NCBI RefSeq assembly: GCF_033954835.1
Contig: NZ_CP121471.1
Location: forward strand, 1,978,501 to 2,042,500
Origin: Thiorhodovibrio frisius
Lineage (GTDB): Bacteria > Pseudomonadota > Gammaproteobacteria > Chromatiales > Chromatiaceae
Length of the DNA stretch: 64,000 nt
Direction of reading: 5' to 3'
The translations under genes and the position numbers were made by a program. The notes under the pieces are model-generated. The model was given only the letters and a program-made list of their open reading frames with translations, did not search any database and was not told the DNA's origin. This document shows positions 1-64,000 of this stretch, piece after piece (the stretch's first letter is position 1; every line of letters begins with the position of its first letter).

Positions 1-360
1 GTGACCCTGGCCGGCGCCGGTTTTGTCTCGGTTGAGCCGGTGCAGGCCCCGTCGGCCGCGCGTGGTGAACTGGTGTTTCAACAGCAGTGCGTCATTTGTC
101 ACGGTGTCGATGGTCTGGGGCGCAAGCGCGCCGATGGCATGTACCAGTTTCCGCCGCTGTGGGGGGCGGATAGCTTCAATCGCGGTGCCGGGATGCAACG
201 GGTGCCGACTTGCGCGGCCTTCGTCAAAGCCAATATGCCCTTGGGGAAAGGGTTCAGCCTCAGCGATACCCAAGCCTTCGATGTCTGCGAATTCATGCAT
301 CAGCAGGGTCGCCCCAGGGATCCGCGTGATTCCTTTTGGTCGAATTTCTTCGGGGGCTGA
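1..360 (+). CDS. c-type cytochrome, TsdA-like domain (5' end outside window)
   Basis: One haem c motif is visible, CVICH near residues 31-35, followed by an LWGADSFNRGAGM-type stretch and an NMP segment that could give the axial methionine. This arrangement resembles the cytochrome domains of TsdA/SoxX-type thiosulfate-oxidising proteins, which act in the periplasm. The frame is open at base 1, so the GTG there need not be the real start and an N-terminal signal peptide or second haem domain may lie upstream. The assignment to thiosulfate metabolism is inferred from sequence resemblance. Other monohaem class I cytochromes are possible. Confidence 0.7.
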   Translation: MTLAGAGFVSVEPVQAPSAARGELVFQQQCVICHGVDGLGRKRADGMYQFPPLWGADSFNRGAGMQRVPTCAAFVKANMPLGKGFSLSDTQAFDVCEFMHQQGRPRDPRDSFWSNFFGG

Positions 361-430
361 CTGCTCGCTCAGACGGAGTCATTACATGCCATTGGGATGC
401 CGATAACACGCAGCGCATGCGTGCGTCGAC

Positions 431-1090
431 TCAGCCGTACTCGTGATCTAGCCGGTAGATCAGCAAGATCATCACCACAGCCCCGACGAAAAACCAGATC
501 GGGCCGAGCAACCAGAGCATCAGCGGGATTGAAATATAGTAGGCGCGCATGCCGAAATTGTAGGCGCCAGCCCCGCGGCGGATCGCGTGGATAGCCGCTG
601 CGGGGTCGGCGGATTCGCCCTTCAGCGGTGGCAGATTGAGCAGGAAGGCCGCGTGATTGTAGAATCGAATGGACAGCGAAAAGCTGACGAAGCCGATCAG
701 ATAGATAAAGACCGCCAGCAACGCCTTGATCACCGCCAAGCTATGGCTACGCACCCCGGCGATATGCACGATGCTGTTGAGCTGATCCACCCCGTCCGTG
801 CTGAGCGCAAAGCTCAGGATACCCAGGGCCAGAACGATTGCGGTGGAGGCCAACAGCGTGGCACCCATGGTCCAGTTGCGCAGCGTCTGCACTGCCAGAA
901 TGTCCGCGCCTTTGCGCATCACATGTACCGCCCAGCGCGCCCGTGCCTGGGAATTGCGCCCGAACGAGGTGCGCTCGGGTCGTGCGCGGACCTCCCAAGC
1001 GTGAAACAGATGGTAGAGTAGAAGCAGACTGATGGCGGAGCCGGACAGGCCGATCTCCAGTGCATTTTGGGAAATCACGATTGAGGACAC
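431..1090 (-). CDS. DUF599 family inner-membrane protein
   Basis: A 219-residue protein with about four hydrophobic helices (near residues 12-28, 75-98, 118-140 and 185-212). The early LLYHLFHAWEVRARP region and the RNW and MRAYYI segments resemble the DUF599 family, whose function is unknown. It starts with GTG and reads convergently toward the cytochrome gene upstream. Nothing in the sequence suggests an enzymatic activity. Confidence 0.75.
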   Translation of the reverse strand: MSSIVISQNALEIGLSGSAISLLLLYHLFHAWEVRARPERTSFGRNSQARARWAVHVMRKGADILAVQTLRNWTMGATLLASTAIVLALGILSFALSTDGVDQLNSIVHIAGVRSHSLAVIKALLAVFIYLIGFVSFSLSIRFYNHAAFLLNLPPLKGESADPAAAIHAIRRGAGAYNFGMRAYYISIPLMLWLLGPIWFFVGAVVMILLIYRLDHEYG

Positions 1091-1272
1091 ATCTTTACGC
1101 CTTTAAGCAGGGCAGGGGAGAATTCCGGGGCGCTGCCGGGAAGCTCGCCGATTCGTTTTCTCGACATATTGCCACACTCCATAGCGTGATACCGAAACCC
1201 TGCTCAACGAGATTGCGAGATTATCCGACCAGGCGCACCCTTGAGCGCTCATTCCATGTGTAGCCGCGCACC

Positions 1273-3060
1273 GTGACCAAACAACTCATCAGTTTGCTCT
1301 CTGAGGCACTCGGCATTGCCGAACGCCGCCGTCAGGACGCCCAGCGCCTCTCCGGAGTTGGGTACTGGGAGCTTGACCATCAGCAACAGAGCCTGTACTG
1401 GTCCGAAGAGATCTACGCGATTTATGAACTCCCTGACACGGAGTTGGAGCCTGATTACGCGCTATTTTTGAGTTTGATTTATGACGAGGATCGTGAATTT
1501 GTCGACTCCACCTACCAGACATCCGTCACTTCGGGCACAGAATATAACATCCGCTATCGCATAAAAGCCGCGAACTCAGTGAAATGGTTGGAAGCCCGCG
1601 GGGTCACTTATTACGATCACCAAGGCGCGCCTGAACGATCCATCGGTTGCGCACAAGATATTACTGAAATTGTTACGGCACAGCAGCAGATCGAGCGCCT
1701 GGCCTATCACGACGCACTGACGGACCTTGCTAATCGGCAGCTTTTTGCAAAGCGAATGAATACGGCTTTACAAAAGGCGCAGCGTGATTCCAGCAATCTT
1801 GCGGTGCTGTTCATTGATCTTGATAATTTCAAGTTAATTAACGACCGCCATGGGCACGATGTCGGCGATGAGGTGCTTGTCGGCGTTGCGAATCGACTGC
1901 GAAGCTGTGCCCGAGTGGGGGACACCTTTGCGCGAATCGGGGGAGACGAGTTTGCGGGGGTTTTAATCGGAATCGACGATACTCTTGTCGACGACGCCGT
2001 GCGAAACGTGAAGCATGCGATCGATGGTGCCTACCAGACGCGGTTACAGAGTTTTGATGTCACCGCCAGCATTGGTGTCACCCTGTACCCGCAAGACTGT
2101 GCGGACCCAGATATTTTGCTGCGCCATGCCGACCAGGCAATGTACGACGCCAAAGAACGCGGAAGGTCGCGCGTTCGATACTTCGACACGGAGCGTCATC
2201 AGTCAAACTGGTCGCGACGTGAGTTGCTGAAGGATATCGAGATCGCGATTCAAACAGACCAATTCGAGCTGTACTTGCAGCCGCGGGTTAGCTTCAGGGA
2301 CGGAACACTCGCCGGCGCTGAAGCATTGCTGCGTTGGCTTAGACCGCAGGGAGCCGTTTCGCCTTCAGACGTCATTGCCGCGATTAGCGGCACAACGCTG
2401 GAGTGGGAACTCGACAGCTGGGTGATTACAAAGGTCCTATCCCTCAGCAAAGGCTTTCGGGAGCGAGGCATCAATGGCCCCTTTAGTTTGAATATCAATC
2501 CCAGCTCGATTGAAAACCCCGATTTCCCGGAACACCTGTCGCGACTGCTCGCCGATGGCGAGGGTTCAGGCGAGAACCTGGAGATCGAGATTCTTGAGAT
2601 TTCGTCAATCGAAAATTTTGAAGGCACAAATGAGATTTTGTGCCGCTGCAAGGCATTGGGTATCAGTTTTTCACTTGATGACTTCGGAACAGGTTATTCC
2701 TCCTTGACTCACTTTCATTCCTTGCCGATCGATAAACTCAAGATCGATCAACGTTTCATTAAACGCCTAGACTCAGACAGGGCAAGCTTGGCGCTGGTCA
2801 AAAGCATCTTGGCGATTGCGAAGGCAAATAACCGCCCCGTTGTGGCGGAAGGCGTGGAGTCACATGCGATTGCCTGCACGCTTGCGAGCCTTGGCTGCGA
2901 GTATGGCCAAGGCTTTGGCCTTGCGAGACCAATGCCTGCAAACGACTACATCGCCTGGGCGGAGAAATGGGATCCTGCGGCCTTTGCGAAAATCGTCAGC
3001 ACGCCTGCAAGTCAGCTACTTGAAGACGACCGCGTTGCTGGCAGCAGCGCCAAGCGCTAA
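1273..3060 (+). CDS. PAS-GGDEF-EAL c-di-GMP turnover protein
   Basis: A soluble 595-residue protein. An N-terminal PAS/PAC sensor (about residues 25-140) precedes a GGDEF domain (about 145-305) with an intact RIGGDEF active loop and an upstream RVGD inhibitory site. An EAL domain (about 320-575) follows, with EALLRW, DDFGTGYSS, KIDQRF, AEGVES and GQGF all present. By motif both diguanylate cyclase and phosphodiesterase activities are possible; the net direction cannot be read from sequence. The TE of the usual LEITE motif is LE here (IEILEIS), keeping the metal-binding glutamate. It starts with GTG and stands alone. Confidence 0.92.
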   Translation: MTKQLISLLSEALGIAERRRQDAQRLSGVGYWELDHQQQSLYWSEEIYAIYELPDTELEPDYALFLSLIYDEDREFVDSTYQTSVTSGTEYNIRYRIKAANSVKWLEARGVTYYDHQGAPERSIGCAQDITEIVTAQQQIERLAYHDALTDLANRQLFAKRMNTALQKAQRDSSNLAVLFIDLDNFKLINDRHGHDVGDEVLVGVANRLRSCARVGDTFARIGGDEFAGVLIGIDDTLVDDAVRNVKHAIDGAYQTRLQSFDVTASIGVTLYPQDCADPDILLRHADQAMYDAKERGRSRVRYFDTERHQSNWSRRELLKDIEIAIQTDQFELYLQPRVSFRDGTLAGAEALLRWLRPQGAVSPSDVIAAISGTTLEWELDSWVITKVLSLSKGFRERGINGPFSLNINPSSIENPDFPEHLSRLLADGEGSGENLEIEILEISSIENFEGTNEILCRCKALGISFSLDDFGTGYSSLTHFHSLPIDKLKIDQRFIKRLDSDRASLALVKSILAIAKANNRPVVAEGVESHAIACTLASLGCEYGQGFGLARPMPANDYIAWAEKWDPAAFAKIVSTPASQLLEDDRVAGSSAKR

Positions 3061-3118
3061 CGGCCTTCCCCAATTGCGGGCTGCTTGAGCGCGATTGGGT
3101 GGCATTGAGCAACGGAAC

Positions 3119-4234
3119 TCAGTGCTCGGTTCCCAAATAGCGGTCCAAGAGCCTCAGCCAATCGTTGGAGCGGATAATTTCAAGTAAGGCGACATTGGCG
3201 GATTCGCGCAACTCGCTATCGGGCGGCAGGGCAATGCCATAGTCCTGGCGGCGCAGAACCAAGGGCAAGACCTGTAGCTGTTGCGCGAATGCCTCCGCAA
3301 TTGCATAGCGCAAGATCGGGGCATCATGGACAACCGCATCCGCCTTGCCCTCAGCCATCTGCGTCAGGGCTGCGGGCAGGTCGCCGACGGTTCGATGACG
3401 GACGCCCTGTTCAGCCAGAAAGCTGTCGCTGGTGCTCCCGCTCAAGGCCAGAACGCGCTTGGAGCGCAGGTCATTGACGCTTTTTATCGAAGTGTCCAGC
3501 TCATTCACGGTCAAGGCTGTCGTGATGGCCGCAGTGAAGGTCGAGATCGCGATCAGGCCAGAAAACATCCAAACCATCCCGATGAGTCGCCCGAGCGGCG
3601 TCATCGGTGCCTTGTCGCCATAGCCAACCGTGGTCATGGTCACCGCAGACCACCAGAGCCCGGAGCCAATGCCGGACAGGGGCGCTCGACAAAATTGGTC
3701 GTTTTTTCGCCGCTCGGCCAGCCAGATCAGCACTCCGACAGCGACCAGGAGTGCGAGCAGCGCAGCAACCACGACCAAGAATCCAGGCGACATCAAGCGA
3801 GCAATCACCGCGAGCAGATTGCTGCTGCGATGCGGCACAGCGACCGCCAGTCCGGAGGTATGAAATGGATGCGAGAAGTCGAGATCCTGCTCGCGATCGC
3901 TGGTGATGGTCAGCGCTGCAACAGCCGCATCGACGCTACCTGTCGCCGTCGCATCGAGCATCTCGGTCAGCCCAAGCTCGGTGTAGTGGAAGTCGAAGCC
4001 GTTTTGCTCGGCGATCTGATTCCAGAGTTCGATGGCGATGCCGGACCATTGCCCATCGGCATCCTTGAATGCAAAGGGCGGTGCCTCGCGGGTCGCGATG
4101 GTCAGCGCGGCTAAAGCGACAGGGTCTGTCGCGCCCTCTTGCAGCGTTCCATCGCCTTCTGCTGACTGGGCGCCAACTTGAGCGGCCCAGCAAAGCATTG
4201 GCAACAGTAGCAGCCGATTCAAAACATATCGCAT
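3119..4234 (-). CDS. GluR0-like ligand-gated potassium channel
   Basis: Domain order is signal peptide (about residues 1-23), first half of a periplasmic solute-binding domain, a hydrophobic helix, a pore loop with the K+ selectivity sequence TTVGYGD, a second helix, then the second half of the binding domain. This S1-M1-P-M2-S2 plan is that of prokaryotic glutamate-receptor channels such as GluR0, in which amino-acid binding outside the inner membrane opens a K+ pore. I start it at 4234 because GGAGG lies five bases upstream and the signal peptide begins at once; an in-frame ATG at 4261 would add nine residues. The ligand cannot be named. A non-channel binding protein is unlikely given the exact K+ filter. 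Confidence 0.88.
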   Translation of the reverse strand: MRYVLNRLLLLPMLCWAAQVGAQSAEGDGTLQEGATDPVALAALTIATREAPPFAFKDADGQWSGIAIELWNQIAEQNGFDFHYTELGLTEMLDATATGSVDAAVAALTITSDREQDLDFSHPFHTSGLAVAVPHRSSNLLAVIARLMSPGFLVVVAALLALLVAVGVLIWLAERRKNDQFCRAPLSGIGSGLWWSAVTMTTVGYGDKAPMTPLGRLIGMVWMFSGLIAISTFTAAITTALTVNELDTSIKSVNDLRSKRVLALSGSTSDSFLAEQGVRHRTVGDLPAALTQMAEGKADAVVHDAPILRYAIAEAFAQQLQVLPLVLRRQDYGIALPPDSELRESANVALLEIIRSNDWLRLLDRYLGTEH

Positions 4235-4312
4235 CCGGGCCTCCGTAATATCATTGCCCATTGCCTATCGCCCATTCTTGCTCTGCGCAAAACAGCAGCT
4301 GCGAGACCTGAT

Positions 4313-5860
4313 CTATTCGATATCAACGCGGTCACGGCCTTCCCGCTTGGCGCGGTAGAGCGCGGCATCGGCACGCTTGAGCATGTCATCGAGGGTGTCC
4401 TGCGGCTGCCATGCGGTCAGGCCCTGGCTCAGGGTCACGGGCCGTCCGGGCGCGGACTCGAGCGCCGCGATCTCGCGCCTGAGCCGCTCGGCGAAGGCCC
4501 TCGCGCCACCTTGGCCGGCGCCGGGCAGCAGGATCACGAATTCCTCGCCGCCCCAGCGGGCGGCCAGGTCACCCTTGCGGCTTAAGTCTTTAAGAACGCT
4601 TGCCACCTCGCGCAACACGCGGTCGCCGGTTGCGTGGCCGCGGTTGTCGTTGATCCACTTGAAATGATCGAGATCGGCCAGGATCAACGTCATGGGCGTA
4701 GCCGTGCGTTCTCTTCTGGCCAGGGCGATCTCGGCGGCTTCCATAAAATGGCGGCGATTGGCCAGGCCGGTCAGCGTGTCGGTGATCGCGAGCTCGCGCA
4801 TGGTGGCGGCATCGCGGACATTGCGGATGTACTCCCGGGTGCCAAAGACGATGGACAGGCACAGGATGGCACCGCCAATCAAGTAAAGAAACAGCTGTTG
4901 CCGCCAGGCGCCGAGCGCGGTGCGGGTCTCCTCGCCAACCACCGCGATGAAGGGCAGACCGCGGATTTTGCGCAGGGCCCAGATCCTGTCGATGCCATCC
5001 ACCGGGGAGACCAGGCGATGAGTAACCAGCGCCTCGGAACCCGAGCGAGCCAGCGTATTGAGCTTTTCCTCGGCGACGCGCTGCCCGATCTGACTAGCGA
5101 TCAAGGGCTTGCGGGTGAGCAGGCGCGAGTTCAGGTCGAAGATGGCGATGACGTTATGCGGCTCCAGCTCGACCAGGTCCAGCCACTGCTGGAAGAATCC
5201 CAAATCAAGGCCCGCCAGCGCGAAGCCCTCCAGCTGTCCCGTTGCCGACAACAGCGGCATGGAGGCGGTCACGTTCATGGCGTTGGTGACCGAGGTGAAC
5301 ATGTTGCTGATCTTGAAGGCGTCAACTGGCTCGCTCTGGGCCAGGGTGCAGTATTCGCGCCCGCGTTCTTGCGCATCGAGCCCGATGTTGCCGCCGATGG
5401 ATGTGTGGGTGATGACACAATTGGCGTTCAGCATGCCGAGAAAGAGCAGGTTGGGCACGGAGGCGGCCTTGTCGATGATCAGCGCGGTCTTGCGCTCATG
5501 CAGACCCGCATTGTCGCTCGGGTAGACCAGCTCATCCGCGTCGAAGCGCTTGACGGTATCGCGCAGCACGTACTCGGTTAGGTCGAAGGATTTTGCGATC
5601 CATTCGGCGATCAGAAAGCCTTTGGCCGTGGCGCGCTCGGTGGCGGTGGCGATGGCCAACCGGTGGGAAGCGACGAGCTGCGTCGTGCCGGCGGCGGCGA
5701 TGGTGGCAATCATCACCACGCAGATCAGCCAGGCGTTGCGGGTACGCGCGCTGATCCGGCGTTTCGAATCGCTCTCGCCTTGATCGCGGCGGGCCCGTGC
5801 CGCCTGGTCGATGTCGACCGCCGCGGAGCGTGAATCAACGGTTTCGGTTGCAGAGCTCAT
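4313..5860 (-). CDS. dCache-type membrane diguanylate cyclase (GGDEF)
   Basis: A 515-residue protein with a transmembrane helix near residues 43-65, a periplasmic sensor of Cache type up to about 325, a second helix near 327-347 and a cytoplasmic GGDEF domain. The active loop RWGGEEF is intact and is preceded by RKGD five residues earlier, a complete product-inhibition site, so it should make c-di-GMP. There is no EAL. Its start overlaps the stop of the upstream ClC-SPOR gene by four bases, so the two are probably translationally coupled. The ligand of the sensor is unknown. Confidence 0.92.
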   Translation of the reverse strand: MSSATETVDSRSAAVDIDQAARARRDQGESDSKRRISARTRNAWLICVVMIATIAAAGTTQLVASHRLAIATATERATAKGFLIAEWIAKSFDLTEYVLRDTVKRFDADELVYPSDNAGLHERKTALIIDKAASVPNLLFLGMLNANCVITHTSIGGNIGLDAQERGREYCTLAQSEPVDAFKISNMFTSVTNAMNVTASMPLLSATGQLEGFALAGLDLGFFQQWLDLVELEPHNVIAIFDLNSRLLTRKPLIASQIGQRVAEEKLNTLARSGSEALVTHRLVSPVDGIDRIWALRKIRGLPFIAVVGEETRTALGAWRQQLFLYLIGGAILCLSIVFGTREYIRNVRDAATMRELAITDTLTGLANRRHFMEAAEIALARRERTATPMTLILADLDHFKWINDNRGHATGDRVLREVASVLKDLSRKGDLAARWGGEEFVILLPGAGQGGARAFAERLRREIAALESAPGRPVTLSQGLTAWQPQDTLDDMLKRADAALYRAKREGRDRVDIE

Positions 5861-8238
5861 ACAGCGGAAAGCCCTCGGTTGGTGCGGTCGATAACAAGGT
5901 GCGGTGGCAGCCGAACCGGGTTGGAAGTCCGTTTTGGTGGCGCCTGGATGGGCACGAGCCGCTCGCCGGTCTTCAGCGGGCGGATGATTGGATCGAGGCG
6001 CGTCAGGTCCGGCGGCAGTTCCCGCAGTGCTGCCTCGGCTCTTGCGAAATCTGCATAGGCGCCGATCAGCACGCTATGCCAGCGCCTAGGCTCGCCGTCT
6101 GACTCCAGTTGCAGTGCCCGGCCGACGAGGCCCGCGTCCTGCGCGAAGCGCGCGAGGCTGGCGGCGTCGCGGAAGCTTATCAGCTGGATGGTGAAGCGAG
6201 CGTCTTCAGGGATTGCATCAATGCGATTACTGGGCGCTTCTGTGGGCGCTTCACTGGGCACTTCTGTGGGCGCTTCACTGGGTGCTTCTGTGGGCGCTTC
6301 ACTGGGTGCTTCTGTCGCGGTCGCAGTGGTCGAATCCGCATCAGAGCCCGTGCTGGCATCCCTGACAGCATCCAGGTCTGTGTCAGTGTTGATCGGTCTT
6401 TCCGGCAATTCGTCTTCCTGCGGCGATTGATCTTCCCGTGCGACGGCAGTGCTGGGCAAGCGGGGGGACTCAGGTAACACCGTGGCCTCGGCCGCGGCTC
6501 CTTCGCCTAGCTCGGGCTTTGCTTCAGCCTCAGCTCTAGCCTCCAACTCCGTCACGGACTCTAACTCGGTCTCGGTCTCAGTCTCAGTCTCAGTCTCAGT
6601 CTCAGTCTCAGTCTCAGCCACAGACTCTAAGTCGCTCTCAATCTCAGACTCGGCCAAGGACTCCAACTCGCTCTCAGTCTCGGTCTTTACCTTGCTAACG
6701 ACACTGGTCGGCACCGGCTTTTCCATGTCCGCTGGCACAGTCACCGCAGCCGCCGACCGCGTCTTCGCCAGCGAGGCGGTCGGTGCCATGCCGGTCCCTT
6801 GCCAGGCTACGTCGATCCGCTCGATGGCGATGAAGGCGATCAGGATCATCGCCGCCGCAAAGATTCGCCGAATCGGCGCGCAGGGCGCCGGCTTGTTTTG
6901 GAGCGCGAGCAGCGAGCTGTATATCGGTCGCCCGCCGAGGCCTTCGGCGGTGAAGGTCGCGCTGAGGCAGGTGAGGATGATCGGCAGTGCCAGGGCTTGG
7001 GCACCTGTGAGCTCAATGACAAGAATGATGCCGGTGAGCGGTGCGCGAACGGTGGCGGCGAAGAGCGCCCCCATGGCGGCGACGGCGAAGACCTCGGGTT
7101 GCAGCGCGATTGCAGGCGCAGCAAAGGAGACCAGCACCGCAAAGGCGGCACCGCAGATGGTGCCGAGTGCCAGCATTGGCGCGAAGATGCCACCGGGTAA
7201 GCCGAGTCCGTAGCTGCCGACCGTGGTCAGCAAGCGCACGGCGAGCAATGCGAGCAGAAAGAAAAGCGCAGGCTGACCATGCAGCAGATTCTCGACCAGG
7301 GTCTCACCGCCACCCACGGTGGCTGGCGCAAACCAGATCAGCGCGCCGAGGAACAGCCCGGTCATGGCAGCAGCGGTGTAGGCTCCCGGCGTGCCCAGCG
7401 CTCGAAAAGCGGCCACCGAGCCCAGCAGCAAACGGTTGAACAGTCCGCCAAGGGCACCGATCAGGATGCCAAGGAGCAGGAACAATGGCAGCGAGCGCAG
7501 CGGTGCCATGTCCAGGTCCGGCATCGGCATGTCCGGCCCCTGACCGAGCATCCAACCGCTGACGATCACCGCCGCGCAGCAGGCCAGGATGACCGACTGG
7601 ATGGTTGCGAAGCGATAGACGAAATGCTCGCGCAGCTCCTCGGTGACGAAGACGATCGCAGCGAGCGGTGCGTTGAAGGCAGTGGCCAGCCCGGCTGCGG
7701 CGCCGGCTGCAATCAATGCGCGATTCGCGCCGGGCCGAGGTCCCAGACGCTCGCTCGCCATCTGACCGAGCGCCGCGCCCATGTGGATGGTCGGCCCCTC
7801 GCGGCCCAGCACCAGGCCCGAGCCTACGGCGAGGGTGCCGGCGACGAACTTGATGGGCAGCACGCGCTTCCAGTGCAGCTTGCGCGCGCTAGCGAGGATG
7901 GATTCGACCTCTTGCACGCCACTGCCGGCGGTTTCCGGGGCGAAACGGCGCACCAGCCACATGGCGCAGACCAGCACCAGAGCGCCGAGCAGCATCAGCA
8001 GCAGCCATCCGGGAACCGGTGCTGAGCCGAGCAGCTCGCGCAGCATGTCTCGGCTCGACGCCGCTTGATCGAGCAGGGCATGAAAGGCCCCGCCGATCAG
8101 TCCCGCGAATGCCCCAACCAAGGTGGCCGCGAGATAGAGTCGCCAGGGAAAGGTGATGGCCGGCATCGTCTCTTTGGTGTCGGTTGTGACTGTGGCGCGT
8201 GAAAACAGCGATGAGCGCGAAGAGCAGAAGCTCGACAT
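5857..8238 (-). CDS. ClC chloride/proton antiporter with C-terminal SPOR domain
   Basis: Residues 30-445 form a ClC transporter with GSGVQ (105-109), GREGP (145-149, gating glutamate E147), EE at 200-201 (the proton-glutamate position of ClC-ec1), GIFAP (350-354) and PIYSS with Y440. These residues predict a Cl-/H+ exchanger rather than a plain channel. The tail is unusual: an extra hydrophobic segment at about 457-475 preceded by RR, a long acidic low-complexity linker with a Thr-Glu repeat (542-557) and an EAPT/EAPS repeat (643-670), then a SPOR-like domain (about 681-755). SPOR domains bind denuded peptidoglycan, so the tail would have to be periplasmic, which the extra helix allows. An ATG at 8166 is an alternative start closer to usual ClC N-termini. 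Confidence 0.9.
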   Translation of the reverse strand: MSSFCSSRSSLFSRATVTTDTKETMPAITFPWRLYLAATLVGAFAGLIGGAFHALLDQAASSRDMLRELLGSAPVPGWLLLMLLGALVLVCAMWLVRRFAPETAGSGVQEVESILASARKLHWKRVLPIKFVAGTLAVGSGLVLGREGPTIHMGAALGQMASERLGPRPGANRALIAAGAAAGLATAFNAPLAAIVFVTEELREHFVYRFATIQSVILACCAAVIVSGWMLGQGPDMPMPDLDMAPLRSLPLFLLLGILIGALGGLFNRLLLGSVAAFRALGTPGAYTAAAMTGLFLGALIWFAPATVGGGETLVENLLHGQPALFFLLALLAVRLLTTVGSYGLGLPGGIFAPMLALGTICGAAFAVLVSFAAPAIALQPEVFAVAAMGALFAATVRAPLTGIILVIELTGAQALALPIILTCLSATFTAEGLGGRPIYSSLLALQNKPAPCAPIRRIFAAAMILIAFIAIERIDVAWQGTGMAPTASLAKTRSAAAVTVPADMEKPVPTSVVSKVKTETESELESLAESEIESDLESVAETETETETETETETETELESVTELEARAEAEAKPELGEGAAAEATVLPESPRLPSTAVAREDQSPQEDELPERPINTDTDLDAVRDASTGSDADSTTATATEAPSEAPTEAPSEAPTEVPSEAPTEAPSNRIDAIPEDARFTIQLISFRDAASLARFAQDAGLVGRALQLESDGEPRRWHSVLIGAYADFARAEAALRELPPDLTRLDPIIRPLKTGERLVPIQAPPKRTSNPVRLPPHLVIDRTNRGLSAV
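6229..6312. repeat. 12-bp coding tandem repeat in the ClC-SPOR linker
   Basis: Seven imperfect 12-bp units encode alternating EAPT and EAPS (one EVPS) in the minus-strand ClC-SPOR gene. The unit length is a multiple of three, so copy-number change would alter linker length without a frameshift. Confidence 0.85.
6565..6618. repeat. Hexanucleotide microsatellite (CTCAGT/CTCGGT), nine units
   Basis: Nine consecutive six-base units, seven of the CTCAG type and two CTCGGT, encode the Thr-Glu run at residues 542-557 of the ClC-SPOR protein on the minus strand. Degenerate copies continue on both sides. Slippage here would add or remove two residues per unit. Confidence 0.9.
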
Positions 8239-8325
8239 TCAACCTGCTGATTGGCTAGGTGGCGAAGATACCCGAAAACGATGCCTGGTGTCCTTGGCGG
8301 AGGAATTTTGCGGTATAGTTCGGCG

Positions 8326-9165
8326 ATGAGCACAGATCACACAATTCTAAAAGTTTTTGGCAGCCGCCTCGCAGGCGCAGTATTACTGGTCCTGCTGGTA
8401 GGTATCGTGGCGCCTCTGGGCAGCGGCAGCACTGCGTTTGCTCAATCGGCACCCGCGCCGGTGCAGTCTCCTGTTACCGAGTCGGTGAAGCACCACAGTA
8501 GCAGCGAACATAAGATTGATGCGCGAGCGCACCGAGTCGCTAAGGCAATTGCCAGCGACATCGAGCGCGTCGAGCCCTATCTGGAGCGCTATGGTTATTG
8601 GGCTGTGTTTGCAGCAGTTGGGGTCGAGGGCATCGGTATCCCGGCGCCGGGGCAAACTCTGCTGGAGGCTGGCGCCCTGGTGGCAGCGATTCCAGACAGC
8701 AAGCTCAACATCTTCGTGTTGCTTCTTGTCACCATCCTGGCAACAGCGCTCGGGCAGACGATCGGCTATCTGATTGGTCGCTCCGGCGGTCGCGCTGTGC
8801 TCAATCGACTGCCGATTCCAGCACGCAGCCTTGAGAACATCGAGCGCGGATTCAACCGCTATGGCGGATGGCTGGTGTTCTTCGGTCGCTTTGTCGATGG
8901 CCCGCGTCAGTTCATTGGGCTCTTTTCAGGCGTACTCGCGATGCACTGGGGCCGTTTTATGCTCCTCAATATCGGTGGAGCAATCGTTTGGGCGAGTTTC
9001 TGGGCGCTCGGCATCTATTATCTCGATCTCCATTTCGATGCCCTGGTCACGGCCTTACGTCATGTCAACCCCTGGGTCGCGGGTCTCACGGTGATCGGCA
9101 TTGTCGGCCTGCTGATTTTTGTGTTGATTACCATTATCCGACGGCGGAGCCAGATTAGCTCCTAA
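8326..9165 (+). CDS. DedA family membrane protein
   Basis: A hydrophobic protein with an N-terminal signal-like helix, then the DedA (SNARE-associated) core: the GVEGIGIPAPGQ motif, a GQTIGYLIGR helix, FFGRFVDGPRQ and a closing helix group. DedA proteins are implicated in recycling undecaprenyl phosphate or other lipids across the inner membrane. The ATG at 8326 is chosen, but it has no clear ribosome binding site, whereas an in-frame TTG at 8308 sits about four bases after GGAGG and may be the true start. The first 80 or so residues, before the DedA core, are longer than in typical members. Confidence 0.87.
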   Translation: MSTDHTILKVFGSRLAGAVLLVLLVGIVAPLGSGSTAFAQSAPAPVQSPVTESVKHHSSSEHKIDARAHRVAKAIASDIERVEPYLERYGYWAVFAAVGVEGIGIPAPGQTLLEAGALVAAIPDSKLNIFVLLLVTILATALGQTIGYLIGRSGGRAVLNRLPIPARSLENIERGFNRYGGWLVFFGRFVDGPRQFIGLFSGVLAMHWGRFMLLNIGGAIVWASFWALGIYYLDLHFDALVTALRHVNPWVAGLTVIGIVGLLIFVLITIIRRRSQISS

Positions 9166-9224
9166 TTGGACAAGACCCGCACGGGACATCGTCAATGTTT
9201 CGGGTGACGACGGGACCATGAGCC

Positions 9225-11270
9225 TTAGGGTGCTTTTTGTTCGGTAAAGCGCTCATTCAGCGGCCGTGGCCGTCCGAGCAGGTAGCCCTGCCCGTAGTCG
9301 ATGCCGATCTTGCGCAGCGCGGCGAGCTGCTCTTCGTTCTCGACGAACTCGGCGATGGTGCTCTGCTTGCGCAGCCGGGCGATCTGGTGGATGTAACTGA
9401 CGGTTTCGTAGTCGACCGGGTCGCTCAGCATATCGCGGATGAAGCTGCCGTCGATTTTGATGCGATCAAAGGGCAGAGATTTCAGATATTCGAAGGACGA
9501 CAGCCCGGTGCCAAAGTCATCGAGCGCGACCTGCACGCCGAGGGTGCGGCAGCGGGCGATAAAATCCGACGCCTGCGGGAGGTTGCCGACCGCCGAGGTC
9601 TCGGTGACTTCTACCACCAGTTTGTGCCAGGGAAAATCCCGTCGCGCTAGGGTGTCTCCGAACCAGGCCTGGAAGTCCGGATGCGTCAATGTGCTGCCGG
9701 AGAGGTTAATGCTCGCGAACCCGAGCTCGGCAAGATGTTCGGGGTTTTCCTCCATGGCGGCGAAAAAGGCAGCAAAGACATGCTGGTCGATGGCGCTCAT
9801 GAGCTGATAGCGCTCTGCCGCCGGCAAGAAGAGACCGGGGGACAAGAGCTCGCCGTCACCAGTGCGCAGGCGTAGCAAGATTTCGTAGTTGTTTATCGAT
9901 GATGCGCTGTCATCGGCGAGTGGAATGATGGGCTGTGCGAACAGCTCGAAGCGGGCCGGCCCTTGCCTTAGAGCTTCCTTGATGGCGCTAGCGGCGAGTC
10001 GTTCGGCGCTCTCGCGCTGCTGGCGTTCGGCATCCGCGCGATGGCAATGCAGCTGCTGGTGTCCGCGCAGTTGTGCTTGTTTCAGCGCCGAGTTGGCGGC
10101 GGCGATCAGATCGTCGCGGTTGTATTCAAAGGGTCGGAAAGCGACCAGCCCCGCGCTTGCCGTGACATCGAAAGCCGATTGCTCCCAGCGAAAGCGCAGC
10201 TCGCCGATGCGCTCGAGCAGCATCCGGGTTTGCGCGCGCGCCTGCTCCTCGTCACAGTCTGGAAGCAGCGCGAAGAATTCATCCCCGCCGATGCGCGCCA
10301 AATCTGCGGGCGCCGGCCAGTGATCGCGACACAGCTGCGCAACCTGCTGCAGCAGATGATCGCCCGCGAGCTGGCCAGCGCTGTCGTTGACCAGTTTGAA
10401 AAGATCGAGATCCAGCTCTACCAGAACCTGCGTGGAGTTGGGGCCGTCGTTCTCGCTGTCGCTGTCGCTCCCATAGCGGTCACCGTCGAGCGCCCGCTCG
10501 AGAGCGACATAAAGGCCGTGACGGTTGAGGAGTCCGGTCAGGGTGTCATGATGGCCGAGATAGCGCAGCTCCTCGGTCGCGCGCACAATCTGATCGATCA
10601 TGGCGTTATATCCGGCATAGAGTTCGCCAACTTCGTTGCGGGCCCGGGTTTGCACCAGGGTGAAGCGGTTGGCGCGCGGGTCGTTGGCGCGCATGACCCG
10701 CGCCAGCGCGCTGAAAGGTCGGGTGTAGAGGCCGCCGATCCCGAAGGCGAGCGCCAGGCCGATCAGGAGCGCGAGCGAGTAAAGCACCAGCAGTGACAGG
10801 ACGCGCTCTTTGAGACCTGTGTGATAACGACCGAGATCGAGCGCATAGCAGCCGGTGCCGAAAGTGCCGGCGCCGGCCTGGAGCGGCTCGCACAGCGACA
10901 GATGGGTGGCGCTGAGCTCAGGAGTCGGCAAGGCGGCTGGCTTTGCGGGCAGGGCGAAGGTCGCGCCTGGGCGCTGGTAGCGATAGACGGGCTGCGCTTC
11001 GGTGCCGAAGAGCACCAGGGCATCGAGAGCCGCAAAGCCGGCGAGGCGAAAGGACAGCTCGGCTTGGCGGTCGATTGATGGCTCGATCACCGCGCGGATC
11101 AGATCTTGGCTCAACGCGCGGTGCAGTGTGGCCGCCTGTTCGAGTGCCATCTCACGACGGTCGCGGACATCGAGCCAGAAGGTCAGCAACAGCACGAGCA
11201 GCGCGACCAGCGTAAGCAGTGCGCCGACCAGCACGATAAGCTGGGTGCGAATGCGCAGCTTTTCCCACAT
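9225..11270 (-). CDS. Membrane GGDEF-EAL protein with periplasmic sensor and HAMP-like region
   Basis: A 681-residue protein. Helices near residues 11-33 and 156-178 enclose a short periplasmic sensor; a HAMP-like linker, GGDEF (ARIGGDEF) and EAL domains follow. The GGDEF loop is intact but the inhibitory RxxD site is absent (PAPAD occupies it). In EAL the signature reads EILLRL rather than EALLRW, while DDFGTGLSS, KIDGSF, AEFVE and GQGY are kept, so phosphodiesterase activity remains plausible. The gene lies just downstream of the rhodanese gene on the same strand, about 45 bases away. Confidence 0.9.
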   Translation of the reverse strand: MWEKLRIRTQLIVLVGALLTLVALLVLLLTFWLDVRDRREMALEQAATLHRALSQDLIRAVIEPSIDRQAELSFRLAGFAALDALVLFGTEAQPVYRYQRPGATFALPAKPAALPTPELSATHLSLCEPLQAGAGTFGTGCYALDLGRYHTGLKERVLSLLVLYSLALLIGLALAFGIGGLYTRPFSALARVMRANDPRANRFTLVQTRARNEVGELYAGYNAMIDQIVRATEELRYLGHHDTLTGLLNRHGLYVALERALDGDRYGSDSDSENDGPNSTQVLVELDLDLFKLVNDSAGQLAGDHLLQQVAQLCRDHWPAPADLARIGGDEFFALLPDCDEEQARAQTRMLLERIGELRFRWEQSAFDVTASAGLVAFRPFEYNRDDLIAAANSALKQAQLRGHQQLHCHRADAERQQRESAERLAASAIKEALRQGPARFELFAQPIIPLADDSASSINNYEILLRLRTGDGELLSPGLFLPAAERYQLMSAIDQHVFAAFFAAMEENPEHLAELGFASINLSGSTLTHPDFQAWFGDTLARRDFPWHKLVVEVTETSAVGNLPQASDFIARCRTLGVQVALDDFGTGLSSFEYLKSLPFDRIKIDGSFIRDMLSDPVDYETVSYIHQIARLRKQSTIAEFVENEEQLAALRKIGIDYGQGYLLGRPRPLNERFTEQKAP

Positions 11271-11314
11271 ATCGGGTTCCTCAGGACAGCTTTGCGTTGA
11301 TGACCGTTATGCGC

Positions 11315-12205
11315 TCAAGGCCCGACGATTGGCAGACCGGAATCGTTGCCCCATTCCAGCCAGGAGGCGTCATAGTTGGCGACCTGATAGCCGAGTTCGC
11401 GCAGTGCGAGATAGTTGACGGCGGAGACCCGCCCGATGTCGCAATAGAGCACCAGATTGCGCTCTTTGGGCACCTCGGCATAGATTTGCGCGAGTTCATC
11501 GAGGTTGCGCAATGCGGAGCCGTCGGGCGCCTGCGCGAGATTCTCATGAACAGGTATGTTGATGGCCGAGGGAATATGACCGAAGCGCTTGGCCTTGGAA
11601 ACCTTGCCCGCGTAGGCGCCCGGGGAACGGGCGTCGATCAACTGCTGTGCCGGATCGGTGATCGCCAATTGGGTGGTGAAGCGGGTGGCAATGCGGGTGG
11701 GGTCGACCTCGGCAACATAGTCGCTGCGCGCGGGCTTGGTGGTATCCGTTGCGACAGGAAAATCGCGCGCCTGCCAGCCGGCAAAACCCTTGTCGAGCAG
11801 ACGGACATTTTTTAGCCCATAGACCTCGAGAGTCCAGAAAACCCGCGCGCTGCTCAGCAGGCTGCCGTCGTCATAGACGATGAGGGTCGCGTCCGGACGC
11901 ACGCCGAGTTCGCGCAGCAATTTCTGCATCACCGGCGGCTCGACGATGCGCCCGTCGCGGCCGCGGTCGCGGTAGGTTGCGAGCTCCGGAAGATTCACCG
12001 CGCCAGGCAGATGGCCGGCGGCATAATCCGCCGGCGCGCGGGCATCGATCAGAACCAAATCCGGCTGTTGCAGATGATCGTTCAGCCACTCGGGGGTAAC
12101 GCGCAGGGTTTCGGCCGCAGCAGGCAGGGCCCAAAGCAACAGAACTGACAACGCAAGGGCGAGACCGCCGCGAATTCCGTGGTGAAAAAGCCTGTTCATT
12201 TTCAT
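11315..12205 (-). CDS. Periplasmic two-domain rhodanese (sulfurtransferase)
   Basis: A 296-residue protein with a cleavable signal peptide (about residues 1-31, ending AAA) and two rhodanese domains. The first (about 38-150) has no cysteine at the active-site position (VYDDGSL), as in other tandem rhodaneses. The second (about 165-290) keeps the catalytic cysteine in LYCDIGRVSA. It should transfer sulfane sulfur, for example from thiosulfate to cyanide or a thiol acceptor, in the periplasm. The physiological acceptor is not indicated by the neighbours. Confidence 0.9.
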   Translation of the reverse strand: MKMNRLFHHGIRGGLALALSVLLLWALPAAAETLRVTPEWLNDHLQQPDLVLIDARAPADYAAGHLPGAVNLPELATYRDRGRDGRIVEPPVMQKLLRELGVRPDATLIVYDDGSLLSSARVFWTLEVYGLKNVRLLDKGFAGWQARDFPVATDTTKPARSDYVAEVDPTRIATRFTTQLAITDPAQQLIDARSPGAYAGKVSKAKRFGHIPSAINIPVHENLAQAPDGSALRNLDELAQIYAEVPKERNLVLYCDIGRVSAVNYLALRELGYQVANYDASWLEWGNDSGLPIVGP

Positions 12206-12684
12206 GCCGTATCCCTCTGGTGAGATTGGCCCGGTCAGGCTGGCTTGGTCAGGCCGGCCTGATGAGGCTAGAGTTTTGTCAACAAGAGGCTTGAACCCCT
12301 ATCTGGGTTTCGAGCGCTGTTGGATAGTCCGCTCGCTCGCCAATTTTGACCGACGCATCCAGAATCAGACGTCGCAGACTCTGCTCGGGAAGAGCAAAGA
12401 ACCAAATATACAGGAAGGGTGGTGGTTTGATCATTGTCAATTTTTTGAAGTTTTGAGGAGCGGAATCGGCGGGCCAGTGAGCCTCTGAGCGAAATCTATG
12501 TCTCGGCACCTTTGCCGCCAAGCCTATCGAGCAACTCGGACGCTGCTCGCGTAAGCCCAGGATTCGTAGGTGTCACGCGAGTGCTGGAGTAACGGCGCTG
12601 TTCAACCATGAGCATTTTGGCGACGTGGTTTAAGATGACATTCATTCATCGATCCATCGCGACGATTAACGCAGGGCATGCAGG
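12206..12684. other. Intergenic region without a recognisable gene
   Basis: About 480 bases between the divergently oriented rhodanese and HlyD genes. It must hold the promoters of both units. The short open frames across it lack coding character or family resemblance, and I see no strong hairpin or repeat. Confidence 0.6.
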
Positions 12685-13647
12685 ATGACTCGATTCGGGA
12701 ATCGTTCGTTAACGATCTGGCTGTTGCTGGCGCTGCTGCTGCTCGCCAGCTGCGGGCAGAGCGGACCGCCGCTGGCGCTCGGCACCCTGGAGCGTGATCG
12801 CATCGCGCTGACCGCGACGGTCGCCGAGGTGGTGGTGGCCTTGCCGGTCGCTGAAGGCTCCAAGGTGACCGAGGGCACCGTGTTGGTGCGGCTCAATGAT
12901 CGGCTGCAACGGGCTGAGGTTGAGCGCGCCAAGGCCGAGGTGGCGCGGGCGCAAGCCGAGCTGCTGAAGCTGCGCAATGGCGCGCGACCGGAGGAAATCG
13001 CCATCGCCCGCGCCAAGGTCGCGGGTGCCGAGGCGGCGCTGCGCGAGGCGGAGATCACCTATCAGCGCAATCAGGATCTGATCGAGCGCAAATCCGTCAG
13101 CAAGGCGGAGCTGGATCGCACCCTGGCCCTGCGTGATGGCGCCCAGGCCACCCTGGATCAGGCTCGGCAGGCACTCAACGAACTCCTCGCCGGTACCCGC
13201 GCCGAGGATGTGCAGGCCGCCGAGGCCGAACTCGCCGCCGCCAAAGCCAAGCGCGACTACGAACAAGGCTTGCTCGCGGAGCTGACCATCACCGCCACCC
13301 GCGACGGCCGGCTCGACAGTCTGCCGTGGAATCTTGGCGAGCGCGTCACCGCCGGCAGCCCGGTGGCGGTCATGCTCGCCGGCAAGGCGCCCTATGCCCG
13401 CGTCTATGTGCCCGAACCCCATCGGGTCAAGGTCAAACAGGGCGACCGCCTGACAGTCCGCATCGACGGCCTGGCCGAGCCCATCACCGGCGCGGTGCGC
13501 TGGATCAGCTCCGAGCCGGCCTTCACGCCCTATTATGCGCTGAATGCCGAGGATCGCAGCCGGCTGATGTTTTCGGCCGAGGTGCAATTGCCTGACAGCG
13601 CCGCCGACCTGCCCAATGGTGTGCCGGTGCAGGTCGAGCTGCCGTGA
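12685..13647 (+). CDS. HlyD/YbhG-type membrane fusion lipoprotein
   Basis: The N-terminus has a lipobox (LLASC, cysteine at residue 23), so the protein is probably a lipoprotein facing the periplasm. It has a short biotinyl-lipoyl-like segment (about 50-75), a long coiled-coil hairpin rich in Ala/Glu/Arg (about 80-205) and a C-terminal beta-barrel region. This is the architecture of periplasmic adaptors of ABC exporters such as YbhG. Its last four bases overlap the GTG start of the ATPase gene, indicating one operon. Confidence 0.87.
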   Translation: MTRFGNRSLTIWLLLALLLLASCGQSGPPLALGTLERDRIALTATVAEVVVALPVAEGSKVTEGTVLVRLNDRLQRAEVERAKAEVARAQAELLKLRNGARPEEIAIARAKVAGAEAALREAEITYQRNQDLIERKSVSKAELDRTLALRDGAQATLDQARQALNELLAGTRAEDVQAAEAELAAAKAKRDYEQGLLAELTITATRDGRLDSLPWNLGERVTAGSPVAVMLAGKAPYARVYVPEPHRVKVKQGDRLTVRIDGLAEPITGAVRWISSEPAFTPYYALNAEDRSRLMFSAEVQLPDSAADLPNGVPVQVELP

Positions 13648-14669
13648 CCGATGCACCGGCCATTCTGGCGCGCGGCCTCAGCCGTCGCTTCGGTGATCAG
13701 CTCGCGGTCGATGGGCTGGATCTGGAGATCGCCCCGCGCAGCATCTATGGCTTCCTCGGACCCAACGGCTGCGGCAAAACCACCACGGTGCGTATGCTGA
13801 TCGGGCTGCTGACGCCGAGCGCCGGTGAGATCACCGTGCTTGGCCACCGACTGCCCGCCGAGGCCGAACAACTCAAGCGCCGCATCGGCTACATGACGCA
13901 GAAGTTCTCGCTGTACGAGGATCTGACGGTGCTTGAGAACCTGCGTTTTGTGGCCTCAGTCTATGGTCTGCCACCACGCGAGGCGCGTGCACGCATTGCT
14001 GAGCTACTTGACATCTATGCGCTCGAACGGCTCGGGCCGCAGCGCGCCGGCAGCATGAGCGGCGGCCAGCGTCAGCGCCTCAGCCTGGCGGCCGCGACCC
14101 TGCACCGCCCGCCGCTGCTGTTTCTCGACGAGCCCACCTCAGCCGTCGATCCCGAAAACCGTCGCGACTTCTGGGAGCACCTGTTCGATCTGATCGACAC
14201 CGGCGCCACCATTTTAGTCTCCACCCACTACATGGACGAGGCCGAACGCTGCCATCGCCTGGCGATTCTGGAGGCCGGACACAAACGCGCCGAAGGATCG
14301 CCGGCCGAGCTGATGGCGGCCATGGGCGCCCATGTGCTGGAAGTGGAAGGCCCGAATCTGCGCCGGGTGAAAAGCACGCTGACTGCGCTGCCGGAGGTTC
14401 TATCCGCCGCCCAGCTCGGCAGCCGTCTGCGAGTGCTGGTGCGCGAGCGCATCGACCAGCCCGTGACCTGGCTGCGCGCCTTGCCCCAAGCCCGCGTCCT
14501 GACCGAGATCGCCCAGGTTCGCCCGAGCCTGGAGGATGTCTTCGTTACCTGTACCGGGCAGCAGACCGGGCAACCGACCGAGCCTGAGGCGGGGCATCCG
14601 ACCGAGCATGAGGCCGGGCCGGATTCCGCAACGGTCAGCGAGCCGGGCAGGGGAGACACCCGCCCATGA
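13644..14669 (+). CDS. ABC exporter ATP-binding protein (YbhF/CcmA-like)
   Basis: A single nucleotide-binding domain with Walker A GPNGCGKTT, Q-loop MTQKFSLY, signature MSGGQRQRLSLA, Walker B LLFLDEPTSAVD and H-loop STHYMDEAE. The residues after about 230 follow the DrrA/YbhF pattern of drug or lipid exporters. The extreme C-terminus has a low-complexity Thr/Glu/Pro-rich repeat that looks like a local expansion. It overlaps both neighbours by four bases. Confidence 0.92.
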   Translation: MTDAPAILARGLSRRFGDQLAVDGLDLEIAPRSIYGFLGPNGCGKTTTVRMLIGLLTPSAGEITVLGHRLPAEAEQLKRRIGYMTQKFSLYEDLTVLENLRFVASVYGLPPREARARIAELLDIYALERLGPQRAGSMSGGQRQRLSLAAATLHRPPLLFLDEPTSAVDPENRRDFWEHLFDLIDTGATILVSTHYMDEAERCHRLAILEAGHKRAEGSPAELMAAMGAHVLEVEGPNLRRVKSTLTALPEVLSAAQLGSRLRVLVRERIDQPVTWLRALPQARVLTEIAQVRPSLEDVFVTCTGQQTGQPTEPEAGHPTEHEAGPDSATVSEPGRGDTRP

Positions 14670-15817
14670 ACGCGCTCCGACGCATCCTCGCCATCCTGGC
14701 CAAAGAGCTGCTGCAACTGCGCCGCGACCGGATCACGCTCGCCATGGTGATCATGATTCCGCTGATTCAGCTCGTGCTCTTTGGTTTCGCCATCAACACC
14801 AATGTGCGCCACATCCCGGCCGCACTGGTTGACCAGAGCGGCAGCGCGCTTGGGCGGGTGCTGGCGCAAACAGTCGAAGCCACCCAGGTGGTGCGCTTCA
14901 CCGAGCGCTATACCGACATCCCCGCCGCCGAGGACGCGATTCGCGAGGGCCGGGTGCGCGCCGCCCTGATCATTCCGCCCGATCTCGCCCAGCGGGTCGC
15001 CCGAAGCGGTAGCGTGCGCCCAGATCTGGCCACGCCGCGCGCGACCGATCAGGAAACCAGCCGGCCGGTCGCGCAGTGGCTGGTCGATGCCTCCGATACG
15101 GTCATCGCCGGCACCATCAAAGGGCTGCGCGGCATGCCGCTGGCGGCACTCCTGCGCCAGCCCGTCAATCGCACCACTCCGACCTTTGCCATTGCGCTCC
15201 TGTTCAATCCTGCCCAGCGCACCGTGGTCAACATCGTGCCCGGTCTGGTCGGCATCATCCTGACCATGACCATGATTATGTTCACCTCCGCCGCCATCGT
15301 GCGCGAGCGCGAACGCGGCAACATGGAGATGCTGATCAACACCCCCGTTCGCCCCATCGAGCTGATGATCGGCAAGATTTTGCCCTATGTCGCCATCGGC
15401 CTGGTGCAGGCCGGGATTATTCTCGGCCTCGGGCGCCTGCTGTTCGCCGTGCCCCTGCACGGCAGTTTGTTGGCACTCGCCTGCCTGACCCTGGTCTTCA
15501 TCGGCGCCAGCCTGGCGCTTGGTCTGGTGCTCTCAACCATCGCCAAGAGCCAGTTGCAGGCCACGCAGATGACCATTTTCATCCTGCTGCCATCGATTTT
15601 GCTCTCGGGCTTTATGTTCCCTTACGAAGGCATGCCACGCGCCGCCCAAACCATCGCCGAAGCCTTGCCGGCGACCCACTTCATCCGCGCCATCCGCGCC
15701 GTCTTGCTCCGCGACGCCGGACTTGAAGACATCCAAGAAGACGCGCTTTGGCTGCTGGGCTTCATGCTGATTGGTCTGCTCGTTGCCTCCTTGCGCTTTA
15801 AGAAGCGGTTGGATTGA
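14666..15817 (+). CDS. ABC-2 type permease (YbhS/YbhR-like)
   Basis: A 383-residue permease with one N-terminal helix (about residues 20-42), a large periplasmic loop (to about 190) and five or six C-terminal helices, including the ABC-2 signature region EMLINTPVRPIELMIGK. With the adaptor and ATPase upstream it forms a complete three-gene exporter; a single permease implies a homodimer. The substrate could be a drug, lipid or toxic compound and cannot be told from sequence. It is the last gene before the cassette array. Confidence 0.9.
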   Translation: MNALRRILAILAKELLQLRRDRITLAMVIMIPLIQLVLFGFAINTNVRHIPAALVDQSGSALGRVLAQTVEATQVVRFTERYTDIPAAEDAIREGRVRAALIIPPDLAQRVARSGSVRPDLATPRATDQETSRPVAQWLVDASDTVIAGTIKGLRGMPLAALLRQPVNRTTPTFAIALLFNPAQRTVVNIVPGLVGIILTMTMIMFTSAAIVRERERGNMEMLINTPVRPIELMIGKILPYVAIGLVQAGIILGLGRLLFAVPLHGSLLALACLTLVFIGASLALGLVLSTIAKSQLQATQMTIFILLPSILLSGFMFPYEGMPRAAQTIAEALPATHFIRAIRAVLLRDAGLEDIQEDALWLLGFMLIGLLVASLRFKKRLD

Positions 15818-16208
15818 TGGCTGGATTTGTTGGTCAGTTCCGCTTGTAGCCGGTCACGTTTTCGCGGATGTGCTGACCGAGAAAGCTGACCGGTAAACGC
15901 CTTCAGGCAAGCTTCGGCGCGCCGCAGATGCGACTGAACAGCCGTCTTCTTGAGACTCCTTTTGTCCGCGTGCGCTTAACGAATCGCTCCCAGGAGTGTT
16001 CTTTAAGTGCTCTCGGCAGTTGCTCGATTATCCGGTATGTGCTAGCTTTTTGTTGACGGAAAGAAAGTGTGCAAATTGTGCGCTGCAGGGTGCCACAGTT
16101 CACATTGATTCGAAGTGCTAGGCCGAATCTGTCTAGCACACCCGACCGACATTCTGTCTAGTTAACTGTTCCAAAAACGAAAAGCGCAGTGATTTTGAAA
16201 GGTAAAGG
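15818..16208. other. Boundary region between chromosome and cassette array, no clear gene
   Basis: About 390 bases. A 78-codon open frame on the minus strand (15903-16139) is rich in Arg/Lys and resembles nothing I know. TCTGTCTAG occurs twice near 16127-16160, just before base composition drops at about 16160 and the first cassette-like gene begins. No integron integrase is present. Confidence 0.5.
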
Positions 16209-16745
16209 ATGATTCACCGAATTCTGGACAAATCAAAACAAAAAGAGATAGAAGAGCTATTCACTTCTGTATTCACCTCATCAGAGGGTGAAAAGGAAGG
16301 AAAATTGATTGGCGACCTTTCTTCACATTTGGCATCAAACATCGACAACAATGAAATAATCTGTCTCGGCGTATACCAAAATGAAAAACTCGTCGGTTCG
16401 ATTTTCTTCACTCGTCTTCAGTTTAGTAAGCCTATTCAGGTTTACATGCTTGCCCCAGTTGCAGTAAACGCTGAATATCAGGGAAAAGGCATCGGGCAGT
16501 CACTAATCAATTACGGGCTTAATGAACTTAGAAGGCGCTCTGCCAATGTTGCTGTCACATATGGAGATCCATCCTTTTATTCAAAGGTTGGATTTCAGGT
16601 GCTTTCGGAAAAAGTAATTCAAGCCCCCCTAAAGCTTTCAATGCCTTTTGGCTGGCTTGGCCAATCTTTAACTGGAGAGCCAATTCCTACTATTAATGAA
16701 CGCCCCGTGTGCGTCAAGGAATTTAATGACCCCGTCTATTGGTAA
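16209..16745 (+). CDS. GNAT family N-acetyltransferase (YhbS-like), cassette gene
   Basis: A 178-residue protein with a GNAT core: the acetyl-CoA loop is in VNAEYQGKGIGQSLINYG (about residues 83-101), followed by the YGDPSFYSKVGF motif typical of YhbS-type acetyltransferases. The substrate is unknown. It is clearly AT-richer than the host genes on the left and is followed within nine bases by an attC site, so it is a gene cassette. Confidence 0.88.
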   Translation: MIHRILDKSKQKEIEELFTSVFTSSEGEKEGKLIGDLSSHLASNIDNNEIICLGVYQNEKLVGSIFFTRLQFSKPIQVYMLAPVAVNAEYQGKGIGQSLINYGLNELRRRSANVAVTYGDPSFYSKVGFQVLSEKVIQAPLKLSMPFGWLGQSLTGEPIPTINERPVCVKEFNDPVYW

Positions 16746-16753
16746 ACAAAAGA

Positions 16754-16840
16754 ACATAACAATCACATGCACTCGGACAGCAAAATGCGCCGCTCGTCCC
16801 TCGCTCTGCTTTTTGCTGCCGGTGATGTGAAGCGTTAGCC
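16754..16840 (+). other. Integron attC recombination site
   Basis: An imperfect palindrome. The left arm begins at ACATAAC and continues through TCACATGCACTCGGACAGC; the right arm is GCTGCCGGTGATGTGAAGC ending in GTTAGCC (16834-16840). The arms pair with the unpaired extra bases expected of attC, and GTTAGCC is the crossover core. The left core is degenerate relative to RYYYAAC. Confidence 0.85.
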
Positions 16841-16853
16841 GCAATAGGAAAAC

Positions 16854-17144
16854 ATGAAGAATCCAGACAGAGATAAAGTATCACGCTTGGATGCGCTACC
16901 AAATATTGGAAAGGCGATGTCAGCAGATCTTCATTTGATTGGTATCGACCATCCTAAAAAGCTTGTTGGAATGGAACCATTCAAAATGTATGAAAATTTA
17001 TGCGCAGCATCAGGTAAAAAGCATGACCCTTGCGTGATTGATGTGTTTATGTCGGTTGTTCATTTTATGGAGGGTGGCGAGCCTCTTCCGTGGTGGTCGT
17101 TTACTAAAGAACGAAAGAATAGTTCAATTCTGCAGGAGGTATAA
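16854..17144 (+). CDS. Cdd1-like helix-hairpin-helix protein, cassette gene
   Basis: A 96-residue protein beginning just after the attC crossover, with AGGAAAA upstream of the ATG. LPNIGKAMSADLHLIGI is a helix-hairpin-helix, and the later DPCVIDVF and WWSFTKER segments fit the Cdd1 (pathogenicity-locus) family of small putative DNA-binding proteins. Members are often found in mobile regions; the biochemical role is not established. Confidence 0.8.
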   Translation: MKNPDRDKVSRLDALPNIGKAMSADLHLIGIDHPKKLVGMEPFKMYENLCAASGKKHDPCVIDVFMSVVHFMEGGEPLPWWSFTKERKNSSILQEV

Positions 17145-17207
17145 AGAAAAAGAGTTAAACGGGTCTGGTTTGATTTGATTGCAAGTAATTGAACTAAACC
17201 TAACTAA

Positions 17208-18434
17208 GGAAACGCTGATTTATTCCCTGCACCGTCACGGCCGGAGCGGTAAAATTCCTCCTGTTGACCCGCCCCGTCCTGGAGAGTCCCCCGATGCAGC
17301 AGCAACTGACGTTCGCCCAACTTGAGTATCAGCACAAGAAGAAAGTCACCCGCCGGGATCGCTTTCTGGCCGAGATGGAAAAGGTCGTCCCTTGGGAGGA
17401 GCTGCTGGAGGAGTTGGGGCCACACTACTATCAGGAGCACAACCGGGGACGTGGGCGCCCGCCGGTGCCGCTGGAGCGCATGCTGCGGCTGTATTTCCTG
17501 CAGCAATGGTTCAACCTCGCCGACGAAGCCTTGGAAGACACGGTCTATGACAGCCAGTCCTTTCGCGGTTTCCTGGGCATTGATCTGCTCAACGCCGGGG
17601 TCCCCGACGCCACCCTCTTGCCGAAGTTCCGCCGCCTGCTCGAAGCCAACGACCTCGGCGGGCGCCTGCTCGAGCGGGTTAACGCCCACTTGAGCGAGCG
17701 CGGGCTGATGATGAACGAAGGCACCATGGTTGACGCCACCATTGTGGCCGCCCCTTCCTCGACCAAGAACGCCAGCAAGGCGCGCGACCCCGAGATGCAT
17801 CAGACCAAGAAAGGCAACCAGTGGCACTTCGGCATGAAAGCCCATATCGGCGCTGATCTGTTCAGCGGGGCGGTGCACAGCGTTCATTGCACCGCGGCCA
17901 ATGTCGCCGATGTCAGCGCCACCGACAAGCTCCTCCACGGCCAAGAGAGCACCGTCTTTGCCGACGCCGGCTACATCGGTGCTGACAAGCGCGATGAACT
18001 GAGCAAGCGCAAGATCCGCTGGCAGATCGCCGCCAAGCGCGGGCGCGTCAAAGCCCTCGAGGACGGCCCGATCAAAGAGCAGATCAAAGCCATCGAGCAG
18101 CAGAAGGCATCCTTGCGCGCCCGCGTCGAGCACCCCTTTCATGTCATCAAGAACCTCTTCGGCCATCGCAAGGTCCGCTACAGAGGACTGAAGAAGAACA
18201 ACGTCCAATGGCAGGTCCTCTTCGCCTTGAGCAATCTCTACCTGCTGCGCAAACCGCTGCTCGCCTGAGACAGGCGAGGTGCGCCCGAAAACCGGGCGCG
18301 GGGGCCGAAACGGCCAAATCGGAGCGATTTTGCGCCCATTGTTGCGAGTCATTCCTATTTGCGTGCCATCGAAAAACACAATTAGTGCTGTTAGGGCGAT
18401 TCATACGCGGCGAGGCGAATAGATCAGCGCTTCC
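17208..18434 (+). mobile_element. IS5-family insertion sequence, 1227 bp
   Basis: The ends are near-perfect inverted repeats: GGAAACGCTGATTTATT at the left against GGAAGCGCTGATCTATT read inward from the right (two mismatches). The flanks are CTAA (17204-17207) and TTAA (18435-18438), both YTAR targets as used by IS5-type elements, though they differ at one base, so the target duplication is imperfect. One intact transposase gene is inside. It splits the cassette region between the Cdd1-like gene and the next small gene. Confidence 0.9.
17294..18268 (+). CDS. IS5-family DDE transposase
   Basis: About 324 residues, apparently full length. It has the N-terminal DUF772-like helical domain, then catalytic aspartates in TMVDATIV and FADAGYIG and the glutamate in RARVEHPFHVIKNLFG, which fits the R-x3-E-x6-K signature of the family. 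The ATG at 17294 is preferred because GGAGAG stands ahead of it; an in-frame start at 17264 exists. It has no frameshift, so the element may still be active. Confidence 0.9.
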   Translation: MQQQLTFAQLEYQHKKKVTRRDRFLAEMEKVVPWEELLEELGPHYYQEHNRGRGRPPVPLERMLRLYFLQQWFNLADEALEDTVYDSQSFRGFLGIDLLNAGVPDATLLPKFRRLLEANDLGGRLLERVNAHLSERGLMMNEGTMVDATIVAAPSSTKNASKARDPEMHQTKKGNQWHFGMKAHIGADLFSGAVHSVHCTAANVADVSATDKLLHGQESTVFADAGYIGADKRDELSKRKIRWQIAAKRGRVKALEDGPIKEQIKAIEQQKASLRARVEHPFHVIKNLFGHRKVRYRGLKKNNVQWQVLFALSNLYLLRKPLLA

Positions 18435-18506
18435 TTAAATCTAGGTTTTTCTAAGGCGTATATTATCGAGTCAAGTGGTTCAAAAGCAGGGTTACCAGGC
18501 CCTAAT

Positions 18507-18866
18507 ATGTATATTGATAAAGATGCTCTTGATGCTGTCGAGTTATATTTGCGTAGTCAAAGATTCGAACATTTGATGCCAGATGGAACAGAAGATCATG
18601 GAGACCATGGGATATTAAGACTGAGAAAGACCTTCGCATACTACAAAGTAAATAAAACTATCGAATCAGATGTATTTGACTTTAAAGTAAAGCAGGTTGC
18701 TGATGGCAAAGAATATGATGTAATGACGTTGCGCTTTTCACCAGTTGCCATTGATTTTAATGCAAGAGGCATAGTGACAAAAGTATATTGCCTGCATAAG
18801 TACTATCCAATGGACGAGGAGAAGCCATTTTGTTTCGATTTTCAGGATTACCGCTGGAAACCATAA
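18507..18866 (+). CDS. Hypothetical protein, cassette-type small gene
   Basis: A 119-residue AT-rich frame that I do not recognise. It is charged and soluble, without signal peptide or membrane helix, and rich in aromatic residues near the C-terminus. It ends six bases before a GCCTAAC core and so looks like the last gene of a cassette. The IS5 element lies immediately upstream, so its native promoter may be displaced. Confidence 0.6.
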   Translation: MYIDKDALDAVELYLRSQRFEHLMPDGTEDHGDHGILRLRKTFAYYKVNKTIESDVFDFKVKQVADGKEYDVMTLRFSPVAIDFNARGIVTKVYCLHKYYPMDEEKPFCFDFQDYRWKP

Positions 18867-18871
18867 ATTTC

Positions 18872-18886
18872 GCCTAACTGTTGGGC
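18872..18886 (+). other. Collapsed attC: adjacent R'' and R' cores
   Basis: GCCTAAC, one base, then GTTGGGC. The first fits RYYYAAC and the second GTTRRRY, the two outer cores of an attC site, but the central arms are missing. GTTGGGC is the exact reverse complement of the GCCCAAC core at 21457-21463, which marks the two ends of the intervening restriction-modification cassette. Confidence 0.55.
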
Positions 18887-18890
18887 CTAA

Positions 18891-19074
18891 ACTCGACTTT
18901 GGCCATTTTCCCTGACCAGTAACCCCTTTTTGATCAGTAACTGACAAGGCGCAAGAAAAATAGCGAGGGATCAAGATTCGACGTTCGTGCGTCCAGACCC
19001 CCTCTAATTTTCCACCCCTGCTGAGTTTCAAGCACTTAGCTGGCTGTGGGAGTCCCAAAATGGCCAAAGTCGAG
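18891..19074. mobile_element. MITE-like element with 18-bp terminal inverted repeats
   Basis: CTCGACTTTGGCCATTTT at 18892-18909 is matched perfectly in inverted orientation at 19057-19074. CTAA stands directly outside both ends (18887-18890 and 19075-19078), as a four-base target duplication would. The 184-bp interior has no gene. This is the form of a non-autonomous transposon; no partner transposase with these ends is in the window. Confidence 0.65.
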
Positions 19075-19138
19075 CTAACGAGACCCCGCAGCGAAATTGC
19101 GATAAATTTGCAGAGATTCATGCTGATGGCTCGTCTAG

Positions 19139-19576
19139 GTGAGGAACGATTTGGCGGACACGCTCTCCCCGCAAGAACGAAGCAAGCGAATGTCCCTTAT
19201 TCGGGGTACAGGATCGGCCCCGGAGATGAAACTTCGTCGCCTTGTGCATGGAATGGGATTTCGTTACCGCCTACACGTCAAGGAGCTGCCCGGGAAGCCG
19301 GATTTGGTCTTTCCTTCGAGGCGCGCGGTTATTCTCATGCACGGGTGTTTTTGGCATCGCCACAAGGGATGCAAGCTTGCAAGACTTCCAAAATCGAAGC
19401 TGGACTTCTGGAACCCAAAGCTGGAAGAGAATAGAAAGCGGGATTTACGTAATCAACGGCGGTTGAGAGATTTGGGATGGCGCGTGTTGGTTGTGTGGGA
19501 ATGTCAAATGGTGGATACCGACCGAGTATCGGACGTTGCTAGGGAATTTCTGCAAAAACAGGAAGGTGAAGAATGA
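19139..19576 (+). CDS. vsr: Very short patch repair endonuclease Vsr
   Basis: A 145-residue protein with the Vsr hallmarks: NxSRxx-like start region, GKPDLVF with the metal-binding aspartate, HGCFWHRHKGC with the catalytic and zinc-binding histidine/cysteine set, and GWRVLVVWECQ. Vsr nicks the T of T:G mismatches that arise by deamination of 5-methylcytosine made by the partner methylase. Its stop overlaps the methylase ATG by four bases. The GTG at 19139 gives the full N-terminus. Confidence 0.93.
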   Translation: MRNDLADTLSPQERSKRMSLIRGTGSAPEMKLRRLVHGMGFRYRLHVKELPGKPDLVFPSRRAVILMHGCFWHRHKGCKLARLPKSKLDFWNPKLEENRKRDLRNQRRLRDLGWRVLVVWECQMVDTDRVSDVAREFLQKQEGEE

Positions 19577-20787
19577 AATCAGTTGAGCTTTTCGCGGGGG
19601 CCGGGGGCCTTGCCATGGGGGTATCTCTCGCTGGCTTCGAGTCGCTGGCTGTTGTGGAATGGGATAAATGGGCTTGTGACACGATCAGGGAAAATCAAAA
19701 ACGCGGATATCCGTTGGTTAAGGATTGGCCGCTTTGGGAGGGGGATATACGCGAATTTGATTGGACTTCGGTCCCGGAAGGAATTGAATTACTTGCGGGA
19801 GGTCCGCCTTGCCAGCCGTTTTCGATGGGTGGCAAGCATAAGGCGTATGGCGATGAACGGGACATGTTCCCCTCCACAGTCGAGTTGGTTCGAAAGCTAC
19901 GCCCAAAGTCTTTCATTATTGAGAATGTTAAGGGCCTAACCCGTTCAAGCTTTGCCAATTATTATCAGTACATCCTGCTTCAACTCGAATTTCCGGAGGT
20001 TACCCGAAGACACCGTGAAACGTGGATGAGTCATTTTCCCAGATTGCAGGAGGAAAAGACTTCGGGCGCGCTTCATGGAAAAGGACTTACTTATAACGTT
20101 GTCCCAACGCTTGTCAACGCGGCTGATTATGGTGTTCCGCAAAAGCGTGAAAGAGTCTTTATCGTAGGTTTCCGTTCCGATCTTGGCATCGAGTGGTCTT
20201 TCCCGCGTCCAACGCATACATTTGATGCGCTTCTATATTCCCAGTGGGTTTCTGGAGAATACTGGGACAGGCACAAAGTGCCCAAGGCAAAACGTCCTGG
20301 CATACCGGGAAAACTGGAAGCCAAAATCAAGAAATTAAGTTGCTCGCTTCTGCCTATCGAGGAAAGCGCATGGCGCACGGCCCGGGATGCGTTAATTGAT
20401 ATTCCAGATCCACGGAAGAGCTCAGGGGTGGCACTCCATAACCACAACTTCCAGGACGGAGCCAAGCCATACAAAGGGCATACTGGCAGTCCGCTTGATC
20501 TGCCGGCGAAAACGTTGAAAGCGGGTGATCATGGGGTGCCTGGTGGCGAAAACATGATCGTTCTGGATAACGGAGGGGTTCGTTATCTAAGCGTGCGCGA
20601 GTCTGCGCGCATTCAGACGTTTCCAGATGGGTATGTGTTTCACGGATCATGGACTGAAACCATGCGACAACTGGGTAATGCTGTCCCAGTAGCGCTGGCT
20701 CGCCGAGTGGCGGCATCGGTGGCGGAACGTCTCGCGGAAGCGGAGATACGCAAGATATGTCGAGATAGGGGTAGGAACGTCGCATGA
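19573..20787 (+). CDS. DNA (cytosine-5) methyltransferase of the Eco29kI-type system
   Basis: A 404-residue enzyme with motif I AGAGGLAMG, motif IV GGPPCQPFS (catalytic cysteine near residue 79), motif VI IENVKG, motif VIII QKRERVFIVG and motif X RQLGNAVPVALA. It methylates cytosine at C5 at the site recognised by the partner endonuclease, protecting host DNA. The target-recognition region lies between motifs VIII and IX; the endonuclease family suggests CCGCGG, which is inference. It overlaps the genes on both sides by four bases. Confidence 0.94.
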   Translation: MKSVELFAGAGGLAMGVSLAGFESLAVVEWDKWACDTIRENQKRGYPLVKDWPLWEGDIREFDWTSVPEGIELLAGGPPCQPFSMGGKHKAYGDERDMFPSTVELVRKLRPKSFIIENVKGLTRSSFANYYQYILLQLEFPEVTRRHRETWMSHFPRLQEEKTSGALHGKGLTYNVVPTLVNAADYGVPQKRERVFIVGFRSDLGIEWSFPRPTHTFDALLYSQWVSGEYWDRHKVPKAKRPGIPGKLEAKIKKLSCSLLPIEESAWRTARDALIDIPDPRKSSGVALHNHNFQDGAKPYKGHTGSPLDLPAKTLKAGDHGVPGGENMIVLDNGGVRYLSVRESARIQTFPDGYVFHGSWTETMRQLGNAVPVALARRVAASVAERLAEAEIRKICRDRGRNVA

Positions 20788-21428
20788 CGAATCGAAAAGT
20801 CGTTCCGTTTAATCCCCTTGCCAAGCGCCATCTGGGGGAAAGTGTTGGCCAAGGCATGCTGCGACAGGCCGTCGTTCCTTTAATAGACCTGAGTGCCTTC
20901 GATGGCGCTGGTATATATGCCATTTACTACACTGGCGGTTTTCAGGGGTATGAGGTAATTGCGGAAAGAAATCGTAACCAACGTTTTGGTGTCCCAATTT
21001 ACGTTGGCAAAGCCGTACCGAAGGGAGCCAGAAAAGGCGGCGATTTAGAAGCGACGCCCGGTAAAGTCCTCTATAACAGGCTAAAGCAACACGCAAAAAG
21101 CATCGAAGAAGCTTCAAATCTTGATATTGCCGACTTCCACTGCCGATATTTGATTGTTGATGATATCTGGATCCCCCTCGGTGAGTCGCTGTTGATTGCG
21201 AAGTTTAATCCATTATGGAACAAGCTAATCGACGGTTTTGGAAACCATGACCCAGGGAAAGGGCGACACGCGGGTCTGCGTCCGCGGTGGGACGTGCTTC
21301 ACCCGGGCCGTCCATGGGCGGATCGCTGCGAAACGCGCGACGAGACGGCAGAACAGATAGTCAGTGAAGCGCGTGACTATCTGCGAAACAATCCACCCCC
21401 CGACGACACCACAATGATAACGACGTGA
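20784..21428 (+). CDS. Eco29kI-family GIY-YIG restriction endonuclease
   Basis: A 214-residue protein with the GIY-YIG nuclease core: GIYAIYY (residues 43-49), PIYVGKA (71-77), NRLKQHAKSI with Arg99 and His103, and the glutamate in LGESLLIAKFNPLWN. The C-terminal HAGLRPRWDVLHPGRPWA stretch is typical of Eco29kI/NgoMIII enzymes, which cut CCGCGG. At least one CCGCGG lies within this gene (21282-21287), so the host site would need methylation. The start overlaps the methylase stop by four bases. Confidence 0.88.
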   Translation: MTNRKVVPFNPLAKRHLGESVGQGMLRQAVVPLIDLSAFDGAGIYAIYYTGGFQGYEVIAERNRNQRFGVPIYVGKAVPKGARKGGDLEATPGKVLYNRLKQHAKSIEEASNLDIADFHCRYLIVDDIWIPLGESLLIAKFNPLWNKLIDGFGNHDPGKGRHAGLRPRWDVLHPGRPWADRCETRDETAEQIVSEARDYLRNNPPPDDTTMITT

Positions 21429-21456
21429 GCCTCGCGGTAGTCCGTGCCAATCGAAG

Positions 21457-21525
21457 GCCCAACAAGGCGCTCCACCGGACGGCAATTCCGCTGCGCTCCA
21501 TTACCGCCGGTGAGCTTGGGCGCTA
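21457..21525 (+). other. attC site of the restriction-modification cassette, interrupted at its 3' core
   Basis: GCCCAAC (21457-21463), arms GCTCCACCGGACGGCAAT and ATTACCGCCGGTGAGC, then CTTGGGCGCTA. The arms pair with one extra base. The 3' core reads GCTA instead of GTTR and is followed at once by GTGCG, the 5' end consensus of a group II intron, so the last core bases are missing or displaced. Confidence 0.8.
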
Positions 21526-22388
21526 GTGCGCCAAGCGAAGCTTCGCGCTTCTTGCCGGGTGAAAGTCCCGGTCGGGTAAGGGCTAGCCACCCACCCGTAT
21601 CGCGTGTTGCGCCTCTGGCGGATAGCGACGCACTGGTCAGGAGACTGGTGCTATCGTGAACAAAAGAGGTGAAGCGTACATAGAGAAACTTGTAGGCCAG
21701 AGGGGTGTAGGCACCACCCTGAAGCGATTTCAGCCTCGTTAAAAGCATTAAAGCAGACAGCGACAGGGTTAACGACCTGGAAGTCAACACAGAGGACTCA
21801 ATAGACCGACGATGGGCAAGATTCACCCAGACACGACGGGCTGGACCATGAAGCAAACCTCCCTGTTGGGAATAGCGAAAAAGGCGGCATCGGCCAAGGC
21901 CCATCGATTCCGCAACCTCTTTGCCCTGCTCAACGTCAGCTATCTTCTGGCCTGTTGGCGGCTGATTAACAAAGGTGCGGCCAGCGGTGTCGAGCGACTG
22001 GATGCCCGCGCCTATGAAGCCAACCTTCAGGACAATGTAGATTTCGTGTGCGCGTTTGAATGTGAGTTCGACGCCCAGCGCTTTTATCGGGTGCTTGGGT
22101 TGCGGATGGAGCGGTTCGGGCTGGAAGTCACGCAAGAGAAAACGCAGTTGCTGCGGTTCTCGAGTCAGGATTGGACGCGTAACGGCACCTTTGAGTTTCT
22201 CGGATTCGAGTTTCGCTGGGGACGAGGGCGTTGGAGAACACCCGCGCTCAAACGGCGCACGGCACGGAAGAAATACCGCGCCTCCCTGGCCAGTTTTCGA
22301 GACTGGTGTCGGGCACACTGCCGGATGCACAAGGACAAGTTCTTCGCGGCTCTCAATGCGAAGCTGCGCGGGTACTACAATTACTACG
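21526..22388 (+). mobile_element. Group II intron remnant inserted at an attC site
   Basis: The segment begins with GTGCG, the group II 5' consensus, directly behind the attC stem. It continues through about 300 bases of stem-rich domain I-like sequence, then a degraded intron-encoded reverse transcriptase. The catalytic part of the reverse transcriptase and everything downstream of its C-terminal domain, including RNA domains V and VI, are missing, so it cannot splice or move. The right edge is where the maturase sequence changes abruptly to an AT-rich acyltransferase sequence. Confidence 0.72.
21848..22388 (+). pseudogene. Group II intron reverse transcriptase/maturase, internally deleted and truncated
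   Basis: SLLGIAKKAASAKAHRFRNL is the usual N-terminus of one group II intron protein class. After LQDNV the sequence jumps to DFVCAFE, which in intact proteins follows YADD, so roughly 190-200 residues including most of the polymerase core are gone, in frame. The maturase part (FEFLGFEFRWG, KLRGYYNYY) remains. The frame is open upstream to an ATG at 21812 and reads on into the acyltransferase remnant. Confidence 0.8.
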
Positions 22389-22621
22389 TTAAAAATAGCG
22401 GATTGTTTATAGATAACAAATTAATCTCTAGTATCGCGACTGCGAGTTTCGGAATTTATCTAGTCCATCCTGTTTTTCTTGATCTATTCAAGAAGCCAAT
22501 AGTCGATTTTGTGGGCGACTTGTCCGTTGCAACTCTTATTTTGTTATCAATAACTTTTTCTCTTTCATTCGCCATTATATTATTTCTTAGAAAAATAAGC
22601 TTCATTAAGAAAATATGCTAA
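22389..22621 (+). pseudogene. C-terminal remnant of a membrane acyltransferase (acyltransferase-3 type)
   Basis: About 77 codons, AT-rich, fused in frame behind the intron protein. ASFGIYLVHPVF followed by two hydrophobic helices resembles the end of OafA/YrhL-type O-acyltransferases. The first 250 or more residues expected of such a protein are missing. Its stop codon lies within the R'' core of the next attC, as in real cassettes, so it is the 3' end of a former cassette gene. Confidence 0.65.
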
Positions 22622-22714
22622 CAATCACATTCACTCGGGCAGTAAAAAGCGGTGCAGCCTCCGCTACGCTCCAGCCACAACGCTTTTTACTGCCGGTGAT
22701 GTGAAGCGTTAGCC
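22616..22714 (+). other. Integron attC recombination site
   Basis: TGCTAAC (22616-22622) begins the left arm, which runs through TCACATTCACTCGGGCAGT; the right arm is ACTGCCGGTGATGTGAAGC ending in GTTAGCC (22708-22714). The central AAAAAGCG / CGCTTTTT pair closes the structure. The arms closely resemble those of the site at 16754-16840, so both belong to one attC family. Confidence 0.88.
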
Positions 22715-22731
22715 TGCTAAATCCGAATCAC

Positions 22732-23148
22732 ATGATCTGGAAAACATTACTCATTGGCTTGTTGCTGGCGATCGGTGAAGTGATAAACGGCAATATCCGT
22801 GTCAGGGTTTTGCATGGCATATTCGGAAAACGTAAAGCCAAGGTGGTCAGTCTATTTTCAGGGATTGGAGTAATTGCCTTCATTTGCTGTATCACGTTGC
22901 CATGGATTAAACCAAGCAACTATCAGGATTGCATTCTTATTGGCATTGTCTGGTTGGCAATAATGACCTGCTTAGATATCTATTTTGCAAGGCGTGTTTT
23001 TAATCTCAGCTGGAGCAAGGTACTGGATGATTTCAATCCCTTGAAAGGTAACTTGTTGAGCGTAGGTATGGTCTTTCTGCTTTTTTCTCCATCGCTTGTG
23101 TACTGGATTCGGCAAGGAAAATACGCAACATACCTCCAACGGCCTTGA
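22732..23148 (+). CDS. Hypothetical four-helix membrane protein, cassette gene
   Basis: A 138-residue protein with four predicted membrane helices (about residues 4-20, 38-58, 68-88 and 108-126) and short charged loops. I do not recognise the family. It starts 18 bases after the attC core and overlaps the CPBP protease gene by four bases (TTGA), so the two are probably translated together. Confidence 0.65.
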   Translation: MIWKTLLIGLLLAIGEVINGNIRVRVLHGIFGKRKAKVVSLFSGIGVIAFICCITLPWIKPSNYQDCILIGIVWLAIMTCLDIYFARRVFNLSWSKVLDDFNPLKGNLLSVGMVFLLFSPSLVYWIRQGKYATYLQRP

Positions 23149-23972
23149 CGCAAGAAACAAAGCCAATACCCTTTCGTTCATTCATTCTGTTTCTATTGAT
23201 TTCGTTTGGATTGGCTTGGGGGATTATTGGGCTTTATGTTTTTTTTCCGGATCGTATGGGGGCAATGTTTGGTCAGCTCACTGGCACCCATCCACTTTTC
23301 TACTTAGCCGTCTACTCCCCTGCAATCGCGGCGTTTATCCTTGTCGCTCGCACTGGTGGCATATCAGGTCTGAAGCATTTCCTTGAGCGGATTTTTCTCT
23401 GGCGTTGCAGTGTGACTTGGTACGTCTTTCTGATTATCGGCATTCCGTTGATCTTTATTATCGGTTTCGCACTTAGTGGGAATCTGTACACTGAACCCTT
23501 TCCATTTGCATCTATACCGTCTTTGTTCACAGCACTGTTTCTTGCCGCTATCAAAGGGCCAGTGGAGGAGTTCGGCTGGAGGGGGTTCGCACTTCCACTA
23601 CTACAAATGAAGTTTGCTCCGCTCTGGGCTGGGCTAATTCTTGGAGGCATATGGGGACTGTGGCATCTGCCAGCTTTCCTGTTGAGTGGGACTCAGCAGA
23701 GCGAGTGGTCGTTTGCTGCATTCTTTACCGGATGCCTGGCAATAAGCGTCATCGCAACCGCACTGTTCAATCAGTCCGGTGGTAGTATCTTACTGGCTGC
23801 CTTTTTCCATTTTTCGCTCATGAATCCAGTCTTCCCTGACGCGCAGCCATACGACACATACATGTTGGTTGGTTTTGCAGCCCTGATTGTCTGGTGGAAC
23901 CGCAAAGAAATGTTCACAAAGGGAGGCGCAATCGTCGAAGTGATTCCATGTGGAAAGGACGCCGATGGCTAA
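23145..23972 (+). CDS. CPBP family intramembrane metalloprotease, cassette gene
   Basis: A 275-residue, about seven-helix protein with the three CPBP/Abi motifs: EEFGWRGF (glutamates and arginine near residues 141-146), WHLPAF and an FFHFSLMN histidine near the end. Members include CAAX-prenyl proteases and bacteriocin self-immunity proteins; with no prenylation partner here a stress or immunity role is as likely as maturation. It starts with TTG inside the stop region of the preceding gene, and its own stop overlaps the GGCTAAC core of the final cassette end. Confidence 0.85.
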   Translation: MTQETKPIPFRSFILFLLISFGLAWGIIGLYVFFPDRMGAMFGQLTGTHPLFYLAVYSPAIAAFILVARTGGISGLKHFLERIFLWRCSVTWYVFLIIGIPLIFIIGFALSGNLYTEPFPFASIPSLFTALFLAAIKGPVEEFGWRGFALPLLQMKFAPLWAGLILGGIWGLWHLPAFLLSGTQQSEWSFAAFFTGCLAISVIATALFNQSGGSILLAAFFHFSLMNPVFPDAQPYDTYMLVGFAALIVWWNRKEMFTKGGAIVEVIPCGKDADG

Positions 23973-23987
23973 CCGATAAGGTTAGAA
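23967..23987 (+). other. Degenerate attC core pair at the right end of the array
   Basis: GGCTAAC (23967-23973) is the exact reverse complement of the GTTAGCC that opens this cassette at 22708-22714, as expected for its own R'' core. GTTAGAA follows seven bases later. The central arms of a normal attC are absent. A nested hairpin (GGTTAG to CTAACC, about 23980-24038) lies immediately to the right. Confidence 0.5.
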
Positions 23988-24113
23988 CGTCCAGCAAGCT
24001 CGTAAACCGTACCGCAACGGTGTCCGGTTTGTGCTAACCAATTTGCGCGGAGGGGATTGGGTGGCCGCAGTGGTAGAATTGATCGAGCGCGGAGGAATGC
24101 TTGACGGGGTGTT

Positions 24114-26519
24114 TTGAACCGCTTCAAGGATGTCATCGCGCATCGACCCGGTTGGCCGTCCTCGCCAAATTTTTCAGATAGTGCAACCGAAACCAGCATG
24201 CAGGAGCAAGACGCGGAAATGAAAGCGGGTTTGTCCATCAGGACGAAAATGCTGGGGGTGACGGCCCTTTTGCTGGGGGCCTTGGTTGCAGTGGCTGCAT
24301 TGGTTCTTGTGGAGGTGATCGGCCCGAGCTTTCAGACGCTGGAGCGTCAGATGGCTCGCACTACGGTCGAGACTATTCGCAACACAGTTAAGCGTGACGT
24401 CGAAGCGCTGAACGTACTGGTGAAGGACTGGGCGTACTGGGACGACACCTATGAGTATGTGGTGGGACGCCAGGATGGCTTTGCTTCCGCCAACCTCATC
24501 GAAGAAACTTTGGCCGGTGCTGGGCTCAATCTTCTGTTGATCGAAGATATTGAAGGGCAGGTGATTTGGGGCAAGACCTATGATCTTGAAGCCGAAGAGT
24601 TTCTTGATCTGGCAGACTTTGCCCAAGGGGCCGATCTGCTGGTGAGCTTGACGGAGTTGACGCTGTCATCGGAAAACGGGCTGCGTGGCCTGGTGGCTAC
24701 TTCGGCTGGTCCGATGATGATCGCCGCGCATTCCATCCTGACCAGTGCGGAAACGGGACCACCCAGAGGGGTCCTGATGATGGGGCGGCTGTTGAACGAC
24801 GCTGTTTTGGCGGATGTCGGTGAGACGCTGGACCTTGGCATCCAGGCGCAACCCGCAACGGCTTCCGATATGCTTAGAGAGATCGGCGGCGAGACCGGCT
24901 CCGGTGACGGGAAGATTCTAATCCAGGAAGCCGGTGCTGATAGCCTTCGCGCATCAATCGCGCTTAAGGATGTTTTTGATCAGCCGCTGGTGGTGCTATC
25001 GACCTCAATCGAACGCACGGTGACGGCGATTGGGCGCACGGCTCAGGCGACAGGGCTTGGCATCACCGGGGTGGCGGGCCTGATTCTGATCCTGGTGTTT
25101 TTGTTCAGCCAGCAGATTCTGGTGCTGGGGCCACTGCGACGTCTGACCTCGCGTGTGGAACAGATCGGTCTGCAAGCCGAGCTGGACACGCCCTTGCCGG
25201 AAACCCGGCAGGATGAGTTCGGAATTCTGGCGCAATCCTTCAATCGGATGCTGGAGCGGGTCGCGCGCCTGACGAATTTCGACGCGGTGACGGGGTTGCC
25301 CAACCGCCGTTTGTTCCATGATCGCGCCAACCAAGTGTTGGGTATCGCGCGCCGCGCAGGCGGCAAGGCCGCTGTGTTGTTCATTGACCTCGATGATTTT
25401 AAGGCGATCAACGACACCCGTGGTCATTCCGTGGGAGACGCGCTGCTGCGGGTTATCGGTGAAGAACTCTCGGATCTGATGCGCGAGACAGATACGGTCG
25501 CGCGCTTCGGCGGAGACGAGTTCGTAATCGTCATCCATCCGGTGGACGTTAGGAGCAGGATTAATGAACTTTCCGAGCGCATACAGCTAAGGTTTCAGCA
25601 GCCGTTTCGCGTCTCCGGTACCACATTATTTACCAATGCCAGCATTGGCGTTGCCGTGTTTCCCGACGATGCCGAGGCTGTTGAAACCCTGATTAGCCTG
25701 GCTGATGCGGCCATGTATCAGGCGAAGGGCGACGGTGGTCGGCAGATCGCTTTCATTGATACCGATGCCTATGTGGCCGATGGCCATTTGCGCAGCCTGG
25801 AGTTGTCTTTCCGCGAGGCGCTGAGCGCCGATCAACTCCACCTGGTGTTTCAGTCGCAGGTGAATCTGCGCTCCCAAGAGGTTGTCGGCCACGAGGCGCT
25901 GGTGCGTTGGCGCCATCCCGAGCAAGGCGTTCTTGCCGCGGGTCGCTTTATTCATCTGGCAGAAAGCGCGGCAAATTTCGCCCGCTTTGACGCCTGGGTA
26001 TTGCGTGCCGCCTGTTCAGCCCTGGCAAGTGGCCAGACTCATGGTGGTGCGAAGCTCAAGCACATCAGCGTCAACATTTGTGCCCGTCACGTCCAATCTC
26101 CGGCGCTGGTGGAACTGGTGAAGGACACTCTGCAAGAAACCGGTGTGAAACCGGCCCAGTTGACCTTGGAGATCACCGAAACCGTGATGGTCACTCGCCC
26201 GGAAGCCGCCATCGAAGTGCTTTCCGCGCTGCGTGGGATTGGCGTTCGCGTGGCCATTGACGATTTCGGCACCGGTTATGCCTCTTTGGCCGCACTGCAC
26301 CGTTTCCCGATCGACGAGCTCAAGATCGACCGCAGCTTTGTGGCCGGTCTGCCGGATGACCGCGCCGCCCTTGCCATCGCCCAAGCCACGCTGACGCTGG
26401 CGCGCACCTTCGGTTTGGACGTCGTCGCCGAGGGAGTGGAGACAGCGCAACAGCGCGATACCCTGATCGAAGCCGGCTGCACCATCGGGCAGGGTTTTCT
26501 TTGGGGCCAGCTGTCGTGA
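24114..26519 (+). CDS. CHASE4-GGDEF-EAL c-di-GMP turnover protein
   Basis: A membrane protein of about 800 residues. A first helix (about 45-68) leads to a CHASE4 periplasmic sensor with the diagnostic DWAYWDDTYEYV; a second helix (about 307-330), a HAMP-like linker, GGDEF (RFGGDEF, with the RETD inhibitory site) and EAL (EALVRW, TETVM, DDFGTGYAS, KIDRSF, AEGVE, GQGF) follow. All catalytic motifs are intact. The frame opens at a TTG at 24114, but ATGs at residues 29 and 36 are closer to the first helix and more likely starts. Confidence 0.9.
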   Translation: MNRFKDVIAHRPGWPSSPNFSDSATETSMQEQDAEMKAGLSIRTKMLGVTALLLGALVAVAALVLVEVIGPSFQTLERQMARTTVETIRNTVKRDVEALNVLVKDWAYWDDTYEYVVGRQDGFASANLIEETLAGAGLNLLLIEDIEGQVIWGKTYDLEAEEFLDLADFAQGADLLVSLTELTLSSENGLRGLVATSAGPMMIAAHSILTSAETGPPRGVLMMGRLLNDAVLADVGETLDLGIQAQPATASDMLREIGGETGSGDGKILIQEAGADSLRASIALKDVFDQPLVVLSTSIERTVTAIGRTAQATGLGITGVAGLILILVFLFSQQILVLGPLRRLTSRVEQIGLQAELDTPLPETRQDEFGILAQSFNRMLERVARLTNFDAVTGLPNRRLFHDRANQVLGIARRAGGKAAVLFIDLDDFKAINDTRGHSVGDALLRVIGEELSDLMRETDTVARFGGDEFVIVIHPVDVRSRINELSERIQLRFQQPFRVSGTTLFTNASIGVAVFPDDAEAVETLISLADAAMYQAKGDGGRQIAFIDTDAYVADGHLRSLELSFREALSADQLHLVFQSQVNLRSQEVVGHEALVRWRHPEQGVLAAGRFIHLAESAANFARFDAWVLRAACSALASGQTHGGAKLKHISVNICARHVQSPALVELVKDTLQETGVKPAQLTLEITETVMVTRPEAAIEVLSALRGIGVRVAIDDFGTGYASLAALHRFPIDELKIDRSFVAGLPDDRAALAIAQATLTLARTFGLDVVAEGVETAQQRDTLIEAGCTIGQGFLWGQLS

Positions 26520-26565
26520 CGCTTTTTCGCGCACTGGTGCATTTGGCGCTAAGCCTTACCCTCCG

Positions 26566-28191
26566 ATGAATCAGTCCCGCCCGGTGAGTACCGAGGAGTC
26601 CTTGTCACGCTTTCTCGATTCATACTTGGATGCCTACTTTACGCGGCGGGATTTCGACGCCACGGTCGCGTGGTTGAGCCCGGCGTTTTCCTGCGTCGGT
26701 TCGGGTTTGGGGGAGTTGGCTGAGGATCTCGAGGCGGGGTTCGCAAGTTATCGACGAGATCTCACCGATGCGCCGCAGTCGGTGGATTATGTCTTTCGGC
26801 ATCGCCAGATTCGGGCACTCGCGCCCAATATGGGCCTGATTTTGCTCGAAATGGATATCGAGACCGACGTCCAGGGAAAGCTCTTGGTGATGCATCATCT
26901 GCGTCTGACCATGACGGTGGCCGCGCCGATCGATGCGCTGACGGACACTGGGATGCCGGCGGATGCCTGGCGTATCGAGCAGAAGCATGTCTCGATGCCC
27001 AACAGCGAACAGGACGAGGATGAAGCTTACCCGGTCAAGGAGCTAAAAGAACGTAACGCGGTGCTTGAAAAGCTGACTGCGGAACTGACGCGCGCGGAAC
27101 AGCGTGAACGCACTCGCATTGCTGGTATTTTGCACGACAACCTGCAGCAGCTTCTGGTTGGCGCGCGCTTGGGTGTTGAGCAGGGGCAACGCCGGTTGCG
27201 GCGCTCAAGCGGGACATCCGGCGGCGAGACCGGGGCGGGCGAGGCGCTTGATCGGGTCATGGGTCTGTTGCGCGAGGCGCAGCAGGTGATGCGTGACCTG
27301 GTCGCGGACCTGTCACCACCGATTCTGCGCGAAGCAGGGTTGACTGCTGCCCTGCATTGGCTGGCGCGGGTAATGCTGGAGCGTTATCAGCAGGAGGTTG
27401 ACATCCATGTCGAAACGGATATGAGTCCGCGCCAGCCGGAAGTCAGAGATATTTTGTTCGACGGAGTGCGCGAGTGTTTGTTCAATGCGGTCAAGCACGC
27501 CCATGCCCGTCACGCCGAGGTGCGGGTGCAACAGGAGGGGGGTTGGCTGCGGGTGACCATCAGCAATTGCGGCGATGGCTTTGATGTCGATCGCGCGCTC
27601 AACGCCGGATGGGGGATGTCAGGCTATGGGCTGATTGGCATTCGCGAGCGTCTTGCCCTGCTTGGCGGGCGTTTGAGCATTGTCAGCCGTCAGGGGGAAG
27701 GAACCGAGGTGTGCCTCGCTGTGCTGGGCTGTTCTGCGACCTCGGTCGCGCCATCGCATCCGCGAGCGGGCGGCTTGCTGGCCCAGCCGGCGGCGCGGCA
27801 GGCGGTGGGTTTGGATGTGCCAAGTTTGCGGGTGCTATTGGTGGACGATCATCCCATGGTGCGCAATGGGCTTGCTGCTTTATTGAGCGATCAGCCGGAC
27901 ATTGAGGTCGTTGGCGAGGCTGCCAGCGGCGAGGAAGCGCTGATTGATGTGGCGCGCTTGCAGCCGGATCTGGTCATCATGGATGCCTCCATGCCGGGCA
28001 TGGGGGGCATCGAGGCGACACGTCGAATCAGCCAACGCTGGCCAGAGGTGCGGGTGATTGGCCTGTCGATGCACGCCGAGGCCGACCGTGCCGCCGCCAT
28101 GCAGGCGGCCGGTGCTTGCGATTATCAGTCCAAGACGGGCGATGTCGATGCGCTGCTCGCGGTCATTCGGCGCCAGTTTGATCGCGGGTGA
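26566..28191 (+). CDS. Hybrid histidine kinase: NTF2-like sensor, HisKA_3, HATPase, receiver
   Basis: Residues 1-145 resemble an NTF2/SnoaL-like cup domain. A coiled coil (about 155-185) precedes the HisKA_3 phosphoacceptor ILHDNLQQLL and a NarX/DegS-type ATPase domain (N-box ECLFNAVKHA, G-box GYGLIGIRER). The C-terminal receiver (about 425-541) has DD, phospho-acceptor Asp in VIMDASMPG and Lys in YQSKTG. There is no DNA-binding domain, so the output partner is encoded elsewhere. It lies 46 bases behind the CHASE4 gene and may be co-transcribed. Confidence 0.85.
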   Translation: MNQSRPVSTEESLSRFLDSYLDAYFTRRDFDATVAWLSPAFSCVGSGLGELAEDLEAGFASYRRDLTDAPQSVDYVFRHRQIRALAPNMGLILLEMDIETDVQGKLLVMHHLRLTMTVAAPIDALTDTGMPADAWRIEQKHVSMPNSEQDEDEAYPVKELKERNAVLEKLTAELTRAEQRERTRIAGILHDNLQQLLVGARLGVEQGQRRLRRSSGTSGGETGAGEALDRVMGLLREAQQVMRDLVADLSPPILREAGLTAALHWLARVMLERYQQEVDIHVETDMSPRQPEVRDILFDGVRECLFNAVKHAHARHAEVRVQQEGGWLRVTISNCGDGFDVDRALNAGWGMSGYGLIGIRERLALLGGRLSIVSRQGEGTEVCLAVLGCSATSVAPSHPRAGGLLAQPAARQAVGLDVPSLRVLLVDDHPMVRNGLAALLSDQPDIEVVGEAASGEEALIDVARLQPDLVIMDASMPGMGGIEATRRISQRWPEVRVIGLSMHAEADRAAAMQAAGACDYQSKTGDVDALLAVIRRQFDRG

Positions 28192-28223
28192 ATCCTGCCT
28201 GATAGCACCCGAGCGCCCTTGTT

Positions 28224-29861
28224 TCAGTCCACCTGCCGCCAATCGGCCTGGATCAGATTGCGCGCGGCGCTGCCGAAGACCAAGCCGACTTCGAATAGGC
28301 CCTGACCTGGCGTGTCGCGATACTTCTCGCTATAGCGGCGCGCGCGGATCTGCGCTAGTGCCGGGTTGGTCTCCGCGCCATCCTTATCTGCGCCTGCCTC
28401 TGATTCTGCCTTTGGCTCTGGCTCTGGCTCTGGCTTTGGCCGCGCAGCGCCCCGATCAAGCTTGATCTCCATCACATAGGTGTAGTCTGCAAGCCGCACC
28501 GTCAGATCGACCTGGCCGTGATTGGTCAGGTCTTCGGGGGTGATCTCTGCGTTCAGGCTGGCGAAAAAGGCATAGAGCACGCTGGCATAGTAGCCTTCCG
28601 AATCCGGCAGGTCGTTGCCGGTGAAGTTGCGCCAGGGGATGGCGGCGAACAGCCGCTTAATGGCCGCGATCAGCATTGGCAGATCAGCCCTGGTTAGCGC
28701 TTCGGCCAGTCCGGCTTTGTAGGTTAGACGTTCGTCGCTGATGCCGGCATAGCCGTCGATAAACTGATTGTTCAGAGCGGTGCGAACTTCCTGGTTTGGC
28801 ACTCGCAGTCGAAAGACCAGCTCGCCCCATTTCTGCTCGGTACTGGCGATCGTCAGATAGCCGCTTTGGAACAGCAGCGTGATGGGATTGATGCGCTCGG
28901 CATCGAAGGAGTCGAGAATCTCCTCGCTGACTTCGATCTGCTCAAGATTTGGCAGAAAATAGCGTTTGCGCTGGAATAGCTTGATCAGAAAGCTCGGATT
29001 GCCGGTCTCGAACCAATAATTACGGAAGCTGTGACCTTCGCTGATGAACAGCAGGATATCGTAGGGATTGTAGACTGGCTCGCCAAGAAAGCCATAGCCG
29101 TTGTACCAGGCGCGCAGCGCCTCCCAGTCTACCCCGGCCAGATGGGCCGCAAAGGTGGTCTCCAGATCGGTCTGGGTATATCCGCAGAGGGTCGCAAAAT
29201 CGGGGCTCAGGGTAATGTCCCGCAGCTGATTCACCCCCGAGAACAGACTCACTTTGCTGAATTTACTCACCCCGGTCATGAAGACGAAGCGCAGATGGGC
29301 ATCCTGCGCCTTGAGCACCGAATAGACATTTTTCAGCCCGTCGCGCAGCTCGGCCGCGCGCTCGGGGTGGTCGATGTTGTCCAGGAGTGGCTTGTCGTAC
29401 TCATCAACCAGCACCACCGCAGGCTGACCGAATTGTTCGTGGGCCTGGCGAATCAGATCGCCGAAACAACCGGGAATATCATTATTCTGCCAATCGCAGT
29501 CGATACCCAGGCGCTCGGCATTGTCCTCTATCAGTCGCCGGATGCGGCGATCCAGACCCTCGCGGCTCTCGATGACCCCGGCCGCAAAGTCCAGCACAAT
29601 CACTGGATTGCGTTGCTGCCAGTCCCAGCGCGGGTGGATATGCAGCCCGCGAAACAGCGGCTCGTTGCCCTCGAACAGCTCTTTTAAGGTATCGACGAAC
29701 AGACTCTTACCAAAGCGGCGCGGGCGGGAGAGAAAATAGGCGCTGCTACCTTGCACGAGGGCGGCTGCGTGCGCGGTTTTATCGACATAGGCACAGCCGC
29801 CCTCGCGGAGCTTGCGAAAGGTCTGAACGCTAATCGGCAGCGGCGACAAAGCATCGGGCAT
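28224..29861 (-). CDS. AAA-ATPase-like / PD-(D/E)XK nuclease-domain protein (DUF1703 type)
   Basis: A 545-residue protein. The N-terminal AAA-ATPase-like domain has FLSRPRRFGKSL as P-loop and VVLVDEYDKPLLD as Walker B. The C-terminal part has a PD-(D/E)XK-like core (QVDLTVRLADYTYVMEIKLD). This pairing is common in environmental bacteria and has no settled function; defence and mobile-element roles have been suggested. A Pro/Glu/Lys low-complexity insertion of about 25 residues, encoded by GGCTCT repeats, splits the nuclease-like domain right after the catalytic EIK. Confidence 0.85.
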   Translation of the reverse strand: MPDALSPLPISVQTFRKLREGGCAYVDKTAHAAALVQGSSAYFLSRPRRFGKSLFVDTLKELFEGNEPLFRGLHIHPRWDWQQRNPVIVLDFAAGVIESREGLDRRIRRLIEDNAERLGIDCDWQNNDIPGCFGDLIRQAHEQFGQPAVVLVDEYDKPLLDNIDHPERAAELRDGLKNVYSVLKAQDAHLRFVFMTGVSKFSKVSLFSGVNQLRDITLSPDFATLCGYTQTDLETTFAAHLAGVDWEALRAWYNGYGFLGEPVYNPYDILLFISEGHSFRNYWFETGNPSFLIKLFQRKRYFLPNLEQIEVSEEILDSFDAERINPITLLFQSGYLTIASTEQKWGELVFRLRVPNQEVRTALNNQFIDGYAGISDERLTYKAGLAEALTRADLPMLIAAIKRLFAAIPWRNFTGNDLPDSEGYYASVLYAFFASLNAEITPEDLTNHGQVDLTVRLADYTYVMEIKLDRGAARPKPEPEPEPKAESEAGADKDGAETNPALAQIRARRYSEKYRDTPGQGLFEVGLVFGSAARNLIQADWRQVD

Positions 29862-29934
29862 GGCAGAGCCTCCGGTTGGGTGGTTTTGGTCACTAGTTGA
29901 ACCCCGCCAGTTGCGCCTTCAGGTCCAATCGGCC

Positions 29935-32160
29935 TCAGGCGGTGCAGACTCGGTCTCTTCCTTGCGCTTTGGCGCGATAGAGGGCGCTGTCTGCGCGTGT
30001 AATGAGTTTGTTGATGTCTTCAGACGCGCGGTACTGGGCGACGCCGAAACTCGAGGTGATGGGTCTGCCAATCCCGAAGTCGCTTTCGGCAACGCGTTGC
30101 CGCAGTAGCTCGGCCAATTGGGTGGCGGATTCCAGATCGGTTTGCGGACAGAGCATCAGAAACTCCTCGCCGCCCCAGCGCACGACCAGATCGCAACTCC
30201 GGCTTTTGTGAACAAACAATTGCGCGAAGGCGATGAGCACGCGATCGCCAGCATCATGGCCCAGACTATCGTTGATGGTCTTGAAATGGTCGACGTCGGC
30301 AATGATCACCGACAGCGCACTCTTGTACCGCTCCGCGCGGACGATCTCTTGGGTCATGATCTCAACAAACTTGTGCCGGTTGGCGACTCCGGTCAGTTGG
30401 TCGGTGGTCGAGAGCACCTCAAGCTGCCGATTGGCCTCCTGCAGGCGGCGGTTGTAGCCGGACATGACGCGATCACGATAGAACAACAGCAAGCCGATTA
30501 CGCCAAGCGCGCCGAATATCTTGAACAGCAGCGGGCGATCAAGCTCCTTGACGGTCTCCATTGAGGTCCAGCGCGATACGGCCTGGTCGACCTCTTGCGT
30601 AGACAAGGACTCCACGGCTTTACGGTAGATCGACAGCAACAGGGGATCATCGCCGCGTACGCCGACTGTTAGCGCATAGCGCTCCTCAAGCTTGCCGGCA
30701 ATCTTGACGTCGATGAGCTGGTATTTGCGCATCGCATAGCCGATGGTCACGCTGGTGTCGATGAAACCGAATACCCGCCCCTCGCGCACAGCCTCAAGCC
30801 CGGTGCGTGGATTCTCCACCTCAATCAGTTGGATGCCAGGGTAGCGACGGCGAAAAATCTCTTCGAGTGCGTGATGGCGAATCATCGCAAAGGTTTTATC
30901 GGAAACATCCAGGATGCTATCGATAAAGGGTTGCTCTTGACGGGTGGCGACGACCAGGGGCACATCCAGAAAGGCGGGGGTAAAACTGAGAAAGGACAGG
31001 CGCTTGGGCGTTTCAACCGCCGCTGAGAGAAGATCGCAGCGATGCTCGCGGGCGGCTTGCAGCGACTCGGCCCAGGTCGCGGTCGGCAGGATCTCAAGCC
31101 GGATATTGAGCCGCTTGGCGAGCGCGTCATGGATGTCTGCAATGATCCCCCGGTAGTGGCCGTCATCGTCTAACTGCTCGTAGGGCATCCATTGCGGGTC
31201 GACGCACAGCCGCAGATGGTCCCTGTTGAGGAGATAGCTTCGTTCCTCCGCGTTCAGCGCCAACAGTGGTTCGGGGTCATTACGCGTATTGAGAAACCAG
31301 CGTCTCTGGATCGACAAGCGCTCATCTTGCGCAATAGCGGCCAGGCCTTTGTTGAGAATGCTGAGCGCCTCTGGCCAGTCGTTGCGCACGGAGAACACCT
31401 GATCCATCGGTTCGCCAAGCCCCGTCGCGACCTCCAGGGAGGGTAGATCGAGACGGTTGGCGGCAAAGAGTGTCGCACCGTTGCCGAAGGTTGCATCGGC
31501 CTCGCCGCGATCAACCGCGAGGATGGTGTCTTCAATGCCGTCGCCAAGCATGAGCTTAGCTCCGGCGACACTCCGCGCCAGCTTTTCATCAGCAAGATTG
31601 CCACGCTGAATCACCAGTGTCTTGCCGGCCAGATCCTGAGTCGAACGGATGTTTGCCGGGTTGCCACCGGCGACCAGCAGCATCTTGCGCGAGGAGATAT
31701 AGGGGGTGGAGAAGTTCAGATAGTCTCTGCGCTCATCATGAACGACGCTGCTGCTGAGACCATCGATGCGTCGCTCCCGTGCTGCCTCCAGCATGTCGTT
31801 CCAGCGCCCCAGTACCAACTCGAAGTTGGCACCGGTCAGAGCATTGACGCGCTCCAAAATATCGGCATCGTAGCCAAGAATGCTGCCATCCGCCGCCGCG
31901 ATGACGTAAGGCTCCCAGCTCGCGTCGGTACCTAGCCGGATGCTTGGATGTTGGCGGAGAAAGGCTTGTTCTGCGTCCGTCAGAACAACCTTGGTGTTAG
32001 GCTCAGCAGAGTCGGCCCAGAGCAGCTGCGCGGGCAGCATGAGCGACGCGCAAAGAAGCGCGGCGACGGCTAGAAGACAGGGGGAGCGCCTGGAGTGGCG
32101 TTGCATGTGCATTGTTCGGTTTGACTCAGGAAGCGCTCTAAAGCGCCTCCTATATGGCAT
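29935..32160 (-). CDS. Tandem solute-binding domains with GGDEF (diguanylate cyclase)
   Basis: A 741-residue protein: signal sequence (about 25-50), two periplasmic SBP_bac_3-type binding domains (about 65-300 and 310-540), one membrane helix (about 551-568), a short coiled coil and a GGDEF domain with RWGGEEF and the RSCD inhibitory site. It resembles a BvgS-like sensor coupled to c-di-GMP synthesis. The ligand is probably a small organic solute but cannot be named. Starts at 32112 or 32106 would shorten the N-terminus and fit a signal peptide better. Confidence 0.9.
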   Translation of the reverse strand: MPYRRRFRALPESNRTMHMQRHSRRSPCLLAVAALLCASLMLPAQLLWADSAEPNTKVVLTDAEQAFLRQHPSIRLGTDASWEPYVIAAADGSILGYDADILERVNALTGANFELVLGRWNDMLEAARERRIDGLSSSVVHDERRDYLNFSTPYISSRKMLLVAGGNPANIRSTQDLAGKTLVIQRGNLADEKLARSVAGAKLMLGDGIEDTILAVDRGEADATFGNGATLFAANRLDLPSLEVATGLGEPMDQVFSVRNDWPEALSILNKGLAAIAQDERLSIQRRWFLNTRNDPEPLLALNAEERSYLLNRDHLRLCVDPQWMPYEQLDDDGHYRGIIADIHDALAKRLNIRLEILPTATWAESLQAAREHRCDLLSAAVETPKRLSFLSFTPAFLDVPLVVATRQEQPFIDSILDVSDKTFAMIRHHALEEIFRRRYPGIQLIEVENPRTGLEAVREGRVFGFIDTSVTIGYAMRKYQLIDVKIAGKLEERYALTVGVRGDDPLLLSIYRKAVESLSTQEVDQAVSRWTSMETVKELDRPLLFKIFGALGVIGLLLFYRDRVMSGYNRRLQEANRQLEVLSTTDQLTGVANRHKFVEIMTQEIVRAERYKSALSVIIADVDHFKTINDSLGHDAGDRVLIAFAQLFVHKSRSCDLVVRWGGEEFLMLCPQTDLESATQLAELLRQRVAESDFGIGRPITSSFGVAQYRASEDINKLITRADSALYRAKAQGRDRVCTA

Positions 32161-32381
32161 GCGTTATTGTTCACTTCAGTCGTGGCAGTGAAGCAATATC
32201 GAGTGGACGGATAATCAAGCCCGTCTTGGAAAAGTCGCCATAAACCCAAGTGCAAGCAGATTGTAGCTATCGATCATGGCTGGTTGGTGTGGAAATGTGA
32301 AAAGAAGTTTCGTGGATGTTGAAAATTGTCCTGCATCATAACCGAAGGGGCGAGAGCGGGTGTCACCGGGCCAGGATGTTA

Positions 32382-34658
32382 TCAGGCCAGGGCCGAATCG
32401 AGCTGGCTCGATGGGCCCGGGCGCCCAAACAGATAGCCTTGAAAGGCATTGCAGCCCTGCTTGAGTAGAAGGGCGTGTTGTGCGGTGGTTTCGACGCCCT
32501 CGGCAATAACCTGGAGCCCCAAACTGCGGGCCATGGCCAGGATGGCATCGACGATCGCTGCGTCGCTTGAGTCTTCGAGCAGATCGCGAACGAAGGACTG
32601 GTCGATCTTCAACTGATCGAGCGGGAGGCGCTTGAGATAGGCGAGCGATGAATAGCCGGTGCCGAAATCATCGAGCGAGAAACTGATGCCCAGGGCTTTG
32701 AGCGCTTCCATTTTATAGGCGGCCTCGGTCACGTCTTTTAGCAGCAGGGTTTCGGTGAGTTCAAGTTTGAGCAAGTTTGGGCTGATGCTGTGGCGGGCGA
32801 TGACGTCACGAATACGGGCGACGAAGTCCGGCTGCTGAAACTGATGGGCGCTGACATTTACTGCCAGCGTCAGCTTCGCGGTTTCTGGTGTCTTGGCCCA
32901 TTCGGCCAGTTGTGCGCAGGCTTGGTCCAATACCCAATCGCCCAGAGGGAGAATGAGTCCGGTCTCCTCCGCCAAGGGAATGAACACTGCCGGTGAAACC
33001 ATGCCTTCGACGCCATCCTTCCAGCGCAGCAGAGCCTCGGCGCCGATCAAGTGGCGCGTGCGGTCGATTTGTGGCTGATAAGCCAGCCATAGCCCCCCGT
33101 CTTGAAGGGCCAGGCGAAGGCGTTCCTCAAGGCGCGCGCGGCTCTCGAGTGCCTGCTGCATTTCGGGGGCGAAAAAGCTCCAGGTGTCGCGTCCGCTGGC
33201 CTTCGATTGATACATGGCCAAGTCGGCGCGCTTGAGGAGTTCGTCGAGTGAGGTCTTGTGCTTGCCAAAGAGTGTGATGCCGATGCTAAGGGTGCTGCGG
33301 CACTCGTAGTCGTCGATCACATAGGGCTCGCGCGCTTCGCGGTGAATTTTGGCGCACACCGTCTCGGCCTGGTGTGCAGCTTCGCGCGGGTCCGAATCGA
33401 GTTCGGCCAAAATGAGCACGAACTCATCACCGCCGAGGCGGGCGAGGATGTCGGACTCGCGAATCGAGGTTTTAATTCGCGCTGCGACCTGCTTTAGGAG
33501 GAGGTCGCCTACATCGTGCCCGCGCGTGTCGTTGAGCGTTTTGAAGTTGTCCAGATCGATGAAGGCCAGGGCGCCGTGGCGGCCGCTGCGGATGTACTGG
33601 ACGGTCTGATGGCTGATCCATTCCTCGAGCAGCCGGCGGTTGGGCAGGCCGGTGAGGGGATCGTAGAAGGCGAGGCGAAAGATTTGTTCTTCCGCCGATT
33701 TGCGAGCGCTGATGTCGGTCAGGGAGACGATGCTGCCGAGTATGCTGCCATCGCTGCCCAGCCAAGGGCCGATACCGATCAGCAGGGTGAGGGTTTTGTC
33801 CTGAAGCGCGAGATGGGCCTCGAACGGATGGTGATCGTGATCGCCGATGAACTCATGCAGATCGAAACGCGCGCCACTTTGAAGCTCTAGTGGCAGGGCG
33901 TCTGCGAGAAACTGCCCGAGGGGATTGACCCCGCAGAGCTGCCGCGCGAGTGCGTTGGCACGCACCACTTGGGTGGTGCGGTCGCATACCACAATGGCCT
34001 CGGCGGCCTGGTCGAGAATCGAGCGGGCCAGCCGCTCGGCGGCCAGAATTCGATCCTGGTGGGCTTTCTGTTCGGCCAGGTCGGTGGCTACCAGGCTGAA
34101 ATAGACCTGGTCATTACCCACCGGCAACACACTGACCGACAGGTGACAGGGCATTTCGCTGCCATCCGTGGCCACCAGTATGATCTCGATGCCATGGGCG
34201 GGAAGAGTGCTGTCCTGGCGCAGCAGGCTGTCGAACCAGGGGTGATCAATTGGTTTGATCCACTGCTTGAAGGCGGTGCCGGGCAGGGTTTGGTGAGGTG
34301 TTTTGAGCATCTCGCCCAAGCGGCGGTTGGCGTAGTACACCAGGCCCTCGGCGGTCAGCACCAGGGCACCCTCGCTCATGGATTCGATCAGCGCATGATA
34401 AGAGGCATCGCTGCCCTCGAGGGTGAACAGGCGTTCGCCGAGCCACTGATCGTTGGAAATTACCAGGGCATCGATGTCGCCGTTGCGAATCGCGCGCAGG
34501 GTTTCTTCGGCTTCGGCGAGGCGCGCGCGCAGATCTTGGTTTTCGGCGCTGAGCCGATCACGCATCGAGTCGTCCAGCGATGGAACGGCTTGCGATAGGC
34601 TGGCTTGCGACGGGTTGGTTTGGGATAGGATGGTTTGGGATTCCGGGCCGCAGCTCAC
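32382..34658 (-). CDS. PAS-PAS-GGDEF-EAL protein downstream of kaiCB
   Basis: A 758-residue soluble protein. A coiled coil (about 30-60) leads to two PAS domains (about 85-200 and 215-325), then GGDEF (RLGGDEF with RESD inhibitory site) and EAL (EALLRW, TETLLL, DDFGTGYSS, KIDQSF, AEGVE). It starts 19 bases after kaiB on the same strand and is likely the third gene of that operon. Catalytic motifs of both domains are intact. The N-terminus has a short repeat of SQ-rich sequence. Confidence 0.92.
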   Translation of the reverse strand: MSCGPESQTILSQTNPSQASLSQAVPSLDDSMRDRLSAENQDLRARLAEAEETLRAIRNGDIDALVISNDQWLGERLFTLEGSDASYHALIESMSEGALVLTAEGLVYYANRRLGEMLKTPHQTLPGTAFKQWIKPIDHPWFDSLLRQDSTLPAHGIEIILVATDGSEMPCHLSVSVLPVGNDQVYFSLVATDLAEQKAHQDRILAAERLARSILDQAAEAIVVCDRTTQVVRANALARQLCGVNPLGQFLADALPLELQSGARFDLHEFIGDHDHHPFEAHLALQDKTLTLLIGIGPWLGSDGSILGSIVSLTDISARKSAEEQIFRLAFYDPLTGLPNRRLLEEWISHQTVQYIRSGRHGALAFIDLDNFKTLNDTRGHDVGDLLLKQVAARIKTSIRESDILARLGGDEFVLILAELDSDPREAAHQAETVCAKIHREAREPYVIDDYECRSTLSIGITLFGKHKTSLDELLKRADLAMYQSKASGRDTWSFFAPEMQQALESRARLEERLRLALQDGGLWLAYQPQIDRTRHLIGAEALLRWKDGVEGMVSPAVFIPLAEETGLILPLGDWVLDQACAQLAEWAKTPETAKLTLAVNVSAHQFQQPDFVARIRDVIARHSISPNLLKLELTETLLLKDVTEAAYKMEALKALGISFSLDDFGTGYSSLAYLKRLPLDQLKIDQSFVRDLLEDSSDAAIVDAILAMARSLGLQVIAEGVETTAQHALLLKQGCNAFQGYLFGRPGPSSQLDSALA

Positions 34659-34677
34659 TGACGCTCTCGCAGCAGGG

Positions 34678-35007
34678 TTAAGGGTTGGCGGTAGCAGGGG
34701 TCACTGGAATGTCTAGCCCGAGCAGCACGCGGTCGCCGTCGGAGAGGTCGCCGATGACTCGGCGCATGGGCTCGGGCTGGCGACGCACCAGGGTGGGAAT
34801 GGCAAGGATTTGATCCTCGCGCGCCCGTTCGGGGTTCTCAAGCAGGTCGATCACTTCGATGCGGTAGGGCGCGGCTAGACGCTGTTCGCACAGGCGGGTG
34901 AGATTGCCATAGGCGGCCACGGATTTGGGGCTTTGTCCGGCCACATAGAGGCGTAAAAGCACGACTGCATTGGACTCGGGCGGTGACATGGCAGGCGCGG
35001 CACTCAA
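34678..35007 (-). CDS. kaiB: KaiB family protein
   Basis: A 109-residue thioredoxin-like protein with the KaiB pattern LRLYVAGQSPKS at the N-terminus and IEVIDLLENPERAREDQILAIPTLVR in the middle, followed by RRVIGDLSD. KaiB binds KaiC and antagonises its phosphorylation in Kai clocks and timers. It overlaps kaiC by four bases. No kaiA is in the window, as usual outside cyanobacteria. Confidence 0.93.
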   Translation of the reverse strand: MSAAPAMSPPESNAVVLLRLYVAGQSPKSVAAYGNLTRLCEQRLAAPYRIEVIDLLENPERAREDQILAIPTLVRRQPEPMRRVIGDLSDGDRVLLGLDIPVTPATANP

Positions 35008-36659
35008 CGGGAGCCTCCGTGCTGCGCCAGCTGCGATCCGAGGCTGTCGGCATCGCGCGCTTGGTCGCGCGCGGAGCCACTGATGGCATCGGGGGTGATC
35101 TGTTGTTGGATGCGAGCGGCCTGCAATGCGTATTCAGCTTGCAGGGTGCTAATGCGCGCCTGCATCAGGGCATGGCGCAGTGCCAGTTCATGCTGCGCAG
35201 CTGGCTCGGAACTGGCCGGGTGACCAGGATGGCCAGTGTGAGGCTCGAGCAAATCGACCCCATGCCCGGTCAGAGAAAAGGGACGGCTTTCGCTTGAATG
35301 CGCCATGCCGCGCGATTTGATGATATCCAGTCGGCGGATGCGATACCCGTCAACATCTGTGGCTGTGAGTGCAATCCAGGTATCGATCAGCGAGGAGATG
35401 GCTACGTCGGTGCGCTCGGCCGCCTCGCCGCCCGTCGTCAGGCTGGTGAAAAAGCCGGTGATGCCTTCAAGCTTGAGATAGTCGAGCATGCGCATCAGCA
35501 TGGCTTTGACTTCGAGCAGTTGTTTGTATTCGGTGGACTCGAGAAAGCTGTTGAGTGGATCTAGTATCACAATCTGCGGCGCAAAGCTGGTGATGGCCTT
35601 ATGCATGAGCGCAAGGTGCATCTCCAGGCCGGTAAAGGACGGCCGGGTTGCGTGAATCTGAAGTTGGCCCTGCGCCATGCAGGGTGACAGATCAATGCCG
35701 ATGGATTCAAGATTGCGCTGGATCTGGCTGGCAGATTCTTCAAAGGCGAAGTAGAGCACGCGCTCGCCGCGCTCGCAGGCGGCGGAGGTGAAGTGACCGG
35801 AAAGGCTGGTTTTTCCAGTCCCGGCAGTGCCTGACAACAGTATTGAACTGCCGCGAAAAAAGCCCTGGCCGCCAAGCATCTCGTCGAGTCGCTCCACGCC
35901 GCTGGAAATTCGCTCGCGACTGGCCTCATGTGCCAGGGTCACCGAGGTGACGGGCAGAATGGAAATGCCATCGTCGTCGATCAGGAAGGGATAATCGTTG
36001 GTGCCATGACTGGAGCCACGATACTTCATCACCCTTAGCCGGCGGGTGGAGATGAGGTTGTTAAGCTCATGACTGAGCACGATGACGCAGTCAGAGACAT
36101 ACTCTTCAAGCCCGTGGCGCGTCAGGGCGCCGTCGCCGCGCTCTGCGGTGAGAATCACGGTGATGTCGCGCTCTTTGAGCCAGCGAAACAGCCGGTGCAG
36201 TTCGGCGCGCAGAATGCCCGGGTCGGGCAGGCTGGAAAACAGCCGCTCCAGGGTATCGAAAGCCACGCGCCGGGCGCCGACGCGAGCGATGGCATCGGCC
36301 AAGCGCAGGAAGAGCCCATCGAGATCGAAATCGCCGGTGGCCGCTGTCTGCTCCGGATCGATCATGACTTCATCGACAAACAGACGTTTTTCCGCCAGCA
36401 GGTGCGACAGATCAAAGCCAACCGAGGCGACATTGGCGCACAGCTCGGCCATGCTTTCCTCGAACGCCATAAAGACGCCAGGCTCGCCGTATTCGGTCGC
36501 GCCGCGAACCAGGAATTCCATGGCCAGCAGCGTCTTACCGCAGCCAGGACCACCACAGACCAGGGTCGGCCGACCGGCGGGAATGCCGCCACCGGTGATT
36601 TCATCCAGACCCTGGATGCCGGTTTTGGCTTTTTTGACGGTTGTTTTGGAGCAGGACAT
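35004..36659 (-). CDS. kaiC: KaiC family double-domain ATPase/kinase
   Basis: A 551-residue RecA-like tandem. CI has Walker A GGPGCGKT (36-43) and the AFEES catalytic glutamates; CII has SGTAGTGKTS (about 275-284) and another AFEES. The autophosphorylation segment reads TDVAISSLIDT near residue 421, so the Ser431/Thr432 pair of cyanobacterial KaiC appears as Ser-Ser and the Thr426 position is kept. KaiC in such KaiA-less bacteria acts as a timing or stress-adaptation protein. The operon order is kaiC, kaiB, PAS-GGDEF-EAL. The tail after about residue 490 is longer and less conserved. Confidence 0.93.
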   Translation of the reverse strand: MSCSKTTVKKAKTGIQGLDEITGGGIPAGRPTLVCGGPGCGKTLLAMEFLVRGATEYGEPGVFMAFEESMAELCANVASVGFDLSHLLAEKRLFVDEVMIDPEQTAATGDFDLDGLFLRLADAIARVGARRVAFDTLERLFSSLPDPGILRAELHRLFRWLKERDITVILTAERGDGALTRHGLEEYVSDCVIVLSHELNNLISTRRLRVMKYRGSSHGTNDYPFLIDDDGISILPVTSVTLAHEASRERISSGVERLDEMLGGQGFFRGSSILLSGTAGTGKTSLSGHFTSAACERGERVLYFAFEESASQIQRNLESIGIDLSPCMAQGQLQIHATRPSFTGLEMHLALMHKAITSFAPQIVILDPLNSFLESTEYKQLLEVKAMLMRMLDYLKLEGITGFFTSLTTGGEAAERTDVAISSLIDTWIALTATDVDGYRIRRLDIIKSRGMAHSSESRPFSLTGHGVDLLEPHTGHPGHPASSEPAAQHELALRHALMQARISTLQAEYALQAARIQQQITPDAISGSARDQARDADSLGSQLAQHGGSR

Positions 36660-36894
36660 GGTGGGCCGGGAACCTTCTGGGCAGCTAGCAAAATGATCGC
36701 TAGTTTACCACTCACTTCGGCTCAGGCTGCACCAGATCGATGCGGGGTCGATAGGGGGCGCTACGAATCGGAGGGAAAGTCTGCCGGCGGCCTGACTACA
36801 AGTCGGGCTGCCGACAGGCAGGAATTATTGAAGAATGCAGAATGGGCGGCCCAGGGTGTTTTCCGTCATCGAAAAGAACCGAGCGGGCGCGCAG

Positions 36895-36912
36895 GGGCGA
36901 ATTGCTTCGCCC
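36895..36912 (-). terminator. Hairpin downstream of sodB
   Basis: GGGCGAA and TTCGCCC form a perfect 7-bp stem with a 4-base loop, nine bases beyond the sodB stop. There is no clear U-run, so intrinsic termination is only plausible. Confidence 0.4.
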
Positions 36913-36921
36913 GTCAGATCG

Positions 36922-37503
36922 CTAGCCAGCGAAATTCTGACTCACAAAATCCCAGTGAATCTTGTCCCAAATGGCCTCAAGGTACTTCGGCCGCGCGTTG
37001 CGGTAGTCGATGTAGTAGGCATGCTCCCACACATCAACGGTTAGCAGGGCGGTCTTGCCTTCAGTCATGGGCGTGGCGGCGTTGGAGGTGTTCATGATCT
37101 CCACGCTGCCATCGGCGTTCTTCACCAGCCAGGTCCAGCCGGAGCCGAAATTGCCGGCTGCCGAGGCTGAGAACTGCTTTTTGAACTCATCGAAGCTGCC
37201 AAACTTGGCGTTGATCGCATCGGCCAGAGCGCCACTGGGTGCGCCGCCGCCGCTCGGGCTCAGGCAGTTCCAGTAGAAGCTGTGGTTCCACACCTGGGCG
37301 GCGTTGTTGAAGATGCCGCCCGAGGCTTTTTTGATGATGTCTTCGAGCCCGAGACTCTCGAATTCAGTGCCCTTGGTCAGGTTATTGAGGTTGGTGACGT
37401 AGGTCTGGTGATGCTTGCCGTAGTGAAAATCGATCGTCTCGGCCGAAATGACGGGTTCGAGGGCGTTCTTCTCGTAGGGCAGGGCGGGGAGTTCGTGTGC
37501 CAT
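36922..37503 (-). CDS. sodB: Iron superoxide dismutase
   Basis: A 193-residue cytoplasmic enzyme that converts superoxide to hydrogen peroxide and oxygen. Metal ligands are visible in [17 protein letters not shown], and [17 protein letters not shown]-like NFGSGWTWL and AAQVWNH fit the iron rather than manganese group. The ATG at 37503 is chosen because it gives the standard N-terminus [10 protein letters not shown] and has GGAGG (37510-37514) just upstream; the frame continues 30 codons further up without family resemblance. Confidence 0.95.
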
Positions 37504-37783
37504 GATGGACCTCCAAAGTCGGTGTCGGACAGGGATGGATAAGTTGAGTTCAAAAGGTATGCATCGACTTTGGGAACTCAAGGGGGGCTTCACGGCGGCA
37601 TTCCTGCCGCAGTGCCCCTGGGAGCGCTACCTGGCCCAAAACAGAAAACGTATTTGCTACAGAGAGGCACGAAATGTGACGCAACAGTCTGAGCGACAGG
37701 CGGTCACTTTTCTGATTGCGATAGCCGAGGGATGCGCGCTTTGGGTTTAAGATAGTGGTCTTCTGTTGGCTCTCATGTTCTAA

Positions 37784-42030
<4,247 letters not shown>

Positions 42031-42166
42031 GCAGACAAAGGGTCATTCCGTTAAGTAGGGATTTGGCGGTCAGCTTCTAGCCCAATTGGAGCTGTTTTGT
42101 AAAATTTGTTTGATTCGGTGCGTGAAGCCGAAATGCAGGCGAATCAAGTCGCCTCTGCCTTGTTAA

Positions 42167-43516
<1,350 letters not shown>

Positions 43517-43546
43517 CGTGGTGCGGATCGGAACACAGCGCGCGCT

Positions 43547-43876
43547 ATGACTTCGATACGCTGGCTGGTGCTGGTTCTGCTTGCCTTGTTCGGGCTGCTG
43601 CAATACCGCCTGTGGGTGGGGGAGGGCAGTCTGGCGCAATTGCATACGCTAAAGGGGCAGATTGGCGAGCAGCAGGTGGAACTTGATCGCCTGCGCGCGC
43701 GCAATCAGGCGCTGATTGCCGAAGTGGAAAGTCTGAAAACCGGCTTGGCGGCTATTGAAGAGCGCGCCCGTTTCGATCTCGGCATGATCCAGGACGGCGA
43801 GCTGTTTCTGCAGATCATCGAGAAGTCGGCCGCCGAGCGCGCGCGCCGTCGCGCCGAGCCGGCGGGGGAGCACTGA
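43547..43876 (+). CDS. ftsB: Cell division protein FtsB
   Basis: A 109-residue bitopic membrane protein: short cytoplasmic N-terminus, one helix (about residues 6-22), then a leucine-zipper-like coiled coil (about 30-70) and the RFDLGMIQDGE segment of the DivIC/FtsB family. It joins FtsL and FtsQ in the divisome. It overlaps ispD by one base and follows eno, as in most gammaproteobacteria. Confidence 0.93.
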   Translation: MTSIRWLVLVLLALFGLLQYRLWVGEGSLAQLHTLKGQIGEQQVELDRLRARNQALIAEVESLKTGLAAIEERARFDLGMIQDGELFLQIIEKSAAERARRRAEPAGEH

Positions 43877-44706
43877 TGGCATCAGTGGGCCAGACGGCCC
43901 GGCAGTCGGCTCAGGTGGCCGCTGCCTGCTGGGTACTCATCCCGGCAGCCGGCGTCGGCCGACGTTTCGGCGCCGCCCGGCCCAAGCAGTATCTGGAACT
44001 CGATGGGCGCCGGGTAATCGACCGCGCGCTTGACTGCTTTCTGGAACATTCCGGCATTCGCGGTTGCGTGGTGGTGCTGCATCCGGATGATCCCTATTGG
44101 CCAGAAGGTCCCCATGCGGATCATCCCGGCGTGCTGCGCGCCGATGGCGGAGCGGAACGCTGTCACTCGGTGCGCAATGGGCTGGACGCGCTGGCGGCAG
44201 TGGCTGATGAACAGGACTGGGTGCTGGTGCACGATGCCGCCCGGCCCTGTTTGAGGCGCGCGGACTTGGACAGCTTGTTGGCGGTGCTGGTGAGAGAACC
44301 CGTGGGCGCGCTGCTTGCGGTGCCGGTGCACGACACCGTCAAGCGCGCCAACCCTGAACCAGCTGCCAATGCGGCGGCACCAGGGGCAGTTCTGACTGCG
44401 GATGTTCTGCCGCGAACTGTGTCGGTCGCCGAGACAGTGCCGCGCGCTGACCTCTGGCGCGCCTTCACGCCCCAGGCCTTCCGGCTCGGGCAGCTGAGAC
44501 AGGCGCTGGACTTCGCCTTTGCCCATGATCAACTGGTGACCGACGATGCCAGCGCCATCGAGCTGCTCGGACTGAGCCCACGCCTGGTGGAAGGCCACAG
44601 CGATAATATCAAAATCACGCGCCCCGAGGATCTGGACCTGGCGCGCTTTTATCTCTCGCAACAGGCTGAACAAGCCAAACAGACACAACCGGAGTCGGCA
44701 TGCTGA
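43876..44706 (+). CDS. ispD: 2-C-methyl-D-erythritol 4-phosphate cytidylyltransferase
   Basis: It catalyses the CTP-dependent third step of the MEP isoprenoid pathway. IPAAGVGRRFGAARPKQY is the nucleotide-binding loop, VHDAARP and TDDASAIE are further family motifs, and HSDNIKIT the C-terminal one. At 276 residues it exceeds the usual 230-240 because of an N-terminal extension and a roughly 20-residue Ala/Pro-rich insertion after VHDTVKR. Its end overlaps ispF by seven bases. Confidence 0.94.
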   Translation: MASVGQTARQSAQVAAACWVLIPAAGVGRRFGAARPKQYLELDGRRVIDRALDCFLEHSGIRGCVVVLHPDDPYWPEGPHADHPGVLRADGGAERCHSVRNGLDALAAVADEQDWVLVHDAARPCLRRADLDSLLAVLVREPVGALLAVPVHDTVKRANPEPAANAAAPGAVLTADVLPRTVSVAETVPRADLWRAFTPQAFRLGQLRQALDFAFAHDQLVTDDASAIELLGLSPRLVEGHSDNIKITRPEDLDLARFYLSQQAEQAKQTQPESAC

Positions 44707-45188
44707 TCGGGCAGGGAATTGACGTGCATCGTTTCGCCTCGGGGCGGCGACTGGTGTTGGCCGGGGTCGAGGTCGCGCACGAATTCGGGCTTGAGGCCCA
44801 TTCCGATGGCGATGTAGTAATTCACGCCCTGTGCGATGCCCTGCTCGGCGCTGGCGGCTTCGGCGACATCGGGCATCATTTCCCGGACAATGATCCGGCC
44901 TTCAAGGATATCGACAGCCGCGTGCTGCTGCGCCGGGTGATGGAAACGCTGGCAACGCAGCAACTGTCCCTGGTCAATGCCGACCTGACCATCGTCGCTC
45001 AGGCGCCCAAGCTCGCCCCGCATATCGCGGCGATGCGCGCCTGCCTGGCCGGTGACATGGGCTGCCCTCCGGCACGGGTCAACATCAAGGCCACCACCAG
45101 CGAGCGGTTGGGTTTCACCGGGCGTGGGGAGGGCATTGCGACTTTCGCCGTGGTGTTGCTTGAGCATCCACCGGGCTTTCTGGACTGA
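44700..45188 (+). CDS. ispF: 2-C-methyl-D-erythritol 2,4-cyclodiphosphate synthase
   Basis: A 162-residue enzyme of the MEP pathway that cyclises the IspE product with release of CMP. The metal ligands are in GIDVHRF and in the AHSDGDVVIHALCDALLGA loop; FPDNDP and TSERLGFTGRGEGI complete the family set. It directly follows and overlaps ispD. Confidence 0.96.
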   Translation: MLIGQGIDVHRFASGRRLVLAGVEVAHEFGLEAHSDGDVVIHALCDALLGAGGFGDIGHHFPDNDPAFKDIDSRVLLRRVMETLATQQLSLVNADLTIVAQAPKLAPHIAAMRACLAGDMGCPPARVNIKATTSERLGFTGRGEGIATFAVVLLEHPPGFLD

Positions 45189-45200
45189 GTTCCGGTTGTC

Positions 45201-46319
45201 ATGCGCGGCATGGAAAGCCCGGCCATTTCTGCTGAGCTCACGCGCCTTATCGGCTTTGAGCATCTGCCGCGCGCGCATGGTCCAGCGCTGATCCATGGGC
45301 GGCTGCGTGCCGAGCCCGAGGACTTTGCCGTCGCCGAGACCTTGAGTTTCGAGCCGGACGATCAGGGCTCGCACTGGCTGCTACAGGTTCGCAAGACAGG
45401 CGCCAATACCGAGTGGGTGGCGCGGCGCCTGGCCGCGCTGTCCGGCGTGGCGGTGCGCGACATCGGCTATGCCGGCCTCAAAGATCGCCAGGCGGTGGCG
45501 ACTCAGTGGTTTTCGCTGCCCCTGGGCGAGGGGCCGGCGCCAGACTGGTCGCCGCTCGTCGCCGAGGGGGTCGAAGTGCTGGATTGCCGCCGTCATGGCC
45601 GCAAGCTGCGGCGTGGAGCCGTCGCCTGGAACAGCTTCGAGCTGCGCCTGCGCGAGTTGTCCGGCAATCTCGATGCCCTGCCGGCGCGTCTGTCCGCTAT
45701 GGCATCTCAGGGCGTGCCAAACTATTTCGGCCCCCAGCGCTTTGGCCGTGATGGGGGCAATCTGGCGCGTGCCCATGGTCTGCTAACCGGTCACTCGGGT
45801 GGCGGTCGGCGCCTGTCGCGGCATCAGCGTGGTCTGCTCTTGTCAGCCGCGCGCTCGGCGTTGTTCAATCAGGTACTGGCGCGGCGGGTGGAGCTTGGGT
45901 CCTGGAATCGGGCACTACCTGGCGAGCGGCTGCAGCTGGCGGGAAGCCATTCGCATTTTCTGGCTGAGGTGATTGATGACAGCATCGCCGGGCGGGTGGC
46001 GAGCGGGGATTTGTCGCCCACCGGGCCGCTGTGCGGGACGGGCGAGTCTCTTGTTGGGGGCGAGCTGGCCGCGCTAGAAACCGAGGCTTTGGTGCCCTGG
46101 GCGGGCTGGATCGAGGGCCTTGGCCGCGCGGGTTTGCGTGCTGAACGACGCGCGCTGATTCTGCGCCCACAGGATTTGTGCTGGGAGATGGAGGAGGGGG
46201 CTTGCCTGCTGTTGAGGTTCCGCCTGCCGGCGGGTGCTTATGCGACCTCGGTGGTGCGCGAGTTGGGTGATTGGTTGGAGCCGGCAAGCGGCAGAATCGA
46301 CGCTGCCAGTGCTCCGTGA
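45201..46319 (+). CDS. truD: tRNA pseudouridine(13) synthase
   Basis: A 372-residue enzyme modifying U13 of tRNA-Glu. The catalytic aspartate lies in GYAGLKDRQAVATQW and PNYFGPQRFGRDGGNL is the second family signature. GAYATSVVRELGDW closes the protein. It starts 13 bases behind ispF, as usual in the ispDF-truD cluster. An ATG at 45210 is an alternative start. Confidence 0.95.
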   Translation: MRGMESPAISAELTRLIGFEHLPRAHGPALIHGRLRAEPEDFAVAETLSFEPDDQGSHWLLQVRKTGANTEWVARRLAALSGVAVRDIGYAGLKDRQAVATQWFSLPLGEGPAPDWSPLVAEGVEVLDCRRHGRKLRRGAVAWNSFELRLRELSGNLDALPARLSAMASQGVPNYFGPQRFGRDGGNLARAHGLLTGHSGGGRRLSRHQRGLLLSAARSALFNQVLARRVELGSWNRALPGERLQLAGSHSHFLAEVIDDSIAGRVASGDLSPTGPLCGTGESLVGGELAALETEALVPWAGWIEGLGRAGLRAERRALILRPQDLCWEMEEGACLLLRFRLPAGAYATSVVRELGDWLEPASGRIDAASAP

Positions 46320-46395
46320 CGGTGCAATCCGGACGGTTGGACCTTAACCGTGAATTTCATGGATTTAGTTGCCGGGGTGGCCGGGTCTATGAGCC

Positions 46396-46959
46396 TTAGT
46401 GTGTGCCGTCCCGCCTGCGGCGGCGCTGGGCTTTGTCCGGGTTGCGCAGCAGCACATAGAGCGCGCCCGTGCCGCCATCGTGGCGCGGGGCGGAGCAGAA
46501 GGCGAGTACCTCGGTGCGCAGCCGCAGCCAGTAGTTGAGTTTGCGTTTGAGCACTGGCGGGCGGTCGGGTGAGCGCGCGCCCTTGCCGTGAATAATCCGG
46601 GCGCAGCGCACGCGCCGGGCGCGGCAGTCGGCGAGGAATTCGCGCAGCGTTGCTTGGGCGTGGGCGGCGGTGAGGCCATGCAGATCGAGTTCGAGATCGA
46701 CTGCGATGCGCCCGCGTTGCAACTCGCCAAGCACCCGGTGCTGCACGCCGGGCTGGGCGTAAAGCAGGTACTCGGGGGTGTCGATTTCATGTTCCGACAG
46801 CCGGCGTTCCTCGGTCTCGTCAGCCTCTGGCGGGCGCGGTCGTGGAATGGGGGGCGGGCGTTCCCGATAGGGCACGGGAGCTTCAATTGCGAGCGGCTGG
46901 GCATCATCAACGGCTTGCCGAAAAAGCTCGAAATCAGACTCTTGAACGGTTTTTTTCAT
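46396..46959 (-). CDS. Smr domain protein (SmrB/YfcN-like)
   Basis: A 187-residue protein with a charged N-terminus and a C-terminal Smr domain (DLHGLT, HGKG, RHDGGTGALYVLL). Smr-domain proteins are nucleases; the SmrB group cleaves mRNA at collided ribosomes, but this activity is inferred from the family. The start at MKKTVQESDFELF (46959) gives the usual length; the frame extends 41 codons upstream into repeat-bearing sequence. It is oriented against truD and surE. Confidence 0.88.
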   Translation of the reverse strand: MKKTVQESDFELFRQAVDDAQPLAIEAPVPYRERPPPIPRPRPPEADETEERRLSEHEIDTPEYLLYAQPGVQHRVLGELQRGRIAVDLELDLHGLTAAHAQATLREFLADCRARRVRCARIIHGKGARSPDRPPVLKRKLNYWLRLRTEVLAFCSAPRHDGGTGALYVLLRNPDKAQRRRRRDGTH

Positions 46960-47030
46960 CTGATGTGTGATAGATTGATGCTCAAGCCTGGGGCAGTATA
47001 GCAAGGGGTGCGGCAATGGCTTGGCGCCCT

Positions 47031-47211
47031 TTATGCCGAACCCCTTTGAGATTTCGGCTCGTTTTGGGCCGGGTGACGGCAACAGGGGGCGCCGTGAATA
47101 CCTCCCTGTAGGCTTCCCGGCGGCATCCCTGATCTAATCAAGGGCCGCCGAGACTCCCGTGGCCGTCACCCGACCCAAAAACAGAAAACCATTAGTTTTC
47201 GATTGGTATAC
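47031..47211. repeat. Dispersed palindromic intergenic repeat, copy A
   Basis: It lies between the divergent smr and surE genes. The outer arms are TTTTGGGCCGGGTGACGG and CCGTCACCCGACCCAAAA, with a second inner pair around GCCGTGAATACCTCCCTGTAGGC. The right edge is GGTATAC and the left edge a degenerate TTATGCC. It shares long near-identical stretches with the copies at 59938 and 62577. Confidence 0.8.
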
Positions 47212-47336
47212 CCTGAATCACAAGTGACTCATCGGCAGGGATAGCGCTGCATCATGAACCTTGAGGTTGAAACGACAGATTCATCTTCCGCAGTGGCGCC
47301 GCGCCATGCGCCTGGGCTTGCAGATGGGTGGCATCC

Positions 47337-48182
47337 ATGAATATCCTTCTCAGTAACGATGATGGCTACCGGTCCCCCGGGCTGCACGCGCTCGCCGGGG
47401 CGCTGTCGCGTTACGCGAGTGTGACTGTGGTAGCGCCCGACCGGGATCGCAGCGGGGCCAGTCATTCGCTCACGCTCGACACCCCGGTTCGCGCCGAGCG
47501 GGTCGAGCCCGGCCTGTATCGTGTGTTTGGCACCCCGACCGACTGCGTGCATTTGGCGCTTTCGGGTCTCCTCGAGTCTGGATCAGATTTTCCGCCAGAT
47601 CCGGCGCCGGATCTGGTCGTTGCCGGGATCAATCACGGGCCGAATCTTGGCGACGATGTGATCTACTCAGGCACAGTGGCGGCCGCAACCGAGGGTCGTT
47701 TTCTTGGCCTGCCGGCGGTGGCGGTCTCGAGCAGCGCCTTCGAGCCCCGACATTTGGATACGGCTGCTGAGATTGCTGCGCGCCTGGTCGCGCGCCTCGG
47801 TGAGTCGGACTGGGGCACAAGCGCCGCACAAGCGACTGCCAAGCGAAACATAGAACTGCCAGAACAATGGCAAGCCGCGCTCTTTCAAGGACAGATGATT
47901 CTCAACCTGAACATTCCCGACCTTCCCGCCACCGAGATCAATGGCCTGCGTGCCACCCGGCTGGGCAATAGGCACAAGTCGGAGCCCATGATCCGCGCCG
48001 AGGACCCGCGTGGCCGGCCTGTCTATTGGGTGGGTCCGCCCGGACCGGAGCAGGACGCTGGCGAGGGAACCGATTTTGCCGCAGTGCGCGATGGCTACAT
48101 CTCGGTCACGCCGCTACAGGTGGATCTCACCCGCCATAGTGCCGTGGCTGCGCTGGACGCCTGGCTGGAGGGTCTGCGGTGA
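47337..48182 (+). CDS. surE: 5'/3'-nucleotidase SurE
   Basis: A stress-survival phosphatase acting on nucleoside monophosphates. The N-terminal NDDG metal site, [20 protein letters not shown] and [16 protein letters not shown] motifs are present. The ATG at 47337 gives the normal N-terminus [10 protein letters not shown]. At 281 residues it is about 30 longer than typical, with insertions near residue 80 and 165-185. Its stop overlaps the pcm GTG. Confidence 0.95.
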
Positions 48183-48850
48183 TCGAGCCCCAAAAGAACC
48201 CGGCCTTTGAGCGCGAACCCCTTGCGCTGCGCGGGCGGGATCGTCTGCTGGCCCGGCTGGAAGAAGACGGCATTCGCAACCAGCAAGTCTTGGAGACTCT
48301 GGCCGGGATTCCCCGGCATCTGTTCATCGACGAGGCCCTAGGCACCCGCGCCTACGAGGACTCGGCCCTGCCCATCGGCCATGGTCAGACCATTTCCCAG
48401 CCCTATATCGTTGCGCGGATGACCGAACTGTTGCTGGAATCCGGTCCCTGCTCCACAGTGCTGGAGATTGGCACCGGGTCGGGTTTTCAGACCGCCGTGC
48501 TGGCGATGCTGGTGCGCCGGGTCTACACAATTGAGCGGCTCGCCGCCCTCTGGGGTCTTGCCGAACCGCGGCTACAGACGCTGAAATTGCGTAATGTGCG
48601 CTATCGCCATGGCGATGGTCGCCTCGGCTGGCCGGAAATGGCGCCTTTTGATGGCATCCTTATCACTGCCGCTTCCGAGGGTATCCCCCGATGCCTGGCC
48701 GAGCAACTCTCTCCCGGCGGCTCGATGTTGCTGCCGTTGGTCGTGGGCTCGCAGCAGCGACTGGTGCGCCTGACCCGGACTCGTACCGGCTTCCGGCACG
48801 AAGATCTGGAGCCGGTCATGTTCGTCCCGTTACTCGGAGGAGTTGGCTGA
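48179..48850 (+). CDS. pcm: Protein-L-isoaspartate O-methyltransferase
   Basis: A 223-residue SAM-dependent repair enzyme that methylates isoaspartyl residues. [19 protein letters not shown] and the SAM loop [15 protein letters not shown] are diagnostic. It starts with GTG inside the surE stop and ends overlapping the yqaA ATG by one base, so surE, pcm and yqaA are coupled. Confidence 0.95.
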
Positions 48851-49434
48851 TGCGGCTGTTTTCAGCGCTTTACACCCGGGTCATGCGTTGGTCGGAGCAT
48901 CGGCACGCGCCCTGGTACCTTGGCGCCTTGAGCTTCTCGGAGTCGTCTTTCTTCCCGATACCGCCGGATGTGATGCTGGCACCCATGTGCCTGACGCGCC
49001 CGCAACGTGCCTGGTGGTTTGCGGGTTTGACCACCCTGGCCTCGGTTGCTGGCGGTTTGCTCGGCTATCTGATCGGCCGCCTGGCCTTCGATCTGGTCGA
49101 GCCCATTGTCGGCCCGGGCGGCCATTATGCCGAGGCCTTCGGGCAGGCGCAGGACTGGTTCGAGCACTGGGGTATTTGGGCGGTGTTTTTGGCCGGCTTC
49201 TCGCCCATTCCCTATAAGGTGTTTACCATCACGGCAGGCGTTGTGGGCATGGCCTTGGTTCCATTCGCCATCGCCTCGGCCATTGGGCGCGGTCTGCGGT
49301 TTTTCATGGTTGCGGCGCTGATGGTCTGGGGTGGCGCGCCGATGGAAGCGCAGTTGCGCCGTTACGTTGACTGGATTGGCTGGTTGGTGGTTGTGGCTAT
49401 TGGGCTCTTTGTGCTCATCAAGGTAATTCTCTAA
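48850..49434 (+). CDS. YqaA family (DedA-like) membrane protein
   Basis: A 194-residue inner-membrane protein with about five helices. ESSFFPIPPDVMLAPM and GFSPIPYKVFTITAG are the YqaA signatures. The function is unknown; it belongs to the DedA/VTT superfamily of putative lipid transporters. GGAGG lies about ten bases ahead of the ATG, and the position between pcm and nlpD is common. Confidence 0.9.
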   Translation: MRLFSALYTRVMRWSEHRHAPWYLGALSFSESSFFPIPPDVMLAPMCLTRPQRAWWFAGLTTLASVAGGLLGYLIGRLAFDLVEPIVGPGGHYAEAFGQAQDWFEHWGIWAVFLAGFSPIPYKVFTITAGVVGMALVPFAIASAIGRGLRFFMVAALMVWGGAPMEAQLRRYVDWIGWLVVVAIGLFVLIKVIL

Positions 49435-49444
49435 GGTTTGACTC

Positions 49445-50329
49445 ATGGTGTTGGCTGCTGATATCAGTCGCAGGGACAGATGGCTAGCCAGATCGGCGGG
49501 CGTCGGCCATGGGCGCAGCCGGGTGATGGCCGTGAACTGGCGCGCGGGTCTGACATGCATCGCGCTGGTGCTGGTTGCATTTATTGCCGGTTGCAGTGGC
49601 GGTGGCGTGCTGGCTCCGGTGGAAAGCCGGGATGGTTACGGCCCCGCACCGCGCGGCTATTACCGCGTTCTGCGTGGCGATACGCTCACGGGCATTTCCA
49701 GGCGCACCGGGCATTCGGTTTCGACGCTCGCGGCCTGGAACGATCTCGGGCCGCCGTACCGGATTCATGCCGGGAGCTTATTGCGGGTAGGGCCCACGCG
49801 CGCGCAGCGCGGGCGGCCCGCGACAATCGCGGCAGGAAGTGGTCGGGCCGAAAGGCCGAGTGCTGCGCGATCGGACGAAAAGCCGCAGACAGCGTCAACG
49901 GCATCCCAATCATCATCAACAAAGGCTACTGCGGCTGGCAGTGCCGCACGTTCTAGCGGCGTGACCTGGCAATGGCCGGTCAATGGCGCGGTTGAGCAGA
50001 GCTACCGGGCTGGTGATCGCAGTCGCCAGGGTATCCGCATCGCGACATCGCCGGGCGCCAAGATTGGCGCTGCTGCCAAGGGCAGCGTGGTCTATAGCGG
50101 CAGCGGACTCAAAGGCTATGGCAATCTTGTCATCATCAAGCACAATGACCACTTCTTGAGCGTCTATGGCTTCAATCGTCAGCTTCTTGCCAAGCAGGGT
50201 GATCGGGTCCGTGCCGGTCAGGTCATCGCGGAGGCCGGTCAGGCGCCAAATGGCAAGTATCTGCTGCACTTTGAAATTCGCCGTGATGGCGCCACTGTTG
50301 ATCCGCTCGGCTATTTGCCGAAACGCTAA
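49445..50329 (+). CDS. nlpD: Murein hydrolase activator NlpD
   Basis: An outer-membrane lipoprotein with lipobox FIAGC, a LysM domain (about residues 72-117) binding peptidoglycan, a Ser/Thr/Ala linker and a C-terminal M23-like domain. The M23 active site is degenerate (RQGIRIA has no zinc histidine), typical of NlpD, which activates the amidase AmiC instead of cutting itself. AAGG precedes the ATG at 49445; a start at 49526 would give a more normal signal peptide. The rpoS promoter commonly lies inside this gene. Confidence 0.92.
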   Translation: MVLAADISRRDRWLARSAGVGHGRSRVMAVNWRAGLTCIALVLVAFIAGCSGGGVLAPVESRDGYGPAPRGYYRVLRGDTLTGISRRTGHSVSTLAAWNDLGPPYRIHAGSLLRVGPTRAQRGRPATIAAGSGRAERPSAARSDEKPQTASTASQSSSTKATAAGSAARSSGVTWQWPVNGAVEQSYRAGDRSRQGIRIATSPGAKIGAAAKGSVVYSGSGLKGYGNLVIIKHNDHFLSVYGFNRQLLAKQGDRVRAGQVIAEAGQAPNGKYLLHFEIRRDGATVDPLGYLPKR

Positions 50330-50408
50330 CGAAGAATCGCGCGCATGATGTTTTTGGTGTCTAGCCTGGCAGCCCCTTCGATGACCGTGGCGAGCGTGGG
50401 AGGCACCC

Positions 50409-51410
50409 GTGGTCGCTAGAAAGATCGAGGACGATATGCCCGATGACCTGGCTGCGGACGAGGACCAGGACGAGCTGCTCAGTGCGCAGGATGAAATGGA
50501 GGACGAGGATTTGCTCGTCGAAGAACAAAAAAAGTTGAATGGGGGCAGAGGTGAAAACGGCTTCACCCCAGGAGGGGGCGATTTCGACGCAACCCGGCTG
50601 TACTTAAACGAAATTGGCGGCTCGCCCCTGCTAAGTGCCGAGGAAGAAATTCACTACTCGCGCCTGGCCAATCAGGGCGACGAGGAGGCCCGGCGTTGCA
50701 TGATTGTGAGCAATCTGCGGCTGGTGGTGAAAATCGCCCGGCGTTACCTCAATCGTGGCCTGCCATTGCTCGATCTGATCGAGGAGGGCAACCTTGGCCT
50801 GATGCGCGCGGTCGAGAAGTTCGACCCCGAGCGCGGTTTCCGCTTCTCGACCTACGCCACCTGGTGGATTCGCCAGACCATTGAGCGCGCGATCATGAAT
50901 CAAACCCGCACGGTGCGGCTGCCGATTCATGTGGTCAAGGAGATCAATATCTACCTCAAGGCCGCACGCGCCTTGTCGCAACAGCTTGATCATGAGCCAA
51001 CCGACGAGGAGGTGGCCGAGTTGCTTGATCGGCCCATCTCCGACGTCAAACGCATGCTGGGGCTGAACGAGCGCATCGCCTCGGTCGACACCCCGCTGGG
51101 CAAGGATGCGGACAAGCCGCTGGTCGATATGCTGGAGGATGATTCACTCGACGACCTGAGTGACTACATCCAGGATGATGACGTGCATAGGAAGCTCGAG
51201 CGCTGGCTGGATAAACTCAACGACAAGCAGCGCGAAGTGGTCGAACGGCGCTTCGGACTGCATGGTTACGAGCATTCAACACTTGAGCGGGTCGCCCACG
51301 AGCTTGGTGTCACGCGCGAACGAGTGCGCCAGATTCAGATGGACGCCCTGCGGCGACTGCGCCAGACCCTTGAACGCGAAGGTTTTTCGTCCGAGGCATT
51401 CTTTCGCTAG
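50409..51410 (+). CDS. rpoS: RNA polymerase sigma factor RpoS
   Basis: The stationary-phase and stress sigma factor. Region 1.2 ([16 protein letters not shown]), 2.1-2.4 ([43 protein letters not shown]), region 3 and 4.2 ([20 protein letters not shown]) are complete. The acidic N-terminus is somewhat longer than in E. coli. GTG at 50409 follows GGGAGG. The nlpD-rpoS order supports RpoS over the similar RpoD. Confidence 0.97.
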
Positions 51411-51411
51411 A

Positions 51412-51437
51412 CCGGATGATGCGGTCGCATCATCGGG
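51412..51437 (+). terminator. Stem-loop directly after rpoS
   Basis: GATGATGC and GCATCATC form a perfect 8-bp stem with a GGTC loop, extended by outer C-G pairs, starting four bases after the stop codon. There is no U-run, but the convergent gene downstream makes a bidirectional terminator or mRNA-stability hairpin likely. Confidence 0.5.
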
Positions 51438-51528
51438 TTGGCACAGCGCGCGGGCTACCCGCGTCGTTCAGCCAAATCCATTTTCGTGATCAGCTGTGCG
51501 ATCCCAATGGCCGATCTGGCATCGGGCT

Positions 51529-53829
51529 TTACTGCGCTGGCGACCCATCCTTGGCGTCTTGCTCCGCCGCTGTCGCAGCCGAAGCCTGGGTTGACTGAAT
51601 CGTTTCCAGGCGATCCCGCCACTGCTGTAAATGCTTGGCCAGTGGGATCTCCGGGTTCCAATACATCCAGGCCAGCAGCAGCGCTAACAGGCCAACCACC
51701 AGTAGTATCGCGCGCGCCCATTCGCGTGGGCCACGAGCACTGGCGCGGCTGGCAGCGGTGCCGAGTGCGAGTCGCGCCCCTTGCGGCAGCCGCGCGGTGC
51801 GGGTCAGGGTGCTACCGAATGGGATATTGATCTTTGCGCGGGTATTCACGGCCCAGCCGTTGCCATCAAGCAGCGGGCCGAGATTGCGTTGATGCAGCTT
51901 GAGAAAGGCCAGCAGCATCGATGGACCCGAGATCAGCAGCATCAGGCCCGCGATGTCGATCGGCAACTCCCACCATTGCATCTCCAATAGTCCGCCAAAA
52001 ATCGACGCCAAGGCCGTGCCGATTGCGCCGATGGCCAGGCCAATGGCGGCGAAGATGCCGGCGAACCTGGCGATGTCGAACGGCGACTTGGCCGGCGTGC
52101 CGGCTTGGGCATGGGCGGTCAACTCGCTAATCGTCTTGAGACTGCCGTCGTCAATGGCCTTGTCACGCTCGCTCGAGAAGCGCTCGACCCACTGAGCGAT
52201 TGCACGCCCCACGCGTCGATAAGGTAACCAGGCAGCCTCGCCGACGCTGATAGGATGGGTGACCACCTTGATCACGGTCGCATCCCAGTCACGATCCTGG
52301 CGGTCATAGAAAATACCGTTGCGCCCAACCATGAGGTTGCGGGCATGGCCATTGGTCACGGCCGCGACGATGGTCATTTCATCCTCACCATCGCGTCGGC
52401 GACAGCGACAGTAGACGAGGAAGGTTTGACTCAGTGTTGCCAGCTCGCCGTGGGCGTTAGGGTCCTGAACGCGGATGCACAGGTCGCAGCTGCGCCCGTC
52501 CAGATAAAGGGTACCGGCCTGGAAAACCGCGATGCGCCCTGGGGTGTAGAAGTCCTGGAGTGACACATAGCTCTGCAGCAGGGTATCGAGATGCTGGTGG
52601 TAGTGCACCAGCCTGTTCACGTCCAGGACAGCATCCGCCAGACTGGCGGCTTTGCAGTCCTCGACAATGAGTGAATCGAGCGCGGCGCGGGTTTGCTGGT
52701 GCAGAAGCTCCCTGACGCGCGCCGGGCCAAGCGGTGCAACTGGCGACGCGCTCGACTTGGCTGCCCAGTCGCAATAGCCCTCGAATGCTGCGGTGATCTC
52801 TTGCCATTGGGCCTCGCTCAGGTGGTCACGCTCGCCGAGCAGGGGCGTGATCACGCGGGTTCTGAATGCCTGGACCGCAGCGGCCCAACGCGGGTTCAGC
52901 CCGTCCACCAGGGGCAGCTCGGCCCCTCGGGTGATGCGCGCGATGGGAAACTCGGCGAGGCTATCGGCATGCGCGGAGAGAGTCGCCTTGGCGAGCGCGG
53001 CATAGTCCTCCTCGGCGGGGTTCAGATGGTCGGCCGCGCTCGCATCGAAAGCAGCGAGGCGCACGCGCGTGAAGAAATCATCGATCTTGGCCTGCACCGA
53101 CGCCAACGCGGCGAAAGCCTGCGGCGTGTCGTCACCCAGCGGCAGGCGCTGACCGTCATCGGCGTGGGCCTTTTCCCACCAGACCAGATAGGCCTCCGCG
53201 GCATCGAAGAAACGCTCACTCAGAGTTTGATCAATGCCATCCTGCCCGGACCGGTCCGGCACAGAGCCGACACAGGCGATGATGTCTTCAATCGCGGCGC
53301 TCAGGGCTGGCTCCTCTGCGGTATTGGGCGTGACCACTCCGTCCCCGTTGAACCGGGTGCTAGCGAGAATGCGCTGCGACTCAGCGGTATGCTCAGCGGT
53401 GATTGCCTGTGCCTCCTGCTCCCCCAGAAAGTCGAGGATATGCCGTGCCGCAGTGCGCAAGGTGAGGCCTTCCGGATGGCTGTCGTCGATTGCATCCAGG
53501 GGCAAGGCTGCGGCGCGCGAGAACAGGTCTGCCGGGTCTTTCAGTCGGTGACAGACCCAGGCGACGGCCTCGATCAGATCCTGCGCCCTGACACGACCGT
53601 CACCGTTCGAATCGAGCAGCTCCAGCGTCTGCTGATCAAACTCCAGGCCGGTGGTTGGGCAGCTCAGGGTGGCCCAGAGTTTCTGATCAAGCTCACCGAG
53701 TTGTCTTAGATCATCGGCGCTCTGGAGCAAGACCTGGTTGAAGCTGCCGACCCGGGCAAAGCGCCAGCGATGAGGGGGCTGAGGTTCCTTGGTGGTATCT
53801 GCCATCGGTCGTGATCGCTCCTCGTTCAT
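51529..53829 (-). CDS. Large membrane protein of unknown function with EF-hand-like loops
   Basis: A 766-residue protein that I cannot place in a family. Residues 73-84 (DSNGDGRVRAQD) form an EF-hand-like calcium loop and a second NGDG loop lies near 161. A long soluble region (about 90-590) has few hydrophobic stretches. Two hydrophobic helices near 600-650 and one near 730-748 anchor the C-terminus. No signal peptide is seen, so the large N-terminal part is probably cytoplasmic. A start at the second methionine (53805) is possible. It converges on rpoS and stands alone. Confidence 0.75.
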   Translation of the reverse strand: MNEERSRPMADTTKEPQPPHRWRFARVGSFNQVLLQSADDLRQLGELDQKLWATLSCPTTGLEFDQQTLELLDSNGDGRVRAQDLIEAVAWVCHRLKDPADLFSRAAALPLDAIDDSHPEGLTLRTAARHILDFLGEQEAQAITAEHTAESQRILASTRFNGDGVVTPNTAEEPALSAAIEDIIACVGSVPDRSGQDGIDQTLSERFFDAAEAYLVWWEKAHADDGQRLPLGDDTPQAFAALASVQAKIDDFFTRVRLAAFDASAADHLNPAEEDYAALAKATLSAHADSLAEFPIARITRGAELPLVDGLNPRWAAAVQAFRTRVITPLLGERDHLSEAQWQEITAAFEGYCDWAAKSSASPVAPLGPARVRELLHQQTRAALDSLIVEDCKAASLADAVLDVNRLVHYHQHLDTLLQSYVSLQDFYTPGRIAVFQAGTLYLDGRSCDLCIRVQDPNAHGELATLSQTFLVYCRCRRRDGEDEMTIVAAVTNGHARNLMVGRNGIFYDRQDRDWDATVIKVVTHPISVGEAAWLPYRRVGRAIAQWVERFSSERDKAIDDGSLKTISELTAHAQAGTPAKSPFDIARFAGIFAAIGLAIGAIGTALASIFGGLLEMQWWELPIDIAGLMLLISGPSMLLAFLKLHQRNLGPLLDGNGWAVNTRAKINIPFGSTLTRTARLPQGARLALGTAASRASARGPREWARAILLVVGLLALLLAWMYWNPEIPLAKHLQQWRDRLETIQSTQASAATAAEQDAKDGSPAQ

Positions 53830-54217
53830 GGTCCCTGCGTTCTGAAATCTTTGCGGAAGATGATAGCCTTGTTGCCTGCGGCCTCAATCAGATGCGTGGG
53901 CGTTGAGGACGCAGTGCTGGGCCTGATGCCTCATGCGGTGGGCGGCTGCCATTGCAAAGCTTGAGTATTTGACTCGAGTATCTTGACTTTCAGGCGCTGA
54001 TGAATTGTGATTGAAGAGGCTGAAAAAACGCGCGGTCAGGGCCCATCTGCCGGTCCTCGCTGATGTTTGATGTTACCCGATTAGGGGCTCAATCGGGGCA
54101 GGTTGGCTGCGGCTTATCATTGTTTCGGTTCCGTCGCGCTCCTTCAGCTCCTGGCTGGTGATCGCTTGCGCGATACGCCAGATTCTCGGTTCCGCAGTCG
54201 TTTTTGTGGAGGAGTTT
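53830..54217. promoter_or_regulatory. Upstream region of the cbb3 operon with a 13-bp direct repeat
   Basis: About 390 bases between divergent genes, with no gene. GAGTATTTGACTC (53963-53975) and GAGTATCTTGACT (53976-53988) form an adjacent direct repeat that could be a regulator site or carry -35 elements. I could not find a clear FNR/Anr box (TTGAT-N4-ATCAA), which often controls ccoN. Confidence 0.35.
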
Positions 54218-55669
54218 ATGGAAGCAACGGCGGACAGCGCGGCCGAGCGCAAGTACGACTTCGACGTCGTGCGCTGGTTTACCATCATGGCGGTGGTTTA
54301 TTTGGTCTTTGGCGCATCAGTCGGCGTCTATATCGCCTCAGAACTGGCTTGGCCCTGGCTAAATTTCGACAATCCGCTCATCTCCTTCGGGCGGCTGCGC
54401 CCGGTCCATACCAATGCCGTCATCTTTGCCTTCGGCGGCTGTACTCTGATGGGCACGGCCTTCTATACGGTGCAGCGCACCTGCGGCGTACCGCTGTGGA
54501 GCAACAAGCTCGCCTGGTATACCTTCTGGGGCTGGAACCTGGTCATCGTTCTGGCGGTGCTGACGTTACCGTTCGGCTTTACCCAGTCCAAGGAATACGC
54601 CGAGCTGGAATGGCCAATCGATATCTTGATTGCGGCGGTCTGGCTGGCGTTTACCTTCAATTTCATCATGACCATCGCGCATCGCAAGAGCTCGCACATC
54701 TATGTGTCGAACTGGTTCTTCCTCGGCATGATGGTGATGATCGTCTACCTGCATGTGGTCAACAGCCTGGCCATCCCGGTGGGGCTGTTTAAGTCCTACA
54801 GCCTGTTCTCCGGCGTGCAGGACGCCATGATCCAATGGTGGTGGGGGCACAATGCGGTCGGCTTTTACCTCACCGCCGGGTTCCTCGGCATCATGTACTA
54901 CTTCGTGCCCAAACAGGCGAACCGGCCGGTTTACTCCTACCGGCTGTCGGTCATTCACTTCTGGGCGCTGATGTTCGGCTACGTCTGGCTCGGCGCGCAC
55001 CATCTGCAATACACCGCGCTGCCGGACTGGACTGGCTCGCTGGGGGCGGCCGTATCCATCGCCATGATCATCCCCTCCTGGGGCGGTGCGGTGAATGGCA
55101 TGATGACGCTCTCGGGTGCCTGGGACAAACTGCGCACCGACTATGTGCTGCGGTTTTTGATCATCGCGCTGGCCTTCTATGCCATGTCGACCTTCGAGGG
55201 ACCGGTGATGGCGCTCAAGACGGTCAATGCCCTGTCGCACTACACCGACTGGACCATTGGGCATGTGCACTCAGGTGCGCTTGGCTGGGTCGCCGGAGTT
55301 TCCATTGGCGCCATTTACCATTTAATGACGCGGCTGTGGCATACCCGGATATGGTCTGAGACGCTGATTAATGTCCATTTTTGGACGGCGACCATCGGCA
55401 CGGTGATTTACATCGTGGCCATGTGGGTGGCCGGCATTATGCAGGGCCTGATGTGGCGCGCCTACGACGATTACGGCACCCTGGCCTACACCTTTGTCGA
55501 GTCAGTCGCGGCCATGCACCCTTACTACGCGATGCGCGCGGTCGGTGGCGCCATCTTCCTGTTCGGCGCCACGGTGATGCTCTTTAATGTGCTGATGACG
55601 GTGTGGAAGTCCGCTTCCGAGGGCAGTCTGCGCGAGGCGCGCGGACCCCTGGTTCCAGTGGCGGTCTGA
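54218..55669 (+). CDS. ccoN: cbb3-type cytochrome c oxidase subunit I
   Basis: The catalytic haem b / haem b3-CuB subunit, 483 residues and about 12 helices. Haem and copper histidines are visible in [27 protein letters not shown] (with the cross-linked tyrosine helix nearby), GAHHLQY and [11 protein letters not shown]. The start at 54218 is set by GGAGG six bases upstream (gtggaggagttt); the frame continues 20 codons further 5'. It reduces oxygen to water with high affinity and pumps protons. Confidence 0.96.
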
Positions 55670-55696
55670 CAGCGTTCGGTTCAGGAGAATTACGCC

Positions 55697-56443
55697 ATGG
55701 CGAAGACCAAAGCCGCACAGCGCGGAGTGCAGGATTTTCTCGAGCGCAACATCTGGGGCCTGCTGATCATGACAGCCATTGTGCTGTCAGTCGGCGGCAT
55801 CGTTGAGATCGTGCCGCTGTTTTACCTAAAGGACACCGAGGAGGCCAACCGCTTCCCGGAAATCGTCTGGGAGGAGGCCGGCAAGACGCCCATCGTCACT
55901 GTCGATGACAATGGCCGGGAGGTCTGGAACTGGAAAGCCGGTGACGGCATCCGGCCCTACACTTCATTGGAGTTGGCGGGGCGGGATATTTATCAGCGCG
56001 AAGGTTGTTATCTGTGCCATTCCCAGCAGGTGCGCCCTTTCCGCGACGAGCGCGAACGCTATGGGCATTATTCCCTGGCGTCTGAATCCATGTTCGATCA
56101 CCCCTTCCAATGGGGATCGAAGCGCACCGGCCCCGATCTTGCCCGTGTTGGTGGTAAGTACTCGGATCAATGGCAACGGCAGCATTTGCGCGATCCGCGT
56201 GCGGTGGTGCCGGAGTCCATCATGCCGGGTTATCCCTGGCTTGATAAACGCATGCTCAAAGGCAAGCGCCAGCGCTGGCGCATGCACGGATTGCGTGCAA
56301 TCGGCGTGCCTTACGCGGATGAGGACATCAAGGGTGCTCCGGCGCTGATGGCTGACAAAACTGAGATGGACGCCCTAGTCGCCTATCTTCAGGTGCTCGG
56401 CACCATGGCCAACCTGAAACCAGGGGTGGATTATCGTGAATAG
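55697..56443 (+). CDS. ccoO: cbb3-type cytochrome c oxidase subunit II
   Basis: A 248-residue monohaem cytochrome c anchored by one N-terminal helix (about residues 18-38). The haem site is [12 protein letters not shown], the CcoO signature, and MPGYPWL supplies the distal methionine region. It passes electrons from CcoP to CcoN. It lies 27 bases behind ccoN with an AGGAG ribosome site and overlaps ccoQ by eight bases. Confidence 0.96.
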
Positions 56444-56690
56444 CCTGGCTGAGTATTTTCATACCGACTGGCAGGCCATGACGCTGACCGACTGGTACGG
56501 CACCTTGCTGACGGTGGCCATCACGGTGCTCATGGTCGTGGCCTATTTCCAGGTATTCCGGCCCAAGAATCGCGAGGCGCTGGAAGCAAGAAAATATCTC
56601 CCCTTTGAAGAAGACGCGGTTGAGGCAGACCCAGTCGGGGCAGATCGGGTTGATGGCAAAGACGACCGCAGCGGAGGTGGCCATGGCTGA
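56436..56690 (+). CDS. ccoQ: cbb3 oxidase small subunit CcoQ
   Basis: An 84-residue protein with one membrane helix (about residues 24-42) and the [20 protein letters not shown] segment typical of CcoQ/FixQ, which stabilises the oxidase. The acidic tail after residue 55 is longer than in many homologues and overlaps the ccoP start by eight bases. GTG start within the ccoO end. Confidence 0.92.
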
Positions 56691-57609
56691 CGAGAATCCA
56701 TTCCCCGGCGAGAACAACACCGGCCATTTCTGGGATGATAACCTGCGCGAGCTGCGTAACCCGCCGCCGCGCTGGTGGATGAACGCCTTCTGGCTGTCCA
56801 TCGCCTGGTGGGTACTCTATGGCCTGCTCTATCCCATGTGGCCGACACCGCCCTGGAAGCTTGACCAGACCGAGCAACAGCACACCGAGGGGATGCTCGC
56901 CTGGAGTTCCATCAAGGAGTTCAAAGAGGGCATGGCGCAGGTTGAGGAGGTGCGCGCCGAATATGAGAATCGCATCGCGCAGATGTCGGCCGAGGAAATT
57001 CTCGCCGACCCTGGCCTGCTGCAATACACCCTGGCGTCATCCAAGGTAGTCTTTGGCGATTATTGCGCGGCCTGTCATGGCAGTGGCGGTCAGGGCAATC
57101 CCGGCTACCCGGTGCTGGCCGATAACGACTGGCTGTGGGGCGGCACGCTCGGCAAGATCACCGAAACCATCAACGGCGGTCGCAAGGGCAACATGATCGC
57201 CCATCAGAACATTCTCAGTGAGCAGGAAGTCGACACTCTGGCCCAGTTTGCGGTCGATCTGAGCGAGGGCCGGGAGGCAAGTGCCGAAGCTTGGGGGCTC
57301 TTTAAAACCAAAGGCTGCTTCGGCTGCCATGGCCCCGAGGCAAATGGCGTGATCGGCACCCTGCCGAATGGGGATGTCATCAGCGTGGGCGCGGCCAATT
57401 TGACCGACCGGTTGTGGCGTTTTCGTCCGGGTGGATTTGAGAGTGCCAAACACACCATCCTCTATGGCGTGAATCAAGCCGGTGTCGAGCAGACGCGCGA
57501 CGCGGTGATGCCCAAATTCGGCGGTGATGGCAGTGCGGCAGGGCGCCTGGATGAAAACCAAATCAAAAAGCTGGCCGTCTATGTGCACGAACTTGGCGGC
57601 GGTCAGTAA
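56683..57609 (+). CDS. ccoP: cbb3-type cytochrome c oxidase subunit III (dihaem)
   Basis: A 308-residue dihaem cytochrome c. The N-terminal helix region has the CcoP motif DDNLRELRNPPPRWW. Haem sites are CAACHGSGGQG (about residues 128-132) and CFGCHGPEANG (about 213-217). It takes electrons from soluble cytochromes in the periplasm. The ATG at 56683 is preferred for GGAGG ahead of it and the standard N-terminus. Confidence 0.96.
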   Translation: MADENPFPGENNTGHFWDDNLRELRNPPPRWWMNAFWLSIAWWVLYGLLYPMWPTPPWKLDQTEQQHTEGMLAWSSIKEFKEGMAQVEEVRAEYENRIAQMSAEEILADPGLLQYTLASSKVVFGDYCAACHGSGGQGNPGYPVLADNDWLWGGTLGKITETINGGRKGNMIAHQNILSEQEVDTLAQFAVDLSEGREASAEAWGLFKTKGCFGCHGPEANGVIGTLPNGDVISVGAANLTDRLWRFRPGGFESAKHTILYGVNQAGVEQTRDAVMPKFGGDGSAAGRLDENQIKKLAVYVHELGGGQ

Positions 57610-57754
57610 TCTGCCTGGGATCTGAACTTGACGAAGAGCCGCATCCGGGTCAGACCTAGGCCATATCATGGCTTAATCCAGTAAGACTGCCAATGTTGAG
57701 ACCAGTGCTGACACCAGTGCTGATCAGCCGCAAGGTTCCAGTCGGGAGTGGTTT

Positions 57755-59218
57755 TTGAGCGATATCCCAACCAGCGATACTCCAACTAGGACGCAGGCCA
57801 GTCCGCAACCCGGCACGCTCGATGATCTCTATGCCGAGTCCGAGCACTGGCAGGTCAACACCGGCGGCAAGACCATCCATGCCAAGCGTCTGCCCGGGCG
57901 CTGGCGGCGCATTAAGTGGTGGGCCGCATCCGTCTGGCTGATCTTTTTCCTTGGGCCCTATCTGCGCTGGGATGGACGCCAGGCGGTGCTCTTTGATATT
58001 CCCCATCGCCAGTATCATTTGTTTGGCGCTACCGTGCTGCCGCAGGACTTCTGGATGCTGTCCCTGCTGCTGCTGTTCTTCGCCATTCTGCTCGCGGTGG
58101 CCACGGCGCTGGCCGGGCGGGTTTATTGTGGCTTTTTCTGCTTTCAGACGGTCTGGACGGATATTTTCACCCTGATCGAGGAATGGCTCGAAGGTGATCC
58201 ACGCCAGCGGCGCGCGCTGGATCGGGCGCCTTTGAGTCTCCACAAGCTGCGCATTAAGAGCGCCAAACATCTGTTGTGGCTGTTGATTGGCTTCGCCACC
58301 GGCTGGAGCTTTGTCGCCTGGTTTTATGGTGTTTTTTCACTTTGGCGGGACTTCTTCACCGGCCAGGCCAATGGCGCCGTTTATGCTTCTGTCGCGCTGT
58401 TCACCGTCGGTACCTATCTGCTGGCGGGCTGGCTGCGCGAACAGGTTTGTTTCTGGCTCTGTCCCTATGCGCGTATTCAGGGGGTAATGCTTGATCGCAC
58501 CACCCTGGTGCCGGCCTATGACCTCAACCGTGGCGAGCCGCGCGGGCGGCTGCGCAAAGAGGCTTTAGGCGATGCGACCGGGCAGGGTGACTGTATCGAT
58601 TGCAATCAATGCGTCGCCGTTTGCCCGACCGGCATCGACATCCGCGCCGGTCAGCAGGAGGGCTGCATTACTTGCGCGCTCTGCCTCGATGCCTGCGATC
58701 AAGTGATGGATAAAATCAGCCGCCCGCGCGGTCTGATTCGCTACGCCTCGCTCGATGAACTCGAAGGCCGACGGGTCAGACCCATGCTGCTGAGCGTGCG
58801 GGTCTGGGTTTATCTGGGAATTCTGGTGCTCTCGGTGCTGGGCATCGGCTATGGTTTTTCGACCCTGGTCAGCATTGAATTGAACGTGCTGCACGAACGC
58901 TCGCCGCTGTTCGTGGAGTTAAGCGATGGCTCCATTCAGAACAAATACACGCTGAAGGTGCTGAATAAATCCAATGATGATCTTCAGGCGCAGATTGCCG
59001 TCAGCAGCCCGGTACCGATTGAAGTCAGGGGAATCGAGCATAGCCTGAGCATGCGCCATGGGGAGGTGACGCCCATGATGGTCTTTATCCGCATCGAGCG
59101 CGCGCATCTGACCGGCGAGAGTATTCCCATCTTTTTTACCGCCGAGGCCAGCCTGGCGGATGGGACTCAGGCCACGGCAGAACGGGAGAGTGCGTTTTTC
59201 GCGCCCGGCCCTGATTGA
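57755..59218 (+). CDS. ccoG: cbb3 oxidase accessory protein CcoG (FixG/RdxA)
   Basis: A 487-residue membrane iron-sulfur protein reported to reduce copper for oxidase assembly. Five or so helices (first near residues 52-72), a YCGFFCFQTVWTD motif, and two ferredoxin cysteine clusters CIDCNQCVAVCP and CITCALCLDAC are seen. A C-terminal periplasmic Ig-like domain follows the last helix. It starts with TTG, eight bases behind GGGAG, and its stop codon lies within the first unit of a tandem repeat. Confidence 0.94.
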   Translation: MSDIPTSDTPTRTQASPQPGTLDDLYAESEHWQVNTGGKTIHAKRLPGRWRRIKWWAASVWLIFFLGPYLRWDGRQAVLFDIPHRQYHLFGATVLPQDFWMLSLLLLFFAILLAVATALAGRVYCGFFCFQTVWTDIFTLIEEWLEGDPRQRRALDRAPLSLHKLRIKSAKHLLWLLIGFATGWSFVAWFYGVFSLWRDFFTGQANGAVYASVALFTVGTYLLAGWLREQVCFWLCPYARIQGVMLDRTTLVPAYDLNRGEPRGRLRKEALGDATGQGDCIDCNQCVAVCPTGIDIRAGQQEGCITCALCLDACDQVMDKISRPRGLIRYASLDELEGRRVRPMLLSVRVWVYLGILVLSVLGIGYGFSTLVSIELNVLHERSPLFVELSDGSIQNKYTLKVLNKSNDDLQAQIAVSSPVPIEVRGIEHSLSMRHGEVTPMMVFIRIERAHLTGESIPIFFTAEASLADGTQATAERESAFFAPGPD

Positions 59219-59299
59219 AGCTCTGAGCCTGATTGAAACTGTGAGCCTGATTGAAGCTCTGAGCCTGATTGAAACTGTGAGCCTGATTGAAACTGTGAG
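59210..59299. repeat. Five 18-bp tandem repeats between ccoG and ccoH
   Basis: Five contiguous units alternate between two versions, CCTGATTGAAGCTCTGAG and CCTGATTGAAACTGTGAG, in the order 1-2-1-2-2. The ccoG stop TGA is inside unit one, so the array may have arisen by duplication of the gene end. No gene is encoded. Confidence 0.92.
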
Positions 59300-59358
59300 A
59301 TGGCCCCCGTTGGCTGCCGCCAGCCTTAGCTGGTTGCCGTGCCCACCAGTTCCAGGAG

Positions 59359-59910
59359 ATGACAAAGATGACAAGGACACCAGTAAGCGCCTCGCATGTG
59401 CCGCCCGCCGAAGCGCCCCTGTCCGCGACGCAATCTGCCTGGCAAAGCCCCTGGGTGCGTGCTTGGATCGCGCTGATTGTCGTGGTGCTGGCGGTCAATA
59501 TCCTGATGGTGACTCTGGCTGTTGTCACCAGCCCGGGTCTGGTGGTGGATGACTACTACGAACGTGGCCGCGCGATGGAAGAGAGCATTCGTTCGCGCGC
59601 TGCTGCCAACAAAGACCACATGCTGGAGGCAGATATTCCACCGGACCTCAGGGCCGGGCAGCCAAAAAACCTGCGTTTTTTTGTTGTGGACAAGGTCGGG
59701 CAGCCGGTGACGCCAGATGCGGTGCGCCTCTTTGCCTATCGACCCTCGGATGCCGGGCAGGATTTTTCACTGCCCATGTTGGTGGAAGCGCCGGGGCGCT
59801 ATGGTGCCGAGGTCAGCTTCCCGCTGCCGGGCCTGTGGGACATGCTAATCGAGGTCACCGAAGGCGAGGCCAGCTACCGACTTGATAAACGCCTCTACGT
59901 GAATCCATGA
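59359..59910 (+). CDS. ccoH: FixH family protein (CcoH)
   Basis: A 183-residue membrane protein with one helix (about residues 35-58) followed by VVDDYYERGRAMEE, typical of FixH/CcoH, and a periplasmic beta-rich domain. CcoH stabilises cbb3 assembly intermediates. GGAG precedes the ATG. It sits in standard order between ccoG and ccoI. Confidence 0.92.
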   Translation: MTKMTRTPVSASHVPPAEAPLSATQSAWQSPWVRAWIALIVVVLAVNILMVTLAVVTSPGLVVDDYYERGRAMEESIRSRAAANKDHMLEADIPPDLRAGQPKNLRFFVVDKVGQPVTPDAVRLFAYRPSDAGQDFSLPMLVEAPGRYGAEVSFPLPGLWDMLIEVTEGEASYRLDKRLYVNP

Positions 59911-59937
59911 GGCGAATGAGCGAATCAACTTGCCCGC

Positions 59938-60100
59938 TTATACCCAAATCACATGGGATTTCGGCGAGTTTTGGGCCGGGTGCCGGTCGCGGGGGACGCC
60001 GTGAATACGTCCTTGTAGGCTTCACGGCGGCGTCCGGCCGCCGAGACCCCCGCGCCCGACACCCGGCCCAAGACCGAAAACTGATTTGCGATGGGTATAA
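59938..60100. repeat. Dispersed palindromic intergenic repeat, copy B
   Basis: The best-defined copy: terminal inverted repeats TTATACCCA (59938-59946) and TGGGTATAA (60092-60100) enclose the arms TTTTGGGCCGGGTGCCGG and CCGACACCCGGCCCAAGA and the GACGCCGTGAATACGTCCTT core. It fills the gap between ccoH and ccoI. Confidence 0.82.
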
Positions 60101-60127
60101 AGCCGTTATTCGCTCTGTCTGGCATTG

Positions 60128-62602
60128 ATGGATCCCCCGTCGCGCTGCTTCCACTGCGGTCTGCCGATCACGCCCGCAAGCGCCGTGCGTGGTCAGATTG
60201 CCGGTGGCGAGCGCCACTTTTGTTGCCATGGCTGCGCGGCGGTGTGCCAGGCAATCCACGACGCCGGCCTTGATGGCTTCTATCAGCGCACCCCTGATGG
60301 CGAGGTCTTTGGTCCGCCGCCGCAGCTGCCGCGCCAGCTTGAGTTCTACGATCTTGACGAAGTCCAGCAGGAGTTCGGCGACATTTCCAGCGACGAACGT
60401 GAGCTGCAACTGGCGGTCGAGGGGATTCACTGCGCTGCCTGCGTTTGGTTAATTGAAAATGGCTTATCCGCCATGCCCGGGGTGACCGATGCGCGAGTGA
60501 ACCTGACCGGGCGGCGGCTGCGCTTGCGCTGGGACAATGGCCGTCTGCGCCTGTCGCGCATCCTGCGGCGCCTGGGCGAACTGGGCTATGCTGCCGTGCC
60601 TTATGATCCCGGTGCGGCCGAACTTGGCTTGCAACGACGCAATCGGGCGCTGCTGTATCGCCTGGCTTTCGCCGGCTTTGCAGCCATGAATCTGATGTGG
60701 ATATCCATCGCCCTCTATGCCGGGGCGGATCAGGGCGAGTTCCGCACCTTGTTTCATTGGGTCGGCTGGCTGTTGGCCACGCCCACGCTGCTCTATGCTG
60801 GCGGGCCTTTTTTTGCTGGCGCCTGGCGCGGACTGCGCCAACGGCACCTGGACATGGACCTGCCCATCGCCATCGGGGCGACCATCACCTACGCCTATTC
60901 GCTGGTTGTGACCTTGACCGGGCAGGGGGATGTCTACTGGGATACCCTGGTCAATTTTCTTTTTGTGATTCTGCTCGGGCGCTACCTGGAGGCCATGTCG
61001 CGCCGTCAGGCGGTCTCGGCCACCCAGCGCCTGCTTGATCTTCAGCCCCGCGCAGCCACTGTGCTGCGCGATGGCGAGGAAGCCCTGGTTCCAATGCGCG
61101 CCGTGCGCCCCGGCGATCAACTGCTGATCCGCCCTGGTGAGCGGGTGCCGGCTGATGGCCTGGTGGAGCAGGGCAGCAGCGCGGTTGATGAATCCCTGCT
61201 CACCGGCGAGTCGGAGCCGATCATGCGCGGTCCCGGTCAGCCAGTGGTGGCCGGCAGCCTGAATGGCGCCGGGGCGCTGCGGGTGCGGGTGACCGCCGTG
61301 CTGCGCGAGACCCAGCTCGGGCGCATTCTGCATTTGGTCGAGGAGGCCCAGGCGAGCAAGGCACCGATTCAAAGCCTGGCTGATCGGGTGGTGCCCTGGT
61401 TTGTTGGTGCCACCCTGTTGCTCGCGCTTGCAACCGGCCTGTTTTGGTGGCGGGCCGATGCGGCTACGGCGGTGCTGGCAGCCACCTCGGTGCTCATTAT
61501 CACCTGTCCCTGCGCCTTTGGGCTCGCCACGCCTATGGCCATGGCGGTGGCGGCCGGCAGCGCCGCCCGTCACGGCATCCTGATCAAGCAGGGCGCCGCG
61601 CTGGAGCGCTTGTCCAGCGTAACCCGGGTGGTGTTCGATAAAACCGGCACTCTGACGCGCGGCCAACCCCGGCTAGTGGCTTTGATGGACGCGCGCGGTC
61701 TGTGGCGTGCCGATGAAACTGGTGAGCCCTTGAATGCGTCTCGACAACACTGGCTGACCCTTGCAGCGGCGCTGGAGCAACTCTCCGAGCATCCGCTGGC
61801 GCGCGCACTGACGGCCTTCGCCCGCGAGCAGGGGTTGGTCGACATGAATCTGACGGTTGCTGATGTCCGCATGGAACCCGGACGCGGGGTTGTTGGTCGT
61901 GTTGATGGCCAAGTCCTGGCCCTGGGTTCGGCAGCCTGGCTGCAAAGCCTGGGGATTGCGCTGCATGCGAGCTTGGAATCGCCAACAGACTGGCCGAGGG
62001 CGACCCTGCTGCATCTGGCGGTAGATGGTCGGGAAGTGGCGCGCCTGCTGCTGCGCGACGATCTGCGCGAGGATGCGCGCGCGGCAGTGGATGCGCTGCT
62101 GGCCGCTGGGCTTCAGGTCTCCCTGCTCAGCGGAGACCGTCAGACAACGGCGAGCGAGATTGCCAAACGCTTGGGCGGGATTGAAGCCATTGCCGAGGTG
62201 CTGCCAGAGGGCAAGTCGGCAGTGATTGCCGGTTTGCGCGCGGCCGGGCAGCGGGTCGCCATGGTCGGCGATGGGGTGAATGACGCACCGGCGCTAGTGC
62301 GTTCTGATGTAGGCATCGCCCTTGGCAGCGGGACCGATGTCTCCATGGCCAGCGCTGATATCGTCCTCACCGGCAATGAACTTGTGCGCGTACCCCAGGC
62401 ACTGGCGCTGGCAAGGCGCACTCTGGGGATTATCCGCCAGAACATCGGGTTGTCGATTGCGTACAATCTGGTCATGGTGCCGCTGGCCATGGCGGCGTTG
62501 ATCACGCCCCTGGTGGCGGCCATTGCCATGCCGCTGAGTTCGCTCGCGGTGATCGGCAACTCAGCGCGCATTGGTCGTATACCGAAACTCTTTAAGATTT
62601 AG
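60128..62602 (+). CDS. ccoI: cbb3 oxidase copper P-type ATPase (CcoI/FixI)
   Basis: An 824-residue P1B ATPase that exports copper for the CuB site. A cysteine-rich N-terminus (CFHCGLPI, CCHGCAAVC) precedes a heavy-metal-associated domain (GIHCAACVW). Then come the TGES actuator loop, membrane metal motif TCPCAFGLATP, phosphorylation motif FDKTGTLTRG, HP (SEHPLARAL) and GDGVNDAPAL. A TTG one codon upstream is also in frame. The last codons, from 62577, lie within repeat copy C, so the C-terminus may have been replaced by it. Confidence 0.95.
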   Translation: MDPPSRCFHCGLPITPASAVRGQIAGGERHFCCHGCAAVCQAIHDAGLDGFYQRTPDGEVFGPPPQLPRQLEFYDLDEVQQEFGDISSDERELQLAVEGIHCAACVWLIENGLSAMPGVTDARVNLTGRRLRLRWDNGRLRLSRILRRLGELGYAAVPYDPGAAELGLQRRNRALLYRLAFAGFAAMNLMWISIALYAGADQGEFRTLFHWVGWLLATPTLLYAGGPFFAGAWRGLRQRHLDMDLPIAIGATITYAYSLVVTLTGQGDVYWDTLVNFLFVILLGRYLEAMSRRQAVSATQRLLDLQPRAATVLRDGEEALVPMRAVRPGDQLLIRPGERVPADGLVEQGSSAVDESLLTGESEPIMRGPGQPVVAGSLNGAGALRVRVTAVLRETQLGRILHLVEEAQASKAPIQSLADRVVPWFVGATLLLALATGLFWWRADAATAVLAATSVLIITCPCAFGLATPMAMAVAAGSAARHGILIKQGAALERLSSVTRVVFDKTGTLTRGQPRLVALMDARGLWRADETGEPLNASRQHWLTLAAALEQLSEHPLARALTAFAREQGLVDMNLTVADVRMEPGRGVVGRVDGQVLALGSAAWLQSLGIALHASLESPTDWPRATLLHLAVDGREVARLLLRDDLREDARAAVDALLAAGLQVSLLSGDRQTTASEIAKRLGGIEAIAEVLPEGKSAVIAGLRAAGQRVAMVGDGVNDAPALVRSDVGIALGSGTDVSMASADIVLTGNELVRVPQALALARRTLGIIRQNIGLSIAYNLVMVPLAMAALITPLVAAIAMPLSSLAVIGNSARIGRIPKLFKI

Positions 62603-62748
62603 GCTCGTTCTGGGCCGGGTGACGGCCACGGGGGACGCCGTGAATACCTCCCTGTAGGCTTCCCGGCGGCGTCCCTGATCCGATAAGGGCCGCCGAAACC
62701 CCCGTGGCCGTCACCCGACCCAAAACCATTAGTTTGCGATTGGTATAC
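62577..62748. repeat. Dispersed palindromic intergenic repeat, copy C
   Basis: GTATACC (62577-62583) and GGTATAC (62742-62748) bound the element. Inner arms are GGGCCGGGTGACGGCCAC and GTGGCCGTCACCCGACCC. It begins within the last nine codons of ccoI and reaches to about 50 bases before ccoS. Confidence 0.82.
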
Positions 62749-62798
62749 CCCTGATGCGCTCTAAATTCTTCCCACCGCCTAGTGCCCACTGATCCTCA

Positions 62799-62987
62799 AT
62801 GGAAGTCATCTATGGTTTGATTCCCGGCATGCTGCTGCTCGGACTTGCCGCGGTTGGCGTGCTTTTCTGGGCCGCGCGCAGCGGGCAGTTCGACGATCTC
62901 GAAGGTGACGGACAGCGTATTCTGCTGGATGACGACATCAAGCCTGATGATCCGCGCCGCTTTCCGGGTGCGGATGTCGAGGATTGA
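62799..62987 (+). CDS. ccoS: cbb3 oxidase maturation protein CcoS
   Basis: A 62-residue single-helix protein (helix about residues 5-25) with FWAARSGQFDDLEGDGQRILLDDD, the CcoS pattern. It is needed for cofactor insertion into the oxidase in species where it was tested. It completes the ccoGHIS set. Confidence 0.93.
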   Translation: MEVIYGLIPGMLLLGLAAVGVLFWAARSGQFDDLEGDGQRILLDDDIKPDDPRRFPGADVED

Positions 62988-63041
62988 GCGTTTCTTCCGG
63001 CTGCTGATGCGGAATGTCGGTCTATAGCCTGCTGAGGTGCG

Positions 63042-64000
63042 TCAACTCTTGCCCGCGTTCGCCGCATGTCGGGTCACGGCACCGGCGGGAGTCGACTGCT
63101 GACCGTCTTGTTCCGGTGGGTTGAGCAGGATGCGGGCGATGGTGCCACCACCGGGCCGGGCGCCCAGATGAATCTCGATGTCGTTGGCCATTGCCAGTTG
63201 GCGCGCCACTGCGAGACCCAGGCCGGTGCCGCCGGTCCCCCGGTTGCGCGATTGTTCCAGGCGGAAAAACGGCCGAAATACCGCATCGAGGGATTCGCTG
63301 GGGATACCGGGGCCACGGTCGAGCACCTGAATCTCAACACCCTCGGCACAGCCCTGCTGAAGGATCTCTACGGTCTGATAACTGTAGCGCAGCGCGTTTT
63401 CGATCAGGTTGCCGAGGATGCGCCTGAGCGCCATCTCGTTGATGTTAGCGGGGCAGGGGAGGCCAGGGCGGCAGCGGATGCGCTGACGTTGGCCGACCAC
63501 TTCTTTGATGATCTCATTGATATCAAGATTCTCCTTTGCGCCGGCGCCCAGGCTTTGGCCGAGCTCCATCGCCTGGCGAATGAGCTGATCCATCTCCTCG
63601 ATGTCGCGCGTCATGCGATCACGTTGAGGGTCGCTGACCTGCTCGGGCAACATCTCGACGGCCAGCCGCAGGCGCGTCAGCGGAGTGCGCAGGTCGTGCG
63701 AGATGCCGGCCAGCAGCACCGTTCGATCAGCCAGCAGTTCGCGAACTTGCTGGCTGGTCTCGTTGAAGCGCCGTGCCAGATTGGCCAGCTCCAGGGGGCC
63801 GGTCTCCGGCAGTGGTTCCGGCGAGCGCCCGCGCGCGACTTCCTCGGCCGCGCGCGACAGGCGCGTTAAGGGGATGGTGACGCGCCTGGCCAATACGGTG
63901 GCCGTGACCAAAATAAGCACAAGGGCCATGATTGAGACCAGCGCCACCCCCTCGAGCGGTTTGGTATTGATGCGACCGCGCGGAAATCCGACCCAGACAG
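63042..64000 (-). CDS. EnvZ-like sensor histidine kinase (5' end outside window)
   Basis: The frame is open to the window edge, beyond the GTG at 63947; the preceding in-frame codons (WVGFPRG...) fit the periplasmic end of EnvZ. Visible are the second membrane helix, a HAMP domain, the phospho-acceptor GISHDLRTPLTRLRLAVE and an ATPase domain with NLIENALRY, DRGPGIP and GGTGLGLAV. It would phosphorylate an OmpR-type regulator encoded outside the window. Homology to EnvZ is strong in the H-box; the signal is not known. Confidence 0.9.
   Translation of the reverse strand, partial: VWVGFPRGRINTKPLEGVALVSIMALVLILVTATVLARRVTIPLTRLSRAAEEVARGRSPEPLPETGPLELANLARRFNETSQQVRELLADRTVLLAGISHDLRTPLTRLRLAVEMLPEQVSDPQRDRMTRDIEEMDQLIRQAMELGQSLGAGAKENLDINEIIKEVVGQRQRIRCRPGLPCPANINEMALRRILGNLIENALRYSYQTVEILQQGCAEGVEIQVLDRGPGIPSESLDAVFRPFFRLEQSRNRGTGGTGLGLAVARQLAMANDIEIHLGARPGGGTIARILLNPPEQDGQQSTPAGAVTRHAANAGKS

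Follow-up and report, generated by a model that had tools for sequence, protein, structure and literature searches.

A ClcA-type ClC protein with a C-terminal SPOR domain in Thiorhodovibrio frisius and related Chromatiaceae

Background

ClC proteins are dimers, and in ClC-ec1 the C-terminus is cytoplasmic and lies shortly after the core. In the CBS-tailed ClCs a C-terminal part is appended to the core. SPOR-domain proteins of the DamX, FtsN and DedD type are single-pass proteins in which a linker joins the helix to a C-terminal SPOR domain. According to PMC6895207, the known SPOR target is denuded glycan, which is enriched at the septum, and the known SPOR proteins are said to have roles in division or morphogenesis. 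In the description of the four E. coli SPOR proteins in PMC7642682 none has a transporter part, unlike the protein considered here.

We analyzed a gene from a 64,000-nucleotide stretch of the Thiorhodovibrio frisius genome (the window) in which a ClC core and a SPOR domain are encoded in one frame. A sequence-only reading of this DNA had known of no described ClC of this type, and our literature search, which covered open-licence papers, likewise found no ClC with a SPOR domain. The explanation we favor, and consider rather probable, is that the fusion protein works as a Cl-/H+ antiporter and is held to the peptidoglycan, most probably that of the septum. Nature would then provide, in a SPOR domain on a complete ion antiporter, an example of a transporter that is fixed to the wall or directed to the septum, and the fusion gives a direct route to asking whether proton/chloride flux is spatially organized during bacterial division.

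The fused gene and its parts

The gene and the features recognized within it are as follows.

5857..8238, minus strand: ClC-helix-linker-SPOR gene, whole frame, 793 aa
6901..8145, minus strand: ClC core, ClcA type, residues 32-446; catalytic positions present
6802..6876, minus strand: hydrophobic helix added after the core, residues 455-479; its central stretch is IFAAAMILIAFIAI, with RR before it
6211..6801, minus strand: flexible acidic linker, Pro/Ala/Ser/Thr-rich, residues 480-676
6565..6617, no strand given: 8.8 tandem copies of a hexanucleotide within the linker; this stretch is shorter in the same-genus copy
6229..6315, no strand given: second tandem array within the linker, with a 12/24-base unit; again shorter in the same-genus copy
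5980..6201, minus strand: SPOR domain, residues 680-753

The sequence-only reading had assigned the gene to positions 5857-8238. The span is indeed a single open frame with no internal stops, but the true start is likely M25 (ATG at nucleotide 8166, giving a protein of 769 aa), because the first start codon in the frame of the same-genus copy sits at the M25 position. That reading had also allowed for a frameshift separating the tail from the ClC gene. No split was found, and since the fused frame recurs in 17 genomes, a tail that is a separate gene or a frameshift product is ruled out. An artefact of any kind, whether frameshift, misassembly or a chance low-complexity match, has a negligible probability; the low complexity of the linker is the sole point in its favor, against which the identical frame and order of parts are found in those 17 genomes, and the SPOR domain lies outside the tandem repeats and has a SPOR-like predicted fold, which disposes of a chance match for that domain.

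The ClC core

The window protein matches PF00654 with 313.5 bits over residues 89-431 (cut-off 24.8) and the NCBIfam ClcA equivalog with 462.7 bits (cut-off 350), and its core matches the Salmonella ClC at 6e-83. Residues S106, E112, K130, E147, E201, F352 and Y440 are kept in 18/18 orthologs, so that the intact catalytic positions reported from the sequence alone are borne out. These include the outer gate (E147), the inner proton glutamate (E201) and the chloride-coordinating pair S106 and Y440; equivalence to ClC-ec1 was drawn through the alignment with the Salmonella ClC and the ClC-ec1 residue numbering. In its core, in passing the ClcA equivalog cut-off and in its gate, proton and chloride residues, the protein thus resembles ClcA and ClC-ec1. 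Unlike ClC-ec1, which ends soon after the core, it has about 345 more residues, comprising the helix, the linker and the SPOR domain. We had considered GSGVQ, in place of GSGIP, as an unusual selectivity motif; it was dropped as a peculiarity because it is the commonest form in other ClcA homologs as well (47 of the 67 frames where the motif was found).

The sequence-only reading had set the tail against the CBS domains that ClC tails normally carry. This proved to be a poor comparison for the ClcA branch, because the 65 other ClcA homologs (160 relatives were ranked, and these are the remainder of the top 80) stop 3-43 residues past the ClC core. Tails of about 140-150 aa, which are presumably CBS, occur in many ClC paralogs of the family, and no match to a CBS domain was found in the window protein or in the 18 orthologs. 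The fusion is like the CBS-tailed ClCs in having a C-terminal part appended to the core, but differs from them in that a further hydrophobic helix precedes the appended domain, which belongs to a type that binds peptidoglycan.

Distribution and origin of the fusion

The arrangement of ClC, helix, linker and SPOR, in this order, is present in 17 of the 18 close orthologs, window included, and in 0 of the 65 other ClcA homologs; relatives of the same architecture, proposed as a check by the sequence-only reading, thus exist. Given this distribution, the ClC-SPOR join is not a chance fusion. The orthologs form one group in the tree (SH-aLRT 97), and those records that carry names are from Chromatiaceae in all but one case. 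The ClC and SPOR parts have diverged in step, co-inherited in one gene. The helix-linker-SPOR tail was probably acquired by clcA in a single event, in an ancestor of this group of purple sulfur bacteria. We ran the SPOR profile of the fusion on a sample of 369 genomes of the class, of which 200 matched at E 1e-6. Among the 29 loci examined of the 30 best (L125-L154, L126 being left out by a position filter), a ClC was found only at the window's own locus; this survey covers the best matches similar to the window SPOR, and an unrelated ClC-SPOR fusion would escape it.

One ortholog, L056, has lost the SPOR domain and retained the ClC. Free SPOR proteins also occur in Chromatiaceae (L041 and L042), with a SPOR domain 48% identical to that of the fusion; L042 appears by eye to be single-pass. 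Such proteins could suggest that the ClC is mainly the membrane anchor of a division protein of the single-pass SPOR type, or that the tail is cleaved and acts alone. We think this very improbable, as the ClC is the most conserved part of the fusion protein among the orthologs (dN/dS of 0.046), keeps its catalytic residues in 18/18, and has outlasted the SPOR domain in L056.

The added helix, the linker and the SPOR domain

From the sequence alone, the ClC core had been proposed to lead through an extra helix and an acidic linker full of repeats into a SPOR-like domain, and each of these parts was recovered. The best 17-residue Kyte-Doolittle mean is 2.31 in the window protein and ranges from 1.84 to 2.50 over the 18 orthologs, all of which conserve the hydrophobic segment and have an arginine on its N-side. 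The linker that follows is 198 aa long in the window protein, has a net charge of -37 and contains tandem repeats with periods of 6 and 12/24. Its length varies freely among the orthologs, from 47 to 239 aa, a five-fold spread, and it is net negative in 15/17. In the full-length model (mean pLDDT 58; alignment of 18 rows), residues 455-479 are a helix of low confidence, the linker has pLDDT <50 almost throughout, and superposition of the ClC part on ClC-ec1 gives no better than about 19 A; the model was therefore given up as a guide to topology.

PF05036 matches residues 680-753 with 30.5 bits in the protein scan (cut-off 21), the whole-genome scan gave 35.6 bits, and the domain is matched at E <= 0.001 in 17/18 orthologs. 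The SPOR model (pLDDT 87) has the beta-alpha-beta-beta-alpha-beta order of the RNP-like fold and a last strand, and in structure comparison SPOR chains lead with moderate scores. Among solved SPOR domains, that of E. coli DamX comes closest in both sequence and fold, and DamX likewise has a helix, a long linker and a SPOR domain at its C-terminus; unlike DamX, the fusion has a polytopic exchanger as its N-terminal part and no AAA domain by Pfam, and the position of W416 is I/M/L in the fusion orthologs. The SPOR-like fold is shared with FtsN, DedD and RlpA, FtsN not being among the structural matches listed, which says nothing about its fold. FtsN W283, like the conserved glutamine, lines up with the fusion SPOR, where Q685, the glycan-contacting glutamine on strand 1, is kept in 17/17. 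As to a basic patch at the NAM site, R753 (17/17) faces DamX K418, and the position of FtsN R285 is not basic. The localization surface is kept only in part. The tail is built in the way typical of single-pass SPOR proteins of the DamX, FtsN and DedD type, with a helix putatively crossing the membrane, a predicted disordered linker and a C-terminal SPOR domain, but the protein differs from that type in having a complete ClC core ahead of the helix.

The extra helix argues for one more membrane crossing and a periplasmic SPOR domain, a placement we favor because arginines precede the helix and the glycan site of the SPOR is conserved. The hydrophobic segment might instead be interfacial or re-entrant, leaving the SPOR domain in the cytoplasm with some other purpose. 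Its apolar core is 14-15 residues long and its position is not fixed by the low-confidence model, but such an arrangement is decidedly unlikely in view of the hydrophobicity and N-side arginine in 18/18 orthologs, the mostly net negative linker, and the retention of glycan-site residues whose ligand lies outside the cytoplasm.

Proposed mechanism

We infer the membrane crossing, wall binding and septal location of the fusion protein from sequence features, and the steps would be these. From a ClcA-type 2Cl-/H+ antiporter core whose C-terminus is cytoplasmic, as in ClC-ec1, the extra helix would recross the membrane once to the periplasmic side, and the linker of 47-239 aa would span to the peptidoglycan. 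There the SPOR domain would bind peptide-free glycan, the product of amidases at the division septum; because ClC proteins are dimeric, each unit would present two SPOR domains. In this way the antiporter would gather at the septum as it closes, or stay aligned with the wall, and Cl-/H+ exchange, with its effects on pH and charge balance, would occur at the sites of wall cutting and building. A bolder possibility, less likely than not, is a divisome-associated exchanger: by binding denuded glycan the SPOR domain would bring the antiporter to the constricting septum, and might also gate it, coupling local proton and chloride flux to wall remodeling and, where a DedA gene adjoins, to lipid-carrier recycling.

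A plainer role is unlikely, if less so than a tail that fails to cross the membrane: the SPOR domain may serve as a cell-wide wall tether, or for spacing or oligomer stability, with no septal role, the ClcA performing ordinary acid and chloride housekeeping. The partly kept localization surface, the five-fold variation in linker length and the tolerated loss of the SPOR in L056 would suit such a tether, but Q685 is invariant (17/17), and the known target is septum-enriched and SPOR proteins are described as acting in division or morphogenesis (PMC6895207).

Neighboring genes

Two genes flank the fusion gene in the window.

4313..5860, minus strand: dCache-like sensor and GGDEF (diguanylate cyclase) gene; its start overlaps the stop of the fusion gene
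8326..9165, plus strand: DedA/VTT family membrane protein gene, divergent neighbor

Among the loci compared, the GGDEF gene adjoins the fusion gene only in the window and in the same-genus genome, and hence probably does not belong to a conserved unit. A conserved operon was rejected, with GGDEF in two genomes, DedA in one sub-branch and the other neighbors examined differing. For the DedA family, a role in recycling the lipid carrier of the wall has been proposed, and dependence on the proton gradient is suspected. A DedA homolog adjoins the fusion gene in 7 of the 18 distinct loci, some of which have short flanks (3.3 kb in L058) that a DedA gene could lie beyond, and all seven, L048 among them, belong to one sub-branch. 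There its adjacency fits an envelope role of the fusion protein.

The ClC-SPOR fusion gene

5857..8238, minus strand: ClC, added tail helix (residues 455-479), acidic linker, SPOR

All 793 codons of this frame are open, and a frameshift check placed the tail in the same open frame as the ClC. The protein likely starts at M25, since that is where the frame first has a start codon in the same-genus copy (genome G002). The N-terminal part is a ClcA-type ClC (PF00654, 313.5 bits; ClcA equivalog, 462.7 bits, cut-off 350), and its nearest solved chain is the Salmonella ClC (6e-83). The C-terminal SPOR domain proposed in the sequence-only reading was borne out by a family match at residues 680-753 (30.5 bits, cut-off 21); in a whole-genome scan the same domain scored 35.6 bits, one of six SPOR matches there.

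Single-pass SPOR proteins likewise carry a helix-linker-SPOR module like that of the ClC-SPOR tail, and the SPOR domains of free-standing family proteins (loci L041 and L042) are 48% identical to that of the tail. By eye, the L042 protein (3980-5320, minus strand) looks single-pass, with one hydrophobic stretch plus a linker and a possible coiled coil. In L006 (C1:4037737-4037952), another SPOR protein of the window's own genome, a long Pro-Glu repeat is accompanied by what looks to the eye like a single hydrophobic segment.

The same reading knew of no described ClC of this type, and we found no paper in open-licence PMC that pairs SPOR with chloride channel, CLC antiporter or ClcA, or that treats ClC tails. 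The two domains are each known; their combination and its implied place are undescribed in the open-licence PMC literature searched.

Distribution among relatives

In the 92 genomes searched as relatives, with the window's own (G000) among them, the fusion occurs in 5: G000, G002, G025, G036 and G017. A scan of named genomes found 160 relatives; among the best 80 of these are 15 close orthologues. Fourteen come from records that bear the name of Chromatiaceae or one of its genera (Thiocapsa, Halochromatium, Lamprobacter, Lamprocystis, Thiodictyon, unclassified bins), and the record of the other is titled only Gammaproteobacteria. Loci L055 and L057 of the scan are those of G036 and G017; with each genome counted once, 18 orthologues were read, namely those of the window, G002 and G025 and the 15 from the scan. 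The architecture that the earlier reading had proposed to look for in relatives, ClC with tail helix and SPOR, is present in 17 of the 18, window included (Pfam: ClC 18/18, SPOR 17/18). The remaining 65 of the best 80 are ClcA homologues of about 40-51% identity, with tails of 3-43 residues (19-residue window mean at most 0.79 where one fits) and SPOR by profile in none.

Across the family, a close orthologue (>390 bits) was found in 19 of 210 genomes and 5 of 61 genera. Eighteen of these are inferred to be the set read here; the 19th, in G164 (681-aa frame), lies outside the tail counts. No close orthologue is present in G001, a genome of the same genus (best match 2.7e-31). In genome G163, a partial second ClC match (C57:186758-187207, 69% over residues 27-176, 313-aa frame) shares a contig with a full one. 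The window's own genome has a second ClcA-like frame of just 292 aa (L044, C1:1736284-1736997), which may be a broken paralogue; in G002 a frame of similar identity has 467 aa.

Topology and a possible wall tether

The C-terminal end of ClC-ec1 lies on the cytoplasmic side. In all 18 orthologues the tail segment is hydrophobic (17-residue means 1.84-2.50) and preceded by an arginine. The linkers of the 17 fusions, 47 to 239 residues long, lack cysteine, are rich in Pro, Ala, Ser and Thr, and are net negative in 15. The hydrophobic segment, the arginine before it, the mostly acidic linker and the inside end of ClC-ec1 together favour a SPOR domain that lies outside, after one more predicted membrane crossing. 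The segment has an apolar core of just 14-15 residues, and the full-length predicted model is too poor to settle the side on which SPOR lies; we consider a cytoplasmic tail quite improbable.

The most economical reading, and probably the correct one, is that a functional ClC exchanger acquired the helix-linker-SPOR module through a single fusion and that the SPOR tail would tether it to the wall; the target of the tail would be denuded glycan, and hence its place the septum. A SPOR tail acting as a tether with no septal role seems unlikely to us; a passage of PMC6895207 describes all known SPOR proteins as acting in division or morphogenesis.

Descent and divergence

In a tree of 45 ClC cores (the 18 orthologues, 23 of the 65 homologues and 4 family-genome ClCs), all 18 orthologues fall on one side of a single branch (SH-aLRT 97; quick method, root not inferred). 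SPOR state changes twice on this tree, which we read as one putative gain and one loss. The ortholog lacking SPOR, in Halochromatium salexigens (L056, 5863-7515), is a 551-aa frame that keeps the ClC and tail helix and ends soon after the helix, before linker and SPOR; no SPOR frame was found by profile in its locus (frames of at least 150 aa). ClC and SPOR distances among the 17 fusions correlate (r 0.887; 0 of 2000 permutations as high), and thus the two parts have been passed on together.

Averaged over 136 pairs, pairwise identity reaches 0.77 in ClC, 0.54 in the helix region and 0.53 in SPOR, and falls to 0.24 in the linker. Between the window and G002, dN/dS, from few substitutions, is 0.046 for ClC, 0.39 for the linker and 0.31 for SPOR. 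The G002 linker is shorter by three gaps, two of them within tandem arrays. In-frame arrays in the window's linker (6565-6617 and 6229-6315; units of 6 and 12/24) differ in length between near genomes, with the frame intact.

Gene neighbourhood

4313..5860, minus strand: sensor and diguanylate cyclase (GGDEF), the next gene, overlapping the fusion stop codon
9225..11270, minus strand: GGDEF and EAL
3119..4261, minus strand: solute-binding domain and ion-channel pore (SBP_bac_3, Lig_chan, Ion_trans_2)

The sensor-diguanylate cyclase gene adjoins the fusion only in the window and G002; at the Thiocapsa marina locus (L045), the gene that overlaps the fusion end instead encodes a histidine-kinase ATPase domain. 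A DedA/VTT gene adjoins the fusion in 7 of the 18 loci, divergent in the window and G002 and upstream in the same direction in fusion loci L045-L049. A passage of PMC9876793 presents DedA proteins as candidates for recycling the wall lipid carrier and as suspected of relying on the proton gradient. A link of ClC-SPOR to this recycling is only hinted at, because the window DedA scores 52 against NCBI UptA, far below the cut-off of 250.

The two cyclic-di-GMP genes, 4313..5860 and 9225..11270, flank the ClC-SPOR and DedA pair. The product of 3119..4261, two genes after ClC-SPOR, resembles a prokaryotic glutamate-receptor-type channel.
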